DNA of 64,000 bases from Peltaster fructicola. Its lineage: Eukaryota > Ascomycota > Dothideomycetes. The notes below the pieces were generated by a model. The model did no database searches, was not told where the DNA came from, and saw only the letters and a program-made list of their open reading frames with translations. Shown here piece by piece: positions 1 through 64,000 of this stretch. The position numbers and the translations under genes were made by a program. Within the stretch, counting starts at the first letter, position 1; every line of letters begins with the position of its first letter. Where the stretch lies: positions 1,302,001 to 1,366,000 of the forward strand of contig CP051141.1 in the NCBI GenBank assembly GCA_001592805.2, written 5' to 3'.

Positions 1-2513
1 GCATTACTGGCGATTTGAGGAGTGCCGTCGAGGTATACGACCATTACAAGGAGCTCGCTCTGCTACACAACACTGGCAAGGCAGATATTCAGCGCCAGGA
101 CAATAATGTGTATGCTGCACTCATCAGAGCGTACGGCACTGCGGATCGTCTGAAAGGCGGTCTCAAGTTCCTATCTGATGTGCAGGCAGCCACGACAGAC
201 CCGATCGAGCTCAAGAAGCTTCGAGAAGTCGTTGCAATCGACGCACTGCTCCCGCTCGCTCTGAAGGACACTACGTTGAGGAACGCTTTCGATTTGATTG
301 CTTCGTTGGAGGGCACAGCACACAAAAACGCCCTGACAATCACAACAGTTCATGCAGCTGACAACAACCTGCTGGAGCAGAGTACTGTCGCCTTTGACAT
401 GCTCGCGGGCGCCTCGCAAGACCTAGTAGACCCATCTTTGGCCATGCTTGCAATGCACGTCAGGAATGGCAACGTGGAGGCTGCTGAGCCATATTGGCGT
501 ATCATCGAGGCAGCGCCAGCTACTCCTGCATTCATCGAGCCAGCTACCATGCGCACGATAGCATTGATCAGCATGGGCCAGGCTGAACGTGGTCTACGAC
601 AAGCTCGCCGCATCTTCTCACGCATTCGCGATGCACAACCAGAGAGTGCCATCGTTGAGAGCTCTGAGCAGATTGCAGAGGCCGTCGAGGTCATTGGCAA
701 TTTCATGTTGCGAAACAACCTTTCTGCACAATCTGACGCCAGTGTGGAATTACTTCGGGCAATGGTCGAAAATGGAGGCCTGATAGGCACCATTACAGAT
801 CATTTCATGGCACGCTTTGGACCCGAACAGATCTCCCGCTTCTCCGCTGCTGACCTTGAGTTGGTTCTCAGGATACAGGCTGGTGCCATTGTAAATGAGA
901 CTTCCGCAGACATTGCTGCACCTGCTCGCTTTGCTTGCTTGTTGGAGAACATTGTTGCTAAGTCGATAATGCCCTCAGCTGAAACCGAGACAATCATCGA
1001 GAGGACACTCATCAACCTCGACAAGAATGAGCTGTCAACACTCTGGCACAACTACAGATATCCACCATCACCGATGTTCACCACGCCTAGCTTCGCCTCA
1101 CCGATCTACACACCTCGCCCAGTCGCCGAGGATTCCTTTGACCCATACATGAGCAAGACCGACATCAAGGGTTCCAACTCGATCAATGAGTTGCTCGAGC
1201 GTCCTCAAGGTCGACGGCTGGCCGAAGCTCTGACAAAATTCCGCAACATGCGTCGCATCGGTCGAGTCCCAAGAATGTTCACCTACGGCAAACTCATTGA
1301 GAGTGCTGCCAAGGAGAACAATCTTAGCCTAGCTCACGAGATTCTCGAGTTGGCAAAGCAGGACGTGCCATTTGACGCAACGTATCGCGTTGTCCGCTTC
1401 GGTTGGCAGCAGATCCTCGACCATATGGTCGCTGGTTGTCTGACACTCAATCGACGTGATCTTGCAGCTCAATATCACCAGGACCTTCGAAGCATGGGCG
1501 CCGCTCCTTCGGCGAACACATTCGGACTGTACATCACCACCTTGAAGGAGAACACCAAGACGTTCGACGAAGCCACGGAGGCAGTAAAGATCTTCCACCA
1601 AGCCAAGGCTGAAGGCGTCGAGCCGTCCTCCTTCTTGTACAACGCACTGATTGGCAAGCTCGGCAAAGCACGTCGCATCGATGACTGCCTCTTTTACTTC
1701 GCTGAGATGCGTAGTCTTGGTGTTCGCCCTACCAGCGTCACCTATGGCACAATCGTCAACGCTCTCTGCCGTGTGAGTGACGAGAAGTTCGCAGAGGAGA
1801 TCTTCGAGGAGATGGAAGCTTGCACGAACTACAAGCCACGACCAGCACCATATCACTCTCTCATGCAGTACTTCCTCACTACCAAGCGTGATCGTGTCAA
1901 GGTACTGAGCTACTACGAGAGGATGCGCAGCCAACGAATCGAGCCGACCATGCACACTTTCAAGCTTCTGATCGATGCTCATGCCACCCTGGAGCCAATC
2001 AACATGTCTGCTGCCAGAGATGTTCTTGACGAGATAAAGAACTGTGGTTTCCAGCCTGAGGCTGTGCACTGGGCAGCGCTGATACACGCTCAAGGTTGTG
2101 TCAAGCACGACATGGATGGTGCACGAAAGATGTTTGACGAAGTCGTGTCCTCTGGTCAACTTCGCTTACAACCATGCCTTTACCAGGCAATGTTTGAGTC
2201 GTTGAACGCCAACCACGAGTCAGCACAATGCGAGGCTCTTCTCGCCGATATGTCTGCACGACGAATCGAGTACACGCCATACATCGCCAATGCTTTGATT
2301 CACGGCTGGACTTCTGAGAACAACATCACGAACGCCAGGGCAGCTTTTGACAGGGTCAAGGTTGACAAGAGAGAGCCGAGCACATATGAGGCTATGGTCA
2401 GGGCTTACTTAGCTGTCGAAGACCGCGAGAGCGCTAGAACCATCGTTCGCGAAGCACTCAGTCGAGGCTATCCATCAGCTGTGGCTGCGAAGATTGCCGA
2501 GCTGGTGCGCTGA
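1..2513 (+). CDS. Mitochondrial pentatricopeptide repeat (PPR) protein, 5' truncated by window edge
   Basis: The frame is open from the first bases of the window, so the true start lies upstream; at least 836 residues are present. The C-terminal half (about residues 410-830) contains successive ~35-residue helical hairpins of PPR type, for example around the segments SSFLYNALIGKLGKARRIDD and TSVTYGTIVNALCRVSDEKF, each ending with the typical G-V/I-x-P. The N-terminal half is alpha-helical and repeat-like but degenerate. Fungal PPR proteins of this size (Cya5/Dmr1-like) bind organellar transcripts and act in mitochondrial RNA stability or translation; that role is inferred from the family, and no targeting peptide can be seen because the N terminus is missing. 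No intron is needed in the visible part. Stop at 2511-2513. Confidence 0.88.
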   Translation, partial: ITGDLRSAVEVYDHYKELALLHNTGKADIQRQDNNVYAALIRAYGTADRLKGGLKFLSDVQAATTDPIELKKLREVVAIDALLPLALKDTTLRNAFDLIASLEGTAHKNALTITTVHAADNNLLEQSTVAFDMLAGASQDLVDPSLAMLAMHVRNGNVEAAEPYWRIIEAAPATPAFIEPATMRTIALISMGQAERGLRQARRIFSRIRDAQPESAIVESSEQIAEAVEVIGNFMLRNNLSAQSDASVELLRAMVENGGLIGTITDHFMARFGPEQISRFSAADLELVLRIQAGAIVNETSADIAAPARFACLLENIVAKSIMPSAETETIIERTLINLDKNELSTLWHNYRYPPSPMFTTPSFASPIYTPRPVAEDSFDPYMSKTDIKGSNSINELLERPQGRRLAEALTKFRNMRRIGRVPRMFTYGKLIESAAKENNLSLAHEILELAKQDVPFDATYRVVRFGWQQILDHMVAGCLTLNRRDLAAQYHQDLRSMGAAPSANTFGLYITTLKENTKTFDEATEAVKIFHQAKAEGVEPSSFLYNALIGKLGKARRIDDCLFYFAEMRSLGVRPTSVTYGTIVNALCRVSDEKFAEEIFEEMEACTNYKPRPAPYHSLMQYFLTTKRDRVKVLSYYERMRSQRIEPTMHTFKLLIDAHATLEPINMSAARDVLDEIKNCGFQPEAVHWAALIHAQGCVKHDMDGARKMFDEVVSSGQLRLQPCLYQAMFESLNANHESAQCEALLADMSARRIEYTPYIANALIHGWTSENNITNARAAFDRVKVDKREPSTYEAMVRAYLAVEDRESARTIVREALSRGYPSAVAAKIAELVR

Positions 2514-2763
2514 AGACATTCTACAACAATTTGATTTGCATTTAGCGATGGAGTTTTCTGATTTGGGATTTCTTTGATGCCTGGGATGTGCGTGGCACTC
2601 GGCATGTTGGTCAGGTCGTGGAACGGTGCATTGATGTGCGACGGCTCTTGTGTATACTATTCGGAAGATACCCCTCCTCTCTGCTCATGCCAGTCATTCA
2701 TCAGCAAACGACTGGCTATGAGGTTTCGTATGAAGCATCTGAAATCCTTTGCTTGATTACCTG

Positions 2764-5700
2764 TCAGTATGCTCCTGCTCGTGATTCCCAGCCTGGCTGG
2801 GGGCTCGCTACCACAACGCCATATCCAGATTGTATAGCAGGACCGCTGATCAGACTGAAGCCATCGGTGTGAGCACCACCGCTCTCAAGTGCCCAAAGAC
2901 TCACGGCGACGTAGTTGTTGCCACGAGGGTTGAGGATACCCGGTGGGACTGGGAAGGTGTCTTGTGGTCCAACATTGTGTACATACTTTCCGTATTGGTA
3001 GCCGTTCACGAAGATCTGGCATCGGTATGATGTGACATGCTGTGTGGTCTGGTTGCCTTGTCCTTCTGTCGCGTTGCCGAAAGAGAAGGACAATGGCACA
3101 TCATAGCCTTCAGGGATGTTCAGGTCGAAGGTTGTGGCATAGAAAGCCACACCGGCCTGTTGAATCCCAGCATTTGGTCCTTTGCTAGACGACCAGTTTG
3201 CGATCGGGGCGCCGGGAAGGTGGTAGCCCTGCCTTTCGGCGAAGAGCGCTCCTTCATTCAATGGTCCACGGGACTTGTCGACGTAGTTCTCTCCGTGTAG
3301 GTTGCCAGTCAGCCTCCACGAGAGATCAGACTTGACGTGGCCGGACAAGTTGTAGTCTAAGACACCTCGAGGATTCTTCATCGTCTCAGATCCGACCGTA
3401 TAGTCTTCATCTAGTCCGGTGTGGTCGATCAGGATGGTGAGTACATACGTGCTGCCAGTCTTGAGCTTGGTTGGTAGGTTGTATGTGTCCGTGTACTCAT
3501 TGTATCTGTCGGCACCATTGAACGAAGCAACAAACGTATTGTTGAGCCACACTGAATGACCATATGCGTAGCCACCAGAAGTTGAAAGGGTGATGGTGGT
3601 CTCGTTACCATTCGCGAGGAATGTGCCACGATACAACAGAGAACCGGCGTTATAGCCATAATCACTTGCGTACAGGGACCGTGGCGTAGTCAGTGGGCGG
3701 ATCGTGTTGTTGGTGTAGGTCAGGTCTGCTTTCGTCCACAACGAGTCGTCGTACCCTGGTCTGATCTCTGGCAGACTATCGAGCACTTTCCATTGCTGAG
3801 AAGAAAGATCTGGTAGTGAGATGGTGGGTTGCTTATAATCTGCTTGCGCAGTGACGATACCATCTTCATTACACTCGAAAGAGATCGTTTGACCGTTCCA
3901 CGTAAGAGACTTGAGGTTCTGAGGGGCGCCAATCACCTCGATTGGTGATGTTGCGTTGAGGTCGCCTGTCAGATGCAACTCGTTGCCCTGTACCTTGACC
4001 GTTCTGAGCAAGTAATCTGTCTTGATGATAGGTGCTGAGCGGGATGTGGTCGCATTGGTGTGATTGCCAGAGACTGGGCTGCTTGGCAGATCGATCACCC
4101 AGTACTTGTATGCAGTGTTGCGATCTCAAAAGTCAGTACTCCATATGTCAACCTTCGCCTGTGACTTACCGACGATATGGATATCCAGGCTTTGGAATCT
4201 TACGATCCGTCGTTGAGGACTCGTTGTGAAGTTGATAATGGTGCTGTTCTGTGTCTGTTTTGTGCTGAGAGCAGGGCCTGCCATGACTTGACAATCCAAG
4301 CGAGGTCCTGATACTGCAAGCTCGTGCTGCTCATTGGGACCTCCATAGATGATGAGAACCCGACGATCGCCATACTGCTTCCAGGTGAAAATCTCTGCGG
4401 TCGAGTAGAGGATATCGGTGCCGCCAACATCGTAGTCGACAACGTGGAACTTGCTATCCCTTCCATGTAAAGATAGCTGTCCTCCAAGCTGTGGTACTGT
4501 GATAGAACCATGACTAGTTGGAAGTGTAATGTTGTAGTCCGTGGTGTCCAACGACTCGTATCGAGCATGTCGGACGATGAAGAACTTCGTGCGTGTGTCG
4601 AACAGTGCAGATGTAGCTAGGTCAACGTTACCAGTGTATGAGGCGTTTGCATTTGTGTTGTTTTGTGGGATCGCAGTCAGGAACGCTGGTGATGCCATAA
4701 GGAAGTTTGCTTGGAGCTTCGTCTCGCTGTATTTCTCTCGAGAAACCAGACGATCTTCCGATATTTGAGCAGCGTAATCATATGAGGTGTACTAGCAAGC
4801 CAGTCAGCACATGTAGTGTCGAAGTGTATCAGTACTAACACCACCGGGGTGACCAAGGTTGCCCCAATTCGTCTAATACTTATCAGCCTAAGACCGATCA
4901 CTATACCGGCATACTCACTCCACCGAAGGACATGTAGGTGTTGAATATTGTGACTGAGCAATTAGTCAGCAAGTTGTACGTTCTACACCACTCCTCACAC
5001 ACCTCCAAAAGAGAAGTCATTCTTGAAGAACACCCTCTCGAACTCATACCCAATTAGCTCAAGACACTTTGCGAAGCCAGAGCCTCCCCAGGGGTCGAAA
5101 GAGCCGCCCTGAAACTCAACAATTGAGTTCGGTGTGCTTGGACTCTGCATCGTATGATTTCTGCCATAGTCGGTGGGCAGCTTGCCAACCGGCCATGTAG
5201 AAGGGTTGGCACAATCGAAGCCTGGTAGTTGTTAGCCACCTTCTCATTTGATTTCACGGTCGCCCACCAAGAGGATAACCATCATAGCCATAGATGTCCA
5301 CGCCAGAAGGGGTTCCAGGTGTGAAATGACCTTGAGGAGAGGCGTCGTTCTCGATTAGTGGGACCACAATCCCGGCCTTGCGTAGCTGGTCTTCGACGTA
5401 GCCGAAGTACACTGGATCGGGGAAGAGAGTGTTGTTGGAGCTCACAGTGTACTCGTTCTCGGGTTGACACAGTATTATGGGACCGCCATTTGTGATTTGA
5501 GCTTTTGCCAAAGTAGCGCCGACTTTGGCCATGTAGAGATCGGTGGCCGCGAGATACTGCGGGTCACGAGTGCGTAGGATCGCAGGAATGCGCTGGAACC
5601 ACCCTGGGTAGCCACCTACGACGCGTCAGCGAGTGTAGCTCAACGAGTCATCAGTACACACCTCCGCTTGCTTCAGCATTGATATACCTGGTCGCTGTCA

Positions 5701-6192
5701 GTTGACAGTCCACTCACGTCTTAGACAAGCTTACGGTCCAGGTCGTGCTAGGAGATAGATGCCAGCAATCTGTGCTGCCTCGAAGAACGGCTCGAGGGCG
5801 AATATACCTTCAGCAATGTAATCACCTCTGGTTCCTTCGACCAACGCAAAGTCGACGTAGAATGAAACGCAGTTATAGCCCATAGCCTTGATCTTCTGGA
5901 AGACATCTAGCCAGAGACCTGGTACAGGAAGTCGAAATGAGTGAAACTCTCCCGACCAGAGCATTAGGCGCTCTCCTCGGATAAGGAGGGAATGCTGTTG
6001 CATGAATTAGACGCATTCATGACCCTGAAGTCAACTCACTTCGTCCCATGTTACTATATCTTGCAGTGGTGCTCGTTTGTATGGGTGCACTTTGAGCTTT
6101 GGCTGCGAGCCCAGCGGCGTTGCTAAGGCCGTGGCAAAGCAGATCGAAAGAGCTGCCAGCAACAGAAGTTTGACAATGCTGTTGTGATGCAT
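2764..6192 (-). CDS. Secreted GH35 beta-galactosidase, nine exons
   Basis: Hydrolyses terminal beta-galactosides of plant cell-wall polysaccharides or lactose outside the cell. The ATG at 6192 opens a signal peptide ([20 protein letters not shown]). Exons can be followed through introns at 6039-5995, 5734 onward, a 26-nt exon near 5.67 kb, and further introns near 5.6, 5.25, 5.0, 4.9 and 4.8 kb, with the last at 4169-4125. The catalytic barrel holds the acid/base Glu in [13 protein letters not shown] and the nucleophile Glu in [15 protein letters not shown], and the family motif [14 protein letters not shown] is reassembled only after splicing. The remainder matches the Ig-like and jelly-roll domains of fungal GH35 enzymes, giving roughly 1000 residues, the usual length. 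A TATA-like motif lies about 65 nt upstream. Which LacA-E paralogue this is cannot be told by eye. Confidence 0.93.
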
Positions 6193-6256
6193 GGTGGCTC
6201 GATGCTCTGTCAGTGCTACATTTGACTCCTTACCATCTTCGCGGAGTAGTCTACCA

Positions 6257-6264
6257 CACTTATA
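6257..6264 (-). promoter_or_regulatory. TATA-like element of the GH35 gene
   Basis: TATAAGTG on the minus strand, about 65 nt upstream of the GH35 start codon. Position and sequence fit a fungal TATA element; no experimental support. Confidence 0.4.
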
Positions 6265-6966
6265 GACTGCCCAGCAGACAGCATCATCGTTCAGGGCCGG
6301 TCAACAAGAGATCGTCGAGAAACATTGTGGATCGATGTCGTAAATGCGAGGTGGAGCCGACGGTTGTGCTCCCTCTGGTATCGAACACCTTCCGAAAGGA
6401 CTCTTGCGTTTGCGGGGTCAAGAGTGGTCTAGCATGCGTTTGCCGATCGCTCTGCTGCAGATCTGTGTAGTTGATGAGCACCGCGCTGCCCGCGAGCATG
6501 TCACAGTGTAATGATCTCTTGATTGCAGATGTGGTCCTCTAGAGCGTGGCTGTCATCTCCGGTGGGACGTTGGAGTATCAGTCGAATGCATTCCGCGGCA
6601 CTTCCGGTCTGCGAGTTTACTGTCGTCGATACGTTTCTGTCTTCTCTTCGCCGAGTTGTGATAATTGGAGGAAAGCGTACCTCTTGTATGCCGGCAATGC
6701 GAGTCCAGTGCCACGTAGGTATATCTGCAACAGTCATTAGTGGCATTCGCAGGACTTTCCTTTGGCTGCTTCAAGTCGAGTAAGGTGAAATCTTGACACT
6801 GTAACACTGCGTTTGCTATTTGATGTTGTACAGCTTCTCGCACTCCATTCGACGGGTTTGGTCGTATAAGTAGTCGTCTAGGTGCTGAGTGAATGACTTG
6901 ACGTACGCCCCTCTTCGCACCGAAGCACCTGTCCGAGCATTCAGATCGCCGACAAGTCTTGTTCTA
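6265..6966. other. Intergenic region between GH35 and UMP1
   Basis: About 700 bases without a supportable gene. It holds the GH35 promoter on the right-hand side of that gene and the UMP1 3' flank. Short open frames exist on both strands but none shows a domain, a plausible splice pattern or a composition like the neighbours. Confidence 0.6.
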
Positions 6967-7488
6967 TCACCAATTCATCTTCTGTCGCGTCTCGATCTCG
7001 GAATGGAAGTCCAGAGCCAATGATTCGTTCATCTCGCCGGTGTAAATGTCCTCCCACGCAATCTCACAGTCCCTCCCTTGTAGAATCTCGCTGTGGACGT
7101 TTGCACTGCCCTGTCCTGCTCCGAGAGCTGCTGGTCGCCACTCACCAGCCGAAACGATTTGGAGTTCCATCTGTCGTTTCACAGGCTCTGCGATTCCATA
7201 GTGACGTCTAAGCATTTCCATCTTCAAAGATTCCTGTTGTTTACGCCATGCGACTAATCGTGATTCGAGAGGGTGTGTGGAACTGGTTTGGGATGTTGTA
7301 AGCTCAGCTGTGTCAGCTTTGAGGGAAGGAGAAAGGTTGCGGCGGAGAGTGTCCGGGAGTCCAGGTGCTGAAGGAGCGCTCAACGTAGACTTTGTGGAAT
7401 TTGAGTGAGCAGCAGCCGGTACAATACGCATTGCCTATAGGAGGAGGTGAGAAAGGCGAGACGATCGAGAGCTGTTCGAGCATACCAT
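6967..7488 (-). CDS. ump1: Proteasome maturation factor UMP1 (POMP)
   Basis: Chaperone of 20S proteasome assembly, degraded inside the finished particle. The protein starts RIVPAAAH, has SAPGLPDTLRRNLSPS, the family block HPLESRLVAWRKQQESLKME followed by MLRRHYGIAEPVKRQMELQI, then GEWRP and a C-terminal GRDCEIAWEDIYTGE, all in the order known for fungal Ump1. Two starts are possible. The ATG at 7431-7429 gives MRIVP directly. A spliced start uses an ATG at 7488-7486 followed at once by a GTATGC donor and an intron 7485-7435, giving M-A-MRIVP. I favour the spliced form because Ump1 usually has one or two residues before RIVP and the splice sites are good, but I cannot prove it. About 156 residues, normal for the family. 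Confidence 0.93.
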
Positions 7489-8273
7489 CTTGACAGAGCT
7501 TGAGCTATGAAGCTGTAGGTTATTGTGGTTGTCCCAGCGGTGGCTTTACTTCAAGCACAAGTAGGACGCGTCGTGGAATCTTAATGACAGGAAGCAGATC
7601 TGGTGTTGTCTGACGAATAACAAGAGATGCGTTGTGTCGTGATAGTGATATGTTAACGGTAGGCAGCGTAGGTGACGAGTGAAGCTGCTCGCAGCTCATG
7701 AATCATGCAGGTTAGTCTCTTAGTCATCATCCTGACTCGTGTATCATCGTGCGTCACTGCCATCGTCTCACTTTCATACATGTACTCTCGGTGGTGTTCA
7801 CGCTCTACATCTCAGCAACGACAGCTGACAGCTGCATAGCTGTTTACTTGTGAAACGGCAACGTGTGCATGATGCGTCATTTCTGGCTTCAGTCTCAATA
7901 GGCACTTCTACACGGAATCCACGATCATCCAACAACACACACCATGGTGCTCGCAAGCCCAAAGAATTGCAAAGGCAGGCAGGTCAGAGACCCACCAGAG
8001 AAGCATCTTTGTGGAGGTAAGGACAGTCTACGCAGCCATCGAGACCTCTGTCGACGGTCATGCGTCTTTAGCCACGAAACCTAGATGATTACTATAGCGT
8101 AAGACACTTGACTACATTCTACACGACACCGAAGCCGCCAACATCAGAGCTGCTGATGCCGGCATGCCAGCTACCTGCCATGACAGTCCTGATGGCATGC
8201 CCGATAAGATTTCAGAGTAAAATGCTCCTGAAACGCTCTTCTACTTCCGCTTGATCCGCATCCCGGCGTACTC
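7489..8273. other. Divergent intergenic region between UMP1 and the MFS transporter
   Basis: About 800 bases carrying both promoters. I see no conserved coding frame, repeat or RNA gene. UMP1 promoters in yeast carry a PACE element (GGTGGCAAA); I did not find an exact copy. Confidence 0.55.
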
Positions 8274-8280
8274 TATATAG
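8274..8280 (+). promoter_or_regulatory. TATA box of the MFS transporter gene
   Basis: TATATAG, 79 nt upstream of the transporter ATG at 8359. A strong TATA box is typical of inducible rather than housekeeping fungal promoters, in keeping with a regulated exporter. Confidence 0.55.
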
Positions 8281-8358
8281 GGTCGGCGCAAGTTTGCTTT
8301 AACGGAATATCAATGTACCTCAACAGTTGAAGACTGCAGCAAGAGTGTCACACACAAT

Positions 8359-9995
8359 ATGAGTGATCAGATGGAAGAACTAAAGGCTCGTCCTTATGCT
8401 GACTGGCTACCGATGGGCGGTGGCCGCAGTCATCCTCGAGACACACCAGAGGCTGCTGACTACGTTGTCGAGTTCGATGGTTCAGATGATCCATGTCATC
8501 CACGGAACTGGCCTACTGGAAGAAAGTGAGGGTGCACGACACATGGTACGATAGTCAACTAAGACAAAACAGAGCACTCATCGCCATTATCGCTTGCCTT
8601 GGGAGTTTCGTGGCTTGCTTCGACAGTGCTATCTTTGCTGCTGGTGCTGAGGAAGCCAGCCAGGAACTCCACGTCAGCTCCGAAGTGATTGCTTTGGGCA
8701 CCAGTCTCTTCGTCCTCGGCTTCAGTTTTGGTCCCTTATTTGCACCAATGTCAGAGATGGTGGGACGACGCTGGCCACTCCTAATCAGTATGATCGGGAC
8801 ATCGATCTTCGCCATAGGTTGTGCAACCGCTAAGGACATTCAGACACTGCTCATATGTCGCTTCTTCTCTGGCGTCTTTGGATCGAGCCCACTATGTGTT
8901 GCACCAGGTGTGCTGGCCGACTTGTACAACAGCACTTATCGAGGAGTAGCTGTATCTCTATATGCTCTTACTGTATATGGAGGACCATTCCTTGGACCAG
9001 TCATTGGTGCTCAGCTCGCAACAAGCTCTCTCGGATGGCGATGGTCTCTGTATCTGCCGGCCATTCTTGGCTTCCTGAATGCCATCCTCTTGATCGTGCC
9101 ATACAAAGAGACATTCCCTGCATCCATACTGGTCCAGAAGGCGATCAGACTCCGCAAACAGACTAGAAACTGGGCGATACATGCTGAGCATGAGAGGCTG
9201 GAATTCGACATTTATGCCATGATCGGCAAGTATTTCACTCGACCTTTACGGCTTCTGATCACAGAACCTATCGTGTTGCTGATATCAATGTACATGTCGT
9301 TCATCTACGGCCTCGTATATGCTTTTCTAGCAGCTTTGCCATACACGTTCGAGCACACTTACAATATGGACGTGAGATCGAGCAATCTACCTTTCTTGGC
9401 CCTCCTACTGGGAGTGACTCTTTCCGTATCATTCATCCTCAGTCAGCAGCGTGGGTATGCGCACAAGCTGCAAGAGAACAACGGCAAGTCAGTGCCAGAA
9501 TGGCGATTGCCTCCTGTCATCATTGGAGGCGTTCTCTTCCCGATAGGTCTGTTCTGGTAAGTCAGTGTGCTGGTCTCATTTCTAAAGCTGACATCAGCAC
9601 AGGTTCGCCTGGACTGCGTATTCGCAGGACATCCACTGGATGGTACCGGTGGTATCTTGTGTCCTCATTGGATTTGGCCTTCTTTGCATCTTCTTGCCTT
9701 GCTTCAATTATTTGATTGATGCATATCTACCAGTGTAAGTGATGTGGTTGCCCAACAAAGTGTAATACTGATTGCAAGTAGGGCTGCATCTGCTGTTGCA
9801 GCAAACGTGATGCTTCGATCTGCTGTGGCGGCTGCCTTTCCATTGTTCTCGAGACAGCTATTCGCGAATCTTGGTGTACAGTGGGCTGGTACTCTGCTCG
9901 GTTGTCTGGCAACGGTGATGGTGCCAATACCGATCTTGTTCAGAATGTACGGTGCACGACTGAGAGCCAAGAGCAACTATCTGGTGCAAGACTGA
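8359..9995 (+). CDS. MFS drug:H+ antiporter-type transporter (DHA1-like)
   Basis: Plasma-membrane proton-coupled exporter of small molecules. Four exons (8359-8525, 8564-9556, 9603-9734, 9782-9995) give about 500 residues and 12 predicted membrane segments. A cytosolic N terminus ends in the family mark [10 protein letters not shown] just before TM1. Between TM2 and TM3 lies a DHA1 motif A variant ([13 protein letters not shown]), and between TM4 and TM5 the motif C-like stretch [40 protein letters not shown] precedes it. These marks resemble the FLU1/TPO1 polyamine and azole-efflux branch; the substrate is unknown. It is convergent with the Zn2Cys6 regulator (292 bp between stop codons), so a regulator-transporter relation is possible but not shown. 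Confidence 0.9.
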
Positions 9996-10287
9996 TAGAC
10001 TTGATGTTCTCAGCGGCAGCACTCTCCTATACGTGCGACTTGTTCCAGGGGCCAGCTCCGTGCATCAGAGCCTCAAGGTCTCCTGCAAGATCACGTTTCG
10101 GTGATCGCCAGCAGTATTCGACGACTGTTGTGGGATACATTAAAGGTGGAGTCAGAGCATCGAGGCTGCGAGATCTTCTAATCCCAAATCTCGCAGTCAG
10201 GTGCAATGCGCAGTTCTCACAGCCAGGCCAGGGATGATCCGACCAACTTCATGTGAGCACCAACAAGCAAGGGGGTCTATGGCCACG

Positions 10288-11997
10288 TTATGCTAGTGCA
10301 GGATCATCCAGACTGATGGGACCGAATTCGTGATGCCACCAGGAGTCCAGGATGTCTAGATCATCCAGCATATCAACACCTGCGTCATCTGAGGAAGCCT
10401 GCGGAACGAGTGGATAATAGTCGAGCATACTCGAATGCTTTCGGATCTCGGCCTCTCTACGCAATCGATGCAGCTGCAGAAGCGATGTGGCTGTTGTAGC
10501 TGCTTCTTGTGTCGCTGCAGTGCAGTATACGTCGTTCACTCTCCTTACACACGCAAGCGCATCACCAAGTAGCAGGAGAGACTCTGGCGTGTCGATGGCC
10601 AAAAGCGTGCATACTGTCTGAAAGGGTATGTTGGCCACATGATGCCAGGGCATACCGATTGTGATAGCAGAGTGCACCGCAGTAATGCCTCTTCTGAGGA
10701 GGTCGATCACAGGAGCGAGGATGACACCAGCAATCTCGGTGCGTGCTGCATGAAGCCTGCGGTATATGCAAAGCATTAGATTGCACTGTGCCATAACCGA
10801 AGGTGGCTCTGTGTGCACTCTGTTCAAGACGGCTTCGAGTGCCGCAGTCAGCTTTCTACCATTCATGTCATTGGCAGGATCCAGATCTTGTGAATATGGC
10901 AAGAGTTCCAGGAGCTCTGCGGTGTACTCTCCTGGCCTGGAAGCTGTCGGAGTAGTGTCGATATCACGCAGAACAACTCTGCACCGACCCAGATCGTACG
11001 ACATCCAGATATTAAGGTGCTGCGCCACATCAAGCACACGTCGTTGCCAATGAGCATCCTGTGCTGGACCGTTTACATTCTTGCGAGCAGGATTGGCTAG
11101 ACCTGCTGCATCAATGACATGCATTGTGGTACAACTCGCCAACCAGGCTTCTTCGGGCCTTGCTGTCAATCGCAGGTATACTGCACGTAACAGCCAAGCA
11201 GTAGCGCTCTGAGACGATGGAGGTTCTGCAAGGGCAGGATCGAGAAGGCGCTTGGCAAGTGAGACAAGCTTCACTTCGACTTCAAGGTCCTGGTCGCCGG
11301 CAAATAGACATGCCAGAGCGGCAATGCCGCACAGGACGGCGATCTGTGCGTTCGTGGTGTCCGATGCATTCCAGACGCTGTCGATCATCGCATGTAATGC
11401 AAGGCTATCCGTGAACCCGTAACATGGTTGAATCTTGCTAAGATAGACCTGAGCCAGCTGTCTCATTGCTTCTTCTGAGACAATCTCTTGCAAAGTCTCA
11501 GCTTGGGCGGTATTCACTTGTCGTGAGCCAAGGAAGATGTTCCATGCCAGCATCCTCATCGTCGGAACGTCATGAGGATCGAGCGTTCTTATCAATGATC
11601 GAGCGAAAGCAGCACCCGAGTTGCCTTCGATGGCTTGGAGGATGCCATCATCTCCAAAATGGCCATCGTGAGGCGTCCTGCCGTCCGGACCTCTTGCTGG
11701 TGATGGCACAGACTGCTTCGACTGAGAAGTACTGAGAAACGCTGCAGATGGCGAACCAGTGCTTTCGACAAGCGACTCTGCAGCTGTCGTTCTCGCTCGT
11801 CTCGAGCGAGGAGTCGTTCGGTAGAAGCAGTCGTACTCGAACCTTTCACACTGGTTGCACGGCTTTTTGCCGTCGCACTTCCTCTTGCGCTCACGACAGG
11901 AGTCACAAGCTATGCGTTGTCGTCGTCGATGCTGTCTTATACTTCCAGTTGGCGAGTTCATAGTCTCTGTCTGTCGCCGCCTTGATTGTGGGAGCAT
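10288..11997 (-). CDS. Zn2Cys6 transcription factor next to the MFS transporter
   Basis: Nuclear DNA-binding regulator of 569 residues, single exon. The binuclear zinc cluster is CDSCRERKRKC-DGKKPCNQC with a last Cys six residues on, i.e. C-x2-C-x6-C-x5-C-x2-C-x6-C, near residues 29-55, preceded by basic residues. The rest is helical and resembles the fungal-specific regulatory middle domain (leucine-rich segments such as LLRAVYLRLTARPEEAWLAS). An acidic C-terminal stretch (DDAGVDMLDDLDILDSW) could be an activation region. The ATG at 11997 is used here; an internal Met 13 residues on (MNSPTG) is an equally good start. Target genes are unknown; the adjacent exporter is the obvious candidate. 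Confidence 0.9.
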   Translation of the reverse strand: MLPQSRRRQTETMNSPTGSIRQHRRRQRIACDSCRERKRKCDGKKPCNQCERFEYDCFYRTTPRSRRARTTAAESLVESTGSPSAAFLSTSQSKQSVPSPARGPDGRTPHDGHFGDDGILQAIEGNSGAAFARSLIRTLDPHDVPTMRMLAWNIFLGSRQVNTAQAETLQEIVSEEAMRQLAQVYLSKIQPCYGFTDSLALHAMIDSVWNASDTTNAQIAVLCGIAALACLFAGDQDLEVEVKLVSLAKRLLDPALAEPPSSQSATAWLLRAVYLRLTARPEEAWLASCTTMHVIDAAGLANPARKNVNGPAQDAHWQRRVLDVAQHLNIWMSYDLGRCRVVLRDIDTTPTASRPGEYTAELLELLPYSQDLDPANDMNGRKLTAALEAVLNRVHTEPPSVMAQCNLMLCIYRRLHAARTEIAGVILAPVIDLLRRGITAVHSAITIGMPWHHVANIPFQTVCTLLAIDTPESLLLLGDALACVRRVNDVYCTAATQEAATTATSLLQLHRLRREAEIRKHSSMLDYYPLVPQASSDDAGVDMLDDLDILDSWWHHEFGPISLDDPALA

Positions 11998-12630
11998 GTG
12001 CCTCGTGGTTGACGTAAGTGCGGAAATATCTCAAGCCGCAACAGCCGCAGTGGCTTGTAGCAATGCTCGTCCATTCAGGGAACGTAGATTTTATTCATAG
12101 ATGATGGTTATCTGATGGAGTCATCGGTACTTACGGCCTCTTACTCGTCCAATGCTGCCATGCCCTATGGATGTAGGAGACGACTGTGTCAGCCTCATTG
12201 GAAAGCAAGCATTGAGTTTCTGTAATGTGTATTGCAGATGTTGATTGGCCGCCTTGGAACTGCCTGATTGAGCAGAGAAGGTGACCTGTGCACTTTGAGG
12301 CGTACAACACCTTAGCCATCGTTGCCGAGGACTAGTTCCTCACGACGCTCTGGAACTCCTCGCAACAGTCTTCAAATGACAGTAGTCATGGACGGAGTTG
12401 ATCTCATGGCGCAACGATCTACAACGGACAGACTAGATGTATACTGTAATGTTCATGTTGATACACAGGAGCCAAGCCTGGCCCGAAGCATGATTGCGAA
12501 ATTGCCATCGTCTAAATGCTTGCCAAACAGTAAGACGGAGAAAGACGCTTGAACACTGGACTGATGCAGGAAAAGCTCGATAGCATAAAAGAAAACATAA
12601 ACTCAGCAAAAATCGCTATACGAAGAGAAT
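11998..12630. other. Intergenic region upstream of the Zn2Cys6 regulator
   Basis: About 630 bases with the regulator promoter and the 3' flank of the chitin-binding gene. Only short frames with no recognisable content. Confidence 0.55.
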
Positions 12631-13899
12631 CTAACCACTACAGCCGTGTGCAGCAGTCACCCAACCAGTAAGACGGTTGGCGACGTCAGAGCTGTAGCAG
12701 TGTGTTGCAATACCATCTTGCAGCTGTCCACTTGCAGCAATCGAGCCCGAATTATAGATTCGAGCTGCTCTGTAATACTTGCTTACATCGCTTGTGCCAG
12801 CTTCAGCAATGGTCTGCTTGAGTCCATCACCAGCAGCGGTACCAGCAGCGCCATCAGTGACCATCTGTGTGATCTCGCTCATAGGGCATGGGTTAATGGC
12901 GCTTCCGTCGTTGCAGCTGCCAGATCCATCGTGACTCTGGAAGAGACCTGGGTTGCGGACACCGTAGTTTGTCGTTGGTGCGCGAACGCATCCGCCAGAC
13001 TCTTGCATCATGATGGCCAGCAGGAAACGGGCATCGACGCCGCTTGATGAAGCGACAGACTGAAGAGCAGATTTGAGATTGCTGATCTCGTCGTCGTTGT
13101 TGTTCGTAGCACCGAATTGTGTGCAAGACTTGGACATAAGGCCACGGTTGTTCTCGAATGCTGTGTCGAAGTCGACCCATGATGATTGTGCTGGCCATCC
13201 TGCACCAACCGAACCATCACCGGTGTACATCTTATAGGAATCGCCAAGGCCTGAAGAGCTTCCAGTCGAGCCGGATGATGCTGATGGCGTTGGCGTTGGA
13301 ATTGTCGTTGAAGTCGACGATGTCTTGACGGCCGCTACAGTGGTGGTCGTTGGAATCGAATGGCTGAAAACAGGTTCAGGGTGTTGGACGCCTTTGTTCT
13401 GGCTACCAGTGACACCTGAAGCTGAGTCGGTCGAATCGGTGTCTGATTGCGCTGGGCTAGACGATGCCGCAGGAGCTGAGGCAACGACCTCGGAAGTTGG
13501 TGCTGGTACGGTCGTCGATGGTGCTGCAGATGACTCGACCTCAGCGGCGGAGGATTGCACAACAGGAGCAGGGGTTTGCACTGCCGGCGAGGGGATAGCA
13601 GAGGTGTCCGAGGCTCCCGAGGAGCCACACTGACCGAAGCCAGCTTGGCAACCGGTACCACAGTGAGCATCGCTACTGCCGCACCAGCTCTCAGCACTGC
13701 AGCATGTAGTGCCTGGGCAAGTCATGCCTGACCAAGAGCCACAAGATCCGTCGTAGGAGATGGTTCGACCGGCGAGGTCACTGAGTCCAAGCAGCTGGTT
13801 GCTGCGAGCAATTTGTGCCTTGCCGATATGCTCAGCATGCTGAGGCACTGCTGCCACTAGGGCTGCAAAGGCGGTAATGAGGATTGTCTTGATGGCCAT
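12631..13899 (-). CDS. Secreted chitin-binding (hevein-like) plus lysozyme-like/SLT-fold protein
   Basis: A 422-residue single-exon secreted protein. Residues 1-18 form a signal peptide (MAIKTILITAFAALVAAV). Residues about 50-92 are a cysteine-rich type-1 chitin-binding module of hevein kind (CCSAESWCGSSDAHCGTGC). Then follows a Ser/Thr/Pro-rich linker, likely O-glycosylated, to about residue 215. The C-terminal ~200 residues look like a lysozyme/soluble lytic transglycosylase fold: the core LLAIMMQESGG has the Glu-Ser pair typical of the catalytic Glu of goose-type lysozymes and lytic transglycosylases, and YYRAARIYNSGS resembles the later (A)YN(A/S)G motif. Expected substrate is chitin-like or peptidoglycan-like glycan in the apoplast; the actual activity is unknown. 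A TATA-like stretch lies about 80 nt upstream near 13980. Confidence 0.82.
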   Translation of the reverse strand: MAIKTILITAFAALVAAVPQHAEHIGKAQIARSNQLLGLSDLAGRTISYDGSCGSWSGMTCPGTTCCSAESWCGSSDAHCGTGCQAGFGQCGSSGASDTSAIPSPAVQTPAPVVQSSAAEVESSAAPSTTVPAPTSEVVASAPAASSSPAQSDTDSTDSASGVTGSQNKGVQHPEPVFSHSIPTTTTVAAVKTSSTSTTIPTPTPSASSGSTGSSSGLGDSYKMYTGDGSVGAGWPAQSSWVDFDTAFENNRGLMSKSCTQFGATNNNDDEISNLKSALQSVASSSGVDARFLLAIMMQESGGCVRAPTTNYGVRNPGLFQSHDGSGSCNDGSAINPCPMSEITQMVTDGAAGTAAGDGLKQTIAEAGTSDVSKYYRAARIYNSGSIAASGQLQDGIATHCYSSDVANRLTGWVTAAHGCSG

Positions 13900-14241
13900 C
13901 TTCTTCAGTTGTGATTGTTCGAAACGCTGCCGGCAGCGATTTTTGCGAATGAGCGGACGTGCGAGGGCTGACTGTACGCTATAGATAAAAGAGTGTGTTT
14001 GAAGGAGTGATGTCAGTCAACTGCACAGCAGTGGAAGCAGGAAGGGATGGGAAAAGCAGAAGCTTGGTGACGATTCACGACAATGAGAGATATGAGGAAA
14101 CCCAGACAAACGGGAACTTGCATGACACGCATGACTTATATGTACCTGAGGAGCTCCTCGGACGACACCTGTTTTCAGACTGGCCTAGTAGTTGATGCTC
14201 CTCGTGCGGTGGTGAGGGATTGAATCTAGAGGAGCGACAGG

Positions 14242-15978
14242 TCAGCTAGGCACTTGTACCTGCAGAGCATGAACATGGTGAAACCTTGGCCGCAGGTGGC
14301 TATGCAGGGGTTGATGCATGGGCGAAAAGTGCTTTGCGACGCGTGATTGGCGCGCCTCAGGAATGAAGCTATACCACATACGCGCTAAAGAGCACGTACC
14401 TTTCGTGAATTCCAGCTCCTTCGCCAAATCATAGAGCAAGAAGTCGATGAGCACTGCATTGACGCTCTGCGTGCCCGGGTGACGACAGATCTCTCGCCTG
14501 AGCAGCTCGGTGGCCCAGATGGCGCATCCACGAACCTGCACCTCCCAGCTGCCTCTGTGCTCGAGTGGCAGCTTGCGGTGGATCTGCGCTTCCAACGAAG
14601 GGCAGTAGCTGAGCACACCAAAGCGGTGTAGGATTTGGGGCACTCGGTAGTCTGGCCACAACGTCAGCTCGTATCCCTAACCCACTCGCCACAGGTGTGT
14701 TGGTTCTTTATATGGAGGCACTCACCTGCGAACATCGTCAGATTGCCGATGTCCCGAAAGGCGCCTATGCCCTGGCCATTGCAGGCAGCATGTAGATCTG
14801 CAACAAAGATCTGGGCTCTTTTCAACAGACGTACTCTTCGTCCTTCGTATCGACACTCATCGCGGAAGGACGAGAAATGCTTCACCAGTAGATTCACCAG
14901 CTTGCCGGCGGATTTGTCTGCCTTGGATATCAGGTTTACCACGCTCTTATCCTTGCTGCTGGCGAAGTTGGCAAGATCCTGCTCTTGGGTAGTTTGAGGT
15001 TCGGATGGCACTTCGGCCCCAAGATTCACCCAACCCTCTTCTGTTGGCGTCGATGTGTCCTCGTCGATCACAGCACTTGCAACTGTCTCTGCAACAGCAC
15101 TGAGTCCGCCTGACTCTTCTGCATGGCTGTTGAGACCACGTTCGTGATCGGGATTTGAGACATTCGTAGGGCGATCTGTTATGGCGACATCATCTGATGC
15201 ATCCTGTAGTGTTGCGCCATCGACCGGGACAGCATCTGAAACATCATCGAACTCCTGTAATGGTCATTCATGACACGCTGCGATTGTGACATATCGCCAA
15301 CCTTGAGGACATCGCCCGCCTCGTACAGGATCGCAATTCGCTCGTCCAACAAAGGGATGTGCTCAGCTGTTGCTCCTCGAAACACCCGTTTGATAACATC
15401 TTCGGTACACAAGGGACTTCTCCAGAAGCGAGGTGTGGTGATGGGTACGCCTTCAGACAGTGCCCGTTGCAAACTCGCAACAAGGCTCATATACCCAGTC
15501 CATCGCTGACCCTTGTAGTCGATCTGGAAGCGTTCCTCTTCAGATAGCTCCGACCAAAACCTGTTGGGGTCAGACAATGCTCGCTGTCTTCGCCAACGAC
15601 TGACGAAAAGTTCAGAAGGTCCATGGTGAAGACAAAGTTTGCCATTTCGACCTCGTTGAGCTCCTCGCCGAGCTTAGGATGTATTTCATGCTCGCTCCAG
15701 GCTGCGATCGAGTATCCTCGTTCTTGGATAGTCTTCCATATCCTCATTGCTGCAGATTTGGTGCCCCACATATCGATTGAGACATCGACAGCATTGTTGT
15801 ATATGTACTCAGCATCTGCGAGAACGCCTGAAACACCTGATGAGACCTGATGGCTTTCGAAGACTGCTTGTCTGAACTCACCTGTATCGGCTGAGATCTC
15901 GTCGCTGACTTGAGTGGTAATGCTAAGGCGTTGCCTGAGAAGCTCAAGAAGCTCGAAATCGACTTCATCGTCACTCAT
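14242..15978 (-). CDS. qng1: Queuosine 5'-phosphate N-glycosylase/hydrolase (queuosine salvage, DUF2419)
   Basis: Releases queuine base from queuosine 5'-phosphate so it can be inserted into tRNA by the eukaryotic TGT enzyme. The ATG is at 15978 (MSDDEVDFELLELLRQRL). At least five exons: NFS joins FWSELSEEERFQIDYKGQ across an intron near 15577, giving the family block GQRWTGYMSLVASLQRALSE and GVPITTPRFW. Later blocks are HFSSFRDECRYEGRRVRLLK, RAQIFVADLHAAC and, after splicing near 14.69 kb, LTMFADYRVPQILHRFGVLS, which holds the conserved catalytic-site Asp. A ~100-residue acidic insertion of low complexity separates the halves. The last exon is unresolved: three acceptor choices place the stop between 14226 and 14248, and none yields the usual C-terminal basic-aromatic tail. 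Divergent with UBA2. Confidence 0.87.
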
Positions 15979-16445
15979 TGCTTCGTCGTATCGCAAGCTG
16001 AAGGATCAGTGCAGTGACATCCAAGGGCGACGAACCATCAACGATTTGGTGAGGGTGTGTAGTGACAAGAAACTGGGCCACAACACCAACCGGGTATTGT
16101 GATGTGCAACGTGAAATCTGGGGAGCTGTTCCATGTTGTCTTTCCGGTCAAACGCCTCGCGAACTTGTACAGTATTCCTTCTGCTTCCATAGCCAAGCTC
16201 ATTTCATTCATTCGTTTTCATCTTCCTTCGCAAACCTGCTCATAGTCGGTCCACGAGTCGACCAGATACGATCCTTCGACGAGGAGCTCTTAACGTGCTC
16301 TCCCATCCACATTAGACAGTTTCAGAGCATCCTTCATATGCACGACAACCTCGCGCGGACCTTCTCGCCTTGCATGCACGCCTCAACATCAATCGCACGA
16401 CCCTTTCGCTGATTCTTCCTCCTACCTCTCCTGCATGCGTACGAC
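15979..16445. other. Shared divergent promoter region, QNG1/UBA2
   Basis: About 470 bases between the two start codons; it must carry both promoters. The UBA2-proximal part is pyrimidine-rich, as usual upstream of housekeeping genes. No other feature seen. Confidence 0.55.
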
Positions 16446-18353
16446 ATGATGGTCACAACACAGCGCCGAGACAGAGGTCTCGAAAAGTCCTTGTCTGCCT
16501 CGCTCAACAAACAGATCAAGGAGAGTCGCATACTGCTCGTCGGCGCAGGAGGGATCGGTTGCGAGGTCCTCAAGAACCTCGTTTGCTGTGGCTTTGGATG
16601 TGCTGCCTCGCGTGAGACACAGAATGAAATGAACGGACAGAACGGAGTTGTATCGCCAGCACTGCCCGGCATAACGATTGTGGACCTTGACACCATTGAT
16701 CTCTCGAACCTCAATCGACAGTTCCTCTTCCGAGCACGGCACATCAAGAAACCCAAAGCGTTTGTTGCAAAGGAGACAGCCAGCGCATTCAATCCCACAG
16801 TCAACATTGATGCTCGACATGCCTCCATCTTTGACGAGCAGTACAATGTTGAGTTCTTCGAGAGCTTCGACATTGTCTTCAATGCGCTCGACAATGTGCC
16901 AGCACGACGTCACGTCAACAAAATGTGCTTGGCTGCCAATGTGCCTCTGATCGAGAGCGGAACAACAGGATACAACGGTCAGGTGCAGAGCATCAAGAAA
17001 GGTCTGACGGAATGCTACGACTGCAACGAGAAGCCGGTGCAAAAGAGCTATGCGATATGCACTATCCGATCCACACCGTCACAACCCATCCACTGTATTG
17101 TATGGGCCAAATCATACCTGCTTCCAGAGCTCTTTGGAGTGAGCGAAGATCAATCTGACATGAAAGAGACGACAGAAGACAATGCAGAAGAGGTGGAGAA
17201 GCTGAAACAGGAAGCACAAGCTCTGAAGAAGATACGAAACTCAATGGGCGAGCCTGGCTTCGCACAATCAGTCTTTGACAAGGTGTACGAGGAGGATATT
17301 GTGCGTCTGGCGTCGATGACAGACATGTGGAAGAGCAAGAAACCTCCGGAGCCACTGCGATTCCGAGACAATATCTGGACTGACGATCCAGTCACAAGAG
17401 GCACAGCCATAGCATTGCGAGAGCAAGACATCTGGACTATGGAGGAGAACGCAGCAGTCTTCTGCTCAAGTCTGGATGCGCTGAAGAAGCGTGTGCAAGA
17501 AGGGGAGACTACGATTGAGTTTGACAAGGACGACAAGGACACCCTAGACTTCGTAACTGCTGCTGCAAATCTGCGCGCACACATTTTCGGCATCACGCTG
17601 AATAGCGAGTGGCAGATCAAGCAAATGGCTGGCAACATCATACCAGCCATTGCGACATCTAATGCCATGACCGCGAGCTTGTGTGTCATGCAAGCTTTCA
17701 AGATCATGCGTGGCTTTGCCGCAAGTGCTGCTCAGAACGGTCATGGTCAGGCCGCAGTGCTAGGAGGTTCGAAAATGACGTTCCTTACGTCAAAGAACAC
17801 AGAGCGGATGATCTCGACAGAAAGGTTGAGCGCGCCTAAACCGGGCTGTCCGACTTGCTCACTAACATATGCGAAGCTCTTACTGCCTGCCGCAGAAGCT
17901 CCAACCATACAAGACCTGGCAGATCTACTTAAGACAACCACTGGACTGGAGGAGTTTGCTATCATGATCGACAAGGGCTTGATCTACGACCCAGACGAGC
18001 AGGACAACGCAGACAAGCCACTTAGCAACTTCGGCATTTCAGCTAAGAGTAATGGCTTTGTTACAGTCTCAGACGACGACGGCACGAAAGTCGACCTTGT
18101 CCTAAGTATGACAGCCACGGACGGCGAGCTCGCTATACAGCCATCTTCCATCGAGCTTCCCGACAAGGTCAAACCGCCTGTGGAAGAGCCTGTGCAGGAG
18201 CCTGCGGAACAGCCAGATACAGCTACAACAGGCATGAAGCGTAAGCGCGATGCTGAAGATACAGTCGTGGTGAAGCGACCCAAAGTGGCAGCCGGAGGCG
18301 ATCCTGTGGTCATCGATGACCCGGATGATGGTACCATCCTACTCGACGATTGA
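16446..18353 (+). CDS. uba2: SUMO-activating enzyme E1 catalytic subunit UBA2
   Basis: With Aos1 it adenylates SUMO and forms the E1 thioester before transfer to Ubc9, in the nucleus. The 635-residue single frame has the ATP-binding loop LLVGAGGIGCEVLKNL, the adenylation core VDLDTIDLSNLNRQFLF and IVFNALDNVPARRHVNKMC, and the catalytic-Cys region YAICTIRSTPSQPIHCIVWA, where the Cys of CTIRSTPSQP is the thioester residue. Zinc-binding CxxC pairs are CYDC and CPTC. The C terminus is acidic with basic NLS-like segments (KRKRDAE, KRPK). Two in-frame ATGs (16446, 16449). Odd: about 25 extra residues lie between CCGFG and ITIVDLDTIDLS compared with the family; part could be a 48-nt intron (16612-16659) that happens to be open. 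Confidence 0.96.
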   Translation: MMVTTQRRDRGLEKSLSASLNKQIKESRILLVGAGGIGCEVLKNLVCCGFGCAASRETQNEMNGQNGVVSPALPGITIVDLDTIDLSNLNRQFLFRARHIKKPKAFVAKETASAFNPTVNIDARHASIFDEQYNVEFFESFDIVFNALDNVPARRHVNKMCLAANVPLIESGTTGYNGQVQSIKKGLTECYDCNEKPVQKSYAICTIRSTPSQPIHCIVWAKSYLLPELFGVSEDQSDMKETTEDNAEEVEKLKQEAQALKKIRNSMGEPGFAQSVFDKVYEEDIVRLASMTDMWKSKKPPEPLRFRDNIWTDDPVTRGTAIALREQDIWTMEENAAVFCSSLDALKKRVQEGETTIEFDKDDKDTLDFVTAAANLRAHIFGITLNSEWQIKQMAGNIIPAIATSNAMTASLCVMQAFKIMRGFAASAAQNGHGQAAVLGGSKMTFLTSKNTERMISTERLSAPKPGCPTCSLTYAKLLLPAAEAPTIQDLADLLKTTTGLEEFAIMIDKGLIYDPDEQDNADKPLSNFGISAKSNGFVTVSDDDGTKVDLVLSMTATDGELAIQPSSIELPDKVKPPVEEPVQEPAEQPDTATTGMKRKRDAEDTVVVKRPKVAAGGDPVVIDDPDDGTILLDD

Positions 18354-18618
18354 GTTGAGCCACACAAGCTTGTGGAAACACTGTCAAGCTACGGCTTGGT
18401 GATAATTATTGATGGGCGGTGTTTTGAGAACAAAGAGCGAAACGTCAACGTCAGACAATGCTTGTAACGATACCCAATGAGTCGTGATGCAATGCATGCA
18501 GATAATGTACTTAGTAGATGTACTACACACATCATTCTTCTTTCTCATATGGTGGTGGCGGGGCGTTGTAACGCAGCCAGCCTTGCTCATGCTGCCAGAG
18601 GCTTTGAGCAGCAGATAG

Positions 18619-19317
18619 TCACAAGAGACGGCTGCCCTTGGCATTCGGAGGTGGCTGATTGTAGCGAGGCGGTGCATCGTCAATCTCAGACGATGCTCGG
18701 ACCGTAGTGTTCTCGTCGTAGTCGCGGTTGAGTGGTGCTTCACTCTCGTCATCGTCATCAGGCGTGTAGATCGTGCTAGGCGGAAAGATAGTACTTGGTG
18801 GTGCGAATCGGAAGTGTGGCTCAGTGATGGCGTGCTCATGTTGGCAATTTGGACACGTCGCTGTGGCGCCGATGCCAGGTAGTGGTAGATGTCGCAAGAT
18901 ACAATATGCGTGAATAGCGCTGCGAGAGTTAGCTTAGAAGCAAAGCGCATATGATATATGGATAACTCACAGATCGAGCATCAATGGGACAGTTGCGTAT
19001 GTGCCCAGCATGATCGCACCGGCATCTAGACCTCGAGGAGAAGATGTGTCAGCCCTTGCCAGCGACAGCACACCAGGCACGAAGAGGCCGATGTGAAACG
19101 CCAGCAGTATGCTGTCGAAAGGAATAGCGACGGCGCGTTTCTTCAGGCCGTTTCCAAGGCCGACTAATCCGATGACTGCTGAGAAGAAGGCTGGAATCAG
19201 TCCCAGTGGCAGCAAGACATAGCCAGTCTTCATGCCAAAGATGATGAGCAGCACAATACCAAAAAGAAAGTTGTAAACCAGAGCAGTCCGGAGGACCCTG
19301 TCCACTGTCTTGTCCAT
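18619..19317 (-). CDS. Four-transmembrane protein with acidic, proline-rich cytosolic tail
   Basis: Not assigned to a named family. The first in-frame ATG is at 19317 (MDKTVDRVLRTALVYNFLFG). Exon 1 has four hydrophobic segments (around NFLFGIVLLIIFG, LPLGLIPAFFSAVIGLVGLG, IPFDSILLAFHIGLFVPGVL and AGAIMLGTYATVPLMLDL). An intron of about 46 nt near 18.92-18.97 kb joins DL to AIHAYCILRHLPLPGIG. The tail has a CPNCQHEH motif that could bind metal, then an acidic DDDDES segment and a PPRYNQPPP stretch that could be a WW-domain ligand. About 215 residues. It converges on UBA2 with 266 bp between stops. Similar small membrane proteins are common and unnamed in filamentous ascomycetes; function unknown. 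Confidence 0.75.
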
Positions 19318-20278
19318 GATGTCGTCTCTGGTCGCTGAGAAGTGTCTCACAAGGAAGGAAGTGGTAGAGCTTTGCTGCTTCGTGGAGCTGTATTCAAGTA
19401 TTTCCTCCAACCGCGGATGTGAAGGCGACAGGATATTCCTCGGTCTGATTGGTGGACGCTATCCTTGACGATGTCCTCGCGGCGGTCAGTATTCCTATTG
19501 TGTGTGTATATACTGTTGTCGAAACTGCTTGGAGACTGTGTTGACCACTAAGCTTCGTGTAATGGTGCCGTCGTCTTGATGTGTTGTTCGTCCTTGTGAG
19601 ATCGCTGGTGTGTTATTATGCTTCAAGGTCGTCTTCACATGACCCTTTTGATGCATGGCTCGGTTCACGCCGACGTGGATGGGTCTTAAGAAAAGCTTAT
19701 GTTTGTTGTGATTTAGGGACACCTCTGAATATGCCTGAACACTGCCTAGATAGCAGTGGCATTTGGTGCAGATGAGTCGTAGGCAAGGCGCAGGAATATC
19801 TCGTTTGCCAAGTCATTGTAGTCGATATCGTGGTAAGCTCACAGCCACGCAGCTCTCGTTTGGCAGCCTGTATAGTATCGATCATCGTTATCTGCACTGT
19901 CGCGCTTCGAAAGACGTCTGAGCAGCTCAGGCTGGGGTGCAGCGAGATGTCGTGTATTCATATCGTTGATGAGCTTCCCTGCCAGTTATGACATAAGCTG
20001 CATGGTGGTGCATCGTGACGGCGGAGTGAGGCTCTCTAGCCACGACTACAGCATAGACGGTTGCTGTACATGCCTATGCGGGCGATGCAGGCCGAGTTCA
20101 CCTTGTGGCGCTCTCTTGTACCGCTTTGATCGTCAGCGACGGGGCTCAGCATTGTGAGCTGGTTCGGATCCCAAGCGAGCTGTTCGGATGTCAGCTTTGT
20201 GCATTAAATAATGATCAGAGTGCACAAAGGCTGCACATCGACCACTTGATCGGCAGCAAGCCCGATAGTCAGCATCGT
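19318..20278. other. Intergenic region between the 4-TM gene and the bZIP gene
   Basis: About 960 bases, divergent. Contains the promoters of both genes. Several short frames, none supported by motif or splicing. Nothing repetitive seen. Confidence 0.5.
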
Positions 20279-21467
20279 ATGAACCGTCTCGTAACAATGA
20301 ATGCGGAGCAGGGAAGCAGATCAGAAGATACGCTGAGCGGAGGATTCGAGAGGTTATGGAAACGAGCTGGCAAGCGTTCTGCTGCGGCTTCGGCAGAGCC
20401 TGGGACGCAAGCAGGAGGCCAAAGTGAGCACGCAGATGAGACCGCAGGGCACATGGCTGACGGCCTGTACTAGAGGAGCGAAGCGGATTCAGTCGATTGT
20501 TCAGCGCCAAATCCAGATCTACAGATGAAGAAGCTTCTGGTGGTAGCGGTGGTAGCGATGGTACCGAGAAGCCTCGTAGACGACAGCAGATCTACAATGC
20601 CCAGAAGTAGGTTGAGACCACCTGCAGAGAGCTATCAGTAACAGATCCAGGCGACATCGTGAGAAGAAAAGCATTTACATCAAAGGTCTAGAGACCGAGA
20701 TCTACCAGCTAAGGAACATGGAATCTGCTGTCACTACGCAGAAGGAGAGGCTTCTTCAGCAGAACGCTAGATTACGGTCGCTTCTGGAAGACCACCAGAA
20801 CGCAGGGATGTCCACCAGTTTTGATCAGCAGCTACCTTTCGCTACTGTGTCGGTTCATCACGACGCCGAGATGCAGCACGAGCGTCTTTTCCTCGAACCT
20901 CATGCCCACAGCACTGCTCACGATGATAGCTGGGCAGCGATGGACTTCATATTGGCTCTGGAATGGCCTTGTCGCTCCCACATACCCCATCCTGTCCTGT
21001 CGCCTCCAGGTGTACCTTTTCAGCCCTGCGGCGATGCTGCATTCAATGGCCATGGACTCACCATGACATCAGCTATCCTTGGCAGCAGCCTGCACCACCA
21101 GTGCATGTCGGCTTCGGAGCTGCCGTCCTATAACGGTATTGATGACAATATTCTTCAGAAATGGCAACTACCATATGCTGAGATCGAAAAGTATGTACAA
21201 CTGCTAGGTGTGTGCGCTTGCTGACGGTCGTCCTGTAGGCTGGTTTGCCTGGCAGAACGCCTCGAGCTTGATGACGATTTCATCACTCCGGCACAGGCTT
21301 ATTCTGCAATCAAGGCTCAGTGTCCTCAGCCTGTGCTCCTGAGACGTGTTCTTGCTACCATGAAGTCAGCACTCACAGCACTGGTTCAGTGTCAAGGCTT
21401 CGGAGCTGTCATGGACACTACCAAGTTCAACCAGTGTCTTGCTCATGCTCTGGCCCAGAACCTGTAG
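20279..21467 (+). CDS. bZIP transcription factor of the fungal atypical AQRxHRERK type
   Basis: Four exons fit: 20279-20423, 20474-20606, 20651-21190 and 21239-21467; introns of 50, 44 and 48 nt with GT-AG ends, the first with a GGCTGAC branch site. The joined basic region is RRRQQIYNAQKRHREKKSIY and continues IKGLETEIYQLRNME into a leucine-zipper-like coil ending near ARLRSLLEDH. This register matches the fungal pattern A-Q-R-x-H-R-E-R-K-x2-Y-I-K-x-L-E. In it the position of the usual invariant Asn of bZIP domains is Ile. The C-terminal part (DDDFITPAQAYSAIKAQCPQ) resembles the ITPxQA helix seen in such factors. A longer first exon or the second ATG (20297) is possible. Convergent with elongin C (98 bp). 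Target genes unknown. Confidence 0.82.
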
Positions 21468-21565
21468 GTCTATTTGACGTTCTTTCAAAATCTGGCCGAA
21501 GACGATGGAGTGTTGCCTGTCTCGAGTGCCTTTCGTGTAGCGGCATTTTTCATACTGCTGCAGGA

Positions 21566-21946
21566 TCAGTATGCCATCATTCTACTACTCAAGTCTGACT
21601 TACAATCAAGGTAGTCAGCTGCCATAAGCACCTCGAGGACACTCTCCAGTGGTAGATCGAGATCTGGCGCGTCCTTGGTGTCAAGGTACTTCTCTTTGTG
21701 GTATAGATACTGAGCCACGACTTCAAGTGTCTCGCCACTGCTTGAAGTCAGTCTCCTCTGACATCTGAGCTCAGCTAGGACGTACGTGATGTTCTCGAAT
21801 CGAATCATGTTTGTCTTCGACTCTGCAAAACCTCGTGAGACGTCCAGCATTCCCTTCAGTGTGTGGCTGACGTTGGCAGCCGATCGCTTGACGACGAACG
21901 AGAAACCATCGTTGGAGACAAGTGTGATATAGTTGGTCTCAGCCAT
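21566..21946 (-). CDS. elc1: Elongin C (Skp1-like BTB/POZ fold)
   Basis: Small adaptor that joins elongin A or VHL/SOCS-box-like receptors to a cullin, or acts in RNA polymerase II turnover. Residues MAETNYITLVSNDGFSFVVK and the segment HTLKGMLDVSRGFAESKTNM match the family (YVKLISSDGHEFIVKR and TIKAMLSGPG in animals). A 5'-GTACGT intron of about 45 nt inside codon Thr of ENIT joins directly to GETLEVVAQYLYHKEKYLD, and the conserved end is LESVLEVLMAADYLDC. The stop at 21566 reads a few residues past the usual end; an alternative final intron with donor GTAAGT right after DYLD would end the protein a few residues later near 21.55 kb. Either way ~105-110 residues, normal for the family. Confidence 0.9.
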   Translation of the reverse strand: MAETNYITLVSNDGFSFVVKRSAANVSHTLKGMLDVSRGFAESKTNMIRFENITYVLAELRCQRRLTSSSGETLEVVAQYLYHKEKYLDTKDAPDLDLPLESVLEVLMAADYLDCKSDLSSRMMAY

Positions 21947-23195
21947 GATGAGCTGTGTGCTGACAGGATACTTGTATCGCTTATCACCATTCGGCGGTCT
22001 GATGCGTATAGAGGCAAGAATTGATTACCGGCAGTCGACTATAGGAGAGCACAAGGTGAGGTTATGATTTGAGCCGTTTCTGACTCCAGGCTTCTTTGGT
22101 TGAGGAGGCTCGGCACGAGAATTCGCTCCTGTGCGGTGACGGCATGCCTACTTTGCATCTACATGTACATCAACCTCACACCAACAACTCATCAATTATC
22201 CATCGTATCACGATTCAGCAAGACCGCAGCAGCATGCTCAAGGGGCTTATTGATGTCTGCAGCATCAGCTATGAGGCGTCGTCAAGAATGCCTCCTTAGT
22301 GCCGACCTACCTCTCCCACGCAATCAGCACGACCAACACTTCATCAACTCTGTTTGATCACGTATCGCCGTAATGCTCTACGATGTGTTTAAAGTCTCCT
22401 GAGCGCTTCCATGTAGCGCTACTTGATCCAGAGCACTCAAGTTACATACTTGCGGACATTGATGCAAGGAGTTTTACTTGGTAAGAGATTACTCACTGCA
22501 GTCCTGGAGGTCCTCACGAAACGATCAGTCTCCACACATTCGCAATGGCGCCGGGATACGAAGTGATTAGCTGGTGTGCAGAAGCGCTGATCTGGCCGGA
22601 TCACCGTATGAGCGTGGGTCAAGTTGTCTGTAAGACGTGACGGCCCTACGCGTGTTCTGCACTTTCTGTTTACTTGTCGAACCACTACATCGGAAAGGTT
22701 CCCTCCTGTGACATCCTCGACACCAGCTCACCTGTCATCCGTCTATCACAAGGCGATGAAGCGAGGCCGACCGCACACTGCACAACAGACGCCCTTTTGC
22801 ATCAGCGTATCTGCTCAAAGTACCTAGATGTACTTGTACGAGGCTAGCACCGTCGAGATTTGTGCTTAAACGCCCATCAATGATGGCTAGCTGTTAGTCC
22901 AAGGCGATGTTGGCCTATTTCCACCTCGCTGGTACTACTCAATGGCAGAATTCCTGCAGCCTCTTCGTCGGGACTTTCTTAAACCATCCACTGGCCAAGC
23001 CTCTCTCAACCCTTGCTCATACTTATGATTCTCGAGCGCGTTATACTGTCACCATCGTGGGATCCTCATATCAGAGCATTCCTGAACACTCCACTCAGGA
23101 AACATCCAATTTAGTATAAGATATGGCCGCCGAGAGAACAAATTTGAGCATCACACACAGGTCGCAGGCCAAACATTCGTTCATTCGGCACGACC
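21947..23195. other. Intergenic region upstream of the giant surface protein
   Basis: About 1.25 kb. It holds the elongin C promoter and the long upstream region of the surface-protein gene. Several short frames, none convincing. Long upstream regions are common for regulated adhesin genes; no motif is claimed apart from the TATA-like site at 23116. Confidence 0.5.
23116..23122 (+). promoter_or_regulatory. TATA-like element of the giant surface-protein gene
   Basis: TATAAGA 74 nt upstream of the ATG at 23196, a usual distance for a TATA-driven fungal gene. Confidence 0.45.
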
Positions 23196-26100
23196 ATGGC
23201 ATTCATTCGTTCATGTTTATATGCGTTGTCTGCTGTTCCTGCACTTACTATTGCGACGCAGAGTCAGGATCTGCAGAAACGAGACTCGATCATAGCAGCT
23301 AGCTTGCGAGACACTGTCAGCGCACTCCAGCTTGGTGCAACAAATGCCCTCACGACCGTTCCTGTGGGCATCGTCGACTGGCTGTCAGGAGCCGGTCCTC
23401 ATGCCATTTACGGCAACATCAACAACTATGGTACCATACTCATTAGTCAGACAGATGCACTCACGACACCCAGTGGAGATGGTGTCCAGTGGCAGGGAAC
23501 ATCCACGGATGGCAGCCTTCGCAACTTTGCCGGCAGCTCCTTCATACTAAACGACGCTTCCGCCTCGACACCTTCAACGTACAACTTGATTCTCTCATCT
23601 CTCGAGAACAATGGAACTATGCAGCTCTGTGGTCCCGTGGGCAGCGCTATCAACCTCTGGTGTAATAGTGCGGACTGCTACAATGGTGGTCTCATCGTTT
23701 TCGAGCAGGTCAGAGGCTCTGCGAACACCGCTTCGATGTACTTCCGAAACGAGGTGCAGGCTGCTGCCCCTGCTGCGCAGAACATTATCAACAATGGTGG
23801 TGTTCTGATGCGCAGCGCTCGTGTTGACTTCACTCAAAACATTCTCGGCACTGGTTGCTACATGATGAGTAACAGCGCAGTCATGTTCTTGCAAAGTGGT
23901 GTTGGCACAAATCAGAACACTGCTGGAACGCCTGCTCTGAATGGCCAATCCATCTACTTCGTCGATGGCACTGCAGCAATGCACATCGAACAGGGCGTCT
24001 ACAGCGGCATCAGCTCGACCTTTGGCCCAAGGCTATACAATTTTGGCGCCGGTAATGCCATCGAGTTTGCTCAAACCATCACTGCAGTCACTTACAGCGC
24101 AGTGACTGGTCTCGTTACTGTCAACTTGGGTGTAAGCAACACTCTGAACATCCTTGTCGGTGCGGGCTACGTCCCAACCGGCTTCATCATTGGATCACAC
24201 GACGGGTACAACGCTGTCCTCTACAATGCTGCTGCGCCAGCGCTAGCAGCAACACCTCCGGCAGTCTGTCTTTTGACGACTCCTGCCTGTGCGATACTCC
24301 CAGCGGCAGTGTCTAGTTCCTCTGTTGTATCACATTCCAGCGCCGCTGCTACGTCCAGTGCCGCTGCAGCGAAACAATGGGGGCGGACTCGGAGCTGGCC
24401 TCGGAGGAGGTGTCGGAGGTATCGTTGGAGGCGGCGTCACCATCAACTTGCCAACCAGCGCCATTGGACTTCCATCTGTCTCACTGGGGCTCTCGGTGGC
24501 ACTCCCTTCGGTGGGGCTCTCCCTGCCTGCCCTCTCGGTATCAGTCCCATCAGTAGCGGTCTCTGTCCCGGCAGTATCAATCCCTTCAGTAGCGGTCTCG
24601 ATTCCCTCTCTTGCACTGTCAGTCCCATCATTGGCTGTCTCCGTGCCATCGATCTCAGTGCCACCTGTGGTGGTCTCGGTCCCTTCAATCTCGGTCCCTC
24701 TGGAGACGCTCTCTGTCCCATCGATATCACTTCCTCCAGTGGTCGTTTCGATCCCATCGTTATCGATTCCTTCAGTGGCTGTCTCTGTTCCGTCAATTTC
24801 GATTCCTTTGGAGACGCTCTCTCTCCCGGCCGTCTCGCTTCCATCAGTGGCCGTCTCAATTCCACCGATCTCGGTGCCCTCCGTGGCTATCTCGATTCCG
24901 TCGATCCCGTCGATCTCAGTGCCTTCGGCGGCCCTTTCGATTCCATCACTATCACTTCCTTCTGAAGTTGTCTCGATCCCGTCCATTTCGCTGCCTTCGG
25001 TGGCCATCCCGATCCCGCCTGTTTCGATTGAGTCGATATCCATCCCGGCGATCTCGATTCCATCAATATCACTTCCTTCTGAAGTTGTCTCGGTCCCGTC
25101 CATTTCGCTGCCTTCCGTGGCCATCCCGGTCCCGCCTCTTTCGATTGAGTCGATATCCATCCCGGCGATCTCAATCCCACCCAACTCGGTACCCTCAGTG
25201 GGAGTCGGTCTTCCTAGTATCAGTTTGCCGGCGATATCTGTGCCGATATCGAGCATCCTAGAACCTATACTCAGCGACGTCTCTGGCCTGCTCAATCCAA
25301 CCCTCAGCAATCCCGGTCTCAACCTGCCAACGCTCTCAGTTCCAGCAATCTCGGTTCCTTCGATCACCCTCGGCATTCCAAGCTTAAGCTTGCCATCAGT
25401 CAGTGTTCCAGATTTGAGTGTGCCAGCTCTATCGCTCTCACTCCCAGCTGTGAGCTTGCCATCAGTCAGTGTTCCAGATTTGAGCGTGCCAGCTCTATCG
25501 CTCTCACTCCCAGCTGTGAGCTTGCCATCCCTGTCGTTGACAATCCCAGCTGTGGGTCTGCCGTCTCTCTCGATTCCTGCCATCGGCATCCCACCGATCG
25601 GACTTCCATCTGTTAGCGTCCCTGAGATCACGTTGTCACTGCCCAGCGTTGGTGTGCCTTCGCTCTCAGTCCCTGTCCTTAGCGAGCCTTCACTTGGACT
25701 TCCATCCATCAGCGTGCCTGGGCTTTCACTGTCACTACCAAGCATCGGTGTGCCTTCGCTCTCAGTTCCTGTCCTGAGCGAGCCTTCTCTTGGACTTCCA
25801 TCTATTAGCGTCCCTGGAATTCCACTATCACTGCCAAGCATCGGTGTGCCCTCACTCACCCTTCCAGCGATCAGTGAACCCTCTCTCGGACTTCCTTCTG
25901 TCAGTATTCCCGATGTTTCACTATCACTGCCAGTATCGAGCATCATCCAGCCTATTCTCAGCGACATCTCTGGTCTGCTCAACCCATCTATCAGCATTCC
26001 TGGGCTTTCATTACCGGTGCCTTCAATCACTGCTCCTGGCGTGTCCCTCCCAACTGTCGGTGTTCCACCAGTATCAGTACCAGTTGTCGGGATACCATCG

Positions 26101-28554
26101 GTCAGTATTCCTGGTCTTTCTCTGAGTGTGCCATCCGTTGGTGTACCTGGCATCTCGCTGAGTGTGCCTTCAGTGTCGATTCCCGGGCTCAGCGTGCCAT
26201 CAATTAGTGAGCCTGTCCTTCCAACTCTCAGTGTCCCTGGACTTTCCTTGGCCATCCCGTCACTCAGCGTGCCCGGTCTCTCAGTGGGCATCCCATCGAT
26301 CAGCCTTCCAGCGGTCTCGGTCCCATCTGTTGGCTTGCCATCAGTGTCAGTGCCAGGTATCAGCGTGCCCGCTCTATCACTACCGTCGGCCTCGATCCCG
26401 GGCCTTTCTATCCCAAGTGTCAGCCTTCCAGCAGTCTCGGTTCCATCTGTTGGCTTGCCATCAGTGTCAGTGCCAGGTATTAGTGTGCCCGCTCTATCAC
26501 TGCCATCGGTCTCGATCCCTGGCCTTTCTATCCCAAGTGTCAGCCTTCCAGCAGTCTCGGTCCCTACCATCAGCATTCCAAACGTCAGCCTGCCATCAAT
26601 ATCGATTCCAAGTATATCCATTCCGGGCATCGTTTTGCCATTCCCGGGTGCCTCAGTACCAGCTCAGGACTCACGTTCGGCTGCTGCGAGTGTATCGACC
26701 AGCAGCAGCGCACGAGCAAACACTGCATCTTCGATTTTGTCATCAGCCAGTTTACCAGCACTCTCTATCCCTTCGCTGCTCCCATCGTTCTCACTCAACC
26801 TTCCATCGGTTGGCGTATCTGTCGCGGACCAGCTCTCTGTCACACTCGGCATCTCCGTGGCGCCAATCGCAAGCGCTCTTCCATCCGTGGTACCACAAGT
26901 CTGCCCATCAGTCTTCTCTTGCTTGGCCACATCAACAAACTCGACCACATGTTTTAGCGGTAGCAGCTACTACGTTCAGTGTAGTCTTTTGATCCAGGGC
27001 ACACAATTGCAACAAGTGGTCGCGCCAAACTCGGACACTTGTTTTGCCACTTGCGCTGGAAATGCACTCTGCCAGGGTATTAACTTCTTCTCGAATGGTG
27101 TTTGCCAGCTGTACTCGTCAGTGGACAACTACATTCTCGCACCAGTCAACGGAGCATTTTCTGCACGTCGATTTGCTATCGCAGGTGTCAGCTCTCTGCC
27201 AAGTCTGCCTACAACGTCTGGAGTTGCATCAATACCAGTTGTTTCAGGAGTGTCTTCCGTCTTAGCTGTGTCACAGCAGTCCACACTACCTTCCGGTCTC
27301 TCCTCACTACCAATCGTTCCTGGCGTGAGCGTGACTTCTCTACCAGCAGTCACAGGTCTATCTTCTCTGCCAGCGATCTCAGCGTTGTCTTCACTTCCAG
27401 CAGTTTCAGGATTATCCTCATTGCCAGCAATCTCCGGGCTGTCTTCATTGCCAGCAATCTCAGCATTATCTTCGCTGCCAGCAGTCACTGCTCTCTCGCT
27501 GCCAGCGGTCTCAGGACTGTCTTCACTGCCAGCAGTTTCAGGACTATCCTCGCTTCCAGCAATTTCCGTGCCGTCTTCGTTGCCAGCAATCTCAGCATTA
27601 TCTTCGCTGCCAGCAGTCACTGCTCTCTCGCTGCCAGCGGTCTCAGGACTGTCTTCACTGCCAGCAGTTCCAGGACTATCCTCGCTTCCAGCAATTTCCG
27701 TGCCGTCTTCTCTACCATCAATCTCGGGACTATCATCCCTGCCAGCAGTCACTGCTCTCTCCTCGCTACCAGCACTTTCAGGATTATCTTCGCTGCCGGC
27801 AATCTCGAGATTGTCGACATCACTAGTCATCAGTGTTCCGTCACTCACAACTGCTTTGCCGACCATCTCGCCAAGCGCTTCATTGACGGTTGGCCAGATC
27901 ATTCCGTTCAGTGCGCTTTTTGCCACATCTACATGTGCACCAGCTCAAACAGCAACGCCATGTCCAGCTTGCGATGGAGCTGCATTGGGCCGTGCAGGCA
28001 GCGATTACAGCGTTCACTGTGCAGCTGCATACGTTGGACGACCTGTAGGATCCACCAAGAAGCGAGGCGTCGGCAAGTTCAGACGCCAGACTGCGTTGAC
28101 CTACCAGGACTGTATCACCGAGTGTGACGCCAGCACTAGCTGTCAAGCAGCATCCTTCAACACAGTTGATCAGTCGTGTACTCTGTACAGCTGTGTCGAG
28201 AACGGTATCTACGACCCGAACTCACAGGGTTACTACAAGCAGAGTGATGTCGACACAGTGGCTTGCAGCGTCAACGGCACTTCCTCTTCTGCCAGCAGTT
28301 TGTTCGGCGCAACCAGTCTTGGCGTCTCTGTTGTGGCACCTTCTACCGCATCAACTGTTGCTGCAGTCTCAGCTTCAGCTTCTGGATTGTCCAGCGTTGT
28401 AGCATCGATCTCAGCATCAGGTGTCGCACAGACGACTCTTGAAGGCATTGTCACAGTCTGTGGGCCAGATCATCTACCTCTGGGTGGCACAGTCTTCGTG
28501 ACTACGACCTACACTTCTATGGTCTCGCCACCTTTCTCCTCGACATCGGCTTGA
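23196..28554 (+). CDS. Giant repetitive cell-surface protein: Hyr1-like head, SxP pentapeptide and LSSLPA octapeptide repeats, two PAN/apple-like modules
   Basis: Predicted secreted, wall-associated adhesin-like protein of about 1770 residues. Signal peptide MAFIRSCLYALSAVPALTIA is followed by a Kex2-type KR. Residues ~50-370 look like the beta-helical head of hyphally regulated cell wall proteins (NNYGTILIS, ENNGTMQLCG, NFGAGNAIEF). After a Ser/Ala linker and a glycine run (GGGLGAGLGGGVGGIVGGG) come ~740 residues of S-[VIL]-P-x-[VIL] repeats, a six-Cys module (CFATCAGNALCQGINFFSNG), ~230 residues of GLSSLPAV-type repeats, and a second Cys-rich module (CITECDASTSCQAASFNTVD). The tail has no GPI-like hydrophobic end. 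The head and repeat frames differ by one base; a 43-nt GT-AG intron (24327-24369) joins them, or one base is wrong near 24.38 kb. Role in adhesion is inference. Confidence 0.8.
24327..24369 (+). other. Candidate 43-nt intron (or frame offset) joining head and repeat region of the surface protein
   Basis: GTATCA donor and GCTGCAG acceptor, phase 0, length 1 modulo 3, exactly what is needed to move from the head frame to the repeat frame. No good branch site is seen and the removed stretch encodes a plausible Ser/Ala linker in the head frame, so a single surplus base at about 24378-24386 (beside a run of five G) is an equally good explanation. Confidence 0.45.
24440..26665 (+). repeat. Coding repeat array 1: 15-nt units encoding S-[VIL]-P-x-[VIL]
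   Basis: About 2.2 kb of imperfect 15-nt units, with higher-order blocks. Examples of repeated longer segments are the near-identical copies around 26.29-26.41, 26.41-26.53 and 26.53-26.59 kb (each including the phrase LSIPSVSLPAVSVP) and the duplicated segment with LPSVSVPDLSVPALSLSLPA near 25.38-25.52 kb. The units are diverged enough to be distinguishable, so the array grew by block duplication rather than by single-unit slippage only. Confidence 0.9.
27187..27895 (+). repeat. Coding repeat array 2: 24-nt units encoding GLSSLPAV/I-S
   Basis: About 700 bp of 24-nt units, with a 132-nt higher-order duplication: the segment ending ...CAGCATTA at about 27468 recurs at 27600 and is followed by the same TALSLPAVSGLSSLPAV phrase. 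The grammar differs from array 1 (period 8 residues, not 5), so the two arrays expanded independently. Confidence 0.88.
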
Positions 28555-29045
28555 TTTGCCGCGACCTTGGGGATCAACAAACGCAATATGCCCTTCTCTG
28601 CTTCTGTATTCACGCAAAATAATAGCATGCCATGATCGAGGGCTTTTGAGCCGCTCAACAAACGGCCTGGAGTATAGGATATTTCGTTGTGCAGTATTAG
28701 ATATAACATAGCAATCAAACATGATGTCCATTCATTCTACAGTACATTCCGTGGTGTCCAGATTGATACGTTTGATAGATTTGCGAGATCGATCTGGTTA
28801 TACCAAACAGGTTCTTAGCGTTGGTGAGGCTCATGCAGCTCCAGCTTTCATGCATGTCGATGAGGCGAAAAAATGTCGGCTCCATCATCATTTCGATATC
28901 GATAGATACATGTACTGACTTGTTTCTCCATTTGAAGTGCATCAGAACGCCTTCCTACGAACCTGCGAACATCACTCCTTTGCTGACTGAATGTCGAAGA
29001 CGGTTGCGCGAGCAGCGCTTGCTGGACCACTTTCATCAGCACAAC
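28555..29045. other. Intergenic region between surface-protein gene and COQ1
   Basis: About 490 bases with the 3' flank of the surface-protein gene and the COQ1 promoter. No gene seen. Confidence 0.5.
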
Positions 29046-30382
29046 ATGCGAAGCATCTCTGTCCCTGGCTGCGCCCGGCCGATAGCACACTCCATCCTGC
29101 GCGCGAAACATCCCAGACAAGTCAATGGCTTACAGATACGGCATCAATCAGCGGTGGCAGCAGCTGTGACGGCAGCGAAATCGTTGTTCTCCAATGGCCT
29201 ACCTCCTCCCGGACCCATGGGCATTGATCCATTGCGAGGTGTCGCGAAAGAGATGAAACAGATGACTGGACATATACGGCAGCTGTTAGGATCAGGGCAT
29301 CCAATGCTAGACACCGTCTCGAAGTACTATACACAAAGCGAGGGCAAATACGTCAGACCAATGCTGGTGCTGTTAATGTCACAGGCTACAGCATTGATGC
29401 CGAAGGAGCAACGAGACACCTTCGAACGAGCTGGCATAGACACGCCGATCTCTTCAGAGTCAATCCTTTCAGACTCAAACCCATCCTCTTCCATCACAGA
29501 CTTCTCCGACTCTGCTGCACACACGCAGACGGACGTCCTGCCATCACAACGCAGGTTAGCAGAAATAACAGAGCTCATACACACGGCATCGCTTCTTCAC
29601 GACGATGTGATCGACACCTCCTTCTCGCGCCGTGGCAACCCATCGGCGAATATTGCTTTCGGAAACAAGATGGCTGTATTGGCTGGCGATTTCCTCCTAG
29701 GACGAGCATCCGTTGCATTGGCACGTTTGCGGGATCCGGAAGTGACAGAGCTGCTGGCGACGGTGATTGCCAATCTTGTGGAAGGAGAGTTCATGCAGTT
29801 GAAGAATACTGCGCTCGACGAGAAATATCCGGTCTGGAGCGAGGACACGATCACATACTACCTACAGAAGACATACCTGAAGAGCGCCTCTTTGATCAGC
29901 AAATCTTGTCGATCAGCGGCCCTGCTAGGAGAGCAGTCGAAAGAGGTGGTAGAGGCTGCATATCAGTATGGCAAGAACCTTGGACTTGCGTTCCAGCTTG
30001 TCGATGACATGCTCGACTATACAGTCAGCGGACAAGAGCTTGGAAAGCCAGCAGGCGCAGATCTCGAGCTCGGCCTGGCCACGGCACCGCTGATCTTTGC
30101 ATGGAAGAACAACAGTGAGCTTGGCACGCTTGTCGGTCGGAAGTTCTCGCAAGATGGAGATGTCCAGAGGGTAGGTCTCGTTCATCCAGCGATAATTCAT
30201 TCCTTCTAATGACTTATTAGGCACGAGAAATCGTCATTGAGAGCGATGGTCTCGCGCAGACAAGAGCTCTCGCTCAGGATTATGTTGACAAAGCCGCCCA
30301 GGCTATTAGCTTCTTCCCAGACAGCGATGCTAAGAACGGCCTTATAGATATGTGCTCGAAAGTCATGCAGCGAAGGAAGTGA
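29046..30382 (+). CDS. coq1: Mitochondrial polyprenyl diphosphate synthase (COQ1), ubiquinone side chain
   Basis: Trans-prenyltransferase that extends farnesyl/geranylgeranyl diphosphate with isopentenyl diphosphate to make the ubiquinone tail, in the mitochondrial matrix. The ATG at 29046 opens a basic, Ser-rich targeting peptide (MRSISVPGCARPIAHSILRA). The two Asp-rich motifs are LLHDDVID (first) and QLVDDMLDY (second), with GKYVRPMLVLLMSQA and LVEGEFMQLKNT between or before them. An insertion of about 50 Ser-rich residues sits before the first motif, as in fungal homologues. One intron of about 47 nt near 30.17-30.22 kb joins DVQR to AREIVIESDGLAQTR; the stop is at 30380-30382. About 428 residues. 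Upstream frame is open but the ATG at 29046 gives the best presequence. Confidence 0.93.
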
Positions 30383-30792
30383 TCTTAAGCGACAGCATAC
30401 TGGCAGGGTAGCACTACGGCATATAGACGTCATGTACATTTAAAGTGTAACATATGTTGCCACAGGCATAAACCTTGAGACAATGTAGTAGATCCAAGGC
30501 GTAGATCGGACGAGATGTGCTGCAGTATGAACAGCATTATCGATACAGCAATGGAAGGTAGCGAAGTCACGATGCAAATGAGACCCAGTATGCCATGCAA
30601 TGCGGACAGCACTGCTGGCGTCACAGCACATTGGGCAGGGTCACAATACGTTCGTGACCCATCGTGTGCTATAACATGAGTGTCATAGCCGTTGTATCTG
30701 AGCTTGATCCATACACATCTCGTACTAATCCCGGTACGCCAGTATATGATGCATCATTCCATGCTCTTCCCGAACACATCACAGCGACACGC
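30383..30792. other. Convergent 3' flanks of COQ1 and RPL10
   Basis: About 410 bases between two stop codons on opposite strands. No gene or repeat seen. Confidence 0.55.
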
Positions 30793-52659: not shown

Positions 52660-53948
52660 CCTGAAGGTTCGTGATAGTTCGATGGAATGGTATGAAGTGA
52701 AGGAGGCCAGGCTTGACAGGTGCTCAAAGAGTGTCGATTGTTAAGCTATGTGCAGAGAGAACCGCATCCAGCGAGCACTGCTGCCGATGGTATCATTGAC
52801 TGCTACGACTGACGGCGAAGTGAAGCACAGTGGTAGAGAGGGCGCCTAGAAGCACACCGAGTTAGTAGTCTCCTCGACCACGCTTTATGACTACCAGCTC
52901 ATGCACAAGACCACGACTATGTGTGGTTTTGACAGCATCACGCCGAGTCGTTTTCTGATGATGAGCTCTATGATGTCTTCTCCAGCACCATGCTAGAAGC
53001 ATGGCGATACTGATGAAAAGAAATGTTCAGCAATGCCGAAATGGGTTCCAAAGATTCCCTGCCGATCGTGAGACCAACAGAAGCAGTCAAGTTGATAGTT
53101 TTCAACTAGCAAAAACGTAATCTCGGACGAATCCTCACTGATGTACGTAAAGCCCCTGTAAGAGTCAGCAAGAGTTCGAAAATGTAGGTATAGGAAACCA
53201 CTTACGTGCACTAAGATGAAGAGCGGAAAGGAGGAGGGAAAACTTCGAAGGTTATTATACCTGCGAGGTTGGCCTGTGCGTCGAGCGGCTCCACTAGCAT
53301 AACAATAACATGACTCAACCGTCGCCAAGCGAACTTCACTTTGCCGCGTACGTCGATGCACGGCAGCTACCATGCTGCGTAGCATGCATACCGGCGCCGC
53401 GTTGACGTGAGTTATGATCACGACACAGTCACAACGCGCCTCACCAGCTCAGCAGTGACTCATATTGTGTAACAGGCCAATAGAAGGACACCGGCTGATG
53501 CCAACAACGAACCAAGCATCGCTCAACGCCGCAAAGCCACATGATTCAACATCATCTCGATCACTCGGGCATATACTTTTGATACCTGACGACGAGATCG
53601 CCAAACGGCGAGCGCTGCGCATGTTCCTGTACAGTACACCGAATACTGGCGTGGGAAGGCGTGGATCGAAGAAGTGCGCTCAGCAGTAGTTGTCTCGGCC
53701 CAGCATACTGAGAAGATCATAACACCCAGAGCACAACGGACACATTTCATCTTTGATACATCCATAGAGGACTGCAACGATATCCCTGCTCAAGAGGCAC
53801 AGAAATCCTTCGACTGGTCATATCAAGGCTGTCAAGTCTGCCTAGATACAACGAATTGCCTTTGATCTTGCAGGAAGCCTGTCCAAGACTGGTCATCGCC
53901 TCTACCAAGGCCTGAGATCGTGGACTGTGACCTGTCGCAGAACCAAAG
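52660..53948. other. 1.3-kb region without a supported gene
   Basis: Divergent space upstream of the orphan gene and of the SurE-type gene. Short frames at 52993-53421 (-) and 53465-53689 (+) show no domain and no acceptable splice joins. No repeat found. Confidence 0.45.
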
Positions 53949-54947
53949 ATGCATATCATACCTGTACTGTCGGGCGCAGCTAAGTTGGCGAAAGTTCTGA
54001 TCTCTAACGATGATGGTTGGGCAGAGCTGAATATCAGAGCACTCTACGATGCTCTGGACACTGCTGGCTTCTCCAGTGTCATCTCAGCACCAGCCATCAA
54101 CAAGTCGGGTACTGGCTCGCTCGACACTCCAGCAAGAGAACTGGGACCCAGTGGCTGTGAGTTCGGCTCATGTCCACCTTATAGTCCAGCTGTTGGCCTC
54201 AACAGCTCGATGACGAGATTTAATGTAAGGTCAAAGAACACCAGCACTCATCTCTGACACCTTCAGTACGTGAGCTCATATCCTGTGACATCTGTCAAGT
54301 ATGGCATTGAGGTTGTGGCGCCGACTACTTTTGGCGGTCCTCCAGACATCGTCGTCACAGGTAAGTAACAGACACTTAGCACGACCTCCTAATAACGAGC
54401 AGGCGTCAATGTCGGATGTAATCTTGATGTTGCAGTACTGGGCTCAGGCACAGTCGGCGCTGCGTGCGAAGCTGCGAAGCAGGGCATTCCAGCCATAGCT
54501 TTCAGTGGTTGCACAGGCTCTCAGATCAGCTGGGAAGAGAAGGATCCTGGATATTCTACAGTATACGCCAACCTTTCGTCCAAGATTGCTGAAGAGCTGG
54601 TCTCGTATGGGAAACCGTATCTCCCGCGGAACATCTGGCTCAACGTGAACTATGGCGAGTCTTCGAGCAGCTGCTCTTCATCAAATGATTTCAAGTTCGT
54701 CCTCTCGCGAATCTTGCCGGCAATTCCGATTATCACCAAAGAAGATCTGCTCATTTGTGACAACAACGGAAGACTGCCGACTGAGAGGATGGTTGTGAAG
54801 ACACCGGGCTGCTTTGCGTCGATCAGTGTTGGTGAAGCCAGCACAAAGTCGACAGCTGACGCCCACACTCAAGCTGTAGTGTACAATAAGCTGAGAAGGT
54901 TGTTGTCATGTCTTCCAGAAGCAGAGAAGCAAAGCCTTGACCTCTAA
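53949..54947 (+). CDS. SurE-family phosphatase (5'/3'-nucleotidase / acid phosphatase type)
   Basis: Metal-dependent phosphatase on nucleotides or other phosphomonoesters. Three exons, introns near 54.22-54.27 and 54.36-54.40 kb. The metal-binding start is AKVLISNDDGWAELNIRALY, where the adjacent Asp pair binds the divalent ion, and the second signature GVNVGCNLDVAVLGSGTVGA appears only after splicing; GIPAIAFSG follows. These match fungal secreted SurE-type acid phosphatases. The first ~15 residues (MHIIPVLSGAAKL) could be a short signal peptide but a Lys interrupts it, so secretion is uncertain; an additional upstream exon is possible. About 300 residues, normal length. Confidence 0.88.
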
Positions 54948-55265
54948 GTCTAGCTCGGGCACGCAGGCTTGACTTCCACCTCCTCCAGCTCAGCACAGCC
55001 GACCACTTATTGCGTCTAAGCCTGCATCACCGCTTCTCAAACGCCTCGTCTACTGGCTTGGCGCATGATACTCGCTGCAGCCAAAGCTTGAGATGGCGAT
55101 GGATGTGTATGACGACTTCCTTGCTTGCGAGAGAGGGACCATCTTCGGCCGATAACACCAGATGGCGCTCAAGGCTTGACGATATCGAGCGCCGCTTTTG
55201 GCACCGTCAATTGCTGTGTAGAGTCGCCGAAGTGAGAACATCACTCCAACGACCATCTAGCCAGC
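54948..55265. other. Convergent 3' flanks, SurE-type gene / sirtuin
   Basis: About 320 bases. The frame running from here into the sirtuin on the plus strand is a shadow. Nothing else seen. Confidence 0.5.
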
Positions 55266-56393
55266 TCATATCTTCGACTTCTCATCATCTGCGTCCGCGT
55301 CTGCTTTCTCAACGCTCGAGGCAGCACTGCCCGCTGACTGCAATGTTTCCGCTTCCTCCGTGGCTTTGTGCTTCGCACCGAGAGCGTCAATCTCCTTCCG
55401 CACCTTTTCTTCATGCCACTTGGCGAGGTGCAATGTTTCGTCAATCTCCTTGGTGAGCTTGCTGACCTCGTCCTGCAGAGCTTCATCCTTGCTCTTCTTT
55501 GGTTGCGCAACGAGCTCAGCTGTGGTCTTCAGCTCAGTCTTTGCCCACACTGCCTCGAGCTCGTTGAGCCACCCGCAGCCTTCAGCGATCGCACGAACCT
55601 GCTCATCACACTTGCCCATGAGCAAGACATCGTCTGCTCTCGAGCCGATGCCACCAGCTCCGCCGAGATTGATCAGTACTCGAGGTATCCCATCTGGTAG
55701 GCGGCTTGGCAGACTTGCGAAGGGTTGCACTGTCAAACTTGAACCCATGACGATCATCAGATCTGCCTCGGACAGCAATGACATGTTTTCGAAGAAGCCC
55801 GAGGGTAGCGCTTCACCGAAGAACACGATCTCAGGCTTTACCAGTCCTTTGCAGTCGTGACAGCGTGGTATGGTCATGTTCGCAACATGCTCTCTGAGTT
55901 CATCATCAGGGTACGACTTCTTGCAATCGATGCAGCTCTGCCTCGCGAATGAGCCGTGAGCTTCGACGATGGCGCTATCAGGCACACCAGCAGCGCGCTC
56001 GAGGCAGTCGATGTTCTGTGTGAAGAGCTTGAGTAGCAACCCTTTGTCATGAAGAAGTCTGATGAAGGAGTGTGTGATAGTAGGTCTGAATTTGCCAGGA
56101 TACAGCTCATGTGCAAGCGTGTAGAACGGCTCTGGGTTCTCTCTGAAATAGCTGATGTCAAAGACAGCTTCTGCGAAGGGCAGGTTCAGCCTTGCAAGGT
56201 TTGCATACAAGCCAGTCTCTGGTGATCGAAAGTCTGGAATGCCGGCGCTCGTGCTGATGCCTGCACCAGTGAGGACTACAATCTTCTGTGCTTGGCCGCT
56301 CTTGATGTACTCTATCAAGCCTTGGAGGGACCTGCTTGATAGAGTTTGTGGTAGCACGCTCTCATCGACGGGAGTGCTTTCTTCGTTGCCCAT
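55266..56393 (-). CDS. hst2: HST2/SIRT2-type NAD-dependent protein deacetylase
   Basis: Removes acetyl groups from lysines using NAD+. First in-frame ATG at 56393 (MGNEESTPVDESVLPQTLSS). Rossmann NAD loop VVLTGAGISTSAGIPDFRSP, then YANLARLNLPFAEAVFDISY, LFTQNIDCLERAAGVP and the catalytic His in IVEAHGSFARQSCIDC. Zinc Cys pairs are CIDCKK and CHDCKG. GLVKPEIVFFGEALP and VMGSSLTVQPFASLP complete a class I sirtuin. After residue ~290 follows a charged coiled-coil-like tail (EALQDEVSKLTKEIDETLHL) and an acidic end DADADDEKSKI. The Gly at position 2 with Ser at 6 fits an N-myristoylation site. 375 residues, single exon. Confidence 0.95.
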   Translation of the reverse strand: MGNEESTPVDESVLPQTLSSRSLQGLIEYIKSGQAQKIVVLTGAGISTSAGIPDFRSPETGLYANLARLNLPFAEAVFDISYFRENPEPFYTLAHELYPGKFRPTITHSFIRLLHDKGLLLKLFTQNIDCLERAAGVPDSAIVEAHGSFARQSCIDCKKSYPDDELREHVANMTIPRCHDCKGLVKPEIVFFGEALPSGFFENMSLLSEADLMIVMGSSLTVQPFASLPSRLPDGIPRVLINLGGAGGIGSRADDVLLMGKCDEQVRAIAEGCGWLNELEAVWAKTELKTTAELVAQPKKSKDEALQDEVSKLTKEIDETLHLAKWHEEKVRKEIDALGAKHKATEEAETLQSAGSAASSVEKADADADDEKSKI

Positions 56394-56737
56394 CCTGGCT
56401 CGTCGTCGCCTGTTCTTATGCACGCCGGCTTGGCTGCGACCAGGCCTATGCTTGCAATGTGTGATAGTGAGCCGTACGAGACCGCTGTTATCGATTGTAC
56501 GAGAATGTGAAGGACGTTAGATTCGGATCGAGATAGGTGGCGCCCACGTTGTCCGACGCTATGAAGAGGTTCGACCCGATTCGGCATTTGAGTTCATTCT
56601 TCTGTCACCACCTTTGAAACTCTCGCCCAACATGGACATATACATCAATCGATAAAACGTTAAGGCATGGACGACATAGGTAGGTCCACGTCCAAGGCAT
56701 TTCCTTCTCGTACCTTCCTTACCATCCATTGCCCAAG
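56394..56737. other. Divergent promoter region, sirtuin / GH16
   Basis: About 345 bases between the two starts. A GGTTCGACCC-like sequence near 56570 recalls a tRNA B box, but no fitting A box or cloverleaf surrounds it. Confidence 0.45.
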
Positions 56738-57873
56738 ATGTCTTCGATCAGGTCGTACTTCTATGCCAAACCGTCTCAGACAACACTCAAGACAAACACA
56801 GCTGTAGAGATCAAGTCTGCACCACCATCTCCACCACCAGAGAGAGTCAGCGCGTGGTCATGGCGACGACCTAGCAGCTGGGGCGAAGAACGTACGCCGC
56901 GATTGTGCTTTTGATTGCTGCCATAATTGTCGCCATTGTTGTGCCTGTTGTGCTTACCAAGAAGACCAAGGGCTATCCCAACTACTACAAGATCAACTAT
57001 CGGCTGCAGGAGACCTGGTCTGGCGACTCTTTCTTCGGCAACTTTGACTATTACATCCAGCCTGATCCCACACAAGGCTTCGTGACGTATGTCAACGAAG
57101 GCATTGCTAAGGCGAAGAACTTGACGTACTCCAATGCCAACACCGCCGTCATCCGTGTGGATGACACGACAGCTCTAACGCGAGCTGGAGGGCGTGACTC
57201 TATCCGTCTTGTGTCCAAGAAGGCATACAATGGTGGGCTCTTCCTCTTCGATGTTGCTCACGTACCGTACGGCTGTGGCACATGGCCGGCCATCTGGATG
57301 ACTTCCATCAGTAACTGGCCAACCCAGGGCGAGATCGACATCATGGAGACTGTCAACCAAGGTGGACCGAACCAGATGACTCTGCATACCTCCTCAGGCT
57401 GCTCGATGGGAGGTCAACGTAATCAGACCGGCACGACCCTAACCACTGACTGCTATGTGCGGTCTGACAGCAACGGATCCTGTGCTGTTATGGGCTCTGC
57501 CACCAGTGCTGGCCAAGCTTTCAACGGAGTTGGCGGCGGAGTGTACGCCTTAGAGTGGCGAAGTGAAGGAATCCGTATGTGGTTCTTCGAGAGGAGCAAT
57601 ATTCCAGCAAATATTGGCTCTCCAGACCCAAGCAGCTGGCCAGCAGCATCTGCGGACTTTCCAAACACGAACTGTGACATCGGGTCCCATTTCAACGACC
57701 TCCACATCATCACTAACATCGCACTGTGTGGTGTCTGGGCTGGCGCAGCAGATGTCTACAATGGACAGGACCACTGTCCAAGCAGCTGTGTGAACTATGT
57801 CACTGCCAATGCGAGCGCGTTCGAGCAGGCGTACTTCACGTACAACAGTTTCAAGATCTTCGCGGCTAGCTGA
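56738..57873 (+). CDS. Membrane-anchored GH16 endo-beta-glucanase-type protein
   Basis: Hydrolyses or remodels beta-1,3(1,4)-glucans at the cell surface. The catalytic signature is QGEIDIMETVNQ, with both Glu of the E-x-D-x-x-E motif present, and GCGTWPAIWMTSISNWP just before it is typical. A single hydrophobic helix (IVLLIAAIIVAIVVPVVLTK) follows a short cytosolic segment, so it is a type II membrane protein with the enzyme outside. The ATG at 56738 starts MSSIRSYFYAKPSQTTLKTN. The N-terminal frame and catalytic frame differ: either a 71-nt GT-AG intron (56804-56874) joins TNTA to QLGRRTYAAIVLL, or one G is missing from a run of four near 56880, giving SSWGRRTYAAIVLL. About 355-380 residues. 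Cysteines in the catalytic domain probably form disulfides. Confidence 0.88.
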
Positions 57874-58074
57874 GGTGGCTTCGCTTCATCTAGTGGTTCA
57901 GTAGTGAATCGCAACGGGAAGAGGCACTGGCCGAGTGACTTCTTTCTGAAGCTCTCGAGCCCAGCACACCTTCGAGTCTCCTCTTCTGCGCAACCTTCTA
58001 TTATACAACATTGCGCCTGCTTCACCACAAAGCGCTTCCAACCTTTGAACGACTCTCGAGAGCGTGCTTCCAGC

Positions 58075-59013
58075 ATGCCAAATCCACTATGCGTAACAGG
58101 CGAAGAGCCTGTGATCGACAACATCCTCCTACAGCATCTCAAGGAAGAGGGATTCGACGTTACCTATGTCTCGTTCATCTCCGACCGTGCAGCCTATCGT
58201 GAGACGATGAAGAGCATCGGCAAAGAAATTGGTCGAGCCCATCCCTACGGCATCATAGCTTTCGGAGACGCAGCCACTGAATGCCTCGACATGCATGTCA
58301 AGCCAGGCACCAATCTTACAGCCATTGTCGCCTACTACCCATCCGGTGTACGTAGACCGACTGCACGATACCGAACCAACAATCAAGGCCCAGTGCATCT
58401 CTTGTGCCATCTCGCAAGCAAGCAAGACATCAAGATAGCCTTCAAGTCAAACACGACCAAGTCACATGCCTACACCTCTGTAGAGCCAGGTTTCGCTCAG
58501 CGAGCCAAGTCAGAGTTCAACGAGGCTGCTTCCACCCTTGCTTGGTCACGCACACTCAGTCATCTACGCCGAGCATACAAGATGGAAGAGATCGAGACAG
58601 TCTGGCAGCGTCACTTCGACCTGATGACTATAGCAACACATGATGATGATGGCGACGACAAGTACGCAATCTTCGATACAATGACGAGTGACTACCTCAG
58701 CAGCAACTGTGGTGCTCTTGACGAAGAGTCTGCTGCTTGCCTCCCATGCTCATTCGGTGTGCACAACGCCGATGCTTGGTCCATCTCCTCGATGTCTCGC
58801 GACATCACTGGTACAGTGCTTACTGAGCTCATCGAAGTCACCACCTGGCATAGTCCAACTGGATCAATGGCGCAGCCACGCGGGCCTGCAGCCTCCAAGC
58901 AAGTGATCACCCCGGTCAAGATCACGGCTCGGTTTAGAGATGGCAAAGTCTGCTTTGAGAAGTGGTGTTGGCGCAATACTGCTTTGTTGCATGCGCAGAC
59001 ACCGAAGAAGTGA
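58075..59013 (+). CDS. Diverged dienelactone hydrolase-like protein with NTF2/SnoaL-like C terminus
   Basis: 312 residues from the first ATG at 58075 (MPNPLCVTGEEPVIDNILLQ); the open frame extends further upstream without an ATG. The N-terminal half resembles fungal dienelactone hydrolase-like proteins (HPYGIIAFGDAATECLDMHV, LTAIVAYYPSG), but the nucleophile position in the elbow is Asp rather than Cys/Ser, so this half may be inactive. The C-terminal half (VWQRHFDLMTIA, SISSMSRDITGTVLTELIEV, ITPVKITARFRDGKVCFEKW) follows the pattern of the SnoaL/NTF2-like domain that accompanies such proteins in filamentous ascomycetes (VSRTVGxDRVVDE... HEHIWWDQA). No confident function; a binding or isomerase-like role is possible. 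Lies 201 bp after the GH16 stop, same strand. Confidence 0.68.
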   Translation: MPNPLCVTGEEPVIDNILLQHLKEEGFDVTYVSFISDRAAYRETMKSIGKEIGRAHPYGIIAFGDAATECLDMHVKPGTNLTAIVAYYPSGVRRPTARYRTNNQGPVHLLCHLASKQDIKIAFKSNTTKSHAYTSVEPGFAQRAKSEFNEAASTLAWSRTLSHLRRAYKMEEIETVWQRHFDLMTIATHDDDGDDKYAIFDTMTSDYLSSNCGALDEESAACLPCSFGVHNADAWSISSMSRDITGTVLTELIEVTTWHSPTGSMAQPRGPAASKQVITPVKITARFRDGKVCFEKWCWRNTALLHAQTPKK

Positions 59014-59208
59014 TCTCCATACTGCCAAGCAACAACCCGGAAGACCAGCCTTGAACGAGCGCTGGGACTCGAGATTGTCAATGGAGTATTGACGGAAGTG
59101 AAGCCAGCACTATCATGATCTGGTTGAAAACGAAGACGGTTCGCCATGTTGAGTTCGAAGATCATGGCAGAAAGCGAAAAGGCACATACGTAGCTCTATG
59201 CTCCTCAA

Positions 59209-60613
59209 TCAACCAATGAACTTGCATGTCGGCAGTCTGTATGGATTGACGTTGTCCCAGTATTTGTGTCGAACTCCCTTCCATTCGTCGTTGGCTTCGA
59301 GGTTCGGTACTTGGATATCGAGCCACTCGGTGTCAAGGCCTGCTTCGTAGAGATCCATCTCGACAATCTGTCGATGTCAGCATTGCTCAATTACACTTCA
59401 GTACACTCACCCTTGTGTAGACGTCGTAACAGATTTGTCGGTCAGCGCCAAGACCGTTGTAGAAGCCGAAGAGACCAGCGCTGTCGAGAAGACCGATGAC
59501 AAAGTCCTGGAAGAAGATCTTCAGATCTTTGTAGTCCTCAGCGTAGGTGTCGAAGTAGATGGCATCCAGGACGACACCTTGCTCAACCAGCTTTGGGAAC
59601 ACGTCTTGCCAGCGACCCTCGTGTACGGTGACATTTGGCTTGTCGTACCAGCCCTTCTCGCGCATCCGCTGCATAACCAGTGGGTGTGCTTCAATGATGT
59701 GATGCATGCCAGGATTCTTCTCAAGGAAAGCACCGTCCACAATACCCATGCCGAAGCCAACATTCATGGTCCTTAGTCCAGCCTTGGGCACAAGCTTGTC
59801 GACAGACTTGTACATGATCTCGGTCTCCCAGTCCATCATAACAGCATTCTTGTCAGAGTCAAGCAGTCGGTCGCCAGAATAAGTGAGCTCGGAGGCGAGA
59901 TAGTCCTCGCTGTTTACGTTAGGGTTCTTCAGCGCTGCCTCGATTGGCTGTGTCGTCTCGCCATCAGGTGCTGTAGCTGTGAGATTCGGCACACTCGAAT
60001 CTGTTCGTGGTCCGCTGGGATTTGGTGAAGGCTCAAACCCCTCAATTGGCTCTTGTGCAGCTCCGTTGGTCACCTGTGTAGGTCGTCGATCGGGTGTCGG
60101 CTCAAATCCTTCGATCTTGTTGTCTTCTGAATCATCCTCTTCCTCCTCGTCTCCCAATGGCTCGTACTCGTCCAATCTGCTCAACAACAACTCTGCTCTT
60201 ATGCCTGCCTCAACAATCGCCTCATACACATTCTTGAGACCAAGCCTCAAGGCTATACAGCCCGGTGTTTCGTCATTGTTGTCAAGATCGTTCCAGATTG
60301 CTCCGTTCTCGAAGAGAACTCTGACTGTTGCTAGGGCTGCTTCCTCGTCAAGAGCATGCTTGTGAACTGCATCGCCAGCACCATCGGCTCCAGAGACGTC
60401 AGCGAGATCGTCGTCTTGTTCGCAAGCAGCGACGGCAGCGTGGAGCGGTGTGAAGCCAGTGTCTGAATCTTGCACATTCGCGTCTCCAGGCTCAGTCAAG
60501 AGCTTTTTCAAGGTGTCGTTGTCGTGATTGGTGGCAGCGAGCAGTATTTCGTCAGTCTTTGTATCCGTGTCGATCTCGGCCGCCATTGCAGCTGCATTCT
60601 GCTGATCACTCAT
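59209..60613 (-). CDS. rmt2: Protein arginine N-methyltransferase 2 (RMT2), ankyrin-repeat N terminus
   Basis: Methylates the delta-nitrogen of arginine, in yeast Rpl12. The N-terminal ~130 residues hold degenerate ankyrin repeats (DSDTGFTPLHAAVAACEQDD, NNDETPGCIALRLGLKNVYE). A linker contains two copies of EGFEPxPxP. The methyltransferase core has YLASELTYSGDRLLDSDKNA, VMMDWETEIM, the SAM-binding loop LRTMNVGFGMGIVDGAFLEK and HHIIEAHPLVMQRMREKGWY. Near 59.40 kb a GTGAGT intron joins DVYTR to IVEMDLYEAGLDTEWLDIQV, ending YWDNVNPYRLPTCKFIG. About 450 residues, normal for Rmt2. Confidence 0.95.
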
Positions 60614-62535
60614 TGTAGGCGGTCTCAGTAAACTTTTACTTTCCCTCTCGTCAATCTTGCAAAGAAATATGGATGCCCCACCTCAGACGGCGGGAATGAT
60701 TGGGATTTTGTTTGGCCAGCGACCAGCGACATGGTGCCGGTCTAGTCGAGCCTACGAAGAACTCAAGCTGTTGACTATGCCGACTATGTGCACATGAAAC
60801 ACGCTTCGTGCGTCGAAGACGCGTAACGTATGCAGGAAGCCTGGTGATTCGGAAGGAGAGCTCATGCTCGGAGAATGACGTCCATACGAAGAGGAGTTCG
60901 TGTAAGCTGACTCGCATGAACTTACCATGCTGCTAAACAGGCTGATCGTCCAGAAGGACTGGGAAAATTGCAGCAAAACTACGCACGAGCAGGGTTCTCT
61001 ACACACAGGGAGACACATTGTTGTACCTGCGGAGGGAACCTCATGGTATAATGTAAGTGTCTAAACCACATCCGTGATCGTCTTGTCTTCGTCGATACTA
61101 CTTGCTTCGTTGTATGCATACGGAGCAGTGTACTGCCGGGACGAGTGTCGAGATTGCATACGTCGGTGTTCTCACGAGTGATGATGGCACGACCATAGCT
61201 GGCTGACTAGGCTTGTACGTTCTGCAGCTCTTCATAGCTGTGGACGTTGCCCTACAGCCTGCTGAGTTGGTCGACTACAGCTACATGGAGGTTCGGCATG
61301 CCCTGCTTCCTCCCGAAGACAGAGGAGCAAACAGCTTCAGGTTGGTCGTCATCTGAGCTCGCAGGCTGCAGGACCAGGGTATCTCGTATCACTGCCGGAC
61401 AGCGTGGATGAGAGCGAGATCGAGCATGATCATCATCCCTGTATTATGATGGTGGTGATATGTGTTGGGTTTCGGTCTGTGCTGCCTGAGCAATGGACCG
61501 GGCATATGCACCACTTGACTAGTTGTCTGGACGCCCTAGTATCGTTGTCTGCAGTTGATATTTGTCAGACCGGACCATGTTAATTGCTGCTACTGATTAT
61601 CATTATGCTCATAGCAGGGCTCGTGACCTCCAGTATACAGACAATCGTGCTATTATGGGAGTCAATTCGGTGATACATCCTTGGTGTGTGTGCATTGTGT
61701 CGATGATACCTCCTGCAGCGTCTTTTTGAGCATATGTTGCTGCGCAAGGTCACAAGTAAGTGGTGCATAAAGCCTCTTGTGGAATGACGATCAATCGCTG
61801 AGCCACGACGAATGAAGCAATGACGGGCTATGATCCTGCTCCACAGATGAACGATACTTGCACTCTCACCTACCAGGCTCGTAGTCAGTACGAACCTCAC
61901 CTGTGTCCTACTACGAGTCTCGCCCAAGTCTCAATGCTAGGTGAGCGTCGCCAGGCCGGCATGCTACAACAAGAATTGCGAGTATGCAACACATACATCT
62001 TCGAATTGATCTGCCAAGCCGAAGCTGACGTTGATCTCGATGCTGTGTAATGCTCAGGCAGATCATCACACTAGCGTGCTGCAAGCATCTTTGTACGACA
62101 CTGCCCCTGATACGGTCCTGTGTGGCTGTGAGCGTGTCGATCGGAAGGACATGCTGTAGATGCTTGGAGCATAAGGATAATGAAAAGCGCCAAGGGTAAG
62201 GCTGACAATCACGAAGTCGAAGGGGGCTGGGAAATGCCTTGAGTACTGCCACAGCACTGTAGTCGGAAATGCCAGCGCATCAGTACGTCCTTCGCACTCG
62301 TCAACGATGGGCACCAAGTGAATCTTCTCGTGGTGTGAAGCCTACAGGAGAAGGATCGAGGTTAGAGCGCGGTGAAGCTAAAGATACGACTGCCATTGCG
62401 TCATGCCCATACATAGCAGCCTACAACACGAAGAGAACTTGGCATAAGCAATCAATGGATCCTTCAACCTCCGTCACCTGTTAATCTGTCGACTCACAAG
62501 AGATGCCATTCTTATAAGCTCTCGTCACCCTCACC
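60614..62535. other. 1.9-kb gene-free region
   Basis: The longest stretch here without a supported gene, between RMT2 and the sterol acyltransferase (divergent). Short frames (60651-61018 -, 61580-61927 -, 61820-62050 +) show no domain. The region between 61.05 and 61.6 kb has TG-rich segments (GGTGGTGATATGTGTTGGGT) but no clear repeat. It may carry regulatory sequence, a noncoding RNA or a remnant too decayed to recognise. Confidence 0.5.
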
Positions 62536-64000
62536 ATGTCTCGACGCCCTCCCATAACACAGAACGACACCCTCGATGCGCCTCAGCTGAGTGGTGTCCT
62601 GCGAAGAGATGGAATAGCAGCACTGGCAAGCTCGACTTCAGATCGGGCGCAGTCTCAGCCTACGCTCGAAGGGCTTGGTTCAGCCGAATACACTGCGAGA
62701 GCTAAGTCGGAGTCGATGTTAAGCACTGATGGAGAAGACTCGTTCGAGGACTACGACGAGATCAAGATCAATCCTGACACACTTGTGACAAACACCCGAA
62801 CGAGTATGGATGGCGCCGAGACACATCCCAACAATGGCAAAACCGATAAACGCAAGAGCATTCAAGTCACCCTTGAGAAGACTGGCAGCAAGGGCAGGTA
62901 TGTCCTCAAGGCCGACGATCCTGAGATAAGAGATATACTTAAGAAGGGTATCGAACGACAAGAGCTAGAGGCATTGAACAAGAAACCCAGGGCCAGGTTC
63001 CGAGACATGGTGTTCACAAGACAGTTCACGACATTCGACCGACAGAATGGCAGTGCAGCCGACAGCCCATTCTTCGGCTTCTTCACTCTGTTCTGGATTG
63101 CCATGGTTCTCATGTTCGTTCAGGTCTCGATATCCAATTGGAGAACTTACGGCAGTGTGCTCGGCAACCAGCAGATCATCAAATTGATGCTGAGCAAAGA
63201 CGTTTTGCTGCTTGGCATTGTGGACGGAGTCATGTGTGGGTCAACCTTTTTCACATACCTTTTGCAAGTCGCCGTGGCCAGAGGATATATCAACTGGTCA
63301 AAGTCTGGTTGGATTGTGCAAAATGTCTGGCAGATGGGCTTCCTTGGCACGGCCACCTGGTTCACTTACTATCGAGACTGGCCCTGGACGCACACCATAT
63401 TCATCGTGCTGCATTGTTTTGTGTTTCTCATGAAACAGCACAGTTTCGCCTTCTACAATGGCTACCTGTCATCGGTCGTGAGGCGACGAGATCTTTTGGA
63501 GCGCAAGCTCAAACAGTTAGAGAAGATCGAGCCTCTAAACTCACCCCCAACCAGTCCCGTGGCTAGCAGAACACCCAGTGGCTTCTCTTCGGGCATGAAC
63601 GGCCCATCCAAGAGGCGTCGTCCATCGATGGGTCCTCGTGCTGGTACGAACCTCAACATCGAGAAGTCTGACGTTGCAGACGTAGCCCGAGCAATCGAGT
63701 CTGGTCGACCACTAGATCTTGAACAGCTACAAGCTTTTGAGTCCATCATCCAGACAGAGATCTCTGAGCTGAACAAGGAGCTTCAAGGCAAGAGCGAGAC
63801 AGCAGAGAAAGCATACCCACGCAATCTGCGTCTACTAAACTTCGGCGAGTTCATCTGCTTTCCAACGCTTGTCTATGAGCTTGACTACCCACGACAAGAA
63901 AAGATCAATTGGTACTATGTTGCGGAGAAAACAACAGCGACATTTGGCGTACTTGGTGTCATGATGGTGATCAGCCAGGCATTCCTCTATCCACCAATGG
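62536..64000 (+). CDS. are2: Sterol O-acyltransferase (ARE1/ARE2-like, MBOAT), 3' truncated by window edge
   Basis: ER membrane enzyme that esterifies ergosterol with acyl-CoA for storage in lipid droplets. The ATG at 62536 starts MSRRPPITQNDTLDAPQLSG. Residues 1-155 are cytosolic, acidic and Ser-rich. Hydrophobic segments follow (SPFFGFFTLFWIAMVLMFVQ, VLLLGIVDGVMCGSTFFTYL, GFLGTATWFTYYRDWPW, HTIFIVLHCFVFLMKQHSFA); HSFAFYNGYLS is typical of the family. Then a variable cytosolic loop and the conserved FGEFICFPTLVYELDYPRQE, KINWYYVAEKTTATFGVLGV. The catalytic Asn/His motifs (FYxDWWN and the late His) would lie past the window end and cannot be checked. No intron needed over the visible 488 codons. 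Confidence 0.93.
   Translation, partial: MSRRPPITQNDTLDAPQLSGVLRRDGIAALASSTSDRAQSQPTLEGLGSAEYTARAKSESMLSTDGEDSFEDYDEIKINPDTLVTNTRTSMDGAETHPNNGKTDKRKSIQVTLEKTGSKGRYVLKADDPEIRDILKKGIERQELEALNKKPRARFRDMVFTRQFTTFDRQNGSAADSPFFGFFTLFWIAMVLMFVQVSISNWRTYGSVLGNQQIIKLMLSKDVLLLGIVDGVMCGSTFFTYLLQVAVARGYINWSKSGWIVQNVWQMGFLGTATWFTYYRDWPWTHTIFIVLHCFVFLMKQHSFAFYNGYLSSVVRRRDLLERKLKQLEKIEPLNSPPTSPVASRTPSGFSSGMNGPSKRRRPSMGPRAGTNLNIEKSDVADVARAIESGRPLDLEQLQAFESIIQTEISELNKELQGKSETAEKAYPRNLRLLNFGEFICFPTLVYELDYPRQEKINWYYVAEKTTATFGVLGVMMVISQAFLYPPM

What the first reader, a model, noticed from the sequence alone, without database searches (positions are those of the whole stretch)
23196..28554. Giant chimeric surface protein with an unfamiliar domain order
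One locus encodes a signal peptide with Kex2-type site, a beta-helical head like hyphally regulated wall proteins, a glycine run, ~740 residues of S-[VIL]-P pentapeptides, a PAN/apple-like Cys module, ~230 residues of GLSSLPAV octapeptides and a second Cys module. I know of Hyr/Iff-type adhesins with Ser/Thr or Gly repeats and of fungal PAN-domain proteins, but not of this combination. The hydrophobic SxP repeats are not the usual hydrophilic glycosylated stalk and could form a stiff rod or a self-associating fibre. The Cys modules may bind glycan or protein. This is the best candidate in the window for an undescribed system.
Basis: partly seen in the sequence, partly recalled or inferred. Interest (0 to 1): 0.75.

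Follow-up and report, generated by a model that had tools for sequence, protein, structure and literature searches.

The report
Large stalked fungal surface protein gene
An apple-surface fungus appears to carry a gene for a very long secreted surface protein with an adhesin-like head, a greasy proline-rich stalk and two binding-type modules; it looks like an unusual member of a known kind of surface protein rather than a new system.

Summary
The features are real. The window lies in an 18.99-Mb, 5-contig genome that matches Peltaster fructicola, a fungus of apple wax. The head matches PF11765 (E 4.3e-28); the tail holds two PAN/apple modules and two arrays, of 736 and 237 residues.

One correction matters: head and tail lie in different reading frames that meet near 24,370. 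The deposited gene model (AMS68_004375, 353 aa) holds only the head. The tail has no start of its own: its 1,425 residues hold one Met, at position 1415. So one gene is likely, interrupted by a sequence error, a real shift or an odd intron; this is unproven.

It is not isolated: the genome has 27 PAN_1 matches (20 above cut-off), some in six other ORFs of 1,029-3,233 codons. Three of six GLEYA-adhesin ORFs also hold a PAN match, two of them below cut-off.

Most likely it is a secreted, non-GPI, wall- or matrix-bound adhesin-like protein. The combination and the hydrophobic stalk look unusual, but "undescribed system" is too strong. Function is inferred.

The parts
23196..23282 (+). N-terminal signal-peptide-like stretch ending in KR (residues 28-29), a Kex2-type site (motif recalled)
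   Evidence: sequence, dibasic scan; no signal-peptide predictor was run
23418..24272 (+). Head: PF11765 Hyphal_reg_CWP domain, residues 75-359, profile positions 54-319 of 328
   Evidence: 98.6 bits, E 4.3e-28; only PF11765 match in the genome
24273..24372 (+). Ser/Ala-rich linker in the head frame, up to the place where head and tail frames meet (about 24,350-24,385)
   Evidence: frames; codon usage does not settle the place
24373..24438 (+). Glycine run, first part of the tail frame (ORF 24277-28554)
24439..26646 (+). Array 1: 736 residues, 90 S-[VIL]-P motifs at spacings of 5 and 7, no K/R/H, GRAVY 1.12
26647..26892 (+). Ser-rich spacer, 82 residues
26902..27171 (+). PAN/apple module 1 (Pfam match 26995-27126)
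   Evidence: PAN_1 24.0 bits, 22.1 bits; alignment A1
27181..27891 (+). Array 2: 237 residues, period 9, GRAVY 1.04
27961..28236 (+). PAN/apple module 2 with two dibasic pairs in the loop between its second and third aligned Cys (Pfam match 28090-28194)
   Evidence: PAN_1 22.3 bits, 20.2 bits as a piece; alignment A1
28237..28554 (+). Ser/Thr-rich C-terminus and stop; no GPI-type hydrophobic tail seen by eye

Best explanation
Most likely one gene for a secreted, wall- or matrix-bound adhesin-like protein of about 1,780 residues: a Hyr/Iff/Awp-type head joined to a stalk-plus-PAN tail of a kind that this fungus uses in several giant proteins. After secretion and trimming by a Kex2-type protease, the head would be displayed on a long, stiff, hydrophobic Pro/Ser-rich stalk, and the two PAN modules would hold the protein to wall or matrix glycan or protein in place of a GPI anchor. 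The hydrophobic stalk would suit contact with apple wax. Shown: domains, arrays, their order on one strand, no start codon for the tail. Inferred: head and tail in one protein, secretion, adhesion, anchoring by PAN, contact with wax.
For: PF11765 head at E 4.3e-28; reading on in the head frame fits the profile better than the deposited splice, 98.6 against 88.0 bits; tail of 1,425 codons with one Met at 1415; repeat copies in array 1 differ mostly at third codon positions, e.g. 27/8/63 at lag 12; 15 aligned modules share six invariant Cys and as a profile retrieve factor XI, kallikrein, SML-2 and MIC4 apple domains, best E 8.7e-11; three of six GLEYA-adhesin ORFs of this genome also hold a PAN match. 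Published relatives: Awp1/Awp3b wall adhesins with beta-helix heads (PMC8746771, section 6 and passages); two-PAN wall protein Ss-Sl2 (PMC3338822, passages); the fungus lives in epicuticular wax (PMC4786788, passages).
Against: Different frames for head and tail and a deposited model with the head alone. No transcript evidence here. No relative of either piece beyond the head's own record in three protein searches, which were capped. Genome searches with module 1 found only itself, with module 2 itself and one weak match (E 0.0095); a search with the last module of L027 did not list the window. Two of the three PAN matches in GLEYA ORFs are below cut-off, and hmmscan of the L031 ORF listed GLEYA but no PAN at E 0.01. 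Adhesion and anchoring are not tested.
Confidence: 0.55

Rival explanations
1. The gene is broken in this strain: a former fusion gene lost its frame near 24,370, only a short secreted head of about 350-400 residues is made, and the tail is decaying.
For: Frame change without a canonical intron; deposited model of 353 aa.
Against: The tail is still open for 1,425 codons and its repeat copies differ mostly at third positions, unlike an old pseudogene; the assembly is Nanopore-based, so a residual error is possible.
Confidence: 0.17
2. The arrays, not the head, are the working part: the hydrophobic Ser-x-Pro polypeptide associates with itself or with wax as a water-repellent coat or fibre on hyphae, the head and PAN modules serving only assembly.
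For: GRAVY 1.12 and 1.04, with 17 and 1 charged residues (K, R, H, D, E) in 736 and 237; life in epicuticular wax (PMC4786788, passages).
Against: Pro at 19% hinders beta-sheet stacking (general knowledge); no dibasic site inside the arrays to free peptides; not testable here.
Confidence: 0.12
3. Two separate genes: the head is a short secreted protein as deposited, and the tail belongs to another transcript whose start exon was not recognised.
For: Deposited model ends at the stop 24314-24316; different frames.
Against: One Met in the tail, at residue 1415; no other start exon is evident between, although none was searched for systematically; the deposited splice lowers the PF11765 score.
Confidence: 0.1

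Closest known systems
Hyr1/Iff (Candida albicans), Awp1-Awp4 (C. glabrata), Hpf1 (S. cerevisiae): IPR021031/PF11765 head proteins (PMC8746771, section 6 and passages)
   Same: N-terminal PF11765 head above the curated cut-off, followed by a long repetitive stalk
   Different: Filamentous Dothideomycete, while the paper's figure legend puts most fungal members in Saccharomycetes; hydrophobic Pro-rich stalk; PAN modules; no GPI-type tail seen
Ss-Sl2 of Sclerotinia sclerotiorum (PMC3338822, passages)
   Same: Secreted protein with two PAN modules; there on the cell wall and needed for cellular integrity
   Different: No PF11765 head or giant arrays are mentioned in the passages seen; no direct sequence comparison was made here
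Giant PAN-bearing ORFs of the same genome (L026-L031; GLEYA ORFs of 3,233, 2,168 and 1,931 codons)
   Same: Long low-complexity stalk with PAN modules; module 2 is 37% identical over 94 residues to the last module of L027 and 36% over 88 to that of L026 in single comparisons, E 2e-9 and 4e-8
   Different: No PF11765 head; Ser/Thr-rich stalks; in the GLEYA ORFs PAN lies upstream of the adhesin domain, the reverse order (positions)
Apple-domain lectins SML-2 (Sarcocystis) and MIC4 (Toxoplasma)
   Same: Same module family by profile match, E 3.5e-7 and 2.2e-6; also the top six Foldseek rows, but none significant (E 0.38 and above)
   Different: No shared head or stalk is known to me; sugar binding by the window modules is untested

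Membership tests
Hyr1/Iff/Awp1 (PF11765) adhesin family | PF11765 head near the N-terminus | tested here: met
   98.6 bits against cut-off 28
Hyr1/Iff/Awp1 (PF11765) adhesin family | Beta-helix fold of the head | tested here: inconclusive
   Single-sequence model, mean pLDDT 36.4; no meaningful PDB sequence match
Hyr1/Iff/Awp1 (PF11765) adhesin family | GPI anchor signal at the C-terminus (as in the GPI-CWPs of PMC8746771) | tested here: not met
   No hydrophobic C-terminal tail by hydropathy and by eye; no GPI predictor was run
Hyr1/Iff/Awp1 (PF11765) adhesin family | Adhesion activity | not testable with these tools
   needs protein or a mutant
PAN/apple module proteins | PAN_1 match above cut-off | tested here: met
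   24.0 and 22.3 bits against 21.4; module 2 as a cut-out piece 20.2, below it
PAN/apple module proteins | Conserved four to six Cys core | tested here: met
   Six Cys columns invariant in 15 modules; profile retrieves known apple domains
PAN/apple module proteins | PAN fold | tested here: inconclusive
   Model pLDDT 52.7; top six PDB rows are PAN lectins but best E is 0.38
Single fused protein (head + stalk + PAN) | Head and tail on one transcript in one reading | tested here: inconclusive
   Different frames; tail has no start of its own; no canonical joining intron among the 40 best of 580; no transcript data

The most novel reading that the evidence does not exclude
A plant-surface fungus has rebuilt a Hyr-type adhesin for life on wax: the usual hydrophilic glycosylated stalk and GPI anchor are replaced by a long hydrophobic Ser-x-Pro rod that itself binds wax, and by PAN modules that hold the protein in the wall or matrix and can be nicked by Kex2 in one loop. 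It would be one of several head-swapped members of a giant PAN-stalk family.
Probability: 0.15. Interest if true: 0.6.

Novelty: new variant of a known kind. Interest (0 to 1): 0.35.

Why it matters
If head and tail are one protein, the Hyr/Iff/Awp head, described mainly in yeast wall proteins, also sits on PAN-bearing, hydrophobic-stalked proteins of a filamentous plant-surface fungus. That gives a testable idea of how such fungi hold on to wax without entering the host, and it warns that giant repeat genes of this genome may be truncated in the deposited annotation.

Tried and rejected
Homologues. The head alone (candidates of about 214-680 aa) found only its own deposited model. Residues 760-1394 of the tail (candidates of about 767-2440 aa) found none. 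The head with candidates of about 605-1925 aa found none. Each search scored only 7,990-7,997 candidates sharing most words; low-complexity words may have crowded out true relatives, and the region included array 2, a poor choice. Absence elsewhere is therefore not shown.

Families and solved structures. NCBIfam gave nothing useful. The head against PDB sequences gave two antibody chains at E 0.14 and 0.66.

Folds. Head model pLDDT 36.4, not searched further. Module 2 with module 1 as its only partner, pLDDT 52.7; PDB matches suggestive only.

Introns. Of 580 GT/GC-AG candidates of 40-399 nt that keep the tail open, none of the 40 best ranked has a CTRAY branch site. A 43-nt candidate at 24327-24369 fits the short introns of this species (published median 50 nt) but has no such site. 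By eye, the neighbouring polyprenyl synthase gene shows a canonical 50-nt intron. Codon usage did not settle the junction: all three frames score poorly around 24,290-24,350, and the third frame scores well at places on either side.

Dibasic loop. A relaxed pattern gave 4 of 15 modules; one of the 15 was a spurious reverse-strand match, and the pattern missed both window modules and one of L027. The count used is from alignment A1: 6 of 15 modules, 7 dibasic pairs in 346 loop residues and 1 in 1,012 others. The modules were picked by pattern, not sampled, so this is only suggestive.

Kinship of module 2. The E-values are for single comparisons; genome searches in either direction did not list these pairs.

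Enzyme-like parts that I thought I saw in L026 and L029 were not reported by Pfam; nothing is claimed.

Full report
WHERE IT IS. The window is bases 1,302,001-1,366,000 of contig 3 of a genome of 18,987,130 bases in five contigs. The head matches AMS68_004375 of Peltaster fructicola at 100% identity over 87% of the query, and the published assembly of that species has 18.99 Mb and five chromosomes (PMC7181583, abstract and passages). The species lives in the epicuticular wax of apple without entering cells (PMC4786788, passages).

THE OBSERVATION. A frame from ATG 23196 encodes a hydrophobic N-terminus, KR at residues 28-29 and a PF11765 domain, E 4.3e-28. A second frame, 24277-28554, 1,425 codons, encodes a Gly run, array 1 (736 residues), a Ser-rich spacer, PAN module 1, array 2 (237 residues, period 9), PAN module 2 and a Ser/Thr-rich C-terminus. 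The arrays are not chance: 90 S-[VIL]-P motifs in array 1 against a shuffle mean of 14.2 and maximum of 26, and 25 in array 2 against 3.0 and 9, 1000 shuffles each.

THE FRAME BREAK. They meet at about 24,350-24,385. The deposited model (353 aa) has a different end, as if an intron began in the last part of the head, and stops at 24314-24316. Reading on in the head frame fits PF11765 better, 98.6 against 88.0 bits, so that intron is doubtful. No canonical intron joins the frames among the 40 best of 580 candidates. A pattern for canonical short introns has 62 matches on the plus strand of the window (83 on the minus strand) and none that starts at 23,101-28,599 on the plus strand. The pattern is loose and repeats are biased in composition, so this is weak support. 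The tail has one Met, at residue 1415, so it has no plausible start of its own. The assembly is Nanopore-based with later polishing. I judge a residual sequence error or a real shift likelier than an atypical intron, and one gene likelier than two. This is inference.

WHICH STRAND. Array 1 also has a 777-codon frame on the minus strand. Copies of the repeats differ mostly at third positions of the plus frame (for example 27/8/63 for positions 1/2/3 at lag 12), but these are third positions of the minus frame too, so the test shows protein-level constraint without naming the strand. The plus strand is favoured by the PAN modules in the same frame and by Ser of S-[VIL]-P being coded by both TCN (64) and AGY (26), which one base change cannot interchange.

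RELATIVES IN THE GENOME. PF11765 occurs once, and a search with 214 residues of array 1 found 6 matches, all in this ORF. PAN is common: 27 PAN_1 matches at E up to 1, 20 above cut-off, and 25 PAN_4 matches at E up to 0.1. Besides the window's own ORF, six ORFs of at least 1,029 codons hold PAN_1 matches (1,740, 1,029, 3,233, 1,443, 1,547 and 1,931 codons), with Ser-, Thr-, Pro- and Ala-rich stretches. Fourteen modules found by a pattern plus window module 1, which I added, align with six invariant Cys. As a profile they retrieve factor XI, kallikrein, SML-2 and MIC4 apple domains, so they are PAN modules. In single comparisons module 2 is 37% identical over 94 residues to the last module of L027 and 36% over 88 to that of L026; these two are 39% identical over 92 to each other. 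Against this, genome searches gave weaker results: module 1 found only itself, module 2 found itself and one match at E 0.0095, and the L027 module found 14 places, the window not among them. So the kinship is that of one module family, not of recent copies.

A SHARED PLAN. GLEYA, another fungal adhesin domain, matches at seven places in six ORFs. Three of these (3,233, 2,168 and 1,931 codons) also hold a PAN match: PAN_1 23.3 bits, above cut-off; PAN_4 19.8 bits and PAN_1 20.5 bits, below. hmmscan of the 1,931-codon ORF listed GLEYA but no PAN at E up to 0.01, and part of the 3,233-codon ORF gave PAN_1 at 18.3 bits, below cut-off; the alignment with its Cys pattern speaks for both. So adhesin domain plus stalk plus PAN probably recurs in this genome, with the PAN on the other side. 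Six of 15 modules carry a dibasic, Kex2-type pair in the same loop, module 2 among them.

WHAT IT LIKELY DOES. IPR021031, the family of this head, is a subset of a network of Awp1-type wall adhesins whose solved heads are beta-helices (PMC8746771, section 6 and passages). Ss-Sl2, with two PAN modules, lies on the Sclerotinia wall and is needed for cellular integrity; silenced strains kept their virulence (PMC3338822, passages). Array 1 has GRAVY 1.12, against 0.09-0.57 for six other giant PAN ORFs; those values are for whole ORFs or parts of them, so the comparison is rough. If array 1 is extended as polyproline II, at about 0.31 nm per residue (recalled), it would span some 230 nm. No GPI-type tail is seen, so PAN modules, disulphides or the stalk itself would have to hold the protein at the surface. 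All of this is inference.

COMPARISON AND NOVELTY. The locus meets the head criterion of the Hyr/Iff/Awp family and the PAN criterion, not the GPI criterion. In the library no paper held 'Hyphal_reg_CWP' with 'PAN', or 'hyphally regulated' with 'PAN domain' and 'fung'; three held 'PF11765' (listing only); one held 'PAN domain', 'adhesin', 'fungal' and 'GLEYA', as separate entries of secretome tables (passages). Further listings showed no such combination in title or opening of abstract; those papers were not read except PMC3338822 and PMC8746771. Subscription journals are largely missing from the library. The combination may be undescribed, but its parts and plan are known. I call it a new variant of a known kind, interest 0.35.

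Noticed in passing
C3:438000-447999 (L031), C3:714557-723703, C2:258610-264576 of G000: Giant ORFs with GLEYA adhesin domains and PAN matches, PAN upstream of GLEYA; two of the three PAN matches are below cut-off.
   Followed up: partly
PAN modules of window 27961-28236, L026, L027, L028, L030, L031: A dibasic Kex2-type pair in the loop between the second and third aligned Cys in 6 of 15 modules, rare elsewhere in them; could mean nicked, disulphide-held modules.
   Followed up: partly
L027 (G000:C4:2126000-2135999), about 2389-2789: Two long overlapping open frames (929 and 1,029 codons) meet inside a Ser-rich repeat: another giant gene whose frame changes, by intron or by sequence error.
   Followed up: no
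L036 (G000:C3:1676000-1685999): An ORF with three WSC matches lies upstream of ORFs with PAN-like modules on the same strand; whether one gene was not tested.
   Followed up: no
window 28779-30209 and 21566-22024 (minus): Neighbours: a polyprenyl synthase (PF00348, 218.2 bits) and a short ORF with a Skp1_POZ match just above cut-off (23.2 bits against 21.9); no functional link seen.
   Followed up: no
window 24330-26663 (minus): A 777-codon open frame opposite array 1, judged a by-product of the repeats.
   Followed up: partly
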